Shown: in pieces, positions 1 through 64,000 of the stretch
Layout: each line of letters starts with the position of its first letter
Position numbering within the stretch: position 1 is the stretch's first letter
Origin: Thermomicrobium sp. 4228-Ro
GTDB taxonomy: Bacteria; Chloroflexota; Chloroflexia; Thermomicrobiales; Thermomicrobiaceae
Assembly: GCF_026241205.1 (NCBI RefSeq)
Contig: NZ_JAPFQM010000001.1
Location: forward strand, 248,001 to 312,000
Direction: 5' to 3'
Length of the DNA stretch: 64,000 bases
The notes under the pieces: generated by a model
Seen by the model: only the letters and a program-made list of their open reading frames with translations
The model's database searches: none
What the model was told of the DNA's origin: nothing
Position numbers and translations under genes: made by a program

Positions 1-980
1 TTCTTTCCACTGATACCGACTGGCCGGAGATCGACGAGGAGCAAGTGATTGTCGGTTCCGCCCGCCACGAGACGAAAGCCTTCTGCCTGTAACGTCTCAG
101 CTAAAACCTGAGCATTCTCGAGGACACGCTCGATGTACCGGCGGAAAGCGGGACGAAGCGCCTCACCGAACGCGACCGCTTTCCCCGCGATCACATGCAT
201 GAGCGGGCCACCTTGCGTTCCCGGGAACACGGCCTTGTCGATCGCTTCCGCGTACTCCGCATCGCACAAGATCATGCCGCCGCGTGGCCCGCGCAGTGTC
301 TTGTGCGTCGTCGTCGTCACGATCTGTGCGGCTCCCACCGGTGTCGGGTGCAGCCCCACCGCCACCATGCCAGCGATGTGCGCGATATCGGCCATGAGCA
401 CCGCACCCACCCGATCGGCAATTTCACGGAAGCGGTGAAAGTCGATGACACGTGGATACGCGCTCGCCCCAGCGATGATCAACCGGGGCCGCACGGTCTC
501 CGCAATCTCCAGAACCGCGTCGTAATCGATACGCTCCGTTTCCGGATCGACACTGTAGAAAAACGACTCGAACCACTGCCCGGACACGTTCACCTTCGCG
601 CCATGTGACAGATGACCGCCGTGCTGCAAGCTCATACCGAGGATCCGATCGCCCGGACGCAGCACCGCGTACATCGCCGCCAGATTGGCTTGGGCTCCCG
701 AATGCGGCTGGACGTTGACGTGCTCCGCGCCGAACAGTTTCTTCGCCCGCTCGATCGCGAGTGCCTCCACACGGTCGACGCACTCGCAGCCGCCGTAGTA
801 CCGTCGCCCCGGATACCCCTCTGCATACTTGTTCGTCAGGACCGAACCCACCGCAGCGAGAACCGCCGGACTCGTGAAGTTTTCCGAAGCGATCAGCTCG
901 ATCGTGCTGCTCTGTCGTCGCTCCTCACAGGCGATCGCGTCCGCGACCTCCGGATCCGACGCCCACAAGAGTTGGTCCAT
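1..980 (-). CDS. glyA: Serine hydroxymethyltransferase, 3' end cut off by window edge
   Basis: Interconverts serine and glycine while loading a one-carbon unit on tetrahydrofolate; cytosolic, PLP-dependent. About 326 N-terminal residues are visible, against a usual length near 420, so the C-terminus lies beyond position 1. The SHMT signature [14 protein letters not shown] is present with the PLP-binding lysine near residue 227. The N-terminal SENF and [11 protein letters not shown] motifs are also clear. ATG at 980 has a GGGAGG-type ribosome site about 9 bases upstream. It lies 34 bases downstream of der on the same strand, so the two are probably co-transcribed. Its product glycine feeds the glycine cleavage and purine genes upstream. 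Confidence 0.96.
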
Positions 981-1014
981 CGTCACCCTACCTCCCAAAA
1001 CTGACCTCCTCTCG

Positions 1015-2385
1015 TCACTTGCGACTGCGCTCCCAAGCAGGAGCGGAGCGTGCCCGCTCGCGGAAAATGAGCTCGATCGGCGTTCCGAGGAAACCGTAGC
1101 GTTCGCGAATGCGATTTTCCAGGTAACGCCTGTAGGAGAAGTGGACGAGCTCAGGACGGTTGCAAAAGAACACGAACGTCGGGGGATTCACTTCCGCCTG
1201 CGTCACGTAATAGAACTTCACCCACTTGCCCGGTTTGGTCGGTGGCGGATGGTGCGCGACCGCCTCGCGCAGGAGATCGTTCAACTCCGCAGTCGGGATA
1301 CGTCGTGAACGCTCCGCGACCACCACGAGCGCGAGATCGACCACCTGCTCGACGTTCTTCCCGGTCAGTGCCGAGATGAAGACCAACGGTGCCCACGGCA
1401 TGAAGTGAAAGGTCTCCCGAGCATCCTCCTCGAACGCTTCTCGCGCTCCCTCCATATGCTCGAAGAGATCCCACTTGTTGATGGCGAGCACGACCCCCTT
1501 CTTCGCATCGATGACCTTGCCAGCGACTGCCTGATCCTGATGGGTGAACGGCTCGCTCGCATCGATGACCACGATCGCAACATCGGCACGCTCGATCGCA
1601 CGCTCCGCCCGCAAGACGCTGTACCGCTCGATACCGCGCTCGATTCGACCCGGGCGACGGATGCCAGCCGTGTCGATGAGTACGATCGGCTGCCCCTTCC
1701 AGACGAGTTCGGTATCCACCGCATCGCGGGTCGTTCCGGGAATCGGCGAAACGATCTGTCGCGGTTGCCCCAAAATCGCATTCAGCAATGCTGATTTACC
1801 GACATTCGGGCGCCCCACGATGGCGATTTTCGGCTTCTCGAACTCGGCTTCCTCTACTTCTCGTTCACGGGCTGGCAACCGTTCCGCGATCGCTTCGAGC
1901 AGATCGACGATACCCTTACCGTGCAAGGCCGAAATCGGTATCGGATCCCCCAAACCGAGTTCGTAGAACTGCAGGGCAGCCAACTCGCGCTCGCGCGATT
2001 CCGCCTTGTTCGCGACGAGGACGATCGGTTTCTTCGTCTGTCGGAGGAAGTTCGCAACCTCCCAGTCGCCTGTCGTGGGGCCAGTCGAGGCATCGACCAC
2101 GAAGACGATCACATCCGCTTCAGCGATGGCCAGCTCGGCCTGCGCCTTCGTCGCTTCGACGAGCTCGCGTTCCGTCGACCGTGCGATCTCTTCTTCGGTC
2201 AACAGGCCACCGGTATCGAACACGCCGAAACGGATACCATCCCATTCGACGACACCGTAGATCCGGTCGCGTGTCGTACCCGGTACTTCCTCGACGATGG
2301 CCCGCCGCTGACGGACGAGGCGATTGAAGAGCGTCGACTTGCCGACGTTCGGGCGCCCGACGATGGCGACCTGCGGTAACGCCAT
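1015..2385 (-). CDS. der: Ribosome-biogenesis GTPase Der (EngA)
   Basis: Tandem-domain GTPase needed for assembly of the 50S subunit. The 456-residue product has two G domains: P-loop GRPNVGKST near residue 10 and [11 protein letters not shown] near residue 190. Each is followed by a switch II DTGG/DTAG and an NKxE/NKWD specificity motif. A C-terminal KH-like domain ends the protein, and length matches the family. The reading frame stays open 24 codons further upstream, but that extension runs into the terminator hairpin. ATG at 2385, giving [10 protein letters not shown] with CAGGAG upstream, is therefore the likely start. It is transcribed toward glyA, after the terminator that closes the gcv operon. 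Confidence 0.96.
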
Positions 2386-2405
2386 ACCAGCAAGCTCCTG
2401 AACGC

Positions 2406-2439
2406 AAAAACCCGGATGCTGCTGACGAGCATCCGGGTT
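2406..2439 (-). terminator. Rho-independent terminator after gcvPA
   Basis: Perfect 12-bp stem (2409-2420 with 2428-2439, arm AACCCGGATGCT) with a 7-base loop, followed on the minus strand by a run of five T. It separates gcvPA from der. Confidence 0.85.
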
Positions 2440-2472
2440 CCATTGTGCCCCAATCACGCTCGTATTGCCGAC

Positions 2473-3819
2473 TTATGCCGCGAGCGAGGACAGTGCCTCG
2501 ACGAGTTGATCGATCTGCTCGCGTGTCGTCAGTTCGGTCGCACAGAGCAACAGGAGATCCTCATGTGCTGGTTCGAAGGTTCCGAGCGGGAGACCGCCGA
2601 TGATACCCCGCTCGAGCAGCCGGTCGTTGATCTCGCGCGGATCGCGCGGGCAACGAACGACGAACTCGTTGAAGAAGGGACCTTCGCCGACGAGTTCCCA
2701 CCCAGGCAAGCTCGCGAGACGGTCGGCGAGATAGTGCGCCTTGTGATAACACAGTTCGGCGATCCGGCGGAGACCGCTCTTCCCGAGTGCCGAGAGATAG
2801 ACTGTCGCAGCCAGTGCCATGAGCCCTTGGTTCGTACAGATATTGGACGTCGCTTTCTCGCGCCGGATATGCTGCTCCCGCGTCTGGAGCACCATCACGA
2901 ACCCGCGCTTCCCCTCGCGGTCGACGGTCGCCCCGATGAGACGCCCGGGCAAATGCCGTACCAGTTCCAGACGTGCCGCGAGCAACCCCAGGGCTGGCCC
3001 ACCGAACGACTGCGGAATACCCAGGCACTGTCCCTCGCCGGTCACGACGTCGGCGCCGAGCTCGCCTGGTGGACGGAGTAGCCCAAGCGCGATCGGATAG
3101 ACTGAGACCACGAACCGTGCTCCGACCGCGTGCGCCCGCTCGGCCAGCGCCGCGAGATCCTCGATACGACCGAAGAAATTCGGATATTGGACCACGAGGC
3201 ACGCCGTCGACTCGTCGAGCGCCTCCGCCACATCCGCGGTCGTCGTGCGTAGGCGTGAGGGAGTCGGCAGCTCCTGGACGACGACCGGTAGCCCCCGAGT
3301 ATAGGTGCGCAACACGCTCCGATAGTGCGGATGAACCGTTCCGGAGACGACGATCTTCGTCCGTCCCCGCGGTGGCGAGACGCAGAGCAGGGCTCCCTCC
3401 GCCAGTGCCGTCGCACCGTCGTACATCGACGCGTTCGCCACCTCCATACCCGTCAGGAGACAGACCAGCGACTGGAACTCGTAGATCGACTGGAGTGTCC
3501 CCTGCGACACTTCGGGTTGATAGGGCGTGTACGCCGTGTAAAACTCACCCCGCCACAGGATCTGCTGGACGACCGCTGGCACATAGTGGTTGTAGGAACC
3601 GGCTCCGAGGAAAGTCGGAAGGTCGATCGCCGCACGATTACGCCCGGCACGCGAGTAGAGCTCGCGAAAGACGTCCGATTCCGAGAGAGCCGGTGGTAAA
3701 CGGAGCTCCGGGAAGCGGTACCGTGCCGGGATGGTCTCGAACAAACGCTCGAGCGTCTCGACCCCGATCGTTTCGAGCATCCGCGCTCGGTCATCCGTCG
3801 TATGTGGCGAGAACACCAT
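2473..3819 (-). CDS. gcvPA: Glycine dehydrogenase (decarboxylating) subunit 1, P-protein alpha
   Basis: Part of the PLP-dependent P-protein that decarboxylates glycine and passes aminomethyl to lipoyl-GcvH. The 448-residue product is the usual size of the split P-protein subunit 1. N-terminal (MLETIG, IPARYRFP) and internal (YTPYQPEVSQGTLQSIYEFQ) motifs are typical. The PLP lysine belongs to subunit 2, which is not in this window. ATG at 3819 is preceded by AGGAGGGG. The frame extends seven codons further, but those overlap the gcvH stop. It follows gcvH by 17 bases and is the last gene before a strong terminator, so gcvPB must be located elsewhere. Confidence 0.93.
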   Translation of the reverse strand: MVFSPHTTDDRARMLETIGVETLERLFETIPARYRFPELRLPPALSESDVFRELYSRAGRNRAAIDLPTFLGAGSYNHYVPAVVQQILWRGEFYTAYTPYQPEVSQGTLQSIYEFQSLVCLLTGMEVANASMYDGATALAEGALLCVSPPRGRTKIVVSGTVHPHYRSVLRTYTRGLPVVVQELPTPSRLRTTTADVAEALDESTACLVVQYPNFFGRIEDLAALAERAHAVGARFVVSVYPIALGLLRPPGELGADVVTGEGQCLGIPQSFGGPALGLLAARLELVRHLPGRLIGATVDREGKRGFVMVLQTREQHIRREKATSNICTNQGLMALAATVYLSALGKSGLRRIAELCYHKAHYLADRLASLPGWELVGEGPFFNEFVVRCPRDPREINDRLLERGIIGGLPLGTFEPAHEDLLLLCATELTTREQIDQLVEALSSLAA

Positions 3820-3836
3820 CCCGGCCCCTCCTCTAC

Positions 3837-4235
3837 TCAAGCCATCGCGGCTGTTTCGGCGAGAAACTGCCGATACGCCTCGGCATCCATCAGACGCTCC
3901 AGCTCATCCGGCGCACTGAGCTTGATCTTGACGAGCCACGCCTCGTCGTACGGGCTCTTGTTCACCAGTTCGGGCGACTCGACGACCGTCTTATTGGCCT
4001 CGACGATCTCACCGGACACCGGAGCATAGATGTCCGACGCCGCCTTGACCGATTCGATCACGCCCATCGACTCGCCCTGCCTGACCGTCGTGCCGGGCTC
4101 CGGCAGCTCCAGATACGTAATGTCTCCGAGCTCGGACTGAGCGAAGTCTGTCACCCCAACCACCGCAACGTCTCCCTCGACGCGGACCCACTCGTGCGTC
4201 CGCGTGTAGCGCAAACCGTCGCGAACCTCCGCCAT
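3837..4235 (-). CDS. gcvH: Glycine cleavage system H protein
   Basis: Lipoyl-carrier protein that shuttles the aminomethyl intermediate between P, T and L proteins. The 132-residue product contains the lipoylation motif ESVKAAS, with the acceptor lysine at residue 64, and the family start RYTRTHEWV. ATG at 4235 sits behind GGAGGGAGC, an ideal ribosome site. The open frame continues upstream inside gcvT in another frame but has no homologous content. It lies between gcvT (34-base gap) and gcvPA (17-base gap) in one operon. Confidence 0.97.
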   Translation of the reverse strand: MAEVRDGLRYTRTHEWVRVEGDVAVVGVTDFAQSELGDITYLELPEPGTTVRQGESMGVIESVKAASDIYAPVSGEIVEANKTVVESPELVNKSPYDEAWLVKIKLSAPDELERLMDAEAYRQFLAETAAMA

Positions 4236-4269
4236 GCTCCCTCCTATGCTGCATGCCCTACTCGACCGA

Positions 4270-5400
4270 CTACGTGACCGATCGAGGCGTAGCGCGACTG
4301 CGCCGGTAGAACGGTAACTTGACCTGCACTGCCTCGACCGGTCGGTTCCGGATGACGATCGCGAACGGTTTCCCGATCCCCGCGTACGCACGCGCGACGA
4401 GTGCCATCCCGATCGTCTTTCCCAGCGTCGGCGATACGGTCCCGCTGGTGACCGCCCCGATGACCTCGTTCCCAACTTGCACCGGGTACCCGTGGCGCGG
4501 GATACCACCACGTTCGACGAGCTCGAAGCCGACGAGCCTTCTGGGAGGGCCCTCGTCCCGTTGCCGTACCAGTGCCTCCCGCCCCACGAACGGCCCCTTT
4601 TCCCAGGCGATGACCCAACCGAGACCTGCCTCGAGCGGTGTGATCTCCGGCGAGAGCTCGTTTCCGTACAACGGAAGGCCAGCTTCGATACGCAGCGTGT
4701 CCCGAGCACCCAATCCCACGGGCACGAGACCATGCGGCTGGCCCGCCGCGAGAAGCGCATCCCAGAGATCAACGACGCGCTCGATCGAGCAATAGAACTC
4801 GAATCCATCTTCTCCTGTGTAGCCCGTTCGCGCGACGAGCGTCGGAATGCCAGCGACCTCGATCTGAGCGATTCCGAACGAGGGGAGCGTTCTGAGATGG
4901 AAAGTCGTGAGTCGCTGGAGGATCGGCTCGGCCAAAGGACCCTGCAGGGCTACCATACCTGTCCGATCCGAGATGTCCTCGATCTCGACTGCCCACTCGG
5001 GATGGTGTGACCGGTGCGCCCGCAACCACTCGAGATCCTTCTCAGTGTTGGCCGCGTTGACCACAACGAGATAGGCTGTACCATCCGGCAGGTCATACAC
5101 GATGATGTCGTCGACGACGCCACCAGTCGGATACAGCAAGAGCGAATACTGTGCACGTCCAGGCTGCAGCCTCGCCACGTCATTTGCGGTCACGTACTGC
5201 AGGAACCGGAGCGCATCCTTCCCTCGTACGATGACCTGCCCCATGTGACCCAGGTCGAACAGACCCGCCCGCGTTCGCACCGCGACGTGCTCACTGACGA
5301 TGCCCTCGTACTGAACCGGCATCGTCCAGCCAGCGAACTCGATGAAACGAGCCCCCAGCGACTTGTGGCGTTCGTAGAGCGGAGTCACCTTCGTCGACAC
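4270..5400 (-). CDS. gcvT: Aminomethyltransferase, glycine cleavage T protein
   Basis: Transfers the one-carbon unit from aminomethyl-GcvH to tetrahydrofolate and releases ammonia. The 376-residue product has the T-protein motifs FAGWTMPVQYEG and FDLGHMGQ near the N-terminus, RTGYTGEDGFE centrally, and GLGARDTLR folate-site residues. GTG at 5400 is chosen because GAGGCGG lies 7 bases upstream. An apparent TTG start at 5466 is actually the -35 box of the operon promoter, so it cannot be used from that transcript. First gene of gcvT-gcvH-gcvPA. Confidence 0.93.
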   Translation of the reverse strand: MSTKVTPLYERHKSLGARFIEFAGWTMPVQYEGIVSEHVAVRTRAGLFDLGHMGQVIVRGKDALRFLQYVTANDVARLQPGRAQYSLLLYPTGGVVDDIIVYDLPDGTAYLVVVNAANTEKDLEWLRAHRSHHPEWAVEIEDISDRTGMVALQGPLAEPILQRLTTFHLRTLPSFGIAQIEVAGIPTLVARTGYTGEDGFEFYCSIERVVDLWDALLAAGQPHGLVPVGLGARDTLRIEAGLPLYGNELSPEITPLEAGLGWVIAWEKGPFVGREALVRQRDEGPPRRLVGFELVERGGIPRHGYPVQVGNEVIGAVTSGTVSPTLGKTIGMALVARAYAGIGKPFAIVIRNRPVEAVQVKLPFYRRSRATPRSVT

Positions 5401-5436
5401 GTGCACACCGCCTCGATCATCTGGCCTGTCGCGGCG

Positions 5437-5466
5437 AGTGTAGGACTTCTCGTCCGTAGGAGTCAA
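5437..5466 (-). promoter_or_regulatory. Sigma-70 promoter for gcvT-gcvH-gcvPA
   Basis: TTGACT (5461-5466), 18-base spacer, TACACT (5437-5442) on the minus strand, about 35 bases upstream of the gcvT GTG. This gives the glycine cleavage genes an entry point separate from the purine operon. No glycine riboswitch is recognisable in the short leader. Confidence 0.65.
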
Positions 5467-5494
5467 GAGGATTTCCTCTTTCCCCAGCGACAGG

Positions 5495-6925
5495 TCACGA
5501 GCGCGCCACGACCGGTTCGACTCGACGACCGAGGCGTCGCTGGAAATGCTCGGGTGGAATCGGAACGGGGTAACGCCCGGTCAGACAGGCCGCGCAGAAA
5601 CGATCGGCAGGTAACCCGATAGCGCGAAACAACCCTTCCAAGGAGAGGTAACCGATCGAATCAGCGCCGATCGCCTGCCCGATCTCCTCGACGGAAAGGT
5701 GCGCGGCGATGAGCTCCTCGCGTGTCGCCATGTCCACACCCAGATGACATGGCCAGCGAATCGGTGGTGAGTGCACGCGCATGTGTACTTCGCGCGCACC
5801 GTTCTGCTTTAAAAGCTCGACGATCGGTCGGCTGGTCGTACCGCGCACGATCGTATCGTCTACCAGCACGACGCGCTTCCCCTCGAGCACCTCCGGAAGC
5901 GCATTGAACTTAAGTTTCACCCCCTGCTCGCGCAGACGCTGGTCCGGCTGAATAAAGGTGCGCCCGATGTAGCGATTCTTGATCAACGCTTCTGCGTAGG
6001 GAATCCCGGACGCGAGCGAATAGCCGATCGCCGCCGGCACTGCCGAATCGGGCAACGGCACGACGAGATCGGCGTCAGCCGGATGCTCGCGCCACAGCTC
6101 CGCCCCCATCCTCTGACGCACGACATGGAGCCGCTGACCCATGATCGCGCTGTCCGGGCGCGCGAAGTAAATGAACTCGAACACGCACATCGCCTGTTCG
6201 GGAGCAAGCTCAGGGGCCGGATAGGAAGCGACCCCGTGCTCGCCGATGACGATGATCTCGCCCGGATCGACCTCACGAACGAACTCGGCCCCGATCGTCG
6301 CCAGAGCGCATGTTTCGGACGCGACCACCCACCCGGTGTCCAACCGCCCGAGACAGAGCGGACGGATACCCAGCGGATCGCGCACAGCGATCAACGATTC
6401 TCTGGTCAGAATCGCCAAACTATAGGCACCGACGAGGCGCTCCATCGCTTGCCGGATTCGCTCCGGCCAGGTCCCGCCACGGGCCCGGAGAATCGTCCAC
6501 GCCAGCGCTTCCGTATCGGTCGTGCTCTCCAGTCGGATACCGGCATCCAGCAGCTCGCGCCGCAAGTCCTCGCCGTTGACGAGGTTCCCGTTATGCGACA
6601 CTGCGATCGCTTCACCAGCCTCAGCGACAACGAACGGCCCGGCGTTCACCGGGACACTGCTGCCGGTCGTGCTGTAACGCGTATGTCCGACGGCGATGTG
6701 CCCGCGGAGGTCACGCAAGTCCTCCTCAGTGAACGCGGAGCTCACCAGCCCCATGCGACGATGCAGAGAGATCCGCTCACCGTCGCTCGTCGCGATGCCG
6801 GCGCTCTCCTGTCCGCGATGCTGCAACGCGTACAGACCAAAAAAGGTGAGGCGTGCGACATCCTCACCCGGCGCAAAGACGCCGAAAACCCCACAGGCTT
6901 CGCGTGGACCCGTCATCGCTCCCAC
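5495..6925 (-). CDS. purF: Amidophosphoribosyltransferase (glutamine PRPP amidotransferase)
   Basis: First committed step of purine synthesis, PRPP plus glutamine to phosphoribosylamine. The class II glutaminase nucleophile is Cys11 in the motif EACGVFGVF, so the propeptide removed is short. The C-terminal half carries the PRPP-binding signature VVLVDDTIVRGTTS. Cysteines in AMCVFEF, RWPCHLG and FCAACLTG match the four ligands of the 4Fe-4S type found in Bacillus PurF. GTG at 6925 has GAGGTG 5 bases upstream; the alternative ATG at 6916 would leave an even shorter propeptide. It follows purL by 73 bases. Confidence 0.96.
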   Translation of the reverse strand: MGAMTGPREACGVFGVFAPGEDVARLTFFGLYALQHRGQESAGIATSDGERISLHRRMGLVSSAFTEEDLRDLRGHIAVGHTRYSTTGSSVPVNAGPFVVAEAGEAIAVSHNGNLVNGEDLRRELLDAGIRLESTTDTEALAWTILRARGGTWPERIRQAMERLVGAYSLAILTRESLIAVRDPLGIRPLCLGRLDTGWVVASETCALATIGAEFVREVDPGEIIVIGEHGVASYPAPELAPEQAMCVFEFIYFARPDSAIMGQRLHVVRQRMGAELWREHPADADLVVPLPDSAVPAAIGYSLASGIPYAEALIKNRYIGRTFIQPDQRLREQGVKLKFNALPEVLEGKRVVLVDDTIVRGTTSRPIVELLKQNGAREVHMRVHSPPIRWPCHLGVDMATREELIAAHLSVEEIGQAIGADSIGYLSLEGLFRAIGLPADRFCAACLTGRYPVPIPPEHFQRRLGRRVEPVVARS

Positions 6926-6998
6926 GCAGCACCTCGCCGACCGTCTCTCGTTCCTGTTTTCAGTCTACCACGTCGACTGTACGGACAGGTTCGCCCCG

Positions 6999-9194
6999 TC
7001 AGGAACTGATTCCAGCGCTCCACACCACGCGGAGCTCGTCCAGCTCGCACTCCACGATGCCCACGATGGAAAACTGCATACCGCCAGTGTGACCGAGTTC
7101 GGTCACTGGTACCCCATACTGATGGGCGAGCGCCAGGTAGGCACCCTCCGCTCCCGGCGCCACCTGAAGGACGACGCGCGAACCGCTCTCCCCGAACAAC
7201 GTCGCATCCAAGCGCCCGTTGTGTGCGACCAGTGCATCGACCGTGAACGATCCTCCGACACCACCGACGACACAACTTTCGACGAGTGCGACCAGTAAGC
7301 CCCCCTCGCTACAATCGTGAGCCGCGAGCGCCAGGCCGCGCTGGATCGCCTCACGAACGAACGCTTGCACACGTCGTTCCAATTCGAGGTCGAGCGCGGG
7401 TGGTGCCCCAGCTACGACTCCATGACACCATGCCAAGTACTCGCTGGCCCCCAGACTGGCCGTCTCCGGCCCGACCAGGAATACCGTTCCGGTTCCCGCG
7501 AAGCCCAGTCCGACATGGCGGTGCACGTCTGGCAACCGACCCACGACACCGATCACCGGCGTCGGCGGGATCGAACGTCCTTCGGTCTCGTTGTAGAGAC
7601 TCACGTTCCCGCTCACGACGGGAACACCGAGGATACGGCACGCTTCGGCGATCCCCTCGATCGCCTCGACCAGCTGGTAATACACCTCCGGGCGCTCCGG
7701 ATTCCCGAAGTTGAGACAGTCAGTGATCGCCAGCGGCTCGGCACCGACACAACTCACGTTCCGGCTCGCCTCGGCAACCGCATGCTGAGCGCCGAGTCGC
7801 GGATCGAGCAAACAGTAGCGCGGGTTGCAGTCCGTTTTGATGGCGATACCGAACCGGTGTCCCTTGATACGCAAGACCGCGGCGTCCGCCACCCCCGGCG
7901 GCAGTACCGTGTTCGTCAGGATCGTATGATCATAGGTGCGATAGATCGGTCGCCGCGAGACGATGTTCGGCGAACGAAGCAACGTGAGGAGAGCAGGCAA
8001 GACATCGCTCGGACTCAGGTCTGGCAGGGTATGCGGGTCGTAGCCGCGACGCGCGGCGATCTCCGGCGATTCCCGAGCTTCCCGCACGTATGTCGGGCAC
8101 GCCTCTGTCAGGAGCGAAACAGGGAGTTCAGCGACCGGTTCCCCGTTCTCGAGAACCCGCAGGAGGCCATCATCGGTCACCCGGCCGATAACCACCGCAT
8201 GAAGTTCCCACCGGCGGAAGATCTCGAGCACTCGGTCGAGACCGTCCGGCTGCACCACCAGGAGCATCCGCTCCTGACTCTCCGAGAGCATCACCTCGTA
8301 CGGGGTCATACCGCTCTCTCGCCGCGGGACCGCTGCCACATCGAGTTCGATTCCGGTTCCCCCGCGCGCGGCGATCTCGGCACTCGCACTCGTCAGTCCA
8401 GCCGCCCCCAGGTCTTGCATCGCGATAACCGCACCCGTGCTCAGCACCTCGAGGCACGCTTCCAGCAAGAGCTTTTCCAGGAATGGGTTCCCGACTTGGA
8501 CGACGCCGCGATGCGAGCGCTCCGGATCCTCGACCGAAGCGAACGTTGCCCCGTGTATACCATCGCGCCCAGTATCCGCTCCCACTAAGACAACGAGATT
8601 GCCGACACCTGACGCACGAGCCCGCACCAGCGCCTCGCGCTCGGCAATGCCCACGCACATCGCGTTGACCAGAGGGTTCTGGCGATATTCCGGCATCACG
8701 AACACGTCGCCGGCGACCGTCGGGATACCCAGGCAGTTGCCGTACCAACCGATTCCACCGACGACACCATGGAACAGATACTGTTGACGCGGCTCGTCGA
8801 GCGGGCCGAATCGCAGGGAATCGGCTATCGCGATCGGCCGTGCCCCCATCGCGAAGATGTCCCGGACGATCCCACCGACGCCGGTCGCCGCTCCCTGGAA
8901 CGGTTCGACGGCACTCGGGTGGTTGTGCGACTCGATCTTGAGCACCGCCACGAGGCCATCACCGAGATCGACCGCGCCGGCGTTCTCCCCTGGTCCCTGC
9001 ACGACATGAGGGCCAGTGGTCGGAAGCTTCTTCAACAAGGGACGTGAGTGCTTGTAGCCACAGTGCTCGCTCCAGAGCGCGCCGATCATCCCCAGCTCGA
9101 CGAGATTCGGCTCACGCCCCAGTAACTCGACGGCTCGCTGATACTCCTCTTCTGTCAAGGCTACTTCGCGCAGGATTTCCGGCGTGACTGGCAT
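6999..9194 (-). CDS. purL: Phosphoribosylformylglycinamidine synthase subunit PurL
   Basis: ATP-dependent synthetase subunit that converts FGAR to FGAM with ammonia from PurQ. The 731-residue length matches the small, PurS-dependent PurL. Motifs seen include [14 protein letters not shown] near the N-terminus, [20 protein letters not shown] (ATP/Mg site) and DLGAAGL, with the AIR-synthase-like tandem repeat. ATG at 9194 gives MPVTPEI; an in-frame GTG three codons upstream is also possible, as ribosome sites for both are weak. It lies 33 bases after purQ within the pur operon. Confidence 0.96.
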
Positions 9195-9227
9195 ATGCTC
9201 CACCGACCTTCGTCGAAACGCGTGCCG

Positions 9228-9941
9228 CTACGAGCGATGTCCGCGCACGAGTTCCCATCCGACCGCCAGGACCGAGGCCAAGATCTGGAGTCCTTCGTCA
9301 CCGCCGATCAAGCGGTCGTAGGCACGTTCCGGATGGGGCATCAGGCCCACGACATTGCCTCGCTCGTTGCACACTCCCGCGATGTTCGCGACCGAGCCGT
9401 TCGGATTCGCTTCTGGAGTGACACGCCCCTCGGCATCGACGTAGCGGAACACGACCTGCCCGTTCCGCTCGAGATCGCGCAGCGTCCGTTCGTCGACGAA
9501 GTACCGCCCGTCGCCGTGTGCGATCGGGAGGCGCAAGAGCTGACCCGGCACGAGACGACTCGTCCATGGTGTCCGGTGCTGTTCGACGCGCACGAACACC
9601 CAGTCGCACACGAACTCGAGCGATGCATTCCGCAGCAGCGCCCCGGGAAGGAGCTGTGCCTCCGTGAGGATTTGGAACCCGTTGCAGATGCCGAGAATCG
9701 GCTTGCCAGCTTGCGCCTCCCGAGCCACCGCTTCCATCACCGGCGCGAAGCGCGCGATCGCCCCGGGCCGCAGATAGTCACCGTAGGAGAACCCACCTGG
9801 AATGATGAGGCAATCGTAATCGGAGAGGTCCGTTTCTGTATGCCAGACCAACTCAGCTGGTTGCCCCAAGCCGAGACGGACGGCCATGAGTGCGTCGTGA
9901 TCGCCATTGCTACCGGGAAACGTGACGATACCGAAGCGCAT
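9228..9941 (-). CDS. purQ: Phosphoribosylformylglycinamidine synthase glutaminase subunit PurQ
   Basis: Class I glutamine amidotransferase that delivers ammonia to PurL. The 237-residue product starts MRFGIVTFPGSNGD and has the nucleophile elbow GICNGFQ (cysteine near residue 88). The catalytic His-Glu pair is in MPHPERAYD near the C-terminus. ATG at 9941 is preceded by GAGGGGG. The frame remains open 28 codons upstream but overlaps purS. It sits 20 bases downstream of purS. Confidence 0.97.
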   Translation of the reverse strand: MRFGIVTFPGSNGDHDALMAVRLGLGQPAELVWHTETDLSDYDCLIIPGGFSYGDYLRPGAIARFAPVMEAVAREAQAGKPILGICNGFQILTEAQLLPGALLRNASLEFVCDWVFVRVEQHRTPWTSRLVPGQLLRLPIAHGDGRYFVDERTLRDLERNGQVVFRYVDAEGRVTPEANPNGSVANIAGVCNERGNVVGLMPHPERAYDRLIGGDEGLQILASVLAVGWELVRGHRS

Positions 9942-9961
9942 CGCCGGCCCCCTCGCTTCCT

Positions 9962-10225
9962 CTATGCTGGCTCGACAGTGAACCGGTATTGTTCGACGAC
10001 CGGATTGGCCAGCAGTTGCTCGCACATCGCCGCGACACGACGTTCAGCCGTTTCGGCGTCGGGCGCGCTGAGCCATAGCTGCACGAAGCGGCCGACCCGG
10101 ACGTCCTCGACTTCGTCGTAGCCGAGACGGCGTAAACCATCCCGCACTGCAAGTCCCTGTGGATCGTTCACCCCGGGCCGCAGGGAAACGTAGACCTCGG
10201 CACGCCAGCGTATCGTATCGCTCAC
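9962..10225 (-). CDS. purS: Phosphoribosylformylglycinamidine synthase subunit PurS
   Basis: Small dimeric subunit that bridges PurL and PurQ in the three-part FGAM synthetase. The 87-residue product has the family pattern VYVSLRPGVNDPQG and a following helix with VRVGRFVQLWL. GTG at 10225 is chosen because GGGAGG lies 6 bases upstream. The ATG five codons earlier overlaps the purC stop and has no spacing for a ribosome site. Its position between purC and purQ is classical. Confidence 0.95.
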   Translation of the reverse strand: MSDTIRWRAEVYVSLRPGVNDPQGLAVRDGLRRLGYDEVEDVRVGRFVQLWLSAPDAETAERRVAAMCEQLLANPVVEQYRFTVEPA

Positions 10226-10236
10226 CGCACCCTCCC

Positions 10237-11136
10237 TCATGTCTCGAGAAACGGCACCGGTCGTCCGGTCAGCCGGCGATACGCCTCCCGATACTTCTCA
10301 GCTGTCTTCTCCACGACATCTGGCGGGAGTTCCGGAGCCGGAGGTCGCTTCTCCCAACCGCTCGCCAGAAGCCAATCGCGCACGAACTGTTTGTCGAATG
10401 ACGGCTGCGAGTGGCCAGGTGCGTAACGATCGGCATCCCAGAAGCGCGAGCTATCCGGCGTCAGGAGTTCGTCGATGACAGCGAGCTTCCCATCGATCCA
10501 ACCGAATTCGAGCTTCGTGTCAGCGATGATGATGCCGCGTTCTCTCGCATAGCGCTCTGCCTTGCTGTAGATCTCCAGTGTCCGATCACGCAGCTCGTGG
10601 GCCAGGTCCTCACCGACCCGGTCGACGAGCTCGACGAACGAAATGTTCTCGTCGTGCCCTTCTTCGGCCTTGATCGCCGGCGTGAAAATGGGTTCCGGTA
10701 AGCGCTCACTCTCGCGAAGGCCAGCAGGGAGACGGAGGCCACTGACGGTGCCGGTCGCCTGATACTCGGCCCAGGCCGAGCCCGCCAGATAGCCTCGCGC
10801 AACGCACTCGATCGGAATCCGCGTTGCCTTCCGGACCACCATCGAACGGCCGTCGAGTACCGAACGGTAGGCGCTGACCTCGGGAGGCAATTCGGTCGTG
10901 AGGTAGTGCGAATGAATCGTAGGCCCGAACCACTCGAACCAGAATGCAGAAAGTTGCGTCAAGACGATCCCCTTGCCCGGAATGCCGTTGGGCAAAACGA
11001 CATCGAATGCGGAAATGCGATCCGTGGCGACCAACAACAGGTGGTCGCCCAGATCGAACAGCTCGCGAACTTTGCCACGCCGATAGAGCGGAATACCGGG
11101 CAGATCGACGTGCAAAACGACGGGTACCTGTTTCAC
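10237..11136 (-). CDS. purC: SAICAR synthetase
   Basis: Condenses CAIR with aspartate using ATP to give SAICAR. The 299-residue product is of the longer, fungal/actinobacterial-like PurC length. It shows YRRGKVRELFDLG at the N-terminus (phosphate-binding), the signature ECVARGYLAGSAWAEYQ and IADTKLEFG. ATG at 11136 overlaps the purB stop by 4 bases, indicating coupling; its own TGA lies 12 bases before the purS GTG. No purD, purH, purM or purN occurs in this cluster. Confidence 0.96.
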   Translation of the reverse strand: MKQVPVVLHVDLPGIPLYRRGKVRELFDLGDHLLLVATDRISAFDVVLPNGIPGKGIVLTQLSAFWFEWFGPTIHSHYLTTELPPEVSAYRSVLDGRSMVVRKATRIPIECVARGYLAGSAWAEYQATGTVSGLRLPAGLRESERLPEPIFTPAIKAEEGHDENISFVELVDRVGEDLAHELRDRTLEIYSKAERYARERGIIIADTKLEFGWIDGKLAVIDELLTPDSSRFWDADRYAPGHSQPSFDKQFVRDWLLASGWEKRPPAPELPPDVVEKTAEKYREAYRRLTGRPVPFLET

Positions 11137-12458
11137 GATGGACCCACCTCAACCGGCTCTTCCAGAGGTAAGCCGACCCGCTGAAATGCAACATCGACAG
11201 AGCGGAGGAATGGCTCCAGATCGAAAATCCGCTCGATCTCCTCCTCGGAGAGATAGGCCCGTACTGTAGGCTCGTCGTGCAACAAATCACGCAGCGACGT
11301 CTCGCGTTCCCAAGCCTCGCGAGCCAGACGCTGGATCAGCCGGTACGCCTGCTGTCGATCCATTCCCGCCTGGACCAGCGCGAGCATCGCTCGTTGCGAG
11401 AAGATGGCACCGTGCGTGGCTTCCAGGTTCTTGCGCATCCGCTCGGGATAGACGACCCAGTTCCGAACGATATGCATCATCGAAGCCAGCATGAAGTCGA
11501 GCACGATACAGGCATCCGGCAGGATGACGCGCTCGACCGAACTGTGACTGATATCGCGCTCGTGCCACAGCACCACGTTCTCGAGTGCGGCGTGAACAGA
11601 ACTCCGGAGCAAGCGAGCGAGTCCGGTCATCCGCTCGCTCTCGTGCGGATTTCGCTTGTGCGGCATCGCCGAGGAACCCATATTCGTGGGATCGAACGGC
11701 TCCTCGAGTTCGCGCACCTCGGTACGCTGGAGGTGGCGGATTTCCGTCGCGAAGCGGTCGAGCGTCGACCCGATCCCAGCCAATGTCATGAGGAAGGTCG
11801 CATGACGGTCACGCCCCACGACCTGGGTCGAGACGGGATCGACGCGCAAGCCGAGTCGCTCGAGAACCGCTTCTTCGACCTCGGGGGGCACATGCGCGTG
11901 TGTCCCGACCGCACCGGAAATCTTTCCGACGCGGATTTCTTCACGCGCACGCAGCAACCGTTCTCGCTGGCGCTGGAGCTCCGCGTACCAGCCGGCAAGT
12001 TTGAACCCGAACGTGATCGGTTCAGCATGCACCCCGTGCGTGCGGCCGATCATCACCGTCCGTCGATGCCGCACCGCCTGCTCGCCGACAACAGCCAAGA
12101 GCGCGTCCAGATCAGCCAGGAGAAGATCGCTCGCCTCGACGAGCTGGAGCGCGAGCGCCGTGTCGATGACATCCGAACTGGTCAGACCGAGGTGGAAGTA
12201 CCGTCCAGCGTCCTCCCCGATCGACTCGACCGTCGCACGAATGAAGGCGATGACGTCGTGATCGACCTCCGCCTCGATCTCACGCATGCGTGCAAGATCA
12301 CAGCGAGCGCGGCGAATCCGCTCCAGTGCTTCCGCCGGCACAACGCCACGTTCGGCCCAGGCCTCCGCCACGGCGATTTCCACCCGGAGCCAGAGTTCGA
12401 TCTTGTGCTCCTCGCTCCAAATGCGCCCCATTTCCGGACGCGTGTAGCGGGGAATCAT
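11133..12458 (-). CDS. purB: Adenylosuccinate lyase
   Basis: Removes fumarate from SAICAR and from adenylosuccinate. The 441-residue product has the fumarase/aspartase superfamily signature GSSAMPHKRNP near residue 265. It also has the upstream catalytic motifs LGLTSSDVIDTA and RTHGVHAEP. ATG at 12458 has GAGGT 8 bases upstream. It is the first gene of purB-C-S-Q-L-F and faces the glmS control region across a 522-base divergent gap. Confidence 0.97.
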   Translation of the reverse strand: MIPRYTRPEMGRIWSEEHKIELWLRVEIAVAEAWAERGVVPAEALERIRRARCDLARMREIEAEVDHDVIAFIRATVESIGEDAGRYFHLGLTSSDVIDTALALQLVEASDLLLADLDALLAVVGEQAVRHRRTVMIGRTHGVHAEPITFGFKLAGWYAELQRQRERLLRAREEIRVGKISGAVGTHAHVPPEVEEAVLERLGLRVDPVSTQVVGRDRHATFLMTLAGIGSTLDRFATEIRHLQRTEVRELEEPFDPTNMGSSAMPHKRNPHESERMTGLARLLRSSVHAALENVVLWHERDISHSSVERVILPDACIVLDFMLASMMHIVRNWVVYPERMRKNLEATHGAIFSQRAMLALVQAGMDRQQAYRLIQRLAREAWERETSLRDLLHDEPTVRAYLSEEEIERIFDLEPFLRSVDVAFQRVGLPLEEPVEVGPS

Positions 12459-12565
12459 GCACTGTACCTCGCTTTACCCCGAAACAGAACTGCCAGCAAC
12501 ACGAGGTCGCTGAGCCTCCACCGGCCGTCTGCACGCTCGGCGACTCGCCGCCGCCCACCTGAGCA

Positions 12566-12571
12566 AGTATA
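12566..12571 (-). promoter_or_regulatory. Possible -10 box of the pur operon promoter
   Basis: TATACT on the minus strand about 108 bases upstream of purB, but no convincing -35 hexamer at 16-18 bases. The roughly 100-base leader shows only a small GGCG/CGCC hairpin and no recognisable purine or PRPP riboswitch. Confidence 0.3.
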
Positions 12572-12619
12572 CCCCCGCACCGCGAGATTTCCCGGCGACT
12601 CGCCAGTCTCACCGCCAGT

Positions 12620-12649
12620 TTGCTGTCGTTCGGGATGCTATGGTACAGT
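12620..12649 (+). promoter_or_regulatory. Probable promoter for the glmS transcript
   Basis: TTGCTG (12620-12625), 18-base spacer, TACAGT (12644-12649). An overlapping extended -10 alternative is TGC-TATGGT at 12636-12644. Either places the transcript start about 40 bases before the ribozyme cleavage site. Confidence 0.5.
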
Positions 12650-12697
12650 CGCCCCGTTCGGGAGGCGGAATGAGCGGGGTGTCGGAGTCGAATGTCG

Positions 12698-12830
12698 AGC
12701 GCCTGGACTCGCGAAAGGCGAGTTGACGAGGTGGAGGCTGATCGAACCATTCGGCGGATGGCCTCCCGGCTGGCACGGTCGTGACGGTGAGAGCAAAACT
12801 GGTAGGTGACTGCCAGGACAAAGGCTCACC
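12698..12830 (+). ncRNA. glmS self-cleaving ribozyme (glucosamine-6-phosphate riboswitch)
   Basis: Metabolite-dependent ribozyme that cleaves the glmS mRNA when glucosamine-6-phosphate binds as cofactor. The cleavage-site context AGCGCCTGGACT is present, so cleavage would fall between A12698 and G12699. P1 forms from ACTCGC/GCGAGT around a GAAA loop. The diagnostic core AGTTGACGAGG at 12720-12730, followed by GGAGGC, ATCGAA, TTCGGCGG and GCCTCCCGGCTG, matches the conserved P2/P2.1 double pseudoknot. P3 (GGTGAG with CTCACC, 12786-12830) encloses P4 (CTGGTA with TGCCAG). It lies in the 5' leader of glmS, 150 bases before its ATG, as expected. Confidence 0.94.
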
Positions 12831-12980
12831 GATGTGCCCCCGCTCAGGTGACAATTTTGTGCGTTCCGCCGCCTCGCCGGGCAGTTTCGCACGCTACCGA
12901 CTTTCGCGCGGACTTAGCCCGAGATCCGCGTCGGGTAGTCGTGCCTGGGGGGACACTGCTCGAGGGAGGTCACTGCGCCG

Positions 12981-14798
12981 ATGTGTGGCATTTTCGGTTT
13001 TGTGGCTGCGAACCCGCTCCCAGCTGAACTCGTCGTCGACGCCTTGCGGACGCTGGAATACCGCGGATACGACTCATGGGGCATTGCGTACGCCTTCCAA
13101 CGAGACCGTACGACCACGCTCGTCGTCGACAAGCGCGCTGGTCGTATTCCTGCCGCGTCCCCAGCCTACGGCTCGACGACGATCGCGCTCGGTCACACCC
13201 GCTGGGCAACGCATGGCGGCGTGACCGACGAGAACGCGCACCCGCACGTCGATTGCACCGGTACGCTGGCGATCGTCCACAACGGCATCATCGAAAACTA
13301 CCGCGTTCTCCGCGAGATGCTCGAGCGGAAAGGGCATCGTTTCCGGAGCGGGACGGACAGCGAGGTCTTCGCTCACCTCTTGGAAGAGATCTTGACCACC
13401 TCCCGGTCGATCGAACCGAACGGCTTCGAACTCGAGTCGGGGCATCTCCTGGTCCAGGCCGTCCGCCAGGCCTTCGCACACGTCCGCGGTCTCAATGCCT
13501 TCATCGTGCTCCACCTCCCGTCCCAGCAACTCGTCGCCGTCAAATCGACGTCGCCGCTGGTCATCGGTATCGGACCACGCGGCGTGTTCGTCTCTTCCGA
13601 CGCTGTGGCACTGGTCGGCCATGCCCAACGCGTCCACTACGTCAGTGACGAAGAAATCGTCCTGCTTCGCCAGGATGGCCCGCTCTTCTTCGACCGCTGT
13701 ACGGGAACGCCGAGCCTACCACGCTGGGAACCCTTGACGCTGCGCCCGGCCGATACCTCGCTCGGCGGATACCCGCACTACCTGATCAAAGAAATTCACG
13801 AGCAACCGCGTGTCATCGAGCGGATTATTCGGAATCGGCTCGATGGTGCTCGTCAGCTCGCCGACCTGATCCGACAGTCATACGGCACGTTCCTTGTCGG
13901 CTGTGGTACTGCTGGCTACGCCGCACTCTGCGGGAGTTACCTCTTCTCCCGGATCGCACGCCGGCACGTGAACGCGGTCATCGCGTCCGAATTCAAGTAC
14001 CAGGAACACTTTCTCACCGACCGGTCGCTGGTCATCGCGTTGACCCAGAGCGGTGAGACGGTCGACGTCATCGAAGCGGTGCAGGCAGCCAAGCGGCGCG
14101 GTGCGAGAGTCGCCGCCCTCGTCAACGTCACCGGCTCCACGGTCGATCGCCTCGCCGACTTCACGGTACCGTTGTCGGCTGGGCCGGAGCAGAGCGTTCT
14201 TTCGACCAAAGCGTACACGGCAAAGCTCGCCGTCCTCTTGCTGGCCGCGCACATCCTGAACGGTAGCGAGCATGTCGGCGTCGATGTCCTGTGGCGGGCG
14301 GTCGATGGCATGGAGCAAGCACTGGCACCGCAAACGCTCGATCGCATCCGAGCCGTCGCGGATCGACTCGTCGATGCCGAACACTGCTACGTGATCGGTC
14401 GCGGTTTGTCGTACCCGACGGCTCTCGAGGCTGCCTTGAAGATCAAAGAGGTGACCTACATCCATGCTGAAGGATTCGCTGGAGGAGAACTCAAGCACGG
14501 AGTGATCGCACTTATCGAAGAGGGGAGTCCGTGTATCGTGGTCTCACCGCTCGACGAAACCCGTGCTGACATCCTTTCCGGAGCGATGGAGGTTCGCAGT
14601 CGCGGCGCGTGGGTCGTTGGGATCTCACCAGAACCGGACGACGCTTTCCATGTCCACATCCCGATCGCCGATGTCGGCGACGCGTCACCGCTCGTGGCGA
14701 TCGTGCCTGCCCAGCTTCTCGCCTACGAACTGGCGATCAGACGCGGGCTCGATCCCGACAAGCCACGAAATCTCGCGAAGAGTGTCACGGTGAAGTGA
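12981..14798 (+). CDS. glmS: Glutamine-fructose-6-phosphate aminotransferase (isomerizing)
   Basis: Makes glucosamine-6-phosphate for peptidoglycan precursors. The 605-residue product starts MCGIFGFVA, so Cys2 becomes the N-terminal glutaminase nucleophile. The N-terminal class II amidotransferase domain is followed by two SIS domains (CGTAGYAAL near residue 310; SQSGETVDVIEA near 355; RGLSYPTALEAALKIKEV near 475). It ends LAKSVTVK, the usual C-terminal isomerase tail. GGGAGG precedes ATG 12981. Expression is probably controlled by the upstream ribozyme. First gene of glmS-tatD-rdgB-Mur-like. Confidence 0.98.
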   Translation: MCGIFGFVAANPLPAELVVDALRTLEYRGYDSWGIAYAFQRDRTTTLVVDKRAGRIPAASPAYGSTTIALGHTRWATHGGVTDENAHPHVDCTGTLAIVHNGIIENYRVLREMLERKGHRFRSGTDSEVFAHLLEEILTTSRSIEPNGFELESGHLLVQAVRQAFAHVRGLNAFIVLHLPSQQLVAVKSTSPLVIGIGPRGVFVSSDAVALVGHAQRVHYVSDEEIVLLRQDGPLFFDRCTGTPSLPRWEPLTLRPADTSLGGYPHYLIKEIHEQPRVIERIIRNRLDGARQLADLIRQSYGTFLVGCGTAGYAALCGSYLFSRIARRHVNAVIASEFKYQEHFLTDRSLVIALTQSGETVDVIEAVQAAKRRGARVAALVNVTGSTVDRLADFTVPLSAGPEQSVLSTKAYTAKLAVLLLAAHILNGSEHVGVDVLWRAVDGMEQALAPQTLDRIRAVADRLVDAEHCYVIGRGLSYPTALEAALKIKEVTYIHAEGFAGGELKHGVIALIEEGSPCIVVSPLDETRADILSGAMEVRSRGAWVVGISPEPDDAFHVHIPIADVGDASPLVAIVPAQLLAYELAIRRGLDPDKPRNLAKSVTVK

Positions 14799-14801
14799 AC
14801 C

Positions 14802-15641
14802 GTGTCCGTCACGCTCGTCGATACGCACTGCCATCTGGATCTGCCGGCGTTCGACGCCGACCGTGAGGCGGTACTGGAACGGGCGCGCCAGGCTGGTGTG
14901 GTCGCCTTCGTCCTGATCGGCTACTCGCCGGCCAGCTGGGATCGTGCACTGGCTCTCGCCGAACGAACACCCGGCTTGGTCGTCGCGCTCGGGGTTCACC
15001 CGAACGAAGCCGATGCGTTCGACTCAGCTGTCGAACACCGCCTGCGACAGCTTCTCCGTCATCCGTTGGTTCGAGCCGTCGGGGAGATCGGACTGGATTA
15101 TCACTGGAAGACCGTCGATCCAGCGATTCAGCAGCGTGTCTTCCGTCGGCAACTGGAACTGGCGCAGGAATACGACCTGCCAATCGTACTCCATCAGCGT
15201 GAGGCACATGATGACCTGCTTACGATCCTGAACGCGTACCAGCGCTCGTTCCGTGGCGTGATGCACTGCTTCACCGGGGACCGCGAGCTGGCGTGCCGGT
15301 TCCTCGAGCTGGGTCTCCATCTCGGTATCGGAGGCGTGGTGACCTACCGCAACGCCGAACCGCTCCGTCACGCTGTGCAGGATATGCCGCTCGAGCTGAT
15401 GCTCCTGGAGACCGATGCACCCTATCTCGCCCCCTCCCCACACCGTGGCAAGCGGAACGAGCCAGCTTTCCTTCCGTTCGTGCTCGCGACGATCGCCCAT
15501 TTGCGGTCGGTCTCCGAAGCGGAGATCGCCGTTCAGACGACTCGAAACGCGCTGCAGCTCTTTCGACTGAGCGCTATCGGTGCTGGTGGTTCAATCGGAT
15601 CAGGGAGCATCGAGACCTCTGTCGGAGAGCCGGACGAGTGA
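14802..15641 (+). CDS. tatD: TatD-family metal-dependent hydrolase/deoxyribonuclease
   Basis: Predicted Mg2+-dependent 3'-5' nuclease or hydrolase of the amidohydrolase fold. Metal-binding motifs run in order: DTHCHLD (residues 7-13), GEIGLDYHW, LHQRE, HCFTG and ETDAPYL. The 279-residue length is slightly above the family norm because of a Ser/Gly-rich C-terminal tail. GTG at 14802 is 3 bases after the glmS stop, so translation is probably coupled. The last 4 bases overlap the next gene. The exact cellular role of TatD proteins is not settled. Confidence 0.93.
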   Translation: MSVTLVDTHCHLDLPAFDADREAVLERARQAGVVAFVLIGYSPASWDRALALAERTPGLVVALGVHPNEADAFDSAVEHRLRQLLRHPLVRAVGEIGLDYHWKTVDPAIQQRVFRRQLELAQEYDLPIVLHQREAHDDLLTILNAYQRSFRGVMHCFTGDRELACRFLELGLHLGIGGVVTYRNAEPLRHAVQDMPLELMLLETDAPYLAPSPHRGKRNEPAFLPFVLATIAHLRSVSEAEIAVQTTRNALQLFRLSAIGAGGSIGSGSIETSVGEPDE

Positions 15642-16300
15642 CGAAGCCCAGAATCGTGCTCGCTACCGCGAATCCCGGGAAATTGCGCGAATTCCGATCG
15701 CTGCTTCCTTCGTGCATCGATGTCGTGTCGGCGGCCGAGTTAGGCATCGACTTGCCACCGGAGACCGGTCACACCTTCGCCGAGAACGCCTTGCTGAAGG
15801 CAAGAGCGGTCGCCCGCGCCAGTGGGCTCATCGCGATCGCGGATGACTCCGGCCTGGAGGTCGATGCACTCGGCGGTCGTCCAGGCGTACACTCCGCACG
15901 GTTCGCCGGGGAAGGTGCGACCGACGCCCAGAATGTCGCTTTCCTCCTCGAACAGTTGCGCGGTCTCCCACCCACGCGGCGGACGGCACGCTTCCGGGCG
16001 GTGATCGCTCTCGTCGCTCCGGACGGCCACGAAGCGCTTGCCGAAGGGACGGTCGAAGGTACCATCGTCGAAGCTCCACGGGGACAACGCGGGTTCGGGT
16101 ACGACCCGATCTTCCGTCCACTCTCGGAAGAGCACACGTTCGCCGAAATGACATTGGAGGAGAAAAACCGGATCAGTCATCGCGCCCGCGCTCTGGAGCG
16201 CGCCACCGCTATCCTTCGCGAATGGCTCGGGTGTGTCGATGTGCAAGAACCACGGATCGGAGACGATGACCGCCGATCGAAACGACCTGACCACGGTTGA
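15638..16300 (+). CDS. rdgB: RdgB/HAM1-family XTP/dITP pyrophosphatase
   Basis: Hydrolyses non-canonical purine nucleoside triphosphates (XTP, dITP) to monophosphates, protecting DNA. The 220-residue product begins at GTG 15638, overlapping the tatD stop (GTGA). Family motifs are ATANPGKLREF at the N-terminus, DDSGLEVDALGGRPGV in the middle and FGYDPIF toward the C-terminus. An open frame upstream of 15638 is only an alternate reading of tatD. The last 35 bases overlap the next gene. House-cleaning of purine nucleotides fits the nearby purine cluster. Confidence 0.95.
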   Translation: MTKPRIVLATANPGKLREFRSLLPSCIDVVSAAELGIDLPPETGHTFAENALLKARAVARASGLIAIADDSGLEVDALGGRPGVHSARFAGEGATDAQNVAFLLEQLRGLPPTRRTARFRAVIALVAPDGHEALAEGTVEGTIVEAPRGQRGFGYDPIFRPLSEEHTFAEMTLEEKNRISHRARALERATAILREWLGCVDVQEPRIGDDDRRSKRPDHG

Positions 16301-17582
16301 ACGGACGTTCGCCCTGGACGTGACGCGTGCTGTCGACCCGTTGCCGCTCGTCGCTGTCACCGGTACGCGCGGGAAGTCGACCACCGCGTGGCTGCTCTAC
16401 CGGATGCTCCGCGCCCGCTCGCTGGCGAGCGCCCTCTGGAGCAGCAGCGGCGTATACGTGAACGACCAGCGCTTACCAGGAGAACTCCAGCCATGGAGCA
16501 TCGTCGTTCGCGCGCTTGCCGCAGGAGAACTCGATCTCGCCGTGCAGGAGTTGGAGGCCCCCGTCGTCGCATCTGTCGGGCTCCCTGAAGGCCGTTATGC
16601 CCTGGGGGCGATTACCACTCTCTGTGGCAACGACGAAGCCTGCCTTCTCACCCCCGAGAGCCGGCATGCCAGACGAGCTCATGAGATCGTCGCGCGGGCC
16701 GTTCACCGCGACGGCGTCCTCGTTCTCAACGCTGACGATCCGGCTGTCCTCGGTCTGGCCGACCGCTCCCGGAGCCACGTCGTCTTCGTCGCACTGCATC
16801 CAGACAACCCCGCCTTGCGGCGCTTCCGAGATCGAGGCCTCCCGGCACTCTGGTGTCAGGACGGACTCATCATCGCCAATCAAGCACTAGTTCGACTCGC
16901 CACAAGCATGCGTAGGCTTACCGTCGCGCTGCGAACACCCAACGAGCCGTCTCTGGGACTGGACGAAGCCGCTCGACGGCCAGCGGAATCGGAGGACGTC
17001 GTCATCACCGACGTCCGTGATGCTCCCTGTACGCTCGGTGGAGCACTGACGTTTCAAATCCAAAACATCATGTGTGCCAGCGCCCTGGCTTTGGCGCTGG
17101 GATTACCGATCACCACCATCGACGCAGTCGCGCGTACCTTCCTTCCGGATGCGCAGACGCTACCCGGTTCCTGCAATATCCTCTCGGTGCGGGGCCACGA
17201 CGTGCTCATCGATGGAGCTCGTTACCCGTGGGCACTCCGCTCGCTTATCCGGGGGATCCGCCACCGTAGTCCGCGCCGTACGCTCGTGCTGACCCATGCT
17301 TTTCCGTGGCTACAGGATGGCGAAGTCCAGGAAGTCGGCCGACTGCTTGGTCGTCTCAATGGGTTGATCGTCCTCACCGAGCCGATCGACGACGAGCGCT
17401 ATCGTCTCTTCCAGGACGGTGTCGTCCACAACCCTTACCCACCGATCCTCGTCACGCAACCCGACTTCGAACAGGCTCTTCACTACGTCTTCTCGCTCGC
17501 CCAAGCAGGTGATCTGTGCCTCGTTCTGACTGCCGAGCCGTTACGCACGATCGCGCTCCTGGAACGCCTCGCCTCGGACTGA
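16266..17582 (+). CDS. Mur-ligase-like ATP-dependent ligase of unknown substrate
   Basis: The 438-residue product has a Mur-ligase P-loop VTGTRGKSTT (G33-T39) and a downstream VLNADDPAVLG that resembles the central-domain nucleotide pocket. A C-terminal Rossmann-like part includes DVLIDGARYP. The GTRGKS form of the P-loop recalls PgsB/CapB polyglutamate synthases and cyanophycin-synthetase C-halves rather than MurC-F, which usually read GTNGKT. ATG 16266 follows GGAG and overlaps rdgB by 35 bases; a GTG at 16233 is possible. It ends the glmS operon and converges with dnaE. Substrate and pathway are unknown; a cell-envelope or amino-acid-polymer role is only a guess. Confidence 0.65.
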   Translation: MTADRNDLTTVERTFALDVTRAVDPLPLVAVTGTRGKSTTAWLLYRMLRARSLASALWSSSGVYVNDQRLPGELQPWSIVVRALAAGELDLAVQELEAPVVASVGLPEGRYALGAITTLCGNDEACLLTPESRHARRAHEIVARAVHRDGVLVLNADDPAVLGLADRSRSHVVFVALHPDNPALRRFRDRGLPALWCQDGLIIANQALVRLATSMRRLTVALRTPNEPSLGLDEAARRPAESEDVVITDVRDAPCTLGGALTFQIQNIMCASALALALGLPITTIDAVARTFLPDAQTLPGSCNILSVRGHDVLIDGARYPWALRSLIRGIRHRSPRRTLVLTHAFPWLQDGEVQEVGRLLGRLNGLIVLTEPIDDERYRLFQDGVVHNPYPPILVTQPDFEQALHYVFSLAQAGDLCLVLTAEPLRTIALLERLASD

Positions 17583-17590
17583 CCGTGTCT

Positions 17591-20500
17591 TCAGGCGGCA
17601 TCGAGAAATGCCTCCGGCCCGTGCACCTCGACCCACACAGCCCCTCTGCCCCCGAGGAGGGAATTCACCACCCGTTCGAAGTCCTCGCACCAATCGACGT
17701 GCAGTCGGGCACGCAACGTGACCTCGCGGTCGCCGATCGGGAGGTGCAGGTAGAGTTCGTCGTCACCCGGGAACTGTGCGAACAGCTCACGCAAAGCATG
17801 CATCTGCTCGATATCGTCATCGACACTTTGCGAAACCGGCAAACGCACATGAACGATCCGGGACGACCGAGTCAACTCACTGAGCAACGCACGCGGATCC
17901 CAGATCGCTTGCGCGACCAGCTGAAGTTCCTCGTTCCGTTCTTCGACGCGCGCCTGGACAACCAACGTTGCCTCGTCGGCGATGAGTTCCCGCACGCTCT
18001 CGTACAGGTCCGGGAAAACCACGATCTCGCTGCTTCCCGAACGATCCTCGACTTGGAGGACAGCCATCACGCGTCCTGTCCGCGTGGTGAGTTTCCGGAA
18101 GCTGCTCACCAACACGAGCAGCTCCACTGTTTGGCCAAACGACTCCTCGTCGAGCTCCGCGATTTGGACGAAGCCGCGGCGCCGAACGAGCGGCATGTAT
18201 TCGTCCAGCGGGTGAGCGCTCACGTACACACCGAGAAGCTCTCGCTCCCATGCCAAGAGCGTCCGCTGCGGGATATCTGGCGGCTCGATATCCGGTCGGG
18301 CGAACTGCAAGGGAGCCACTGGCTCCGAACCGACGCTCGAGAAGAGGTCCATCTGTCCACGCCTCAGCGCCTTCTGGCGCGCCTGCGCAGCTTGTATCGC
18401 GTAGTCGAGCTGAGCGAGCAAAATCTTCCGATCCCCGAGGCAATCCAACGCGCCGCACTTGATCAAGCTCTCGACTGCACGCCGATTCACCAGGCTCCAG
18501 TCGACTGCCTCGCAGAAGTGCTCGAAACTCTGGAATCGGCCGTCCGGCTGCTGCGCACGCGCGACGAGAATCGCCTCGATCGCCGCCTCACCGACATGCT
18601 TGACCATCGCCAGACCGAACCGGATCGCCCGACTGCCGTCCTCGAGCGTCTCGACCGTGAACGTCGCTTCGCTCCGATTGATATCGGGAGGGAGAACCAC
18701 GATACCCAGTTTCTGACATTCAGCCAGCGCCGCAGCGATCCGCTTGACCGTTCCCGATGGATGACTGGGTGCATTGCGCAAAATAGCGGTCATGTACTCG
18801 ACCGGATAGTTCGCTTTCAAATACGCGGTCTGGTACGAAATGACCGCATAACAGGTCGCGTGGGCTTTGTTGAAGGCATACCCGGCGAAGGGCTCGATCA
18901 AATTGAAAATACGTTCGGCATCGTCTTCGCTGTACCCTTTCGCCTTCGCGCCGGCGATGAACCGTTCACGCTCGGCCCGCATTTTCTCCGGAATCTTCTT
19001 CCCCATCGCTTTGCGCATGATATCCGCTTCACCGAGCGTGTACCCGGCAAACTTCCGAGCGATCAACAACACCTGGTCTTGATAGACGATGACCCCATAG
19101 GTTTCGTCGAGGATTTCCGCCAAGTCCGGATGCGGGTACCGGATCGGTTCGAGTCCATGCTTGGCCCGACAGTACGTTGGGATATGTTGCATCGGGCCGG
19201 GCCGATACAGCGCGATCATCGCCGCGAGCTCGGCGACCGATGCTGGACGCAACTCCCGAATGTACCGGCGCATGCCAGCACTCTCGAGCTGGAAGACGCC
19301 GAACGTCTGCCCTTCGCTTAGCAATGCGAACGTCTTCGGATCGTCCATCGGAATCTGCTTGAGGTCGAGTTCGATGCCGCGTGTCTCGCGGATCAGCTCG
19401 ACAGCATTCGCCAAAATCGTCAAATTGGCCAACCCGAGGAAGTCCATCTTGAGGAGACCGATCTCCGCGACGGTCTCCATCGGGAACTGCGTCGTCGGCA
19501 ACGCCCCTTCTTCCGCTCGCGCTGGCCGCTGCAGTGGCACATGCTCGACCAGGGGCGAGGCCGAAATGACCACCCCCGCCGCGTGCGTGCCCGCGTGGCG
19601 CGCGATGCCCTCGAGCTTGCGCGCGTTGTCGATCAGTTCGCGCGAACGCGGATCGTTTTCGTACAGCTGACGCAACTCCGGGCTCTCCTCGAGCGCCCGA
19701 TCGAGCGTCATATTGACGCCGCTCGGGATCAGGCGAGCGATCCGGTCGACCTCGGCATGCGGCCACCCCATGGCTCGACCGACATCGCGAATCGCCGCCT
19801 TCGCTCCCATCGTCCCAAAAGTGATGATCTGCGCGACGTGTTCGGCACCGTACTTGCGCGCAACGTATTCGATAACCTCGTGACGCCGGTCGTCCGCGAA
19901 GTCCATGTCGATGTCCGGCATCTCTCGACGTTCGGGGTTCAGGAAACGCTCGAAGACCAGCCGGTTGGCCAGTGGATCGACATCCGTGATACCGAGCGCG
20001 TACAGGACGATGCTCGCCGCAGCGCTGCCCCGCACGCCGTACAGAATCCCACGCTGCTTCGCGAACTCGGCGAAGTCGCGGACGATCAGCATGTAACTCG
20101 AAAAGCCGGTTTCCCGTATGACCTCGAGCTCGTATTCGAGCCGTCGGCGAATTTCCTCTGTGATCACCGGATAGCGTCGCTGGATACCCTCCCAGCACAA
20201 CTCCGCGAGATAGGCATCGGCCGTCATTCCCGGCGGAATGCCCGGGTCAGGTAAGTGCAACCGACCGAACTCGAGCTCCACGTGGCACCGCTCAGCGATG
20301 CGAACTGTGTTCAGGAGTGCCTCGGGCACCTCATCGCCGAACAGTTGCCACATCTCCTCCGCGCTCTTGAAGTAGAGCTGATCCGATTGGACACGCATCC
20401 GCTTCGGATCGTTCAGCGTCGAGTTCGTCTGAATACAGATCAACAAGTCCTGGATGCCGGCATCCTCCCGATCGAGGTAATGGACATCGTTCGTGACGAC

Positions 20501-21094
20501 GAGGGGTAGATCGAGTTCACGCGCAAGACGCACGAGTTCTGCATTGACGCGCCGCTGCTCGGGCAACCCGTGATCCTGCAACTCGACGTAGAAACGCTCG
20601 GGACCGAAGATCTCACGCAGCCGTATTGCCCACCCCCGCGCGGTCTCCCGATCCCCTTCGAGCAGCGGCTGCGCGAGCGGACCTCCCAAGCACGCCGACG
20701 TCGCGATCAAACCCTCGGCATGCTCCGCCAGCATCGCCAGATCGATACGGGGCTTGTAGTAAAAGCCTTCGAGGCTCGCACGCGTCGCCAGCTTCAGGAG
20801 GTTCTTGTAGCCACGCTCGTTTTCCGCCAGGAGAAGGAGGTGGAAGATCGTCTTGTCCCGGTCTTGAACCGTGCGGGGAGCGAGATACGCTTCCATGCCG
20901 AGGATCGGATGCAGGCCCTCGGCCTTGGCCGCCTTGTACCAGTCGATGATGCCGTAGAGTACCCCGTGGTCAGAAATCCCGACATGCTCCATTCCCAGGG
21001 CACGGGCGCGTTCCATGTACGCAGGGATTCGCCCCAAACCATCGAGAAGCGAGAACTCCGTATGGAGGTGCAGATGCACGAATGGCCGACTCAT
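17591..21094 (-). CDS. dnaE: DNA polymerase III alpha subunit
   Basis: Replicative DNA polymerase catalytic subunit. The 1167-residue product begins with the PHP domain (HLHLHTEFSLLDGLG). It carries the polymerase active-site triad within MPDIDMDFAD near residue 400 and the conserved GSAAASIVLYALGITDVDP just before it. It ends with helix-hairpin-helix and OB-fold regions (TRTGRVMAVLQVEDRSG). No DnaQ-like exonuclease insertion is evident, so this is DnaE rather than PolC. ATG at 21094 gives MSRPFVHLHLH behind GGGGGAA; 22 further upstream codons lack homology. It is 86 bases downstream of the XRE regulator and ends 8 bases from the convergent Mur-like gene. Confidence 0.97.
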   Translation of the reverse strand: MSRPFVHLHLHTEFSLLDGLGRIPAYMERARALGMEHVGISDHGVLYGIIDWYKAAKAEGLHPILGMEAYLAPRTVQDRDKTIFHLLLLAENERGYKNLLKLATRASLEGFYYKPRIDLAMLAEHAEGLIATSACLGGPLAQPLLEGDRETARGWAIRLREIFGPERFYVELQDHGLPEQRRVNAELVRLARELDLPLVVTNDVHYLDREDAGIQDLLICIQTNSTLNDPKRMRVQSDQLYFKSAEEMWQLFGDEVPEALLNTVRIAERCHVELEFGRLHLPDPGIPPGMTADAYLAELCWEGIQRRYPVITEEIRRRLEYELEVIRETGFSSYMLIVRDFAEFAKQRGILYGVRGSAAASIVLYALGITDVDPLANRLVFERFLNPERREMPDIDMDFADDRRHEVIEYVARKYGAEHVAQIITFGTMGAKAAIRDVGRAMGWPHAEVDRIARLIPSGVNMTLDRALEESPELRQLYENDPRSRELIDNARKLEGIARHAGTHAAGVVISASPLVEHVPLQRPARAEEGALPTTQFPMETVAEIGLLKMDFLGLANLTILANAVELIRETRGIELDLKQIPMDDPKTFALLSEGQTFGVFQLESAGMRRYIRELRPASVAELAAMIALYRPGPMQHIPTYCRAKHGLEPIRYPHPDLAEILDETYGVIVYQDQVLLIARKFAGYTLGEADIMRKAMGKKIPEKMRAERERFIAGAKAKGYSEDDAERIFNLIEPFAGYAFNKAHATCYAVISYQTAYLKANYPVEYMTAILRNAPSHPSGTVKRIAAALAECQKLGIVVLPPDINRSEATFTVETLEDGSRAIRFGLAMVKHVGEAAIEAILVARAQQPDGRFQSFEHFCEAVDWSLVNRRAVESLIKCGALDCLGDRKILLAQLDYAIQAAQARQKALRRGQMDLFSSVGSEPVAPLQFARPDIEPPDIPQRTLLAWERELLGVYVSAHPLDEYMPLVRRRGFVQIAELDEESFGQTVELLVLVSSFRKLTTRTGRVMAVLQVEDRSGSSEIVVFPDLYESVRELIADEATLVVQARVEERNEELQLVAQAIWDPRALLSELTRSSRIVHVRLPVSQSVDDDIEQMHALRELFAQFPGDDELYLHLPIGDREVTLRARLHVDWCEDFERVVNSLLGGRGAVWVEVHGPEAFLDAA

Positions 21095-21180
21095 GCTTCC
21101 CCCGGACACGCGCGCCAGGCTTTCGGCTCGTTCTCTCCCGTGAAGCCTACGCGACGCCACACCACTTGCCTAGAGCATCC

Positions 21181-21651
21181 CTACCAGGCACCCTGTGACG
21201 CCGGACGCCCAGGCCAGTTCGGGTCCCACCCAGACAGCTGATCGCTCTCCTCCAGATCGACGCCGACTCCGACCAACGCGCGCTTCACCTGCCGCACGAC
21301 GAGTGCGAGCAGTTGGCGCAGGTCATCGCGGATCGCCTCCGGAACGTCGCGCCGCTGGAGGAGCTCGACGACCTCACTCAGGACGGGCTCATGGCCAAAG
21401 AGGTGTTCTGCTTGCTCAGGCAGGAACCCCGCGGCAGCGAGCAGACTGTCCCGGTCGGCCGGCCCCAGTTCGAGCGCCTCGGCTAATCGCAGGATCGCCT
21501 CCCGAGTCGGAGCACGGCGCCCGCTTTCCAGGCGCGACACGTAGCTATGGTCGAAACCAGCCCGCTGAGCCAAGCGGCTCTGCGAGAGTCGGGCAGCCTC
21601 GCGGTACCGCTTTAACAGTTGGCCGAAGAACGTCACCGGTTCGGTCACCAT
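21181..21651 (-). CDS. XRE-family helix-turn-helix regulator
   Basis: DNA-binding protein of 156 residues. An N-terminal HTH_3 domain (LSQSRLAQRAGFDHSYVSRLESGRRAPT, residues about 23-50) is followed by a helical C-terminal region with no recognised ligand domain. ATG at 21651 gives MVTEPVTFFG behind AAGGGG. An upstream start near 21711 is excluded because a strong promoter puts the transcript start near 21707. It precedes dnaE in the same direction with an 86-base gap, so it may share transcripts with dnaE. Targets are unknown; autoregulation at its own promoter is plausible. Confidence 0.85.
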   Translation of the reverse strand: MVTEPVTFFGQLLKRYREAARLSQSRLAQRAGFDHSYVSRLESGRRAPTREAILRLAEALELGPADRDSLLAAAGFLPEQAEHLFGHEPVLSEVVELLQRRDVPEAIRDDLRQLLALVVRQVKRALVGVGVDLEESDQLSGWDPNWPGRPASQGAW

Positions 21652-21713
21652 CGTACCCCTTCCCTTCCGCTCGCAGCGAATTCGCCTGCAGCGAATGCCC
21701 TCCTGACACACCC

Positions 21714-21742
21714 AGCATACCCCTTTAGTGCCAGCCCGTCAA
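21714..21742 (-). promoter_or_regulatory. Sigma-70 promoter of the XRE regulator
   Basis: TTGACG (21737-21742), 17-base spacer, TATGCT (21714-21719) on the minus strand; predicted start about 55 bases before the ATG at 21651. Confidence 0.75.
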
Positions 21743-21918
21743 GCCCTTTCCACCTTGTCCACACTGCGGTGCCTGGCTGACACAGCAGAGACCGGGAAGA
21801 GCCAGCTCGTCCCAATTCCGACACCGAAGCGACAGCAAGATGACAGGAGCGAGGTCGCTATACTGGCAGCGGAAAAGCGAGAAACTGTCAGGCTGCATGG
21901 CTGAAGGGAGGTGACTCA

Positions 21919-22488
21919 GTGACGTCGACTAGTGAGACGATCGCAGAGTGGCCTGTGCGCGAACTCGTCGATCGCATGCGCCGGCCGCGGTACCGGTGTG
22001 GCGGCGGGGTGGCTGCCTGCATCGCGCTTGCGCAAGCAGCTGCGCTGGCGGACCTCGTCCGCCGTGCCTCCCAGCGCGTGATGGATCGCGCGCTCTCCGA
22101 GCAACTCGCGGCCGCCTTCGCGGAAACGCTCCAGCAGGCACTCGCCCAGGCGGACCGAGATCGCCTGGCGCTTCACCAGCTTCTCGAGGCACTTCGCCAC
22201 GACTCGGTTACCGAACAGCTGGCTTTCGTGGAACGCGCGACGACCGTTCCGCTCGCAACCGCGGACCTCGGGATCGAATTGCTCGGTCGGCTTGCCCACC
22301 TCGAACCGCACGTACCAGCGTTCGCAGCCTCCGACCTGGAGGCGGCGAAAGCCCTCGCACGCGCTGCCATTCAGGCAGCACTCGCAATGGCCCGCGCAAA
22401 TATCCCGCTGCTTCCGGCCGAGCGAGCTGGCCAGCTGGCGGATGAGATCACCGCACGCCTCTCGAAGCTCAACACCGCGCTTCCGTAA
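21919..22488 (+). CDS. Cyclodeaminase/cyclohydrolase family protein (FTCD C-domain, FchA-like)
   Basis: The 189-residue, almost fully helical protein matches the formiminotransferase-cyclodeaminase C-terminal family. The glycine-rich N-terminal motif RCGGGVAACIALAQAAALADLV corresponds to the PGGGSAAA folate/substrate loop. Stand-alone members include methenyl-tetrahydrofolate cyclohydrolase (FchA) and cyclodeaminases. GTG at 21919 follows GGGAGGTGA at good spacing. A TATACT box at 21859-21864 is a possible -10, with no clear -35. The next gene, 78 bases on, is a FolD homologue that seems to lack cyclohydrolase residues, so the cyclohydrolase step is the best guess for this one. A serine-cycle or histidine-degradation role cannot be ruled out. 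Confidence 0.82.
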   Translation: MTSTSETIAEWPVRELVDRMRRPRYRCGGGVAACIALAQAAALADLVRRASQRVMDRALSEQLAAAFAETLQQALAQADRDRLALHQLLEALRHDSVTEQLAFVERATTVPLATADLGIELLGRLAHLEPHVPAFAASDLEAAKALARAAIQAALAMARANIPLLPAERAGQLADEITARLSKLNTALP

Positions 22489-22566
22489 TCTTTATAGGTC
22501 GAGTACGAGTCGTCGCACCAGCGGTCTCGCCGGGGACTTGACTTTAGAACGAAAGGAGCCAACTCG

Positions 22567-23421
22567 ATGCCAGCACGCCTTCTGACCGGCGCCCCAGTCG
22601 TGGAAGACCTCCATCGCGAGATCGAAACGCGACTGGCTACGCTCTCACCAGACGCTCCACGCCCGACTCTCGCACTCCTCGTTCCCGAGGATCCCTCAGC
22701 ACGTGCCTACGCCAAGGCCATACGCAAGCAATTCACCAAGTTAAACTTGAATATTCGTGCTATATGGCTGGAAGAAACCGCGAGCGAGGCAGAATTCGTC
22801 CGCCTCGTCAAGCAACTCGGCGACGACGCATCGATCACCGGCATCCTCGCGCTCCAGCCACTGCCACGTAGCATTCCCCGGCTGCTCCTCGCGAACCTCA
22901 TCCCCCCAGAAAAGGATGTCGATGGTGTGTCGTTCGCTCAGCAAGGACGGCTCGCGCTCGGTCAGCCCGACATAGCCCCCAGTACTCCGCTCGGCGGTCT
23001 CCTCCTGCTTCGTCATTACGGAATCGAAATCGCGGGCCACCATGCCGTCGTGATCGGCCGCAGCCCCGTTGTCGGCCGTCCCCTTGCTCTCTTGCTCCTC
23101 GCCGCTGATGCCACGGTAACCATCTGTCATAGTCGCACACCGAACCTCGCCGAGATGACGCGCCAGGCCGATATCCTCCTCACTGCGGCTGGGCATCCCC
23201 GACTCGTGACAGCGGACATGGTCAAGCCCGGTGCGGTGGTCGTGGACTTCGGCGTCTCGGTGATCGACGGACAACTGGTCGGTGATGTCGACCCCGCAGT
23301 CCGCGAGCGGGCCAGCGCCTTGACCCCAGTCCCCGGCGGCACCGGTCCGGTCACCACAGCAGTATTAGCGTGTAATTTGCTTCACTTGGCGGGACTCTGG
23401 CCCGACTGGCCTCCGCGCTGA
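22567..23421 (+). CDS. folD: FolD-family methylenetetrahydrofolate dehydrogenase, probably without cyclohydrolase activity
   Basis: FolD normally oxidises methylene-THF with NADP and hydrolyses methenyl-THF. The 284-residue product keeps the fold: Tyr48, KDVDG (116-120), STPLGG, a Rossmann VVIGRSPVVGRP and TPVPGGTGPVTTAVL. In the catalytic YxxxKxK motif the sequence reads YAKAIRK, so the first lysine (E. coli Lys54) is Ile52. In GILxQLP, the Gln98 position is Leu96 (GILALQP). These residues are required for the cyclohydrolase reaction; dehydrogenase activity can persist without the lysine. The codons around the motif (TTA AAC TTG AAT ATT) are noticeably AT-rich against the GC-rich surroundings. 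ATG 22567 follows AAAGGAG. Confidence 0.85.
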   Translation: MPARLLTGAPVVEDLHREIETRLATLSPDAPRPTLALLVPEDPSARAYAKAIRKQFTKLNLNIRAIWLEETASEAEFVRLVKQLGDDASITGILALQPLPRSIPRLLLANLIPPEKDVDGVSFAQQGRLALGQPDIAPSTPLGGLLLLRHYGIEIAGHHAVVIGRSPVVGRPLALLLLAADATVTICHSRTPNLAEMTRQADILLTAAGHPRLVTADMVKPGAVVVDFGVSVIDGQLVGDVDPAVRERASALTPVPGGTGPVTTAVLACNLLHLAGLWPDWPPR

Positions 23422-23440
23422 AGACAGCCCGGACCCCCAG

Positions 23441-23500
23441 CGAGGCTCGAGGGAGTGTCTCCGCGGCTCCTCGAGCCTCGTTGCCTCCTCCGGGAGGCAA
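23441..23500 (+). terminator. Two consecutive hairpins downstream of the folD-like gene
   Basis: The first is an 11-bp perfect stem CGAGGCTCGAG (23441-23451) with CTCGAGCCTCG (23470-23480). Immediately after it is an 8-bp stem TTGCCTCC (23481-23488) with GGAGGCAA (23493-23500) and a TCCG tetraloop. Neither is followed by a T run, so they may mark a 3' end, an attenuator or an mRNA-stability element. Confidence 0.45.
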
Positions 23501-23564
23501 GCAGCCACGGTCGCGGCGAGGCAGAATTGCTCCTCGAGGACAACCCGGTCACGGGGATCGGCGC

Positions 23565-23903
23565 ATGGAATGGACGCACAGCGAAGTGATTCGAGCGTTT
23601 CTCCTTTGGTTACCCGGCGGGACAGTTCTCCCGTTTGTCGTCAGTCGCTTGACCGGCGCGGATACCCGCCTGGCGATGATCGAGGCTGCGATCTTCGCCC
23701 TCGGTAGCCTGTTGGTCTATCCGACGCTCCTGGGGTTATTGTCCGCGCGATTCGTCCAGTGGCAAGCCGCGGGTGCGTGGGTGGAAACGCTGTTCCTCGG
23801 TGGGTTCGCTCTGGCGGCATTGACGATCGTCGTGATGCGCCGTGCCACGCGTCGATTGCAACGCGGCGCCAGCACGCGTCGGAGGGCCAATTTTCGCCCG
23901 TAG
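23565..23903 (+). CDS. Small two-helix membrane protein, function unknown
   Basis: The 112-residue product begins MEWTHSEVIRAFLLWLPGG. It has three hydrophobic stretches, of which AAIFALGSLLVYPTLLGLL and TLFLGGFALAALTIVVM are strong transmembrane candidates. An arginine-rich tail (RRATRRLQRGASTRRR) suggests a cytoplasmic C-terminus. ATG 23565 is preceded by GGGGA at modest spacing. The frame is open upstream to 23481, but that part is the hairpin region. It ends 10 bases from the convergent darA-like gene. No family is recognised. Confidence 0.6.
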   Translation: MEWTHSEVIRAFLLWLPGGTVLPFVVSRLTGADTRLAMIEAAIFALGSLLVYPTLLGLLSARFVQWQAAGAWVETLFLGGFALAALTIVVMRRATRRLQRGASTRRRANFRP

Positions 23904-23913
23904 ACGGGATAGA

Positions 23914-24201
23914 TCAGAGACGCTGGCAGTCCTCGAGGGGGATGACGAAGATTGTCGCTGCAGCGCCCTGGACAGTCCCTTGCGGTGATTCTTGCCGAAC
24001 CCGCGTCTTGGCACGTTCGCGGACGATTCCCAGTACGGTCTCGACCTCATCGTCCTCGACGCCGATGAGGAGCGTCGTGTTACCTCTCCGGAGAAATCCA
24101 CCGGTACTCGCGAGGCGCGTCGCGCGGAACTGGCGCTCGAGCAGTGCCTCGACGATCGCATCGGCATCTTCGTTTTGGACGACAGCGATTACGAGCTTCA
24201 T
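23914..24201 (-). CDS. darA: Cyclic-di-AMP receptor-like protein (DarA/PstA, PII-like fold)
   Basis: The 95-residue product MKLVIAVVQNEDAD... matches the DarA/PstA family almost motif for motif: VVQxxD at the N-terminus, the central STGGFLRRGNTTLLIGVED that holds the ligand, and a C-terminal ATIFVIPLE strand. Family members bind c-di-AMP as trimers and resemble PII signal proteins. The loop between the GVED helix and the last strand is shorter than in Bacillus DarA. ATG at 24201 lies behind GGTGGGG and a strong promoter. It is monocistronic and convergent with the small membrane gene. Its presence implies c-di-AMP signalling, although no diadenylate cyclase is in the window. Confidence 0.85.
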   Translation of the reverse strand: MKLVIAVVQNEDADAIVEALLERQFRATRLASTGGFLRRGNTTLLIGVEDDEVETVLGIVRERAKTRVRQESPQGTVQGAAATIFVIPLEDCQRL

Positions 24202-24243
24202 CGTCCCCACCGGCTTCCTCGCGCACCCGGCACAGCCGACCGC

Positions 24244-24272
24244 AGTATAACGAGGTTTCTCCTCTCCTGCAA
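24244..24272 (-). promoter_or_regulatory. Sigma-70 promoter of the darA-like gene
   Basis: TTGCAG (24267-24272), 17-base spacer, TATACT (24244-24249) on the minus strand, about 40 bases before the ATG. Confidence 0.7.
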
Positions 24273-24393
24273 CGAAGGTCCCGCAAATCCGAGAACCCGC
24301 ATCGGGAACCAGTCTTCGCTCCCGCTCGTTTGGCTCCCCTCACCCGACGCGGCACGCTGACCACGAGGAGATCGATACCGACTCGATCGATCG

Positions 24394-24849
24394 CTACTTC
24401 TGCTCACCTCGCCCCTGCCGCGAGCGCTGCGCATCGAGATAGCTCTGCAACAGGAGTGCTGCTGCCACCGCGTCGACCGTCTGGCGGCGACGGTTCCGTC
24501 GCATCCCGCTTTCCGTGAGCAACCGCTCAGCCGCTGTACTGGTCAGCCGCTCGTCCCAGAACACGATCGGACATCGGACATGCGGTCGCAGGAGTTCGAC
24601 GAACCGTCGCGTCTCCGCTGCTTGTGCGCCCTCACGCCCACGCATCGTCACCGGAAGTCCGACGACGATGACAGATGGGGCATATCGTTCGATCAGTGAC
24701 AACAACGCGTTCAGTCCCTCACGCTCGAGGTCGATCGTCGCGGCCGGACTCGCAATCAAGCCGAGCTCGTCACTCACCGCTACCCCGATCCGTCGTTCAC
24801 CGACATCCAAACCGAGCGCTCGTCCGGGACGCTCACTCGCCTCGCTCAC
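24394..24849 (-). CDS. ruvX: RuvX/YqgF family putative Holliday-junction resolvase or pre-16S rRNA nuclease
   Basis: The 151-residue RNase H-fold protein has GLDVGERRIGVAVSD at the N-terminus, VVGLPVTMRGREG in the middle, and the conserved WDERLTS plus a C-terminal DAVAAALLLQSYLD. These acidic positions form the metal site. Family members are implicated in 16S rRNA 5' maturation and have been proposed as junction resolvases. GTG at 24849 has GAGGTGG upstream and overlaps the previous gene by 17 bases, so they are translationally coupled in the alaS operon. Confidence 0.93.
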   Translation of the reverse strand: MSEASERPGRALGLDVGERRIGVAVSDELGLIASPAATIDLEREGLNALLSLIERYAPSVIVVGLPVTMRGREGAQAAETRRFVELLRPHVRCPIVFWDERLTSTAAERLLTESGMRRNRRRQTVDAVAAALLLQSYLDAQRSRQGRGEQK

Positions 24850-26230
24850 GCACCACCACCTCGATACGCGACACCCGGTCAGGCAGCCGATCCGGCCACC
24901 AGTGTGGCTGGATGTCGATCACGACACCGGCAACCCCGGCGACCTTCCGCGCCTCCGTGACCGCTCTCGCGACGCTTTCACCTGCTATCTTCTCGCGCAG
25001 CTCTTGCAGCTCTCTCTCAATAGGGACGACGCGCACCTGCGCGGAAACATCGACACGCCACCGGTATGGGGCCACCTGCTGTGGCTCTCCAAACGTCAAC
25101 GTGTTACCGAGAATCACGACATCCATCTCCGTCGATTGAGCGAGGCGTCGCGCTGCTTCCTCCTGCGCCTGCCGGTGCATCGCTGCCGCATCGTACGCCA
25201 CTGCCTCGACGACCATCCTGCCGTGTGCGGTGATACGATCCGTCTCCGTATTGATCTCGTGCGAAAAGTCCACGACTGGCGTGCTCGTGCGCACTGTTCC
25301 TTCGACGATCGTCTCGCTCTCAGCGAGGGTATCGGTGAGCACCGACGCGACACGCTCCTGGAGCGCGTGCTCGACCTCAGCTCGCAAGCGAGCGAGATCG
25401 TCACTCGTGACGAAGTGCACTGGCCGTGTCGTGCCACCACTGATCGGCTCGATGTTGCGGAAGAGTACGCCATCCGCAAGTTGCCCAGAGACGACTCCAG
25501 GTTCTGCGTTCCCTTCTGGTCCAACCATCGTCGCTTCGACTGGTGCATCGGCGACTCCGAACGACTGACTCCCGAAAGGATCGGCCGCTGGAACATAGAC
25601 CGTCTCGGTAACCCGATAGACGATACCGTTATTGGCCCTGATCTCCCTTCCAGCGACGATCGAGAACGGGTCGAGCGTCGCATTGACGATGCGTATCCGT
25701 CCACGAGCGACACCGTCAGGCACTTGCTTCGTGCCAGTAGCCACACCCTCGACCGTTGCCTCGACGACTGCCCGCACCGTCCGCGTCGGCGCCACCCAGT
25801 CCACACCCTCGGTCGACAGTGGACTGTAGACCAGCGACAGCCGGCGCTCCTCGATCGCCGGCGTGATCGTCACGGTCGCTCGCGGTATCGCCAGGGCAGC
25901 ACCGATCGCTCCCAGCATGATCGCGAGAAGAATCCCGATGCCGAAGGCAGACCAGCGCACAGCGTTCCAGCGCTGCCGGCTCACCGACGGTTTCGTTCGC
26001 GGAAGGAGTCCCTGCCGATCCCCACGCTCGCCTCGCGCCCGCACCCGGTACTCGGGTCTCCCAATCGGGGCAACGATGCGCCGAAGCAACCGACGCTGAT
26101 CCGGCAGCGCCTGATTGCGAGGGAGGTAGGTAGCCAGATCAGCTGTTTCTTCAGCGAGTCGCCCCGCTGAGGATCGTCGAAATGCCACGGTCGGCTGATC
26201 TTGCTTCGCCTCTCCAGTCGGCCACCACAC
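24833..26230 (-). CDS. Membrane-anchored baseplate J-like protein
   Basis: The 465-residue product has an Arg/Pro-rich cytoplasmic N-terminus and one transmembrane helix near residues 105-130 (FGIGILLAIMLGAIGAALAIP). The large extracytoplasmic part has the gp47/baseplate-J-like pattern: VPDGVARGRIRIVNAT, REIRANNGIVYRVTETVYVPA and VGPEGNAEPG. A C-terminal alpha-beta region follows. GTG at 26230 is chosen because GGGAGGT lies 6 bases upstream; the ATG at 26251 lacks a ribosome site and longer frames overlap alaS. No other phage-like gene is nearby. It lies between alaS and ruvX, so a cell-envelope housekeeping role is likelier than a phage tail. Function unknown. Confidence 0.72.
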   Translation of the reverse strand: MWWPTGEAKQDQPTVAFRRSSAGRLAEETADLATYLPRNQALPDQRRLLRRIVAPIGRPEYRVRARGERGDRQGLLPRTKPSVSRQRWNAVRWSAFGIGILLAIMLGAIGAALAIPRATVTITPAIEERRLSLVYSPLSTEGVDWVAPTRTVRAVVEATVEGVATGTKQVPDGVARGRIRIVNATLDPFSIVAGREIRANNGIVYRVTETVYVPAADPFGSQSFGVADAPVEATMVGPEGNAEPGVVSGQLADGVLFRNIEPISGGTTRPVHFVTSDDLARLRAEVEHALQERVASVLTDTLAESETIVEGTVRTSTPVVDFSHEINTETDRITAHGRMVVEAVAYDAAAMHRQAQEEAARRLAQSTEMDVVILGNTLTFGEPQQVAPYRWRVDVSAQVRVVPIERELQELREKIAGESVARAVTEARKVAGVAGVVIDIQPHWWPDRLPDRVSRIEVVVRERGE

Positions 26231-26294
26231 TGCAAGACCTCCCGTCTTCATCGCTGGATCGAGGCGCAGCGCGTGGCCGACTGGGGAACCCCGG

Positions 26295-28940
26295 TCAGCC
26301 CGCCGCTTCACCTCGGAGCTGCCGCTCAGCTTCGACGCGTGCTGCAGCCAGCGCTTCGTCCAGACGTCTCGGATCCGAGCCTCCACCCTGGGCGACCTCT
26401 GGTCGTCCTCCCCCCCGTCCACCGAGTACGGGAGCAGCCACCTGGACGATGCGGCCAGCATGAACACCGCGTTCAACCGCATCGCGCGTCGCCATGACCA
26501 GAATGGTCGGGCGACCTTCGATCGCCGTTCCCAGAATCACGACTCCAGATCCGATCCGATCGCGCAAGCGGTCACCGAGGCGCCGCAAGATATCGAGCGT
26601 GGGAACGTCGACTCGAGCACTCAGGATCCGGAAACCATCGACGCTTCCTGCTGACTGGACCAATGGTAGGACACGCTCGGCAGCCAGTTCCGTTGCGAGT
26701 CGCTCGATTTCCTTCGCCTGGTCCCGAACTGCTTCCTGTAATCGCTCGACCTGCTCCGGCAACTGCTCGAGCGACACGCGCAGTTGCCGCGCGACCCCAC
26801 TCGCGACATCGATCGTCTTTCGGGCAGCGCGAACCGCTGCTAATCCGGTAACCGCCTCGATCCGCCGCACACCACTCGCGATGCTACTCTCGTCCGTGAT
26901 CAGGAAATAGCCGATTTCTCCAGTATGAGCGACGTGCGTTCCACCACACAGCTCTTTGCTGAACGCGTCGATGGTGACGACTCGCACCGTTTGGCCGTAT
27001 TTTTCGCCGAAAAGTGCGATCGCTCCCTCGGCGAGCGCGTCGCGATACGGGAGATACCGTACCTCGACCGGCCAGTCCTGAACAATCTGTTCGTTGACGA
27101 GTTCCTCGATCGCACGGAGCTGATCCTCGCTCAGCGCATCCGGGTGAGCAAAATCGAAGCGCAGGCGGTCCGGAGCTACCAGCGAGCCGGCCTGGAGAGC
27201 ATGCTCACCGAGCACACGCCGCAGTGCAGCATGCAGGAGATGCGTCGCCGTGTGATTGCGCCGGATCGCTGCCCGCCGTTCGGCATCGACGATGGCGACC
27301 ACCGTCTGCCCCACCTGCACGTACCCCTCGCGCACCCGGCCTCGATGCACGATCAGCTCCGGAGTCGGTCGCTGCGTATCTTCAACGACGACGATGCCGG
27401 TATCGGCACGAATTTCACCGGTATCGCCGACCTGTCCTCCTGCCTCACCGTAGAACGGTGTGCGATCGAGGATGATCTCGACCTCGTCCCCCGCCTCCGC
27501 CACCGTCCGAAGCTCGTTCACATCGAGGATCCCAACGATCGCCGCCTCGGCCTGGGTGGTCTCATAACCGAGGAACTCCGTCGGGCGCTCCGAGAAACGT
27601 GCGTACAGCTCCGCTCGCTGCCGCTGTGTATCGGCGAAGCGTCCGACACTCGCGCGACTGAGTTGCCGCTGCCGTTCGAGCGCCCGCTCGAAACCCGCCC
27701 GATCGACCGTCAGGCCGGCCTCACGCGCCAGTTCTTCCGTCAGCTCGTAGGGGAAACCGTACGTGTCGTACAGACGGAACGCTTCGTCGCCCGGAATGAC
27801 CGTCTCCCCCGAACGCTGGAGTTGCTCGACCAATGCTTCGAAGCGGGCCAGTCCGGTCGCGAGCGTCCGCTGGAAATGCTCCTCCTCGTGCCGAATGACG
27901 CGATGGATCCGATCACGTTGTTCAGCGAGGTTCGGGTAGTAGTGCGCGAACATTTCGATGACAACGTCGGCGAGCCGTTCCAAGAATGGACGCTCGATGC
28001 CGAGCAGCCGGCCGTGCCGCACAGCTCGACGCAGCACACGCCGGAGCACATAGCCCCGCCCCTCGTTGCTGGGGAAGACCCCATCGCTGACGAGAAAGGT
28101 GACACCGCGAGCATGATCGGCGATGACGCGGAGCGAGCGGTCGATACGCCGATCGTCCTTGTAGCGCACGCCTGCGATCGTCGCCGCTTCACTCAGGATC
28201 GGGAAGAAGAGGTCGGTCTCGAAGACCGATCCCGCACCCTGCATGATGAGCGAAATCCGCTCCAGTCCCATGCCGGTATCGATGTTCTTGCGCGGCAGTG
28301 GACGCTGCGTCCCATCCGGTTCCTTGTAGAACTCCATGAAGACGAGGTTCCAGGTCTCGAGAAACCGCCCACAATCGCATCCCGGACCGCAGGTCGGCCG
28401 TCCACAACCGAATTCCGGCCCTCGGTCGTAGTGAATTTCGGAGTCCGGACCGTTCGGGCCAGTTTCCCCGACCGGGCCCCACCAGTTGTCCTCCAGCTTG
28501 AAGATCCGCTCGGGTGGTACGCCGATCACATCACGCCAATAGCGATAGGAAAAGTCGTCATCGGGATGCACTGTTGGGTACCACTTGTCTGCGGGCACCC
28601 CGAGCCATTCGGTGAGGAACTCCCAGGCCCAACTGATCGCTTCTGCTTTGAAATAGTCGCCGATCGAAAAGTTGCCCAACATCTCGAAGAAGGTGAGATG
28701 GCTCTCGTCACCAACCTCATCGATATCGACTGTTCGGAAACATTTCTGGATCGAGGTCAACCGTGTGTGCGGCGGACGTTCGAGCCCCAGGAAATATGGC
28801 ACCATCTGCTGCATTCCCGCTGTCGTGAGGAGCACGGTCGGGTCGGACGGAATCAGCGACGAACTCGGTACCTGCACGTGCCCACGTTCCGCGAAGAACT
28901 CGATGAACGCACGGCGGATTTCGCTGCTCTTCATCGCCAT
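26295..28940 (-). CDS. alaS: Alanyl-tRNA synthetase
   Basis: Charges tRNA-Ala and edits mischarged Ser/Gly. The 881-residue product has the class II catalytic domain (SSSLIPSDPTVLLTTAGMQQM; FEMLGNFSIGDYFK), a tRNA-recognition domain, and the editing-site HTATHLLH with downstream CGGTHVAHTG zinc ligands. The C-terminal C-Ala domain ends the protein. ATG at 28940 follows AGGGAG; an ATG two codons later is also possible. First gene of an operon with the baseplate-J-like gene and ruvX. Its promoter overlaps a perfect inverted repeat. Confidence 0.97.
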   Translation of the reverse strand: MAMKSSEIRRAFIEFFAERGHVQVPSSSLIPSDPTVLLTTAGMQQMVPYFLGLERPPHTRLTSIQKCFRTVDIDEVGDESHLTFFEMLGNFSIGDYFKAEAISWAWEFLTEWLGVPADKWYPTVHPDDDFSYRYWRDVIGVPPERIFKLEDNWWGPVGETGPNGPDSEIHYDRGPEFGCGRPTCGPGCDCGRFLETWNLVFMEFYKEPDGTQRPLPRKNIDTGMGLERISLIMQGAGSVFETDLFFPILSEAATIAGVRYKDDRRIDRSLRVIADHARGVTFLVSDGVFPSNEGRGYVLRRVLRRAVRHGRLLGIERPFLERLADVVIEMFAHYYPNLAEQRDRIHRVIRHEEEHFQRTLATGLARFEALVEQLQRSGETVIPGDEAFRLYDTYGFPYELTEELAREAGLTVDRAGFERALERQRQLSRASVGRFADTQRQRAELYARFSERPTEFLGYETTQAEAAIVGILDVNELRTVAEAGDEVEIILDRTPFYGEAGGQVGDTGEIRADTGIVVVEDTQRPTPELIVHRGRVREGYVQVGQTVVAIVDAERRAAIRRNHTATHLLHAALRRVLGEHALQAGSLVAPDRLRFDFAHPDALSEDQLRAIEELVNEQIVQDWPVEVRYLPYRDALAEGAIALFGEKYGQTVRVVTIDAFSKELCGGTHVAHTGEIGYFLITDESSIASGVRRIEAVTGLAAVRAARKTIDVASGVARQLRVSLEQLPEQVERLQEAVRDQAKEIERLATELAAERVLPLVQSAGSVDGFRILSARVDVPTLDILRRLGDRLRDRIGSGVVILGTAIEGRPTILVMATRDAVERGVHAGRIVQVAAPVLGGRGGGRPEVAQGGGSDPRRLDEALAAARVEAERQLRGEAAG

Positions 28941-29046
28941 CGATCTCCCTGCCCTGCAGCCGGTGACTGCCGTTCGCTTCGTTCTCGTGCGCGCACTCGC
29001 ATCAACAACCCGATTCTACCGGAGAGCAGCGACCGCCTCCATGCAG

Positions 29047-29080
29047 CCGGTGTACGTACGCAGTATGGTACGTACACCGG
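29047..29080. promoter_or_regulatory. Perfect 13-bp inverted repeat over the alaS promoter, candidate operator
   Basis: Left arm CCGGTGTACGTAC (29047-29059) and right arm GTACGTACACCGG (29068-29080) are exact complements around an 8-base centre. The alaS -10 box occupies the centre. The right arm lies in the -35/-10 spacer and the left arm spans the expected start site, so a bound protein would occlude RNA polymerase. Because transcription starts inside the left arm, the mRNA cannot form this hairpin. Confidence 0.75.
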
Positions 29081-29090
29081 TCAGCGTCAA
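29062..29090 (-). promoter_or_regulatory. Sigma-70 promoter of alaS
   Basis: TTGACG (29085-29090), 17-base spacer, CATACT (29062-29067) on the minus strand; leader of about 115 bases to the alaS ATG, too short and without motifs for a T-box. Confidence 0.7.
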
Positions 29091-29333
29091 GCTGCTCGCG
29101 CATCGAACCGTCCACTCGAGGGAAGCCTCACCTCAGGTGCTTCTCGCGGACGCTCGCGCAAAAGAGGTTCCAGCGTTCCCCCTGACTCGAGTTCACGACT
29201 GCGGGTGCCGCAGCGCCGAAACAGCAGCACGGCTCGTTGTCGCTCCCGCTCACCCACTCAGGTCTTCGTACGCAGGGGTACGGCTGCTATGCTGCAACCG
29301 GTCGGTGCGGTGCTGCGCAGATACGGAGGTTCG
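29091..29333. other. Intergenic region between alaS promoter and the antiporter gene
   Basis: No supported gene. A TATGCT hexamer at 29288-29293 is a possible -10 for the antiporter, but no good -35 is present. An open frame crossing this region on the plus strand continues antisense through alaS and is not credible as a gene. Confidence 0.5.
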
Positions 29334-31055
29334 GTGGAACGCGAGGTCATTTTCCTTCTCTTCATCATCGTCGTCGGCACAGCCATCGTTTTCGGGCTGG
29401 TAGCAGCCCGACTGCGCCAGCCTGTCATCATGGGATACCTCTTGGCTGGACTGGTGATCAGTCGCGTTCTCGAGCGATTCGGCACGGTCGAACCAGAAGT
29501 CGTGCAAGCCTTCGCTGATTTCGGTGTCACTTTCCTGATGTTCTCTCTGGGTGTTCACTTCTCGTTTCGAGAACTTGCCGAACTCCGCAAGATGGTCGTT
29601 CGTGGTGGACTGCTCCAGATCGGCCTAACCCTCACTGTCGCTTGGGTGATCTACCGAACACTTGGCTTGACCACGACACAAGCGTTCCTCTTAGCGGAGC
29701 TGTCCGCGATCTCGAGCTCGGTCATCGGTTTTACCCTGATGGAACTCCGGGGCACATTGTCCCAGCCAGCAGCCCGACCGACGGCAGCCATCCTGCTCGC
29801 ACAAGACATTGCAGTCATACCATTGGTAGCGATCATTCCGGCTCTTGCTGGTTCCAATCCGAACGAAGTCCTTTTCTCACTCGGACAATCGCTCGTGATC
29901 GCGGTGACTGCGTTGGTCGTCATCACCGTACTGGGTATTCGCGTCGTTCCGACGCTTCTCTTCCATATCGCCCGCATCGGCTCGCGTGAGCTGTTCTTGC
30001 TCAGCGTCGTGTTCTTCGCTATCGGTACAGCGATCGGCAGCGAATGGGCTGGCCTCTCCTTCGCGCTCGGTGCGTTCCTAGCTGGCATCGTTGTCTCGGA
30101 ATCGGAGTTCTCCTACCAAGTTCTCGGCGGTGTCCTGCCGCTGCGCGATGTATTCGGCGTCATGTTTTTCGCAGGCTTAGGACTCCTGGCCGATCCTACC
30201 GGTCTCCTCGAGGCCTGGCCATTGGCATTGGCGATTCTGGTCACAGTCACGCTGGTCAAGGGCTTCCTAGCTGCACTCGTCGTGACACTGCTCGGCTATC
30301 CACCGGCCATCGCTTTGCGTTCGGGAGCGTTTCTCGCGCAGATCGGTGAGTTCTCCTTCGTTCTTGGACTCCTGGGACTACAAGCGGGTATCATCGATCG
30401 TTCGACCTACAATGCGATGCTCGGTGCCGCGATCAGCTCGCTGCTCCTCAACACCTTGCTCCTGGCAATCGTCGACCGAGCACGGTGGATCCTGGAGCTG
30501 CCGCTGCGTCTCGTGGCGCGCCCGCCTGCGTTGCACGAGAGCGAGCGTCCGCCCACCGCGACCTTACGCGGACACGTCGTCGTCGCTGGTTACGGACGGG
30601 CAGGGCGCGAGGTGGGTCGTGTGCTCCAGCGCCGCGGCTTTCGTTTCGTCGTCATCGACCGAGATCCGGTCCTGGTGCGAGAACTCCGCCGTACCGGCAT
30701 CGAGGCGATTTATGGCGATGTCGCCAACGAGCAGGTGCTGCTCGCAGCGGGTATCCCGACGGCCCGCGTCTTCGTCGTTGCGATTCCCGATGCCTTCGCA
30801 GCCGAAACAGCCGTTCGCCTTGCACGCGCCATGAATCCCACGCTGGACATCATCGCGCGGGCCGATCGCCGTGCCGCCGTCGCCCGCTTGGTCGAAGCTG
30901 GCGCGACCGAGGTCGTTCATCCCAGCTTCGAGGCCGGATTGGAAATGATCCGGCATACGCTGCACCGCTTCGGCATGAGCATGCAAGAGGTCCAGGCCAT
31001 CGTTGCAGCTCGACGCGTCGACTACTACGAGGAGGAGGCCACGATCAGGGAATGA
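29334..31055 (+). CDS. CPA2-family cation:proton antiporter with RCK-N domain (KefB/YbaL type)
   Basis: Integral membrane exchanger, probably K+/H+ or Na+/H+. The 573-residue product has about a dozen hydrophobic helices with CPA2 motifs (FGVTFLMFSLGVHFSFREL; FLLAELSAISSSVIG; EWAGLSFALGAFLAGIVVS; LAQIGEFSFVLGLLG). A cytoplasmic Rossmann RCK-N domain follows (HVVVAGYGRAGREVGRVL). The protein ends soon after the RCK-N, so no RCK-C ligand domain follows. GTG at 29334 has GGAGG just upstream; ATG at 29289 would add 15 residues. The substrate cannot be fixed from sequence alone. Confidence 0.88.
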   Translation: MEREVIFLLFIIVVGTAIVFGLVAARLRQPVIMGYLLAGLVISRVLERFGTVEPEVVQAFADFGVTFLMFSLGVHFSFRELAELRKMVVRGGLLQIGLTLTVAWVIYRTLGLTTTQAFLLAELSAISSSVIGFTLMELRGTLSQPAARPTAAILLAQDIAVIPLVAIIPALAGSNPNEVLFSLGQSLVIAVTALVVITVLGIRVVPTLLFHIARIGSRELFLLSVVFFAIGTAIGSEWAGLSFALGAFLAGIVVSESEFSYQVLGGVLPLRDVFGVMFFAGLGLLADPTGLLEAWPLALAILVTVTLVKGFLAALVVTLLGYPPAIALRSGAFLAQIGEFSFVLGLLGLQAGIIDRSTYNAMLGAAISSLLLNTLLLAIVDRARWILELPLRLVARPPALHESERPPTATLRGHVVVAGYGRAGREVGRVLQRRGFRFVVIDRDPVLVRELRRTGIEAIYGDVANEQVLLAAGIPTARVFVVAIPDAFAAETAVRLARAMNPTLDIIARADRRAAVARLVEAGATEVVHPSFEAGLEMIRHTLHRFGMSMQEVQAIVAARRVDYYEEEATIRE

Positions 31056-31094
31056 GCGTCGTGTGCTCGAGACGGACGAGTGGCCGAGGGTCTC

Positions 31095-31124
31095 TTGCTC
31101 GCGTCTCGGCAGGCATGCTATACT
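31095..31124 (+). promoter_or_regulatory. Sigma-70 promoter of the stable-RNA operon
   Basis: TTGCTC (31095-31100), 18-base spacer, TATACT (31119-31124); start about 25 bases before tRNA-Leu. It probably drives tRNA-Leu, RNase P RNA and tRNA-His together. Confidence 0.72.
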
Positions 31125-31155
31125 ATGCGCTGCGAGCGGCAGACTCGCTCGACGT

Positions 31156-31239
<84 letters not shown>

Positions 31240-31269
31240 CCGCCGGTCCGGTGGCCAGTGGGCCACCGT

Positions 31270-31634
31270 GAGCGATGTCGGGCAGGGCGGTCGCTGGCAC
31301 CGCTGCGGTGCCAGAGGAAAGTCCGAGCTGCGCAGAGCAGGGTGCCTGGGGTGAACCCAGGGCAGCGGGGACCGGCGCCGCTGACAGTCCAGACGGGCAC
31401 GTCGGGGATGGCCCGGCGTGAGAGCAACAGAGACAATAACCGGGCATTGCCCGGGGTGAAAAGGGCAATCCTCCCCGCAGCAATCTCCGATCGGGCCGCT
31501 ATCAGGTTGCTCGCCGAGGCCCGAGGTTGAGAGCAGTCGCGGAGGTGACGAAGCGACCGTACGTGGTGCGGAAACCACGTGCGAGAGAGATGACCGCCAC
31601 GAACAGAACTCGGCTTACTCGCTCGACATCGCTC
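31270..31634 (+). ncRNA. rnpB: RNase P RNA, bacterial class A
   Basis: Catalytic RNA that matures tRNA 5' ends. The 5' strand of P1 (GAGCGATGTCG, 31270-31280) pairs perfectly with CGACATCGCTC at 31624-31634. The conserved CR-I element GAGGAAAGTCCGAGCT lies near 31312. ACAGAGACAATAAC is present centrally, and the 3' core is ACAGAACTCGGCTTAC near 31604. A T-rich stretch follows P1. It sits 30 bases after tRNA-Leu and 19 bases before tRNA-His. Confidence 0.95.
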
Positions 31635-31653
31635 GTTTCTTTTGTTGGAACGT

Positions 31654-31727
31654 GGTGCCTCTAGCTCAATTGGCAGAGCGCTGGACTGTGGATCCAGTGG
31701 TTACGGGTTCGAGCCCCGTGAGGCACC
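31654..31727 (+). tRNA. tRNA-His (anticodon GTG)
   Basis: The acceptor GTGCCTC pairs with GAGGCAC. The extra G(-1) at 31654 faces C73 at 31727, the histidine identity pair. Anticodon stem CTGGA/TCCAG with loop CTGTGGA; anticodon GTG. T-arm ACGGG/CCCGT with GGTTCGAG. Confidence 0.97.
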
Positions 31728-31733
31728 CCCGCC

Positions 31734-31756
31734 GCCCCGGCCGAGCCGGGGCTTTT
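31734..31756 (+). terminator. Rho-independent terminator of the stable-RNA operon
   Basis: Stem GCCCCGGC (31734-31741) with GCCGGGGC (31745-31752), 3-base loop, then TTTT, directly after tRNA-His. Confidence 0.85.
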
Positions 31757-31785
31757 CGTTCCTGCCGTGCACGATGGACTGACCG

Positions 31786-32334
31786 ATGCTGCACCGTCGC
31801 TGGATCGCCCTTCTCGCTCTCCTGGCGAGTCTTGCTCTCCTCGCTATCATCACTCCACTCACAACCTGCCAGCAACATCCATCTGCGACCGACGATCGTG
31901 CGGTATCGATAACCGCCGTACCAGGCCAACTCGAAGCTGAGCTTCGGGCGAGGCTGACTGCGGAGCCCGAGGATGTGGTGACCCTCCTCACGTTAGCTGC
32001 ACTGTATGCCCATACCGGTCGCCTGCGAGAAGCGATTCCGCTTTTCGAACGAGTGACCGCGCTCCGCCCTGACGATCTCGTAGTTCGCCTCAGCTACGCG
32101 CAAGCACTCCTCGCCAACGGCTACCTCGCCGACGCGGAAGCGCAACTACGCCTCGCGTTGCAGCTGGCCCCGGGAAACACGCAAGTCTTCTATCTCCTGG
32201 GCCAGCTCGCCGAACGACGTACCCCGCCAGACGTGGCAGCAGCTCGACACTGGTACGAGCAAGCGGCACGCGCGGGCAACGATCCCTACGCACGATCGGC
32301 TAGGCAACGCCTGCAAGATCTCGGGCAACCGTAG
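31786..32334 (+). CDS. TPR-repeat protein with N-terminal membrane anchor or lipoprotein signal
   Basis: The 182-residue product starts with a positively charged tip and a long hydrophobic segment (IALLALLASLALLAIITPL). This ends in a cysteine (LTTCQQ) that is a near-lipobox with a non-canonical threonine at -1. The remainder is two to three tetratricopeptide repeats: ALYAHTGRLREAIPLFERVTA, then ALLANGYLADAEAQLRLALQL, then a Sel1-like AARHWYEQAAR. It is probably exported, anchored and involved in protein-protein contacts. It lies between the stable-RNA terminator and the trm112-like gene. Specific function unknown. Confidence 0.75.
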   Translation: MLHRRWIALLALLASLALLAIITPLTTCQQHPSATDDRAVSITAVPGQLEAELRARLTAEPEDVVTLLTLAALYAHTGRLREAIPLFERVTALRPDDLVVRLSYAQALLANGYLADAEAQLRLALQLAPGNTQVFYLLGQLAERRTPPDVAAARHWYEQAARAGNDPYARSARQRLQDLGQP

Positions 32335-32373
32335 ACTGGTATCATCGCTGACGAGACGAACGGAGGAAACCAC

Positions 32374-32565
32374 ATGAAGCACCAGGATGTAGCCCTCGAT
32401 CCCGAGTTGCTCGAGATTCTCGCCTGTCCGGCTTGCCACGGTCGACTCGAACTCCAACAGCAGCGCCTCGTTTGTCTGACCTGTCGACGCCGGTATCCGA
32501 TTGAGGACGGCATCCCGATTCTGCTCGTCGAGGAAGCAGAACTCCCGGACGAAGACACTCCTTGA
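32374..32565 (+). CDS. Trm112/YcaR-family zinc-ribbon protein
   Basis: The 63-residue product carries two CxxC pairs (LACPACHG and CLTCRRRYPIEDGIPILL), the hallmark of the small Trm112-like family. In eukaryotes and archaea these activate methyltransferases; the bacterial role is poorly known. GGAGG lies 8 bases before ATG 32374. Its stop codon lies within the -35 box of the ruvB promoter. Confidence 0.87.
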   Translation: MKHQDVALDPELLEILACPACHGRLELQQQRLVCLTCRRRYPIEDGIPILLVEEAELPDEDTP

Positions 32566-32590
32566 CCAGAACATCTGTTCGCCGTATGCT
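32562..32590 (+). promoter_or_regulatory. ruvB promoter
   Basis: TTGACC (32562-32567), 17-base spacer, TATGCT (32585-32590). Thirteen of the 17 spacer bases are occupied by a LexA-type palindrome, a position where repressor would block RNA polymerase. Confidence 0.75.
32568..32581. promoter_or_regulatory. Candidate LexA (SOS) operator at ruvB
   Basis: AGAACATCTGTTCG contains GAAC-N4-GTTC, the half-site arrangement of the Bacillus/actinobacterial SOS box. The preceding CC is also shared with the box upstream of the Rad52-like gene (13 identical bases, CCAGAACATCTGT). Confidence 0.75.
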
Positions 32591-32629
32591 TTCGGAGAGT
32601 GACACGCCGAATGAATCGGGGAAAGTTGG

Positions 32630-33688
32630 ATGACCGAGCCGCGTATCGTCGCAGCACAACCGGACGCCAGTGAGCGACATCTGGAAGAATCGCTCCGGCC
32701 ACGTCGGCTCGCCGAGTACATCGGTCAGGATCGCGTCAAGGAGAGTCTCGCTATCGCGATTCGAGCAGCCCAGGATCGGGGTGAACCGCTCGATCACCTC
32801 TTGTTCTACGGTCCGCCCGGCCTCGGGAAAACGACGCTCGCCGGCATCATCGCTGCCGAAATGGGCGTCAATCTCCGGATCACCAGCGGCCCAGCGATCG
32901 AACGTCCAGGCGATCTCGTCTCGATCCTCACGAACTTGCGTCCCGGTGACGTGCTCTTCATCGACGAGATCCACCGGCTCAATCGTCTGGTCGAAGAGGT
33001 GCTCTATCCCGCTATGGAAGATTTCGCCGTCGACCTGGTCATCGGCAAGGGGCCGACTGCACGGAGCGTCCGCCTCTCGCTACCGCGTTTCACGCTCGTG
33101 GGTGCGACGACGCGACTCGCGTTACTCACCTCGCCGCTCCGCGACCGATTCGGTGCAACGTTCCGGCTCGATTTCTACGATCTCCCGGCCCTGCAAGCGA
33201 TCGTCATCCGGGCGGCGCGTATCCTCCAGGTTCCGATCACACCGGAGGGAGCCGAAGAGATCGCCCGCCGCGGACGAGGAACGCCCCGAATCGCGATCCG
33301 ACTCCTGAAGCGTGTCCGGGATTACGCCCAGGTACTCGCTGACGGAACGATCACGGCCGCCCTCGCTCGCGAGGCACTGGACCGTCTCGCCGTCGACGAG
33401 CTCGGACTCGACGATATCGATCGATTGATCCTGCGCACGATCGTCGAGAAATTCGACGGTGGTCCGGTCGGCATCCAAACGATCGCCGCAGCGACGAGCG
33501 AGGAAGCGGATACGATCGAAACGGTCTACGAACCCTATCTCATCCAGCTCGGTTTTCTCCAGCGGACACCGCGCGGCCGCGTCGCCACGCGCCGGGCTTA
33601 CGAGCATCTCGGCCTTCGCTACCCTGAAGACCGCCTCGCCGTCCGGCAAATGACACTGGAACGGCTGATCGAACCGGATGCGACGTGA
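32630..33688 (+). CDS. ruvB: Holliday junction branch-migration helicase RuvB
   Basis: AAA+ motor that drives branch migration with RuvA. The 352-residue product has the usual N-terminal [12 protein letters not shown], Walker [11 protein letters not shown] near residue 63, Walker B DEIHRL near 114, and sensor 1 GATTR. A C-terminal winged-helix domain ends the protein. ATG 32630 follows GGGGAAAG. The promoter carries an SOS-type operator. ruvA and ruvC are absent here. The stop overlaps the queA start (GTGA), so the two are coupled. Confidence 0.97.
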
Positions 33689-34752
33689 CGATGAATGAGG
33701 AATTGACCTACCTGCTGGATGAGTACGACTACGAACTACCAGAAGAACTGATCGCTCAGGAACCGATCGAACCTCGTGACGCGGCTCGTCTCATGGTCGT
33801 CCGCCGCACGACCAGAACGATCGAACATCGTATCTTCCGTGAACTCCCGTCGCTGCTCGATCCCGGTGACCTCCTCGTCGTGAATGACTCGCGTGTCCTC
33901 CCTGCCCGGCTGTTCGGCATGCGGCACACTGGCGGCAAAGTGGAGATCCTCCTCGTCCAACCGCTGGAAGGCACGGTGACGTGGCTGGTCTTGGCACGAC
34001 CAGCTCGCCGTTTACGACCAGGGGAAACCGTCGCGATCCTCCCGCGCGATGGTACTGCAGCAGATCCAGCGTCAGCACGGATCGTCGAGCGACGCAGCGG
34101 GGGACAGGTCGTCGTCGAGCTCGATCCCATCGTCGCCGAGCGCCTCGACGCCTACGGTCATGTTCCGCTTCCTCCGTACATTCGGAAGCCTCTGCACGAT
34201 CCTGAGCGGTACCAGACGGTCTATGCGACCCACCCGGGTTCGGTGGCTGCCCCGACCGCTGGGCTCCATTTCACCGAGCGGCTGCTCGCTGAACTGCGTG
34301 ACCGCGGTATCGACATCGTCCCGTTGACGCTTCATGTCGGTATCGGAACATTCAAGCCGATCGAAGTCAAGGACGTCCGCCTCCACACGATGCATGCGGA
34401 GAGGTACCGCGTGCCCGCTGCGACGATCGACGCGATCCATCGAACGAAACGGACAGGGAAGCGCGTCGTCGCAGTCGGCACGACCGCTGCCCGCACGCTC
34501 GAATCGATCGCCGACGCGCTCGAGCGCGGCGAGGCTCGCGAGCTGACGGGTTGGACCGACCTGTATATTTACCCAGGCTACCGCTGGCGCGTTGTCGATG
34601 CGTTGATCACGAACTTTCACCTCCCCCGTAGCACGCTCATGCTGTTGGTCGCGAGCTTCGCCGGTCGAGACCTCATCCTCGAGGCTTACCGGGAAGCGGT
34701 TCGTGAGCGCTATCGTTTCTACAGCTTCGGCGACGCCATGCTGATTCTGTAG
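33685..34752 (+). CDS. queA: S-adenosylmethionine:tRNA ribosyltransferase-isomerase
   Basis: Makes epoxyqueuosine in tRNA wobble position 34 using the ribosyl group of SAM. The 355-residue product has the family start [12 protein letters not shown], then [26 protein letters not shown], the conserved [10 protein letters not shown] and a C-terminal [16 protein letters not shown] 33685 overlaps ruvB by 4 bases; ATG 33691 two codons later is an alternative. The ruvB-queA pairing is common in bacteria and would place queA under SOS control. Confidence 0.96.
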
Positions 34753-34784
34753 GAACTCCTTTCCCTCACACCGCGAAAGTAATA

Positions 34785-34828
34785 CGGGCAGGAACACCCC
34801 GCCCCGACGGGCAAGGCATTCCTGCCCC
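34785..34828. terminator. Branched hairpin between convergent queA and the Rad52-like gene
   Basis: Outer stem GGGCAGGAA (34786-34794) with TTCCTGCCC (34819-34827) encloses a smaller GCCC/GGGC stem. There is no T run on either strand, so it is a possible bidirectional 3' end of low certainty. Confidence 0.4.
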
Positions 34829-34852
34829 GCTCTGGTCAACAGGACGATCGGC

Positions 34853-35446
34853 TCAAGCAGCCTCGTGCGTCGTCCGGCGCTGTCGCAAGGCCTCGATCAG
34901 TGCGGAAGCATCCTGCCGAGCGAGCTCCTCCAGCCCCACCCCGTACTGCTCGCGGGCCTGCGCATCCAGCTCGTCCTCGCTCATCCCCAGACGCCGAGCC
35001 ATATCGCGCAGGTATTCGAGCTGTCGCGGTGTAGCCCGACCGCTGCCACGGCGACCGCCCAGTCGGCTCACGTCCACCGGCGTGTCTACAACCCGCTGTT
35101 CCGCAGCCCCGAATTCGAAATCCGGGCAGAACTGCGTGCCGTACCCGAGAGCAGCCAAGGCACGTCCGAGTGCCTTCGTCTCCGCTTTCTCCAAATAGTC
35201 CGTGAAGTCTTCAGCCGATTCGCTGCCCCATCCGGTTGCCGAGCCGCCACCCGGTATCCGCACACGAGCTCGGAAGACCGCCACGCCGTCGCGGTGCTCC
35301 ACGAGTTCGGTCTCGATCTCGCCGTCCGGATGATCGGTCCGGAACCAGAGGAGTCGCCACTTGACCTCGAGGTAGTCGTTCCCGTTGACCTTCATCAGGA
35401 ACTTCGACGGGTCGAACGCCTGCCGCTCGTTTCGGTCTGCTGCCAT
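34853..35446 (-). CDS. Rad52-like putative single-strand annealing protein
   Basis: The 197-residue product has an N-terminal domain ending in RVRIPGGG (61-68), GWGSESAE (72-79) and KAETKALGRALAALGYG (87-103). This order resembles Rad52 and phage ERF/Sak annealing proteins, where a glycine-rich loop precedes an A-x-TxAxxRAL helix. A C-terminal region (RATPRQLEYLRDMARRLG; LEELARQDASALIEALRQR) is like tails of phage recombination proteins. ATG 35446 is chosen because it follows a perfect TTGACA promoter; longer frames overlap the promoter and dnaN. It is divergent from dnaN and preceded by an SOS-type box. Annealing activity is inferred from motif resemblance only. Confidence 0.6.
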   Translation of the reverse strand: MAADRNERQAFDPSKFLMKVNGNDYLEVKWRLLWFRTDHPDGEIETELVEHRDGVAVFRARVRIPGGGSATGWGSESAEDFTDYLEKAETKALGRALAALGYGTQFCPDFEFGAAEQRVVDTPVDVSRLGGRRGSGRATPRQLEYLRDMARRLGMSEDELDAQAREQYGVGLEELARQDASALIEALRQRRTTHEAA

Positions 35447-35471
35447 GGTCTTCGCTCCGTTCCGATATACC

Positions 35472-35485
35472 AGAACATCTGTGCT
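35472..35485. promoter_or_regulatory. Candidate LexA (SOS) operator upstream of the Rad52-like gene
   Basis: AGAACATCTGTGCT, one mismatch from the symmetric ruvB box, just downstream of the -10 and across the predicted start site. Shares CCAGAACATCTGT with the ruvB operator. Confidence 0.65.
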
Positions 35486-35486
35486 A

Positions 35487-35515
35487 ATCGTAGCACCGGA
35501 TGCGACCACTGTCAA
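35487..35515 (-). promoter_or_regulatory. Strong sigma-70 promoter of the Rad52-like gene
   Basis: Consensus TTGACA (35510-35515), 17-base spacer, TACGAT (35487-35492) on the minus strand. Confidence 0.85.
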
Positions 35516-35554
35516 TGGACTGCCCGACCGTCTGCATGCGACAGGGCATCTCGC

Positions 35555-35563
35555 TGCTATAAT
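35555..35563 (+). promoter_or_regulatory. Extended -10 promoter of dnaN-recF
   Basis: TGC followed by a perfect TATAAT (35558-35563); no good -35, as usual for extended -10 promoters. Start near 35570, 35 bases before the dnaN GTG. Divergent from the Rad52-like promoter. Confidence 0.75.
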
Positions 35564-35604
35564 TGCGCCAGGATCGTGTACGGACACCCAGGAGGGGGCT
35601 TCCG

Positions 35605-36747
35605 GTGGAGTTGCGGTGCCAACAAGCGGATCTGGATCAGGCATTGCATCTCGTTTCCCGCGCGGTGGCGCGCCGATCGACGTTGCCGATTTTGAGTAAC
35701 GTGCTCCTCGATGCCACTGAAAGTGCCCTCCGTCTCACCGCGACCAATCTCGAGATTGCACTCAGTGTCTCGCTTCCTGCCGAGGTGCGAGAAACGGGAC
35801 AATTGAGCGTACGCGCTGACGTTTTTACTGACTTCGTCGGAAGCCTGCCTCGTCAGGACGTTCTTCTCAGCGCCCCCTCGGGAACGACCGATCTCCGCGT
35901 CACCTGTGGCACCTCGAAGGCTCGTATCCCCGGCATTCCGGCTGAAGACTTCCCCACGATCGCCCGGATCGGTGATCAGCCTCCAACGGCTCTCGTCGAC
36001 ACGCAAGCGCTGCGGGACGCAGTGAGCCAAGTCGTTTTCGCAGCGGCAACCGACGACAGTCGTCCCGTCCTCTCGGGTGTTCTGCTCGAATTCCGAGGGG
36101 ACGAACTCACCCTGGCAGCTGCCGACGGGTTTCGCCTCTCGGTGCGCACACTCGCGCTGCAACAACCCGCTGCGACCGACCTCGCGATCATCGTGCCAGC
36201 CAAAGCCCTCGCCGAGCTCGCGCGCGTGGCCGGCGAGAGCGAGGAAGCACTGCAGTTACTGGTCACGCCGAATCGCAGTCAGCTGCTCGCCCGGAGCGGC
36301 CGTCTCGAATTCCTGTCCCGTCTGATCGACGGCACGTTCCCTGAGTTCCGCCAGATCATCCCGAGGCAGTGGAAGACACGCGTGACGGTCGACCGCGAAG
36401 CATTCCTCGCAGCGGCGCGGCGAGCCAAGATCTTCGCCCAGTCCAACAACGAGGTCGTAAAATTGCAGTTCGTGCCCGGCGATTCCGAACTCGATCCCGG
36501 TTCGATGGTTGTCTCGGCTCACGCTGCGGATGCCGGCGACGCCGAAGACGTGCTGCCAGCGCGTGTCGAGGGCCCACAGGCGACCATCGCGTTCAACGGT
36601 CGCTACCTCACCGACGTCCTTTCGGTCACGAAGGCAGCCGAGATCACTATCGAGATGACGTCGTCCAACGCAGCAGGCGTCTTCCGTCCAGTCGGCGACG
36701 AGACGTTCCTGCACGTCGTCATGCCGATGGTGATCGGTACGGCGTAG
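35605..36747 (+). CDS. dnaN: DNA polymerase III beta subunit (sliding clamp)
   Basis: Ring-shaped processivity clamp for DnaE and other polymerases. The 380-residue product has the triplicated clamp fold. Recognisable parts are RSTLPILSNVLLDA near the N-terminus, SRPVLSGVLLEF and AADGFRLSV at the start of the second domain, and the C-terminal VMPMVIGTA that lines the partner-binding pocket. GTG 35605 has GGAGGGGG 6 bases upstream; the frame upstream of it lies over the leader. Followed 73 bases later by recF. dnaA and gyrB, the usual neighbours, are not here. Confidence 0.97.
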   Translation: MELRCQQADLDQALHLVSRAVARRSTLPILSNVLLDATESALRLTATNLEIALSVSLPAEVRETGQLSVRADVFTDFVGSLPRQDVLLSAPSGTTDLRVTCGTSKARIPGIPAEDFPTIARIGDQPPTALVDTQALRDAVSQVVFAAATDDSRPVLSGVLLEFRGDELTLAAADGFRLSVRTLALQQPAATDLAIIVPAKALAELARVAGESEEALQLLVTPNRSQLLARSGRLEFLSRLIDGTFPEFRQIIPRQWKTRVTVDREAFLAAARRAKIFAQSNNEVVKLQFVPGDSELDPGSMVVSAHAADAGDAEDVLPARVEGPQATIAFNGRYLTDVLSVTKAAEITIEMTSSNAAGVFRPVGDETFLHVVMPMVIGTA

Positions 36748-36820
36748 CGTTCCCGCCACACCTGTGCTGTTCGTCAGTTATCGCCCCTTCCCCCACATCA
36801 CCTGGGGTAAGGCAGGAACG

Positions 36821-38017
36821 ATGCGTATCAGTCGGCTCGAGCTGGAAGAGTTTCGCTGCTTCCGCAGCTTGTCGCTGGATATTCCGCCTGCTGGATTCCG
36901 TCTCTTCGGGAAGAACGGCTCCGGCAAAACGAGTCTGATCGAAGCGCTGTACCTCCTCGCCACCACGCGCTCGTTTCGCACCACGACGGAGCGGTACCTC
37001 ATCCATCGCGAGAGCGCCCGGGAGTTCGGTTTGCAACCGTACGCCCGCGTCGCTGCTCACCTGGCGTCCCCCGAAGGCGACCGTACGGCCGAAATCGTGC
37101 TTCGCCTCGACCCTTCCACGCTGACGATTACCAAGCGATACCGCCGCGACGGCCGACCGGTCAGAGCGATGGATTTCGTCGGCACCGTCCGGGTCGTCCT
37201 GTTTTCACCCGAAGACATCGAGCTGGTGACCGGTAGTCCATCGATACGCCGCCGCTACCTCGACGTGATTCTCTCGACGATCGACGCGACGTACCTGCGC
37301 GCTCTGGCTCAGTACGCCCGCATACTGGAGCACCGCAATAGCTTGCTCAAACAGCTCGCCGGCAAGGATCGACGTACGATCGACGACGAACTCGCCTTCT
37401 GGGACGAGCAGCTGGTCACGTTCGGGAGTTACCTCATCGTCGCCCGCTACCGGTTCCTGGCCAAGTGGGACGAGACGGTGAGCGAGCGCTTCCGCGAGCT
37501 CACCACTGGGAACCAACTCCTCACGACGCGGTACAGCTGTAGCCTGTCTATCCCACCCATTGTCGAAGCGGAACTCACCGAGCGACCGCTTCCCGATGCT
37601 CAGGCAACGCTCAGTCCGCTTTACCGTGAGGCACTCGAGCAACTCCGGGCCGACGAGATTCGCCGGGGCAGCACGCTCCTCGGCCCGCACCGGGACGATC
37701 TCGTCTGGCTTCTCGACGACGAACCGCTCGTTGCGGTCGGTTCTCGCGGTCTCCAGCGCCTTGCCGTCCTGGCCGGGAAGCTCGCCGAGATCACCACGAT
37801 CCAGCACGCGACCGGCGACTGGCCCATCTTGCTGCTCGACGACGTGCTCTCCGAACTCGATAGCGGGCACCGGGCTCGTTTATCGACGACACTCGCTGCA
37901 TTTCCAGCGCAGCGAATCATCACGGCCGCCGACCGGGCTCCGCTCGAACGACCCGAGTTCGCTGCTCTCCCGCTCGCTGTCCTCGATGAGGCGCAGCGTC
38001 GTATCTCCTTCGTCTGA
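36821..38017 (+). CDS. recF: DNA replication and repair protein RecF
   Basis: SMC-like ATPase that helps load RecA at gaps. The 398-residue product has Walker A FGKNGSGKTSL near residue 32, the family motif VLFSPEDIELVTGSPS, ABC signature-like RGLQRLAVLAGKLAE, and Walker B ILLLDDVLSELD near residue 345. ATG 36821 follows AGGA; 19 upstream codons are not conserved-looking. Second gene after dnaN and convergent with the thiolase gene across 8 bases. Confidence 0.96.
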   Translation: MRISRLELEEFRCFRSLSLDIPPAGFRLFGKNGSGKTSLIEALYLLATTRSFRTTTERYLIHRESAREFGLQPYARVAAHLASPEGDRTAEIVLRLDPSTLTITKRYRRDGRPVRAMDFVGTVRVVLFSPEDIELVTGSPSIRRRYLDVILSTIDATYLRALAQYARILEHRNSLLKQLAGKDRRTIDDELAFWDEQLVTFGSYLIVARYRFLAKWDETVSERFRELTTGNQLLTTRYSCSLSIPPIVEAELTERPLPDAQATLSPLYREALEQLRADEIRRGSTLLGPHRDDLVWLLDDEPLVAVGSRGLQRLAVLAGKLAEITTIQHATGDWPILLLDDVLSELDSGHRARLSTTLAAFPAQRIITAADRAPLERPEFAALPLAVLDEAQRRISFV

Positions 38018-38025
38018 AGCACGGA

Positions 38026-39204
38026 TCACGGTCGTTCCACGATCATCGCGATCCCCATCCCACCCCCGATGCAGAGTGCCGCCGCGCCGTAGCGTCCTCC
38101 GGTTCTCCGCAGCGCGTGGACGAGCGTGACGAGGATCCGCGCACCGCTCGCCCCGATCGGGTGCCCCAAGGCGATCGCCCCGCCGTAAATGTTCAGCTTT
38201 CTCCCATCGATGCCCAATTCCCGTTGGACCGCGAGAACCTGCACAGCGAACGCCTCGTTCACCTCGAACAAGTCGATATCGCCGATGCGGAGTCCGATCC
38301 GCGCGAGAGCCTCGCGAAGCGCCGGGATCGGACCGAGCCCCATGACGCGCGGCGAGACACCTGCCCACGCCCACGAGCGAATGATCGCAAGTGGTTCCAA
38401 GCCCAACTCGCGCGCACGCTCCTCGGCCATGACCACGAGCGCCGCCGCTCCATCGTTGATCCCGGAAGCATTCCCTGCCGTCACTGTACCCTGCGGGTCG
38501 AAGACCGGACGGAGTCGCTGCAAGGCCTCGAACGTAGTGTCGGGCCGCAGATGCTCGTCCCGCTCGAAACGGTCCGTGCCACGCGCTCCCTCCACCTCCA
38601 CAGGGACGATTTCGTCAGCGAAAATCCCTTCATCCCAGGCACGGGCAGCGCGACGCTGACTCTCGAGCGCGTATCGATCCTGCTCCTCCCGACTGATCGC
38701 ATACTCACGGGCGATGTTCTCGGCTGTGACCCCCATGTGACAATCGTAGAAGGCATCGGTGAGACCATCCGACAACATCGAGTCGACCAGTGTCCCATGC
38801 CCTAATCGATAGCCGAAACGCGCACCTTTCAAGAGATAGGGCGCTTGGGACATGCTCTCCATCCCACCGGCGACGACGATCTCTGCGTCCCCGATCGCGA
38901 TCGCCTGCGCTGCTGTTGCAACTGCACGGAGTCCGGAACCACAGACCATATTGACGGTCATTGCCGGCACCGACTCCGGAATCCCCGCGGCGATCGCTGC
39001 GCGGCGTGCTGGGTTCATCCCTTGGCCAGCCTGCAGGACATTACCGAGGACGACGTCATCGACCGCAGTGGGTTCCAGGGCCACGCTCCGCAAGGCGTCC
39101 ACGATGACCGTTGCCCCGAGCTTCCAGGCTGGGACATCCTTCAACGCACCACCGAAACGACCGATCGGTGTCCGCACAGCGCTGACGATGACCGGAACCG
39201 CCAT
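38026..39204 (-). CDS. Acetyl-CoA C-acetyltransferase (thiolase)
   Basis: Condenses two acetyl-CoA or cleaves acetoacetyl-CoA. The 392-residue product has the nucleophile Cys in [10 protein letters not shown] near residue 88, the catalytic His in [11 protein letters not shown] near 350 and the second Cys in CIGGGMG near 380. These are the complete thiolase triad of the biosynthetic (AtoB/PhaA) length. ATG 39204 is behind GAGGTG. It lies 88 bases downstream of acs, after a terminator, so co-expression by partial readthrough is possible. Substrate chain length is not certain. Confidence 0.94.
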
Positions 39205-39234
39205 TTCGCACCTCACAACGCTCCACTAGGGTTC

Positions 39235-39272
39235 AGAAAATGCTTGCGGCGGGGAGAGCCCCCGCCGCAAGC
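39235..39272 (-). terminator. Rho-independent terminator after acs
   Basis: 13-bp perfect stem (39242-39254 with 39260-39272, arm GCTTGCGGCGGGG) followed on the minus strand by CATTTTC. Lies between acs and the thiolase gene. Confidence 0.8.
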
Positions 39273-39292
39273 CGATCAGGACGACACCGTCG

Positions 39293-41281
<1,989 letters not shown>

Positions 41282-41354
41282 GGTCGCCTCCCTTCGTTTC
41301 CGACAGCGCGGTCGTGCGAGTAGGACCGATAACGATGCATGGATTCTTGTCCCT

Positions 41355-41384
41355 AGTCTAGCCGATCCGGTCTCCGTGACACAA
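41355..41384 (-). promoter_or_regulatory. Possible acs promoter
   Basis: TTGTGT (41379-41384), 18-base spacer, TAGACT (41355-41360) on the minus strand, about 75 bases before the ATG. Confidence 0.45.
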
Positions 41385-41666
41385 GCCACGATTGGCATAC
41401 CATCGGATCACTCGACGCTCTGGGCTCCTTCGCTCGCGTGCAACACAACTGTGCCCTCGTCGAAACGGTGGTTCTCCCAGCCCCTGCCTGCCCGCGAAAA
41501 GACACGAGCAGAGCAGCTGCACACCTCCCTTCTTCCAGATCTCTTCCATCCGAGCGCAGCCGTATCGTGCACGATCCACGGCTGCGCATGTTCGAGTGAG
41601 CACGGCTGGTACCGTGTGGTATTCTGTAGTGAGATGACGGATCGTCCGGCTCGGCCTGTGAACATC
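41385..41666. other. Intergenic region between acs and the oxidase operon promoters
   Basis: No supported gene, RNA or repeat. Short open frames on both strands have no ribosome site or recognisable product. Confidence 0.5.
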
Positions 41667-41695
41667 GTGACAGCATTCACCAATGAGGGTAGAAT
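41667..41695 (+). promoter_or_regulatory. Promoter of the cytochrome oxidase operon
   Basis: GTGACA (41667-41672), 17-base spacer, TAGAAT (41690-41695), each one base from consensus; start near 41702, which supports GTG 41763 as the coxB start. Confidence 0.72.
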
Positions 41696-41762
41696 AGGCC
41701 GCGAGGTGGTGACTCGCACGGTTACACAGGGTCGGCGCTGTTGCGGGGAAGGGGCAGAAAGC

Positions 41763-42860
41763 GTGAAGCGATGGCAGCGAACAAGTCGGCGATGGCGGTG
41801 GATCTGGTTCTTTCCACTCGTCGCTTTTCCTGCGTTCGCGAGCGGTTGTGGGGTGATCGGCGGCAAGATCGCGTCGACATCGGATCCCGCAGGTGACCAA
41901 GCGAGGAAGATCTGGGACCTCTTCGTCGTACCGGTCTGGTGGCTGACCGCCGCGGTTTTCCTCTTGGTCACGGTCTGGATGCTGCTCAATATCGCTCGCT
42001 TTCGCCGCAAGCCAGGTGACACGCGTATTCCCCCACAGGTGCATGGAAATACGAGGCTCGAAATTGCCTGGACGCTCATTCCGGCGGTTATTCTCGCTTT
42101 GATCGCGATTCCCTCGACGCGGCTCATCTTCGAACTGAACCGCGACCCCGGCCCCGCGAGCGATGCATTGCGCGTGCAGGTCATCGGCCACCAGTGGTGG
42201 TGGGAGTTCCGCTATCCGGAATACGGCATCGTCACCGCGGGTGACCTGCACCTGGTCGTCGGCCGACCAGTCGTGCTCAAAATTACGTCGCAGGACGTTA
42301 TCCACTCGTTCTGGCCACCTCGTCTCGCTGGGAAAGTCGACGCCGTTCCCGGTCGGGAGAACACCATGGTCTTTACCCCAGAGGAGACCGGCGTTATCTA
42401 TGGCCAGTGTGCGGAGCTGTGTGGTGCGCAGCACGCCCACATGCAGTTCCGCGTGGTGGTGCAGACGCAAGAAGAGTTCGACGCCTGGGTGGCTAAACAC
42501 AAGCAACCGGTGCCGCAGCCTGAGCAGGGTACCCTTGCTGCGACAGGAAAGCAGCTGTTCGAAGGTGAAGCCGGCTGCACGGGCTGTCATTCGGTCAACC
42601 CCACCTATGATCCCAGCACACCGATCAACAAGCCCCTCATGATCGGCCCCAACCTCGCCTATGTCAGCGAGCGTCACACACTCGCTGCTTTCGAGACGAA
42701 CACACGGGAAAATCTACACCAGTGGATCGCGCAGACGTGCGATGTGAAGCCCTATTCGGTCATGTGTGAGAAGTGGCGGAGGATCAGAGCGCAGCAGAAT
42801 ATGGTGCTCACCGAAGACCAGGTCAACGCGATCGTCGCCTACCTCGAATCCTTGCGTTGA
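41763..42860 (+). CDS. coxB: Cytochrome c oxidase subunit II fused to cytochrome c (caa3 type)
   Basis: Electron entry subunit of the aa3/caa3 oxidase. The 365-residue product has a signal segment with Cys29 (FASGC, possible lipid attachment) and two transmembrane helices (about 55-78 and 100-122). The periplasmic cupredoxin domain has CuA ligands His181, Cys216, Glu218, Cys220, His224 and Met227. A C-terminal cytochrome c domain contains CTGCH (272-276). The fusion removes the need for a separate soluble cytochrome c at this step. GTG 41763 is in line with the promoter; ATG 41634 would precede the transcript start. First of four cox genes. Confidence 0.95.
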   Translation: MKRWQRTSRRWRWIWFFPLVAFPAFASGCGVIGGKIASTSDPAGDQARKIWDLFVVPVWWLTAAVFLLVTVWMLLNIARFRRKPGDTRIPPQVHGNTRLEIAWTLIPAVILALIAIPSTRLIFELNRDPGPASDALRVQVIGHQWWWEFRYPEYGIVTAGDLHLVVGRPVVLKITSQDVIHSFWPPRLAGKVDAVPGRENTMVFTPEETGVIYGQCAELCGAQHAHMQFRVVVQTQEEFDAWVAKHKQPVPQPEQGTLAATGKQLFEGEAGCTGCHSVNPTYDPSTPINKPLMIGPNLAYVSERHTLAAFETNTRENLHQWIAQTCDVKPYSVMCEKWRRIRAQQNMVLTEDQVNAIVAYLESLR

Positions 42861-42993
42861 TGTTCGGGTCGACATGGCGGAGCAGGGAGAACCGGGAGTG
42901 GAGTAAATGCGGAAAACGAGTCGCACCATCGATCCAAAACGTCGGAACCCGACGACAGTGAAGACAGCCCAGTGAGGGATTCGGGAGGGCAGC

Positions 42994-44913
42994 ATGGCTG
43001 AGGCAGCGATTCGACTCGAACGAGCGGAATACCGGCGATCAGCACTGGTCGAGTGGTTGACGACGGTCGACCATAAGAAGATCGGCATCCTGTATTACTG
43101 GACGTCGATCATCTACCTCTTACTAGCGGGCTTCCTCGCTCTACTCATGCGCATCCAGCTCGCTCAGCCGAACATGCACTTCCTGGGTCCCAAGACCTAC
43201 AACGAAGTGATGACGATGCACGGGACCATGATGATCTTCGCGGTCGCCATGCCCCTGAACGCAGCATTCTTCAACATCGCGGTCCCGCTCATGATCGGCG
43301 CCCGGGACGTCGCGTTCCCGCGGCTCAACGCCTTCTCCTACTGGTCCTTCCTCTTCGGTTCGCTCTTGATGTGGTCGAGCTTTCTCTTCGGCCATGCACC
43401 GGATGCCGGCTGGTTCGGCTACGCGAACCTCTCCAGCAGCCGGCTCTACTCGGCCGGTCCAGGCCTTGACTTCTGGGATCTCGGACTTCAGGTTCTCGGT
43501 ATCAGTTCGATTGCGGGCGCGCTGAACTTCTTCGTCACGATCGTCAACATGCGCGCTCCGGGCATGTCGCTCATGCGGATGCCCGTCTATGTCTGGATGG
43601 TCCTCGTCACGGCAGTGCTCATTTTGCTCGCCTTCCCCTCGCTGACGGTCGGCCTCTTCCTGATCATGTTCGATCGGTTCTTCAATACCAACTTCTTCAA
43701 CCCGCTCCACGGCGGCGACCCGGTGATCTGGCAGCACCTGTTCTGGATCTTCGGGCATCCTGAGGTCTACATCCTCGTCTTGCCCCCGATGGGAATCATC
43801 TCCGAGATCCTTCCCACCTTCTCGCGCAAGCCGCTCTTTGGTGCACCGTTTGTCATCTTCGCCGGTATTGCGATCGCCTTCTTGAGCTTCTTCGTCTGGG
43901 CGCACCACATGTTCACGGTCGGCCTCGGGCCGGTGCCCAATGCGCTCTTTGCGGCATCGACCATGATGATCGGAATCCCAACCGGCGTGAAGGTTTTCAA
44001 CTGGCTGGCCACGATGTGGGGTGGGTCCATCGACTTCAAGGCACCGATGAAATTTGCCGCTGCTGCTGTCTGGCTCCTGATGATGGGTGGTGTCACCGGC
44101 GTCATGCACGCGACCGTACCGCTCGACTACCAGCAGCAGGACTCCTATTTCATCGTTGCCCATTTCCACTACATCATCTTCGGTGTCATTGTCATGGCCC
44201 TGCTCGGTGCAACCTACTACTGGTTCCCCAAGATGTACGGACGCCTGCTCGATGAGCGACTCGGTACTGTCCACTTCTGGTTGACCTTCCTCGCGATGAA
44301 CCTCACCTTCTTCCCGATGCACTTCGTCGGACTCGACGGCATGCCGCGTCGCTACTTCACCTACTCAGCGGAGACGGGCTGGGGCACCTGGAACCTGGTC
44401 ATCACGGTCGGTGCGTTCATCCTCGGGTTCTCGCAGCTCCTGCTCCTCGTGAACGTGATCAAGACGCTGCGCCAGCCAGCGACTGCACCCGCCGATCCAT
44501 GGGACGGTCGCACACTCGAGTGGTCGATCCCCTCACCGCCACCGGCCTACAACTTCGCGGTGATTCCGACCGTCCGAGGGCGTGACGCCTTCTGGATCGA
44601 GAAGTACGGTGACGGGCACCATGCGGCGACCGATACGACACAGCGACGCACTGTACCGGTTCACCGCGACAATCCTGGCCACGGTCTTCCGGCAGGCGTC
44701 CATTTGCCCAAGCCGTCCTGGTGGCCGATGATCGTCTCGGCCGGACTCACGGCGATGGCAGCGGGCATGATCATGCATGGAACAGAAACGCTCGGGGCCA
44801 TCGGATTCCCGATCGTCGGACTCGGTGCGTTCGTCGTCTTCTTCGGTCTCCTCGGTTGGCATTTCGAGCCAGCGATCGAGCACGTCGAGCACCAGGAAGT
44901 TCATGCGGCGTGA
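42994..44913 (+). CDS. coxA: Cytochrome c oxidase subunit I
   Basis: Heme-copper catalytic subunit that reduces oxygen and pumps protons. The 639-residue product has the low-spin heme ligands His76 (MHGTMM) and His392, heme a3 ligand His390 (HFHY), and CuB ligands His255, His304 and His305. Glu257 (GHPEVY) and Lys333 (PTGVKVFNW) mark an A-type enzyme with D and K channels. Beyond the 12-helix core, the C-terminus has an extra 100 residues with two more helices (PMIVSAGLTAMAAGMIMHG; FPIVGLGAFVVFFGLLGW). ATG 42994 follows GGGAGG. Confidence 0.97.
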   Translation: MAEAAIRLERAEYRRSALVEWLTTVDHKKIGILYYWTSIIYLLLAGFLALLMRIQLAQPNMHFLGPKTYNEVMTMHGTMMIFAVAMPLNAAFFNIAVPLMIGARDVAFPRLNAFSYWSFLFGSLLMWSSFLFGHAPDAGWFGYANLSSSRLYSAGPGLDFWDLGLQVLGISSIAGALNFFVTIVNMRAPGMSLMRMPVYVWMVLVTAVLILLAFPSLTVGLFLIMFDRFFNTNFFNPLHGGDPVIWQHLFWIFGHPEVYILVLPPMGIISEILPTFSRKPLFGAPFVIFAGIAIAFLSFFVWAHHMFTVGLGPVPNALFAASTMMIGIPTGVKVFNWLATMWGGSIDFKAPMKFAAAAVWLLMMGGVTGVMHATVPLDYQQQDSYFIVAHFHYIIFGVIVMALLGATYYWFPKMYGRLLDERLGTVHFWLTFLAMNLTFFPMHFVGLDGMPRRYFTYSAETGWGTWNLVITVGAFILGFSQLLLLVNVIKTLRQPATAPADPWDGRTLEWSIPSPPPAYNFAVIPTVRGRDAFWIEKYGDGHHAATDTTQRRTVPVHRDNPGHGLPAGVHLPKPSWWPMIVSAGLTAMAAGMIMHGTETLGAIGFPIVGLGAFVVFFGLLGWHFEPAIEHVEHQEVHAA

Positions 44914-44919
44914 GTGTGC

Positions 44920-44955
44920 GGGTGTGACGGAGACCTCACTCCGTCACACCCTTCT
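44920..44955 (+). terminator. Intercistronic hairpin between coxA and coxC
   Basis: Perfect 13-bp stem GGGTGTGACGGAG (44920-44932) with CTCCGTCACACCC (44939-44951), 6-base loop, then TTCT. No promoter is evident before coxC, so it more likely attenuates or protects the upstream mRNA than ends transcription fully. Confidence 0.6.
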
Positions 44956-44997
44956 CGTGCGAGAGACCGTACGGTGTTTCGGGGGAGGGTTAGTGCA

Positions 44998-45603
44998 GTG
45001 AGCCACGCACAGGCAGCAGCGTCGCACCCGGTCGAGGAACACACGACGACCGGAATCTCCCACAATCGGTTGATGATGTGGACCTTCCTCGCGAGCGACT
45101 GCATGTTCTTCGGCTCGCTCATCTGGGTCTATTTCGCCTACCGTGGTCGCTACTTCGAACCGCCCTACCCGCGTGACGTGCTCGATATTCCCTACACGTC
45201 GGTCTCGGCTGCCGTCCTCCTGCTTTCGAGCTTCGCCATCGTCATGGCACTCACGGCACTCGAGCGGGCCGACATGAAGGGCTTTCGTGGCTGGTTGCTC
45301 GGCACAATCCTCCTCGGTGCGCTCTTCCTCGGTGGTCAGTACTACGAGTTCACGACCTTCTATCATGAGGGGTTAACACTGACTTCCAATCTCTTCGGAA
45401 CGACCTTCTTCGTGCTCACCGGCTTCCACGGTACGCACGTCTTCATCGGGATCGTCTGGCTCCTCGTTCAATGGCTGCTCTCGCTCTTCGGGAAGCTCAC
45501 GCCCGCGCATGTCGAGCGCTTCTTCGTTACGACCCTCTATTGGCACTTCGTCGATATCGTGTGGATCATCATCTTCATGTTGGTGTATCTCATGCCATAC
45601 TGA
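44998..45603 (+). CDS. coxC: Cytochrome c oxidase subunit III
   Basis: Integral membrane subunit that stabilises the oxidase and its proton pumping. The 201-residue product has five predicted helices and family motifs FLASDCMFFGSL, GGQYYEF, FGTTFFVLTGFHGTHV (with the lipid-binding region) and the C-terminal LYWHFVDIVWIIIFMLVYL. GTG 44998 follows GGGGGAGGG; the frame upstream crosses the intercistronic hairpin and has no homology. Confidence 0.96.
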   Translation: MSHAQAAASHPVEEHTTTGISHNRLMMWTFLASDCMFFGSLIWVYFAYRGRYFEPPYPRDVLDIPYTSVSAAVLLLSSFAIVMALTALERADMKGFRGWLLGTILLGALFLGGQYYEFTTFYHEGLTLTSNLFGTTFFVLTGFHGTHVFIGIVWLLVQWLLSLFGKLTPAHVERFFVTTLYWHFVDIVWIIIFMLVYLMPY

Positions 45604-45639
45604 TGGCACCGTACGGTTCTTGACGGGAGGAGCGAGCGA

Positions 45640-45957
45640 ATGCACGACCAGTCGACTGCCCACGCCCAGCCTGGACCGGCAACCTGGATCCGTGTCCTCA
45701 TCCTGCTCACGATCGCAACCGTTCTCGAGGTGCTCACCTATGCCCTCGAATCGACCCTCGGTGCCCTGACCGCTCCGATCCTGATCGTGTTCGCGATCGT
45801 CAAGTTCGTTCTCGTGGTGGCCTACTACATGCACCTCAAGTTCGACAATCGTATCCTCACGGGAATCTTCGCGTGGGGTATGCTCATCGCGATCAGTATC
45901 TTCGCTGCGATGGCCGCACTCTATCATATCTATGGCCAACCACTGTTGACACCGTAG
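45640..45957 (+). CDS. coxD: Cytochrome c oxidase subunit IV-like protein
   Basis: Small prokaryotic subunit IV family. The 105-residue product has three transmembrane helices (WIRVLILLTIATVLEVLTYAL; ILIVFAIVKFVLVVAYYMHLKF; GIFAWGMLIAISIFAAMAALY) with the diagnostic AYYMHLKFD between the second and third. ATG 45640 lies behind GGGAGGAG. Last gene of the operon; the promoter of the pyrophosphatase gene overlaps its 3' end. Confidence 0.92.
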   Translation: MHDQSTAHAQPGPATWIRVLILLTIATVLEVLTYALESTLGALTAPILIVFAIVKFVLVVAYYMHLKFDNRILTGIFAWGMLIAISIFAAMAALYHIYGQPLLTP

Positions 45958-45974
45958 CGCGCGATCGGCATATT
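45946..45974 (+). promoter_or_regulatory. Promoter of the H+-pyrophosphatase gene
   Basis: Consensus TTGACA (45946-45951), 17-base spacer, CATATT (45969-45974); an alternative TATTCT -10 has a 19-base spacer. Overlaps the coxD stop. Confidence 0.6.
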
Positions 45975-45988
45975 CTCGACTTGTCGCC

Positions 45989-46019
45989 CTCCGGCCATGA
46001 TGGCACCATCTGGCCGGAG
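45989..46019 (+). other. 5' stem-loop in the pyrophosphatase mRNA leader
   Basis: CTCCGGCCA (45989-45997) pairs with TGGCCGGAG (46011-46019). Inner GATGG/CCATC can extend the stem. There is no T run. With transcription starting near 45982 it would form the 5' end of the mRNA, suggesting stabilisation rather than termination of coxD. Confidence 0.5.
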
Positions 46020-46107
46020 TCTCGTGTGTCCGGACGACGTTGAGTCCGATCTGACCGGGGACGAGAGCAACCGATGTCGAGTCCGATTAGGGAGGGGTGA
46101 CAGGACG

Positions 46108-48168
46108 ATGGAGAATACGGCACTCTATCTCGCTCTCGCTGCTGCCCTTCTAGCGGTCTTGTACGGCGTGTTCCTCATCCGCTGGGTCCTCGCCCAGCCT
46201 CGAGGAGACGAGCGGATGCAAGCCATCGCCTCCGCCATCCAGGAGGGCGCCGAGGCCTATATGCGTCGACAGTACAGCCTGGTCGCCATCGTTGCCGTGA
46301 TCGTCGCGCTCATCCTCGGCCTGGCAGTCGACTGGACGACCGCGATCGGCTTCCTCGTCGGTGCCGTGGCATCCGGCCTCGCCGGATTCATCGGCATGTC
46401 GATCGCCGTCCGAGCGAATGTCCGCACTGCCGAGGCAGCCAAGCGCGGACTCGAGCAGGCGCTTGCCGTTGCATTCCGCGGTGGCGCGGTAACCGGACTT
46501 CTGGTGGCCGGTCTCGGTCTCCTCTCGGTCACGGTCTTCTATCTCCTCACTCGGAACGTGACGGCCCTCGTCGGTTTGGGCTTCGGTGGGAGCTTGATTT
46601 CCGTCTTCGCGCGTATCGGCGGAGGTATTTACACGAAAGCAGCGGACGTCGGTGCTGACCTCGTCGGCAAAGTCGAGGCTGGTATCCCGGAGGATGACCC
46701 GCGGAACCCCGCCGTCATCGCCGACAACGTGGGTGACAACGTCGGGGACTGTGCTGGGATGGCGGCTGACCTCTTCGAGACGTACGCGGTGACCGCGATC
46801 GCTGCCATGCTCCTCGGTCACCTCGTCTTCGGCACCGAAGTCGCCGTCGTCTACCCGCTCGCACTCGGCGCGGTCTCCATCGTCACCTCTATCATCGGCA
46901 CCTTCTTCGTCCGCCTCGACCGCAGTGGCTCGATCATGCGCGCCCTCTACAAGGGCGTCATCGCCGCGATGCTGTTGGCAGCGATTCTCTTCTTTCCGGT
47001 CACCGCCTGGCTCATGAGCGACAATCAAGTGGTGACCGATGGGCCGGTCTCGCTCTTCGGCCTTACCTTCTCGCTGTCCGCGACTGCGAAGCTCTGGTTG
47101 AGTGCACTCGTCGGGCTGGTCGTTACCATCGGGATGGTCGTCTTCACCGAGTACTTCACCTCGGAAAAGTACAGCCCGGTCAAGCGTATCGCCACTGCAT
47201 CGGAAACCGGCCATGCCACGAACATCATCTCCGGCCTCGCTGTCTCGATGCAAGCCACCTTCCCACCGATCGTTCTGATCGCTCTGGCCATTTATGTCGC
47301 GTACAGTCTCACCTACAACCCGGATGTCGCGCATAGTGGGCTCTACGGTCTGGCAGTCGCCGCGATGGCCATGCTCTCGATGACAGGGATGATCGTTGCT
47401 GTCGACTCCTTCGGGCCGATCACCGACAACGCTGGCGGCATCGCCGAGATGGCCGAGTTACCGGATGAAGTGCGTGCGGTCACTGATCCGCTCGATGCTG
47501 TCGGGAATACGACCAAGGCGGTCACCAAAGCCTACGCGATCGGCTCAGCTGGTCTCGCCGCGTTGGTGCTGTTCGCCTCGTACTACCTCGAGCTTTCGGA
47601 GCAACTCGTCTTCGAACTCTCCAATCCGCGTGTGGTCATCGGCGTCTTCATCGGCGCAGCTCTTCCCTACTTCTTCGCGAGCTTTCTCATGGAGGCGGTC
47701 GGTAAGGCCGGTGGTGCTGTCGTCCAAGAGGTACGCCGGCAGTTCCGCGAGATCCCGGGCCTGCTCGAAGGCCGTGCCCGGCCCGAATACGGCCGCGCGG
47801 TCGACATCGTGACGCGCGAAGCGCTGCGCCAGATGCTCACGCCCGTCCTCGTGACTGTGCTGGCTCCGATCATCGTCGCGTTGCTGCTCGGCAAGGAGGG
47901 TCTGGGTGGCCTTCTCATCGGGTCGATCGTGACCGGTCTCTTCGTCGCGATCTCGATGACGACCGGCGGAGCTGCCTGGGATAACGCCAAGAAGTTCATC
48001 GAAGCTGGCGCACACGGCGGGAAGGGAAGCTTCGCCCATCAGGCCGCTGTGACCGGCGACACCGTGGGTGACCCGTACAAGGACACTGCTGGCCCAGCCA
48101 TCAACCCGATGATCAAGGTGGTCAACATTGTCGCGTTGCTGATCGTCAAGGCGCTCGGCTGGGGCTGA
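46108..48168 (+). CDS. hppA: Membrane-bound H+-translocating pyrophosphatase
   Basis: Couples PPi hydrolysis to proton export across the membrane. The 686-residue product has about 16 helices and the catalytic loops [42 protein letters not shown] and [18 protein letters not shown]. The motif GNTTKA carries lysine where K+-dependent enzymes have alanine, so it should be K+-independent and proton-pumping. ATG 46108 follows a GGGAGGGG region; 37 upstream codons cross the leader hairpin. Monocistronic with its own promoter and terminator. PPi released by alaS, acs and similar reactions is its substrate. Confidence 0.97.
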
Positions 48169-48192
48169 TCATCGAACCGCGCGATGCGAGAG

Positions 48193-48234
48193 GGGGCCGT
48201 CTCTGCGATTCAGCAGGACGGCCCCGGTCGTTTT
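48193..48234 (+). terminator. Rho-independent terminator of hppA
   Basis: Stem GGGGCCGTC (48193-48201) with GACGGCCCC (48217-48225), followed by GGTCGTTTT. Confidence 0.78.
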
Positions 48235-48576
48235 CCCTCCCCTGCCTCGGCGCCGCGCGCGTCCTACTGCAGCCAAGCACCGACCACGCAATCGCACCGT
48301 GCTCCGCTCCAGAAAGCCGCTCCCGTCGGTGACTGGATAGCTAGTCTGCACTACTCTCCGCACGCCCACTGTTCCGGACGCGCATCCAGCTCGGTCACCG
48401 GGACGCACGACTTCTCGACTGCCAGCACGGTGGAGGCATACTCATCCGCGTGGATACCTCTTGCTCCGGGCCCCGAACCATCGAGCCAATGGCGCAGTAC
48501 GGACGAGCTACGCCGAGCGGTCAGTCGCTGGCATCGACATCTCACGCCTGGGTCACAGGTGTTTACCGGCTGCAAC
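48235..48576. other. Intergenic region between hppA and the transglutaminase operon
   Basis: Convergent 3' ends on both sides. A minus-strand frame at 48351-48575 could encode 74 residues starting from TTG, immediately after the transglutaminase stop. It has mixed codon use, no ribosome site and no recognised family, so it is not called as a gene. No RNA or repeat was recognised. Confidence 0.4.
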
Positions 48577-51333
48577 TCACGAGCGAAAGCTGCTCGTCTC
48601 CGAACCAGGGGTCGAAACCTCTGTTGCAGCCACCTGCCGCTGACTCAACCGGAGGACTGCACGGATCAGCCGTGGGCGGACGATTTCGCGCCACCCGCGC
48701 GCGACGACGCGAATTTCCTCCGCTTTGGCCGGTTGCCGCCCATACCGTTCGCGCATGTAGAGCTCGGCGATCGCCACAGCTGCCCGGCGCGTACCCGGCA
48801 CGGTGCGGCCGATCTCCCACGCGAGTTCCAGAGGAGTGGTCGCATCACCGACCTGCACCCCTGCCAAGCGGGCTAGACGTTGCATGCGCACGAAGAGGCG
48901 CGCGATCGGCGAGAGCCGCCACGTCCCCCACGTCCACCACAACATCGCGCCCGCGATTCCCGCACCGATCAAAGCGAGCAGGACGAGCAGAACATTCCGT
49001 ACCGGATGAGGCTCGCTCGTGTCGACTGCTGCACTACCGACCGCACCTGCCCGCTCCGGTCCACCCAGTTCCGGCAACAGCAGTCCGAGCCGCTCATCTG
49101 TCGGCAGGTTGGCTCCGAGCGTAGGATCGAGCGGGAGAAGATCACCCGACGCTGTGCTCGTCTCGCGCGGGAGCGGCGGGCGTGACGCGGTCGGCTCGAA
49201 CGGAACCCAGCCGTAACCGGGAAAGTAGACTTCGACCCAGGCATGGGCATTCCGATCCCGATAGATGAAGCCGCCGAGTTCGCTATCGTACTCAGCGGGA
49301 TAGTACCCGACCGCGACCCGCGCCGGGATTCCGAGGATTCGCAGCAGCACCGCCATACTCGATGCGTAAAACGTGCAATATCCCTCCGGCCGCTCGAAGA
49401 GGATCGTATCGACCGCGTCGATGCCGGACGGCACGGGGGCTGATTCGTTGTACGCAATCCGCTGGCGAACGAACTGCTCGATCGTCGTCGCGATATCGTA
49501 GAGGTTCGATCTGCCTTCGGCCAGGGTATAGGCGAGCTGGCGCGTCCGTGCCGTCACCGTATCCGGCAACTGGGTATAGCGCTCGTACAAGTCACGCGGA
49601 TAGGCGACACCGTACGCCGTCATCACCAGATCACCAGCAGCACGCTCGGTGTCCTCGCCGGATCCAACCTTCCGTAGATCCTCGGCACTCACCGGATCGG
49701 ACTCGCTGACGAACTCGTAAGTCAGACCGCGTTCCAGCCCGTCCGCAGGGTAGACCGCCTCGAGATCAGCGTAGTCGGGGAACCGACCACGGTAGGCGAT
49801 CCGCGTGATACGAAACGCCCCATCTCCATTCGTCTCCCACCAGAACCGCACCTCAATTCCCCGGGCGGTCAAATCCCGGACCATACTGTCGATGTCGTCG
49901 AGGACTGGCGAATCGCGCATGAACCACCAGAACCACGGCTCGTTCTCGTAGCGGCTCGGCGTTATGGTCACGCTGCCCTCGGGCTCCGGCGCCGGACGGA
50001 ACTCCGTCCGAGCCAAAAGTTCCGTGAGCGGGCGCAGTTCGACCGGGATATCTTCCTCGCCAGTCGCTGAGAGGTCGATCGTGTGCCATTCGGTGGTACC
50101 GGTCCACCCATACAGTGCTCGCACCGGAATGCTGAAAGAAACAGGACGTCCCGCGTAGGGGAGCGCAGCTCCTCGCGGTTGCAGGACTTCGATACGGTAC
50201 GTTACGGTCTCCTGCTCGTCCGCCCTGCGGTGATCCCGCGGCAATGCATCGTTGGCTCCGAATTCGACGAGGGGAACAGGTTCGCTCGATTGACCAGAAG
50301 CTCCTGGAGTCCCGCTACTCGACCCTTCGGCAGTCTGGTCCTCCGGTACCGCACTCGACCGCCACCCTTTGCCAGTGTACGTGTCGTACGTCCGGACGGT
50401 CAGGTATTCCCCGCGGTTCCCGCTCAACAACAACACGGCCTCGTCGCTCAAGCGCAACGGGCCACCGATATCGAAACGATCACCGAAACTCGCGAAGCCA
50501 CCGGCCCCTCTCCCAGTACCCCCCGGCCCCCGTACGGATGGAAACCAGCGCGCCAGCGTATCACGTACTTCAGTCCACGGCCGACTCGTGGGTCGAAGCG
50601 CTGCTGCCGCACGACTCGAATGCGTCCCGAATGGCACGATCCACCCAGCGATCAGGATCGCCACCGCGAGCCAGCTCAAGACCCACAACGACTGCCAGGT
50701 AAGGCCGGATGCGACCGGAACAGCTCGCCGACGCCAGAGCCGTACCCGGTGCATCAGCGTGACGCGGCCGACGATCAAGAGGTCGATGATGACCGCAATC
50801 GCGACGAGGACAGCGGAAACGTGTCGCGAGTACCCCGCATTGATCAAGATCACGACTGTCGGCAACAGAACACTGAACCACGCATGATTGTGGCGGACGA
50901 GTAACCACGTGGCGATGTAGCCGATCGCGAGATGGGTTGCCGCAATCAAGAGGAGGAAGAGGTAGACATCCTCCGCTCGCCCCCCTTCTCGCACGGCAAG
51001 ATACCACCGTTCCCACCGGATCCAGAGAAAGGACAGCTTCGCGCGCCAGTCACCGATCTGATCGCTCAGGAGTCCCTGCATCAGCCAGAGAACCGCCACA
51101 GCACCGGTCGACACACCGACCGGATGCGCGATCCACTCCGGGAACGCGAGCGGCTTGGCCAGCAGGTACGCGAGGACGATGCCGACCAGCACCGCCCGAA
51201 CAGCGATTCCCAACCCGTCCGACCAGTCAGCACGATACGTCGAAACTCCAGCGAGGAGACAGAGAACGGCAAGAAGCGAAAACGCGAACCAGCCCGTGTC
51301 TGGAGTGAGTCGACGCCAGAGAATTCGTCCCAC
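48577..51333 (-). CDS. Membrane transglutaminase-like protein (TgpA type)
   Basis: The 918-residue product has six or so N-terminal transmembrane helices (residues 1-230), a long external region and a transglutaminase-like protease fold. The fold has Cys653 (EGYCTFYAS) and His697 (NAHAWVEVYFPG) and an acidic/aromatic WVPFEPT near 712; the triad appears intact. One more helix (NVLLVLLALIGAGIAGAML) is followed by a cytoplasmic DUF4129-like tail. GTG 51333 lies behind TAGGAGG. Last gene of a moxR-DUF58-transglutaminase operon, a widespread arrangement whose substrates are unknown; cell-envelope or peptide cross-link remodelling is the usual suggestion. Confidence 0.88.
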   Translation of the reverse strand: MGRILWRRLTPDTGWFAFSLLAVLCLLAGVSTYRADWSDGLGIAVRAVLVGIVLAYLLAKPLAFPEWIAHPVGVSTGAVAVLWLMQGLLSDQIGDWRAKLSFLWIRWERWYLAVREGGRAEDVYLFLLLIAATHLAIGYIATWLLVRHNHAWFSVLLPTVVILINAGYSRHVSAVLVAIAVIIDLLIVGRVTLMHRVRLWRRRAVPVASGLTWQSLWVLSWLAVAILIAGWIVPFGTHSSRAAAALRPTSRPWTEVRDTLARWFPSVRGPGGTGRGAGGFASFGDRFDIGGPLRLSDEAVLLLSGNRGEYLTVRTYDTYTGKGWRSSAVPEDQTAEGSSSGTPGASGQSSEPVPLVEFGANDALPRDHRRADEQETVTYRIEVLQPRGAALPYAGRPVSFSIPVRALYGWTGTTEWHTIDLSATGEEDIPVELRPLTELLARTEFRPAPEPEGSVTITPSRYENEPWFWWFMRDSPVLDDIDSMVRDLTARGIEVRFWWETNGDGAFRITRIAYRGRFPDYADLEAVYPADGLERGLTYEFVSESDPVSAEDLRKVGSGEDTERAAGDLVMTAYGVAYPRDLYERYTQLPDTVTARTRQLAYTLAEGRSNLYDIATTIEQFVRQRIAYNESAPVPSGIDAVDTILFERPEGYCTFYASSMAVLLRILGIPARVAVGYYPAEYDSELGGFIYRDRNAHAWVEVYFPGYGWVPFEPTASRPPLPRETSTASGDLLPLDPTLGANLPTDERLGLLLPELGGPERAGAVGSAAVDTSEPHPVRNVLLVLLALIGAGIAGAMLWWTWGTWRLSPIARLFVRMQRLARLAGVQVGDATTPLELAWEIGRTVPGTRRAAVAIAELYMRERYGRQPAKAEEIRVVARGWREIVRPRLIRAVLRLSQRQVAATEVSTPGSETSSFRS

Positions 51334-51342
51334 GACCGCCTC

Positions 51343-52602
51343 CTAGCGAGTCCCGTTGGCGAGCGCGAGTCCCGCCGGCGTCGCGAGCGCCCGTCGCAGG
51401 TCGTCACCGTACTTGACCAACACGAACGGCACACCGAGGGCTGCCAATTCGCTTACCACCAGCAACGAACTCTCGGTACCACCGAAGGTGCTCGGCTCGA
51501 CGAGCACCGCCAGAGCTCGCACTGAACGGACGACCAGATCCGCCAATACCCGCACCCATGCCTCATCAGTCGACGGCGTGATGATGATGAGCGAACTCTG
51601 GCGCCCGAAGTGAGCCTGCTCAGCGAGCAAGACGTTCTGCAGCGGCTCGGTTCCCTCCGCATGAAAGTCGGCGAGAAACTCGAGCATCTTCACCAGCTGA
51701 CGCGCTCCCCGATCGGTCGGTAAAACGATCGGACGCGCTCCCTGTGCAATCAGACCGACCGCGCGGTTCTGCTCGAGAAAAAACCGGGCCAACGATGCCG
51801 CGATCGTTACGGCATATTCTTCCGTCGAATCGAGCCATGCTTCGATACCAGTGCTCCCTCGTTCTCCACCGTCGATCGAGAGACGAACATGATGGCGGCG
51901 ATCGCCATCGACAACGAGCCACAGATCGGTGCTCGGATCGAGCTCGAACTCCTTTACCATGAGCTGCCCAGCCCGCGCCGAGGCACTCCAAGCGATGCGG
52001 TTGAAACTATCCCCTGGCTGATACTGCCGAATACTCGCCACGTTGGGCGTCACGTACGGTGTCCGCTTTTGTAACTGGCTCCCTCCCGGCAGTTCCCCGG
52101 CAGGGAGGCGAACAGTCGAAAGATCGACGACTGCGGGGTAGACGACGAGTTGGTGCGTCGCCGGAATCAGCACACGGCACTCGAAAAGCCCAAAAGGATC
52201 ACCGCTACGCAAAACCATGGGGCCGAGGCGGAAGCGACCACGTCGGGTGCACCAGGTTTTCGCTCGCCAGCTCACCTTCGCATGGCCACCGAGCGTCACG
52301 ACGCGGCTGAGCCGGTGGCCCGGTAGGTCGGACTGATCGATGACTTCGACCCACAGTTTCCCCAATCGGCTCCGATTCTCGAGTTCGACGTACTCCACCA
52401 GCTGGTCACCGACGTGCGCGCGGTCCGTCACGGTGCGGCGCCTCACCGCGAGGCCGGAGAGTGCCAAGCGGCTCCAAACGAACGACACGAGGAGCACCGT
52501 CACCAGCACGAAGAACAGCTTGTCGAAGACCACCCATCGATTGAGCTGGGAGAGGAACAACACGATGAGAGCGAGAGCGACGACGCGAACCCATCCCATC
52601 AT
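51343..52602 (-). CDS. DUF58-domain membrane protein
   Basis: The 419-residue product has two N-terminal helices ([33 protein letters not shown]). A beta-rich region is followed by the DUF58 core [27 protein letters not shown] and a von Willebrand A-like C-terminal half with DLWLVVDGD. Members are partners of MoxR ATPases. ATG 52602 overlaps the moxR stop and the gene ends 9 bases before the transglutaminase GTG, so the three are coupled. Exact role unknown. Confidence 0.88.
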
Positions 52603-53594
52603 GCACCACCGAAGGGAAGTCGCCGGCGTGTCGTTGATTCGCCCGTACCGATCGGGCGAGCACCAGGCACCGGAATCGTCTGGACGAGCTCACGCACGAT
52701 CGTCCGTGCGTCGACGTTGCGCATCCGTGCTGCTGGGCTCACGATGATCCGATGCGCCAACGTTGCCTCTGCCAACTCCTTTACGTCGTCCGGGATCACG
52801 TAGTCACGGCCCTGCATCGCAGCCCACGCACGCGCAGCGTTGTAGAGTGCCAGGGAGCCGCGCGGGCCTGCCCCGAGGTAGACATCTTCGTGCCGTCGCG
52901 TCGCCTCGACCAGCGAGACCACGTATTCTTTGAGGAGATCGTCCACGTACACCTGCCGTACCGCCAGCTGCGCACTTCGTAATTCATCCAGCGTCGCGAC
53001 TTGGCCGATGCGGTCGAGCGGGTGCTCGAAGTGCTGCCGGCTCAGCATCTCGATCTCACCGCGACGACTGGGGTACCCGAGCGAGATGCGAATCAAGAAG
53101 CGATCCAATTGCGCCTCTGGCAGCGGAAACGTTCCTTCGTACTCGATCGGGTTCTCGGTCGCCAGAACGACAAACGGTTCTGGCAAAGGATAGGTGACAC
53201 CGTCGACGGTCACCTGCCCCTCTTCCATCGCTTCCAGGAGTGCAGACTGCGTCTTGGGAGTCGCCCGGTTGATCTCATCGGCCAGTACGATGTTCGCGAC
53301 AACCGGTCCTGGCCGGAACTCGAAACGACTCGTCTGCTGGTTGAAGACGTTGACACCGGTGATGTCGGAGGGCAGCAGGTCAGGCGTGAACTGGATGCGC
53401 TTGAATGACGAGCCGATACTGCGGGCGATCGCCTTCGCCAGAACGGTTTTACCGACCCCGGGGACATCCTCGATCAACACGTGACCACGGCAGAGCAGCG
53501 CGACCAAAACGAGACGAACCTCCCGGCTCTTCCCGACGATAACCTGTTCGACGTTCGCGGCAATGCGCTCGGCGAGCGTGCGGACATTCATCAT
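52599..53594 (-). CDS. MoxR-family AAA+ ATPase
   Basis: Chaperone-like ATPase that matures or activates partner proteins with VWA-type domains. The 331-residue product has Walker [15 protein letters not shown] near residue 43, Walker [23 protein letters not shown] near 105, and sensor 1 [14 protein letters not shown]-terminal lid with GPRGSLAL arginine finger region ends the protein. ATG 53594 and 53591 are adjacent; AGGACGG lies upstream. First gene of the operon with DUF58 and transglutaminase genes. Confidence 0.94.
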
Positions 53595-53712
53595 CGCTGT
53601 ACCGTCCTAACACCCAGCATGGGAACCTGTTCGTCCATCTCGACGGCAATTCGGAGATTCCTCGATGAACCGATCAGCCGAGACACGACTCACGACCCGC
53701 GGAAGCATGCGA

Positions 53713-53721
53713 ATTATAGCA
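53713..53721 (-). promoter_or_regulatory. Extended -10 promoter of the moxR operon
   Basis: TGC followed by perfect TATAAT on the minus strand (53713-53718); -35 weak. Leader about 110 bases. Divergent from polA. Confidence 0.6.
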
Positions 53722-53812
53722 AGCGCCTGATCTCCCAACCTGTCGCATCCCACTGCACAAGCCTACCGAGTGAACCTGAGAAATTGCTGAGACGACGAGA
53801 CGCGAAGCGGTC

Positions 53813-53818
53813 TATAAT
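53813..53818 (+). promoter_or_regulatory. -10 box of the polA promoter
   Basis: Perfect TATAAT 27 bases upstream of the polA ATG, with no clear -35. Short leader contains the GAGGAG ribosome site. Confidence 0.5.
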
Positions 53819-53844
53819 CCCCGCGAGCTGAGGAGCTGGAGCCG

Positions 53845-56598
53845 ATGACCGAACGCTCGTCACGTTCCACATTGGTCCTCGTCGATGGACACGGTCTCGC
53901 CTATCGTGCCTACCATGCGCTTCCGCCGACACTGGCAACGAGCAGCGGCGAGCCGACGCATGTCGTTTTCGGTTTCGCCAGCATGCTGCTCGAGGTACTG
54001 AACGACTTCCAGCCCGATTACGTGATCGTCTGCTTCGATAGTGGGAAAAGCTTTCGGCAAGACCTTTTCCGTGAGTATAAGGCGCACCGGCCGGAGACCC
54101 CGGACGACCTCAAGCGACAACTCGACCGCATTCGTCAGCTGCTTGACGCGCTGGCGATACCGATCGTTACATCGGAAGGGTACGAAGCGGATGACCTCAT
54201 CGGAACACTCGCTCGCCAGGCTGTCGAACAGGGACTGGACGTCCTGATCGTCTCCGGCGATACCGATCTCCTTCAACTGGTCGACGAGCGCGTTCGCGTT
54301 ATCTTGCCTGGTCGTCAGCGCTTCGGTGATTACCGTGTCTACGACCGGCAAGCAGTCCTCGAACGGTATGGGTTCACGCCTGAGCGGCTCCCCGAGTACA
54401 AGGCGTTGGTCGGAGATCCGTCCGACAACATCCCAGGAGTACCAGGTATCGGCGAGAAGACCGCGGCCAAGCTCATCCAGGCATTCCCATCGCTCGAGGC
54501 TCTGCTCGAACAGCTCGAGACAGTGGAGCCAGCACGGGTACGCGAGGCGCTCCGAGCAGCCCGCGAGACGGTGCTGACCAGCCGCTCGCTCGCCACGATC
54601 GTTCGCCACACCCCAGTCAAGCTCGATCTGGAGCGTGCCCGGTTCGGCTCGTTCGACCGCGAGCGTGTCCTCGCACTCTTCCGCGAGCTCGAATTTCGCA
54701 GCCTCGTTGCTCGGTTACCGCAACCTCGCCAACCGGCCCAACGCAGGACTCCTCCACCGAGCCAACGCCGAGCTGTTTTTACCGAACACGACTTGGAGCA
54801 GCTGGCGGGCGACTTGGCCAGCTGCCAGGCTTTCGCACTCGACGTCGAGACCACTGCCCTTCATCCGATGTATGCCGATCTCGTCGGACTCGCGATCGCA
54901 ACAGCACCCGATCGGAGTTACTACATCCCGCTGGGCCATACAACTGGCGATGCGCAGCTCGAACCAGCGCGTGTGGTCGCGACACTGGGGCCGTATTTCC
55001 GTGCTGAACACATCCAGCGGTATGCCCACAACGGCAAATACGATGCACTCGTCTTGGAACGGGCGGGCTTTCCCCGCCCCCGGATCGACTTCGACACCAT
55101 GATCGCTGCCTATCTTCTCGGCGAGAACGCCGTCGGTCTCAAAGAGCTTGCCTTCACCAAGCTCGGTTGGGAGATGGAGGAGATCACGGAGCTGATCGGC
55201 CGCGGGAAGAAGCAGCTGACGATGGACCGTGCGGAGATCGCTCGGGTGACCCACTACGCCTGCGCCGACGTCGAAGCGACGCATCGACTCGTCGACATCC
55301 TTCGGCCCCAACTCGAGCACCAGAACCAGGTGCGGCTCTTCACCGAGATCGAGCTCCCTCTTATCGACGTGCTCATCGATATGGAGAAGGCAGGCGTCGC
55401 GATCGACGTACCGTATCTCCGGGATCTATCGAAAGAACTGGAGCGTCAACTGCTCCAACTCGAGCGACGCATCTACGAACTTGCCGGTCGCCCGTTCAAC
55501 ATCAATTCACCGCAACAGTTGAGCACTATTCTCTTCGACGAACTGCGTCTCCCGCGTGGCAAACGCACGAAAACCGGTTACTCCGTCGCGCAGGAAGTGC
55601 TCGAGAGCCTGCGTGATGCGCATCCCATCGTCGATGCGATCCTCGAATACCGGCAACTCGCCAAGCTCAAGTCCACATACGTCGATGCGCTTCCCGAGCA
55701 GGTGCATCCAGAAACCGGACGCGTCCACACGATCTTTCACCAAACGGTCGCCGCGACAGGTCGGTTGAGTTCCTCCGATCCCAATCTGCAGAACATTCCC
55801 GTGCGCGGCGATCTCGGCCGTGCGGTCCGACGAGCCTTCGTTGCCGACAACCGCCCCGGCCTCCGGATCGCCGACGAACCGATTCTCTTGCTGTCGGCCG
55901 ACTATTCGCAGATCGAGCTGCGATTGATGGCGCACTTCAGTCAAGATCCCGCCCTACTCCGCGCCTTCGCCGAAGGGAAGGACATCCACGCTGCCACCGC
56001 GTCTGAAGTCTTCGGTGTTCCGCTCGAAGCGGTGACGCCCGAAATGCGACGCATCGCGAAAACCGTCAATTTCGGAATCATGTACGGTATGCAGGCGTAT
56101 GGCCTCGCCCGTGACACCGGCATGAGTCGCCAGGAAGCGCAGAAGTTCATCGAGGCATATTTCCAGCGCTTTCCTGGCGTTGCCCGCTATCTCGAGGAGA
56201 CCAGGCAGCGTGCCGCTGAGCGCGGGTACGTCGAGACGCTCTTCGGTCGCCGTCGCTACCTTCCCGAAATCAACTCGTCCAATCCAGCTCGACGCCAGGC
56301 GGCTGAACGTATGGCTGTGAACATGCCGCTCCAGGGTACAGCCGCCGACATCATGAAGTTGGCGATGATCCGTATTCACCGAGCACTCCAGGAACGCGGC
56401 CTGAAGTGTCGTATGCTCCTTCAGGTCCATGACGAGCTGGTTTTCGAGGTTCCTGAATCCGAACTCCACACGGCCGCGGAACTGGTTACCTCGGTCATGA
56501 GTTCGGTCGTCGAGCTGACCGTGCCGCTCGAGGTGGACGCGAAGGCCGGTCCGAATTGGGCCGATCTTGAGCCTGTCCATATCAAACTCTCCCACTAG
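53845..56598 (+). CDS. polA: DNA polymerase I
   Basis: Repair and lagging-strand polymerase. The 917-residue product has a 5' nuclease domain (LVDGHGLAYRAYHAL; GYEADDLIGTLA; GDTDLLQLV), a 3'-5' exonuclease domain and a family A polymerase domain. The exonuclease acidic residues appear intact (ALDVETTAL, AHNGKYDAL, YACADVEATH), unlike Thermus Pol I. Polymerase motifs A (SADYSQIELR), B (RRIAKTVNFGIMYG) and C (QVHDELVFEVP) are complete. Phe in NFGIMYG predicts discrimination against dideoxynucleotides. ATG 53845 follows GAGGAG. Monocistronic, followed by the fmdB promoter. Confidence 0.98.
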   Translation: MTERSSRSTLVLVDGHGLAYRAYHALPPTLATSSGEPTHVVFGFASMLLEVLNDFQPDYVIVCFDSGKSFRQDLFREYKAHRPETPDDLKRQLDRIRQLLDALAIPIVTSEGYEADDLIGTLARQAVEQGLDVLIVSGDTDLLQLVDERVRVILPGRQRFGDYRVYDRQAVLERYGFTPERLPEYKALVGDPSDNIPGVPGIGEKTAAKLIQAFPSLEALLEQLETVEPARVREALRAARETVLTSRSLATIVRHTPVKLDLERARFGSFDRERVLALFRELEFRSLVARLPQPRQPAQRRTPPPSQRRAVFTEHDLEQLAGDLASCQAFALDVETTALHPMYADLVGLAIATAPDRSYYIPLGHTTGDAQLEPARVVATLGPYFRAEHIQRYAHNGKYDALVLERAGFPRPRIDFDTMIAAYLLGENAVGLKELAFTKLGWEMEEITELIGRGKKQLTMDRAEIARVTHYACADVEATHRLVDILRPQLEHQNQVRLFTEIELPLIDVLIDMEKAGVAIDVPYLRDLSKELERQLLQLERRIYELAGRPFNINSPQQLSTILFDELRLPRGKRTKTGYSVAQEVLESLRDAHPIVDAILEYRQLAKLKSTYVDALPEQVHPETGRVHTIFHQTVAATGRLSSSDPNLQNIPVRGDLGRAVRRAFVADNRPGLRIADEPILLLSADYSQIELRLMAHFSQDPALLRAFAEGKDIHAATASEVFGVPLEAVTPEMRRIAKTVNFGIMYGMQAYGLARDTGMSRQEAQKFIEAYFQRFPGVARYLEETRQRAAERGYVETLFGRRRYLPEINSSNPARRQAAERMAVNMPLQGTAADIMKLAMIRIHRALQERGLKCRMLLQVHDELVFEVPESELHTAAELVTSVMSSVVELTVPLEVDAKAGPNWADLEPVHIKLSH

Positions 56599-56601
56599 AC
56601 C

Positions 56602-56630
56602 TTGCTCAACTTCGCGAACCCGGTTACAAT
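56602..56630 (+). promoter_or_regulatory. Sigma-70 promoter of the FmdB-like gene
   Basis: TTGCTC (56602-56607), 17-base spacer, TACAAT (56625-56630), just after the polA stop; start about 38 bases before ATG 56675. Confidence 0.72.
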
Positions 56631-56674
56631 ACGACGCGGAGACTTGCGGCACGGTTGGCGCGGGAGGGGTGCCG

Positions 56675-56917
56675 ATGCCGATTTACGAATACGAATGCAC
56701 GAGCTGTGGCCATCGCTTCGAAGTGAAACAGCGCTTTTCCGATGACCCGGTGGCGACATGCCCGACGTGCGGGAACTCCGTCCGTCGTCTCCTGCATCCT
56801 GCTGGCATCATCTTCAAGGGATCCGGCTTCTACATCACGGACTACAAGCGCGGCAACTCGTCCAACGGGAAGAGCGAGACATCGTCCGAGAAAGTCTCCT
56901 CGAGCACCAGCGACTGA
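56675..56917 (+). CDS. FmdB-family zinc-ribbon regulatory protein
   Basis: The 80-residue product starts MPIYEYECTSCGHRFE and has a second CPTCGN pair, the FmdB zinc ribbon, followed by GIIFKGSGFYITDYKRG and a Ser/Glu-rich low-complexity tail. Family members are proposed regulators or adaptors (named from formamidase regulation), with no firm biochemical role. ATG 56675 lies behind GGGAGGGG. It is a single-gene unit between its own promoter and a very strong terminator. Confidence 0.9.
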   Translation: MPIYEYECTSCGHRFEVKQRFSDDPVATCPTCGNSVRRLLHPAGIIFKGSGFYITDYKRGNSSNGKSETSSEKVSSSTSD

Positions 56918-56928
56918 GTGAACGATTC

Positions 56929-56966
56929 GAGCACGGGGCGGTCGCTTGACCGCCCCGTGCTCTTTT
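56929..56966 (+). terminator. Rho-independent terminator after the FmdB-like gene
   Basis: Perfect 15-bp stem GAGCACGGGGCGGTC (56929-56943) with its complement (56948-56962), 4-base loop GCTT, followed by TTTT. Confidence 0.93.
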
Positions 56967-57044
56967 CTGGCCTCCGCATCGGCGAACTCGATGGGGTATC
57001 CTCCAGGCAGCGAGTTTGACTGGTGGCTGGAGAGGACGCCTCTG

Positions 57045-58439
57045 ATGGGCTTGCGTGTCACCAATACGCTCACGCGCGAAAAGGAACCCTTCGAGCCGCT
57101 GGAACCGGGTCATGTCCGCATGTACGTCTGTGGGCCAACGGTGTACGCCGACGCGCACATCGGGCATGCGATGTCGGCGATCGTCTTCGACATGATCCGA
57201 CGCTACCTCGAATATCGCGGATACCGCGTGACCTTCGCGATGAATTTCACGGACGTCGATGACAAGATTATCCAGCGTGCTGCGTCACTCGGTATTCCAC
57301 CGAACGAACTTGCCGAGCAGCTGATCGATGCCTGGCTCGACGAGACAGCTGCACTCAACATCAAGCCCGCAACGCTCTATCCCCGCGCGACGCAAGAGAT
57401 TCCGACCATCATCGCAATGGTTCGCGGGCTGATCGCAAAGGGCCATGCGTACGTCGTTGACGGTGACGTCTATTTCCGCGTCCTCTCGTTCCCTGAGTAC
57501 GGAAAACTGTCGCATCGGACCCTCGACGAGATGATGGCCGGTGCCCGGGTCGAGATCGATCCGCGCAAGGAACACCCGATGGACTTCGCGCTCTGGAAAG
57601 CGGCCAAACCAGGAGAACCAGCCTGGGAAAGCCCTTGGGGACCGGGCCGACCAGGCTGGCACATCGAATGCAGTGCGATGATCTACCACCACCTCGGTGA
57701 GCAGATCGACATCCACGGAGGCGGTGCCGATCTCATTTTTCCGCATCATGAGAACGAAATCGCCCAATCGGAGGCGTTCACTGGCAAGAAGCCGTTCGTC
57801 CGCTACTGGTTGCACAACGGTCTCCTCCAGCTCGGCGGTGAGAAAATGTCAAAATCGATCGGTAACCTTATCACGATTCGCGAACTCTTAGAACGGGATG
57901 GAGCCGGGCCTTTCCGCCTTCTCGTCCTGAGCTCTCATTATCGCAGTCCGCTTACCTTCACCGACGAAGCGTTCGACGCAGCAACCCGCGGTTTCGAGCG
58001 CCTTCGGCAGGCCGTCCGCGGCGCACCGACTGAACCCGTCGTGCGCCCGGTTCATGCACTCGCCTCGCTGGCTGACGAAACGCGCGAAGCCTTTCACGAC
58101 GCGATGGACGATGACTTCAACACCCCTTCCGCGCTGGCACGGCTCTTCGAACTCGCCCGGGCGATCAATCGGGCGCGAGCCACCGGTGATCCGAAGGAAG
58201 CGATCGCGTACGCGCAAACCACGCTGCGTGACTTGACCGGCGTGCTCGGTTTTCGTTTCGACGATGTCGTTCCCTCGCGACGATCGGCCGAGCCGTTCGT
58301 CGAACTGCTCATCGACATCCGCAGCCGGTTGCGTGCAGAACGGCGATGGGAACTGGCTGATTTGATTCGCGAGCGGCTGAACGAACTCGGGATCATCGTG
58401 GAAGATACACCAGCCGGTACGACCTGGCGCTGGGCATGA
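57045..58439 (+). CDS. cysS: Cysteinyl-tRNA synthetase
   Basis: Charges tRNA-Cys. The 464-residue class I enzyme has zinc ligand Cys in YVCGPTVY, the HIGH motif as HIGHAMS near residue 35, the zinc-site GWHIECSAM and [14 protein letters not shown], and the KMSKS loop as EKMSKSIGN near 270. A helical DALR domain follows. ATG 57045 gives MGLRVTNTL behind GGAGAGG; 33 upstream codons start inside the terminator. Stop overlaps the rlmB start (ATGA). Confidence 0.97.
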
Positions 58440-59206
58440 GGAAACTCCAGCGGGGAAGACCGACCGAATACCTGTACGGCCGAAACGCTATTGCGGAAGC
58501 GCTGCGAGGCAGGCGTCGTCACCGTCGCCTCTACGTGGCCCAGGGTATCGAGCACCATGCGCGCGTTGCCGCGCTCATCGAGCAGGCACGCCACCTCGGT
58601 CTTCCTGTCTCGCTCCTGCCGCGCGAAGAACTCGACCGATTGGTGGGCTCAGTCAATCACCAGGGTGTCGTCCTCGAGACGAGTCCTTATCCGTACGTGG
58701 ACCTTGCGACGTTCTTTTCCCCGGGACCGACCAGCGTCCTTCTCGTTCTCGATCATCTCGAGGATCCGCAGAATCTCGCCACCTTGCTGCGGACCGGTGA
58801 AGCGGTGGGCATCGATGGAGTCGTCATCACGGAAAGACGATCGGCCGGTATTACGCCGGCCGTCGTGAACGCCTCGGCCGGTGCGGTGGAGCACTTGCGC
58901 GTGGCCATCGTGACGAACCTCGGTCGTGCCGTGGACGACCTCCGCGAGGAGGGATACTGGGCGATCGCCCTGGAACCCGGTTCTCAGGCACAATCACTGT
59001 TCGTCGCACCGCTTCCGCGCCCCCTGGTCCTCATGGTCGGCTCGGAGGGACGTGGACTCTCTCCTGTTCTGATACGACGTGCCGATGTGCAAGTGATGAT
59101 CCCGATGTTCGGACGGGTCACATCGCTCAATGCCGCAGTGGCCGGCTCGATCGCACTCTACGAGATCGTCCGGCGAGCACTTCTGGCGGACGCAGGCACA
59201 GGGTAG
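58436..59206 (+). CDS. rlmB: SpoU-family 23S rRNA 2'-O-methyltransferase (RlmB type)
   Basis: SAM-dependent methyltransferase with an N-terminal ribosomal L30e-like substrate domain ([13 protein letters not shown]) and a trefoil-knot SPOUT domain. Motifs 1-3 are visible: [33 protein letters not shown] and [18 protein letters not shown]. The 256-residue length is normal. ATG 58436 overlaps cysS by 4 bases, a frequent pairing. Methylation of G2251 in 23S rRNA is the known E. coli function; a tRNA target cannot be fully excluded. Confidence 0.93.
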
Positions 59207-59248
59207 AGCGGCGATACAGCACACCGACCGACGGATCTTGCTCAGCCG

Positions 59249-59548
59249 CTAGAACAGGGCAACACGCTTGCGGCCTGCTCGCCGGAGCCCTTCGCGATTC
59301 TTGTACAGGGTGAGGATCGATTGGCCGTCGCGGTCCAGAACGATCACCAAACCGTGGAGACGCTCGACCCAACTACCCAAGTAACGGTACCGCTCTACTT
59401 CTTGCTTCCCGAAGAACACGACCAGACTGTCCGGACCTCGGTACAAGCGGCCATGCTCGAGGGCAAACGACAGAGCGTGTGGACGTACCGCACGTTGTGC
59501 ACACCGTTCGACGGCGTGCCGGGTCAGCCGAGCGATCTTCTCGGTGAT
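59249..59548 (-). CDS. DUF4258-like small protein with apparent ATC start
   Basis: The 99-residue product resembles DUF4258: LTRHAVERCAQRAV near the N-terminus, an ALEHGRLYRG segment, then alternating strands and a basic tail (GLRRAGRKRV). The frame has no ATG, GTG or TTG between a promoter-predicted start near 59599 and residue 35. ATC at 59546-59548 is preceded at correct spacing by AGGAGGGG, the best ribosome site in the frame. Longer readings run antisense into the rplI leader. DUF4258 proteins are often orphan toxin-like or RNA-binding genes of unknown function. Convergent with rlmB across 42 bases. Confidence 0.6.
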   Translation of the reverse strand: MTEKIARLTRHAVERCAQRAVRPHALSFALEHGRLYRGPDSLVVFFGKQEVERYRYLGSWVERLHGLVIVLDRDGQSILTLYKNREGLRRAGRKRVALF

Positions 59549-59605
59549 GGGACCCCTCCTTTTCTGGACTCGGCTGTATCGCCGCCTGATCCCCGTGCAG
59601 CTCCA

Positions 59606-59634
59606 AGTATCGGTCGGCCTGCTAGGCCTGTCGA
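59606..59634 (-). promoter_or_regulatory. Probable promoter of the DUF4258-like gene
   Basis: TCGACA (59629-59634), 17-base spacer, GATACT (59606-59611) on the minus strand. Confidence 0.5.
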
Positions 59635-59694
59635 GTGAACGCTGCGAACGCGCAGGTGCGACAGGAACGAGAACCGTGTGCCCGGCAGGCAAAA

Positions 59695-59724
59695 TTGCGA
59701 TGAGCACGCAGCAGTCGGTATAGT
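59695..59724 (+). promoter_or_regulatory. Promoter of the rplI-dnaB operon
   Basis: TTGCGA (59695-59700), 18-base spacer, TATAGT (59719-59724). The leader then forms a small hairpin GGGTGT-ACGG-ACACCC (59742-59757) before the rplI ribosome site. Confidence 0.62.
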
Positions 59725-59789
59725 TGACGACGTGATACACTGGGTGTACGGACACCCGTCGGTTCGGAGCAGAAACCAGGGGAGGAACG

Positions 59790-60260
59790 ATGAAGGTCAT
59801 TCTGCTACGCGACGTCCCCAATGTGGGCAAGGCCGGCACCATTACGGTGGTCTCCGACGGGTTCGCGCGCAACTACCTGTTTCCGCAGCGGTTGGCCGAG
59901 CCGGCTACGCCTGACCGCCTCGCTATCGCCGAGGCGCGCCTCGCTGCCGAGCGACGACGCATCGAACGTGCCGAGCAAGCGATGCGCGAACTCGCAGAAC
60001 GGCTCGAAGGATTCCGGCTCGTCATTCCGGTTCGTGTTGGCGAAAGCGGGCGCCTGTACGGGTCGATCACGGCTCGTGACATCGCGGCGCGCTTGAGCCA
60101 GGCCATCGGGCAGGAGATCGATCGCCGCACGGTGCACCTCGAGGAACCGATCCGCTCGCTCGGTGAACACCGTGTCGTGATCCATCTCGTCGGTCGGCTG
60201 CGCCCGACGATCGTCGTCGAAGTCGTTGCGGAGGAAACACCGGAAACTTCAGCCCAGTGA
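59790..60260 (+). CDS. rplI: 50S ribosomal protein L9
   Basis: Elongated ribosomal protein. The 156-residue product has the N-terminal signature [21 protein letters not shown] and [13 protein letters not shown] that binds 23S rRNA. A long charged connecting helix (residues 42-75) leads to the C-terminal domain with [16 protein letters not shown] 59790 follows GGGGAGGA. Usual bacterial neighbour of dnaB, 13 bases downstream. Confidence 0.97.
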
Positions 60261-60273
60261 GCGGGGGATGGCG

Positions 60274-61626
60274 ATGACGAGCACGGCACCGGAAGCCGTC
60301 GAGCGGCTACCACCGCACAACATCGAGGCCGAGCAAGCCGTGCTCGGAAGTCTCCTCATCGATCGCGACGCGATCATCCGCGTCGCGTCCTTCCTTCGTC
60401 CGGACGACTTCTATCGCGGTAGCCACGCGGTGATCTACCAGGCGATCCTCGATCTCTACAACCGTCGGGTGCCAGCCGATTTCGTGACAGTCGTGGACGA
60501 ACTCGAGCGTACTGGCCGGCTCGACGATGCGGGTGGCGTGGCCTATCTGACCGAACTCCTTAGTGTCGTCCCGAGTGCCGTTCACGTCGAGTATTACGCG
60601 CGGATCGTCGAACGAACGGCGACACTGCGCCGGCTCATCAACGCCGGGACCGAGATCGTTCGCCTCGGGTTCGACGAACGGATCGAGGCCGATGAGGCGA
60701 TCGAGCGAGCCGAGCGCCTCATTTTCGATGTCTCGCAACGACGCTCCGCTCGCGATTTCGTGTCCGTGGGCCAGGTGCTGGAGCAATTTTTCGAGAAACT
60801 CGACTACATCCAGCAGCACCGTGGCGAAGTCATCGGCATACCGACCGGATTTGCCGACCTCGACAAGCTCACTGGCGGGCTGCAGCGCTCCGATCTGATC
60901 ATTCTGGCTGCGCGACCGTCGGTCGGAAAGACGTCGTTCCAGCTGAGCATCGCGCATCATGCGGCTGTCAAGGCCGGCAAGGTCGTCGCGATCTTCAGCT
61001 TGGAGATGTCGGCTGAGCAACTCGTCCAGCGGTTGCTGGCGATGGAAACCGGGGTCGACACTCACCGATTGCGGCTCGGGTATATCGACGAGCAGGAGTG
61101 GGACGCGATCTCTCGCGCGTTCGGCCGCCTCGCCGAAGCCAAAATTTTCATCGACGACACGCCTGGCATCAGCGTGATGGAACTCCGCAGCAAGGCCCGG
61201 CGCTTAATGGCGGAGCACGGCCTCGACCTCGTGATCGTCGATTATCTCCAGCTCATGCATGCGCGCCGCGCCGAAAACCGTGTCCAGGAGATCTCGGAGA
61301 TTTCACGCGGCCTCAAGGCACTCGCTCGCGAGTTGAACGTTCCCGTTCTCGCGCTCTCGCAGCTTTCCCGCGCAGTCGAAACGCGAACCGATCACCGCCC
61401 GCTCTTGAGCGACCTCCGGGAGAGCGGAAGCCTCGAGCAGGATGCAGACGTTGTCATCTTCATCTATCGCGACGAGATCTACAACCCTGACACTGATCGT
61501 CGCGGTATCGCCGAAATCATCGTGGCCAAACATCGGAACGGCCCAACGGATACGGTGCACCTCCGCTTCTTCGACCGGACTGCCCGTTTCGCCGATCTCG
61601 AACTGTACCGTGAACCCGGTACCTGA
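60274..61626 (+). CDS. dnaB: Replicative DNA helicase DnaB
   Basis: Hexameric 5'-3' fork helicase. The 450-residue product has the N-terminal helical domain ([18 protein letters not shown]), a linker, and a RecA-like domain with [15 protein letters not shown]. Walker A is [11 protein letters not shown] near residue 215, Walker [12 protein letters not shown] near 325, and QLSRAVETR and [10 protein letters not shown] follow. ATG 60274 is preferred because GGGGG is 6 bases upstream; ATG 60268 has no spacing. Second in rplI-dnaB-dnaD-like-dnaI-like. Confidence 0.97.
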
Positions 61627-61640
61627 ACGAGGGGGAGAGC

Positions 61641-62348
61641 ATGGCAGGCTATCAGCCCTTGGTAACCCCCTATTGCCTTCCGCTCGACCTCGCCGAACGT
61701 CTGGTGCGCGAAGCGGGCGATATCGCGACACTCAAAGTTGTCCTGGCAGTCGCTCGCCTGGCCATCCGCCAGGGACAGCCAGCCGTTCCCATCGCTGCCG
61801 TGTACAGCGACCAGGCGCTCCGCCAGGGCCTGCGTCCGGGTGGAACGGATCGTGAACCGCGCAATGAGATCGCTCACGCGATCGACATTGCGGTCGCCCG
61901 GGGCTTCCTGATCCGGCTCCGCGGCACGACGCTCAGTGGGCAGGACCTCGAGTGGGTAGCCCTGGCGAACCCGGAGACCATCGCTCTGGCACACCATCAG
62001 CCACACCAGCTCGTCCCGCGGGGCACCGAGCCGCCACCCTCCATTGTCATCGAACGTCCCAATGTCTTCTCCCTCTACGAGCAGAACATCGGCCCGTTGA
62101 CGCCGCTGATCGCCGAACAGCTCGCCGAGGCGCTCGAACGCTACCCTCCAGCCTGGGTTGAGGCAGCGATCGTCGAAGCGGTACACTACGGACGCCGAAA
62201 CTGGCGCTACATCCAGCGGATCCTCGAGCGGTGGGCGACCGAAGGACGGAGCGATGAGACCCATTCGCGAGATCAACGCGCTCGGCGACTCGATCCGGAC
62301 AAATACCTCCGGGGAAAGTACGCTCCACTCTTCTGGAGTACCGAATAG
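61641..62348 (+). CDS. DnaD-domain replication protein
   Basis: The 235-residue product has an N-terminal winged-helix-like region (about 1-110) and a C-terminal DnaD/DnaB2-type domain. The latter has NVFSLYEQNIGPLTPLIAE and the hallmark NWRYIQRILERW. In Bacillus, DnaD and DnaB co-load the replicative helicase; a similar primosomal role is likely here because it sits directly between the helicase gene and an AAA+ loader gene. GAGGGGGAGAGC precedes ATG 61641. It overlaps the next gene by 95 bases. Confidence 0.85.
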   Translation: MAGYQPLVTPYCLPLDLAERLVREAGDIATLKVVLAVARLAIRQGQPAVPIAAVYSDQALRQGLRPGGTDREPRNEIAHAIDIAVARGFLIRLRGTTLSGQDLEWVALANPETIALAHHQPHQLVPRGTEPPPSIVIERPNVFSLYEQNIGPLTPLIAEQLAEALERYPPAWVEAAIVEAVHYGRRNWRYIQRILERWATEGRSDETHSRDQRARRLDPDKYLRGKYAPLFWSTE

Positions 62349-63069
62349 TCTTTCGGTGGAGCCCCTCCTCCAGCGATCACCTGACACCTGCCCAATCTGT
62401 AAAGGGGCAGGCTATCTGCGGCTCGATGTTCCGGTCGGTCACCCGAATTTCGGTCGCATCATTCCTTGTGAATGTAAGATCCGCGAGCGGGAAGCGAAGC
62501 TCCTCCGCCAGTATCTGGAACTCAGCGGATTGGAGCAGCTCGAAGACTGGACGTTCGAGACGTTCGATCCGACCGTTCCCGGAGTCGGCGACGCCTATCG
62601 CATTGCACTCGAGTATGCGCGTAATCCGGATGGTTGGTTGCTGCTCATGGGGACCTATGGTTGCGGCAAAACGCACCTCGCAGCAGCCATCGCCAACTAC
62701 GTGTTGCGCCACCAGCGGCTCTTCCCGCTTTTCACCGTCGTACCCGATCTTCTCGATTATCTCCGGGCAACGTTCGCACCTGATCGAACCCAAAGTTATG
62801 ATGATCGCTTCGAGCAAGTCCGGAACGCGGGCCTTCTCGTCCTCGACGACCTGGGAACGGAGCACACGACGCCATGGGCGACCGAGAAGTTGTTCCAAAT
62901 CATCAACTACCGGTACAACCAGCGCAAACCGACCGTCATCACGACGAACCGCGACCTCGACGATCTCGATGAGCGTATCCGCTCGCGTCTCTGCGACCGG
63001 GCTATCTGCCGAGCCGTTTTCATCCGTGCAGGGGACTATCGCCTCCGGCGTTCACGGGTGACACCTTGA
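62254..63069 (+). CDS. DnaI/DnaC-type helicase-loader AAA+ ATPase
   Basis: The 271-residue product has an N-terminal zinc-binding module (CPICKGAG, then CECK) followed by an AAA+ core. The core has Walker A MGTYGCGKTHLAAA near residue 130, Walker B LLVLDDLGTE near 190 and sensor 1 VITTNRD. DnaI carries a comparable zinc domain that contacts DnaB-type helicase. ATG 62254 has GGAG close upstream and lies inside the DnaD-like gene; a GTG near 62356 without ribosome site would avoid overlap. Third of the helicase-loading set. Confidence 0.9.
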   Translation: MRPIREINALGDSIRTNTSGESTLHSSGVPNSLSVEPLLQRSPDTCPICKGAGYLRLDVPVGHPNFGRIIPCECKIREREAKLLRQYLELSGLEQLEDWTFETFDPTVPGVGDAYRIALEYARNPDGWLLLMGTYGCGKTHLAAAIANYVLRHQRLFPLFTVVPDLLDYLRATFAPDRTQSYDDRFEQVRNAGLLVLDDLGTEHTTPWATEKLFQIINYRYNQRKPTVITTNRDLDDLDERIRSRLCDRAICRAVFIRAGDYRLRRSRVTP

Positions 63070-63135
63070 ACGACTTCAGCTCCTGAACCGTCATGCCGAA
63101 GTTCATCATGAGCGCTTCTGGACGGGATTCGCATC

Positions 63136-64000
63136 GTGAGTTCGGCAACGCCACGACACCAGCACGATGCAGGTTCGATCCGTTACGATCGGATCGACGG
63201 CATTCTCGATCACTGGCGACTGGAGTCGCTCGCCCTCGGCGGTGACCTCTCCCGTAGCGCGCACACGCGAGCCTGGAACGCGGTACTCGACGCCATCCTC
63301 ACCGAAATCGCCGCACATCCGGATTCGCCTGACCCGTACAGTGCGTTCGTCGAATACGCCGTGCTCCGAGGTCGTGTTGCGGATGCCAGACTCCTGCTCC
63401 GCACGATCGAGCGACAGCTGCAGATCGATCCCTCGTGGCTTCACCCGACCACCTATCGAACGCTCCTGTGGCTGGTCGAGTCGATGGAGCCCGCACGACT
63501 CATCGAACTCGGCTGGGCGCTCCTGGACGGACCGGCCCCACTCCGTCGTGCCTTCCTTCCGTCCATTGTCGCGGAGCTCGCCACGACCGACGATGCGACG
63601 ACGCTGAGCAGGGAGTGGAGACAACAGTATCCCAACGAACCCGAAGCCTGGTGGACTGCCGTCGCCATCGCTCTCGAGCACCACGACTTCCAGTACGCGA
63701 GAACCCTCTGCTCAGATCTGCAGCTGCCCCTGACAGCACGTCAATCGGTCCTCGCAATTCTGCTCCTGCCCGTTCTACCCGAGGAAGTTCGGTGGTCCTA
63801 TCTCGCCGACTTCCTTGACCTCTTCCGCCAACGGCCTGTTCCACTCGAGCCTGTCACGAAAACGATCGAACGCCTCCGTGCAACCGGACAGCTGGATGCA
63901 CTCCTCGTCGCTGCACTGCTCGCCTACCGGCTCGGAATCGCATTCGACGCTCGGGAACTCTGTTCACTTCCGGAGCCGACAACTCCGATAGCACGCGCGC
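63136..64000 (+). CDS. Hypothetical helical protein, truncated at window end
   Basis: The frame is open from GTG 63136 to the right edge, giving 288 residues without stop. Content is strongly helical with Leu/Ala-rich amphipathic segments (LWLVESMEPARLIELGWALL; VLAILLLPVLPEEVRW), suggesting TPR- or HEAT-like solenoid repeats. No signal peptide or catalytic motif is seen. Codon use matches its neighbours. It follows the helicase-loader gene by 66 bases on the same strand. The start is uncertain because no good ribosome site is present. Function unknown. Confidence 0.6.
   Translation, partial: MSSATPRHQHDAGSIRYDRIDGILDHWRLESLALGGDLSRSAHTRAWNAVLDAILTEIAAHPDSPDPYSAFVEYAVLRGRVADARLLLRTIERQLQIDPSWLHPTTYRTLLWLVESMEPARLIELGWALLDGPAPLRRAFLPSIVAELATTDDATTLSREWRQQYPNEPEAWWTAVAIALEHHDFQYARTLCSDLQLPLTARQSVLAILLLPVLPEEVRWSYLADFLDLFRQRPVPLEPVTKTIERLRATGQLDALLVAALLAYRLGIAFDARELCSLPEPTTPIARA

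Follow-up and report, generated by a model that had tools for sequence, protein, structure and literature searches.

The window (the whole stretch of 64,000 nucleotides of Thermomicrobium sp. 4228-Ro DNA that was analysed) carries an FchA-family gene and, after a gap of 78 bases on the same strand, a folD gene, each with a good ribosome-binding site. The features of the pair, in window coordinates, are:

21906..21914, + strand: Shine-Dalgarno-like GGGAGGTGA 5' of the FchA-family gene (direct sequence reading)
21919..22488, + strand: FchA-like (FTCD_C) protein, 189 aa, proposed methenyl-THF cyclohydrolase (PF04961 4.3e-15; sole copy; AlphaFold2 pLDDT 96.1; Foldseek 1o5h, 7vg4)
22552..22558, + strand: Shine-Dalgarno-like AAAGGAG of folD (direct sequence reading)
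22567..23421, + strand: folD, FolD-family protein, 284 aa, proposed dehydrogenase only (PF02882 4.9e-55, PF00763 2.1e-18; PDB FolD 6e-59; sole copy)
22708..22710, + strand: FolD Tyr48, equivalent to E. coli Tyr50 (folate site), retained (alignment)
22720..22722, + strand: FolD Ile52 (codon ATA) instead of catalytic Lys54 (alignment to solved FolDs)
22852..22854, + strand: FolD Leu96 (codon CTC) instead of Gln98 (alignment to solved FolDs)
22915..22917, + strand: FolD Asp117, equivalent to E. coli Asp121 (pterin contact), retained (alignment, sequence reading)

A cyclic-di-AMP receptor gene (PF06153, DarA-like) follows folD at 23917-24210, in the opposite orientation (- strand).

Both Pfam domains of the FolD protein score above their curated cut-offs (PF00763, 67.1 versus 32.8 bits; PF02882, 185.7 versus 27 bits), and the protein has its fold, NADP site, Tyr50 and Asp121 in common with the bifunctional FolDs of E. 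coli and Thermus (6v6y), but it is without the Lys54 and Gln98 that those enzymes have. In FolD the lysine has been proposed to act as acid/base, held in position by the glutamine (PMC3338484), while the tyrosine and aspartate bind folate (PMC3338484; PMC6443876). In the window protein both folate contacts, Tyr48 and Asp117, are present; the lysine of the catalytic YxxxK is Ile52 (Y48-A-K-A-I52-R-K) and the lysine-positioning glutamine is Leu96 (G92-I-L-A-L96-Q-P). An earlier note on this DNA had picked out these two substitutions from the letters, and alignment to solved FolDs does place both at the catalytic columns. The same I and L occur in all five other same-genus FolDs that span both sites, and a sixth, truncated FolD has the L, so neither chance nor sequencing error explains them. 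The note had also taken AT-rich codons around the altered motif as the mark of a diverged segment. Such a stretch exists at 22687-22776 (GC 0.48 versus 0.63 for the whole gene; GC3 0.53 versus a gene mean of 0.68), but it is no sign of recent divergence, because relatives conserve both substitutions; recent local divergence was ruled out, the substitutions being clade-wide. Mutants of the E. coli enzyme have been assayed: K54N has 19% of its dehydrogenase activity left and undetectable cyclohydrolase, and Q98H retains 8% of the dehydrogenase and about 1% of the cyclohydrolase (PMC5688156).

The 3.07 Mb genome is 99.9% complete and encodes one FolD and one FTCD_C protein; the second canonical FolD that would have undercut the earlier reading is absent from it, as is any formiminotransferase domain (FTCD_N, PF07837). 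A plasmid search gave distant FolDs only. The genome also encodes PurH and one Fhs, the latter about 206 kb from the FolD/FchA pair. From this gene complement it follows that 10-formyl-THF is needed and that the FchA-like neighbour is the sole candidate cyclohydrolase found besides FolD.

The neighbour had been assigned to the family that contains FchA, and this is borne out by a PF04961 (FTCD_C) score of 56.3 bits against a cut-off of 24.5 and by an AlphaFold2 model (pLDDT 96.1) that matches 1o5h and the Methylobacterium methenyl-THF cyclohydrolase 7vg4 (TM 0.87). It is a highly divergent member: its Pfam score of 56 bits compares with about 200-230 in many relatives, it has no NCBIfam match at E 0.001, and the FchA NCBIfam model NF045657 (cut-off 275) is not reached by a congener (L063, 13.5 bits) or even by a Herpetosiphon protein (only 234.6). 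Family-invariant residues are nevertheless kept (Gly28-30, Asp81, Pro111, Ser138-Asp139 and Asn161). The Arg-bearing central loop, present in 99% of relatives, is deleted, as it is in the solved TM1560.

PF04961 spans both activities, and the protein might instead be a formimino-THF cyclodeaminase serving the breakdown of histidine or purines, with 10-formyl-THF made by Fhs alone; an Fhs is present in the genome, and the best single Foldseek match is TM1560, annotated as a cyclodeaminase and narrowly above 7vg4, the close second. We consider this highly improbable, given that the genome is without a formiminotransferase domain, that the FchA-like gene pairs with FolD, and that a profile of the protein and its relatives (which mixes lineages) places the solved methenyl-THF cyclohydrolase 7vg4 at the top with 9e-54, ahead of cyclodeaminases at 2e-41 and 5e-41. 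An identity as the cyclodeaminase of histidine breakdown in particular was rejected on the absence of formiminotransferase from the genome. The divergence could also mean that FchA is decaying in the window's own family, and that FolD acts as a dehydrogenase with flux running through Fhs and spontaneous hydrolysis. The FchA-like proteins of two families (f1 and f3) have indeed lost the Arg loop and the Pro before GGG and have low Pfam scores. Decay is nonetheless unlikely, since the Gly-Gly-Gly, Asp, Pro, Asp, Asn core is kept in the window lineage, the frame beside FolD is intact in five of five other full-length same-genus loci, the ribosome-binding site is strong and the family fold is predicted with confidence.

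A survey of 158 genomes of the class found FolD in 147 and FTCD_C in 141 (91/93 and 89/93, respectively, among high-quality genomes). Essentially all FolDs in the class loci read are without Lys54 and mostly have Ile instead, the exceptions being a canonical second FolD in one genome (G100) and a few odd paralogues. The G100 gene (L003/L089) sits on a 3.7 kb contig and is a possible contaminant. In the window's family the Gln98 position holds Leu, Phe or His; it holds His in genomes that we take to be Roseiflexus-like and still Gln in Chloroflexus- and Herpetosiphon-like genomes. One correction to the earlier note is that the clade-wide change is K-to-I, while Q-to-L came later and varies.

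In a sample of the phylum, an FTCD_C gene lies within 1.5 kb of 22 of 29 Lys54-less FolDs versus 0 of 31 Lys54 FolDs, counts that describe this sample only, the Lys54-less group having been picked from families with weak PF00763 scores. Where its length is listed, FTCD_C in the Lys54 group is usually a long form of at least 500 aa, the size of a formiminotransferase fusion. In some Lys54-less genomes no FTCD_C is seen, though several of these are incomplete. The FolD/FchA pair is the normal state in most Chloroflexota lineages sampled. The split between two proteins proposed in the earlier note is supported, the residue pattern included (dehydrogenase-critical residues kept, cyclohydrolase residues lost), and the pair is no local peculiarity. 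Extra FolD paralogues in two Chloroflexota genomes (L118, L121 and L122) have Asn, Arg or Leu at Tyr50, so these are perhaps not folate dehydrogenases. The FchA-adjoining FolD of an Oscillochloris MAG (L219) is split over two frames by a frameshift or an assembly error.

The co-occurrence of Lys54 loss with an adjacent FchA-family gene, which the earlier note proposed to test within Thermomicrobia, extends far beyond them. An FchA-seeded scan of 80 named loci, a set biased to adjacency by design, found FolD near FchA at 37 loci, and Lys54 is absent in 37 of 37; two of these FolDs are from Nitrospirae, with Ala and Met replacing Lys54. Six Atribacteria genomes have a FolD without Lys54 and carry FchA at another site. 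In Methylobacterium and two related methylotroph genomes (L288, L290, L293) a Lys54 FolD is kept away from FchA, so Lys54 loss is predicted by adjacency of FchA to FolD and not by the presence of FchA alone. The FchA genes of several methylotrophs and Burkholderiales adjoin a protein with a weak FolD-profile match, which is probably MtdA. The class of Thermosyntropha (L306, L314-L319, L331) often has two tandem FolDs, one canonical and the other with Gln in place of Lys54 and His in place of Gln98. Further FolDs from Nitrospirae (L299, L303, L309, L311) have Gln98 to Phe and no adjoining FchA; the L311 frame contains a TAG stop.

Residues were compared among 265 distinct FolDs (199 after clustering). 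FchA is adjacent in 76 of 150 Lys54-less clusters versus 0 of 49 Lys54 clusters, and Gln98 is substituted in 76/150 versus 1/49. These tables are strong, but how many independent events do they represent? A quick tree with poorly supported deep branches shows about four changes of Lys54 state and a single well-supported independent contrast, and a phylogenetically independent test of the Lys54/FchA association has too few contrasts for significance. Most Lys54-less FolDs belong to a single deep subfamily, so the cases behind the association lack statistical independence and stand for few events, and the contingency tables largely reflect shared descent. With the tree rooted on one Lys54 FolD, parsimony has a Bacillota-rich clade regain the lysine, so either loss or gain may have come first. 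The Lys54-less FolD with FchA might even be a separate form of the enzyme, ancient and perhaps of the same age as bifunctional FolD, in which the two proteins may hand methenyl-THF over directly; we think this rather unlikely.

As evidence, the contingency tables count for less than the site-specific pattern and the mutants described in the literature. Of 40 columns conserved to 95% or more in FolDs with Lys54, the one that differs most in FchA-neighbouring FolDs is Lys54 itself (0%), and Gln98 ranks fourth (58%). Tyr50 (99%), Asp121 (100%), Pro100 (100%) and many others, most glycines included, remain at 95-100%. Gln98 varies in Lys54-less FolDs because its role is to position a lysine that is gone. 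Could such FolDs still be bifunctional, through another residue or direct attack by water, with the FchA-like protein doing something else? Methenyl-THF hydrolyses spontaneously, E. coli carrying K54N is viable (PMC5688156), and the window FchA is divergent. However, the folate domain of these FolDs has gained neither a basic nor an acidic residue that would compensate (conserved basic residues that are new are not seen there), Gln98 is free to vary, and FchA adjoins such FolDs across phyla; retained bifunctionality is accordingly very unlikely.

The reading we favour, and consider probable from sequence and published mutants, is a two-gene folate unit in which FolD would be a dehydrogenase only and the FchA-family protein would supply the cyclohydrolase. 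FolD would oxidise 5,10-methylene-THF to 5,10-methenyl-THF with NAD(P)+ and, because its acid/base lysine is Ile and its positioning glutamine Leu, would no longer hydrolyse the product. The FchA-family protein would convert methenyl-THF reversibly to 10-formyl-THF, alongside Fhs, and this 10-formyl-THF would feed PurH and formyl transfer. Weighing against this reading are the divergence of the window FchA and its missing Arg loop, the shared descent behind the association, and those Lys54-less genomes in which no FTCD_C is seen.

Such a division of labour between FolD and FchA is already known. In Clostridium perfringens, of a different phylum, FolD is reportedly a dehydrogenase only, with the cyclohydrolase provided by FchA alongside Fhs (work attributed to Aluri et al. 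2016), the same arrangement as proposed here. Methylobacterium likewise has a separate dehydrogenase, MtdA, and an FTCD_C-family cyclohydrolase, Fch (the fold match 7vg4), but its MtdA is not a FolD, and it keeps a Lys54 FolD elsewhere in the genome, unlike the single Lys54-less FolD here. Acetogens such as T. acetatoxydans have fchA beside folD, as in the window, but in clusters associated with fhs and with the Wood-Ljungdahl pathway (PMC3584212), whereas the Fhs gene here is distant. The literature searched held no prior report of the split in Chloroflexota or of natural Lys54 loss; by that measure the residue signature is new, as are its spread through Chloroflexota and the misannotation that results.

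FolD orthologues have been described as strictly conserving the catalytic residues (PMC3338484); contrary to this, there is a large natural FolD subfamily without the key lysine. Most Chloroflexota FolDs sampled share this loss, as do FolDs of a few other phyla, yet their annotation still includes both steps. Annotation by name, and metabolic models that assign the two reactions to every FolD, can therefore err. Lys54 together with Gln98 offers a simple rule that separates the two FolD types. If their activity is as proposed, members of the subfamily would be natural dehydrogenase-only enzymes for mechanistic studies; analogy with E. coli K54N (PMC5688156) also predicts resistance to carolacton.
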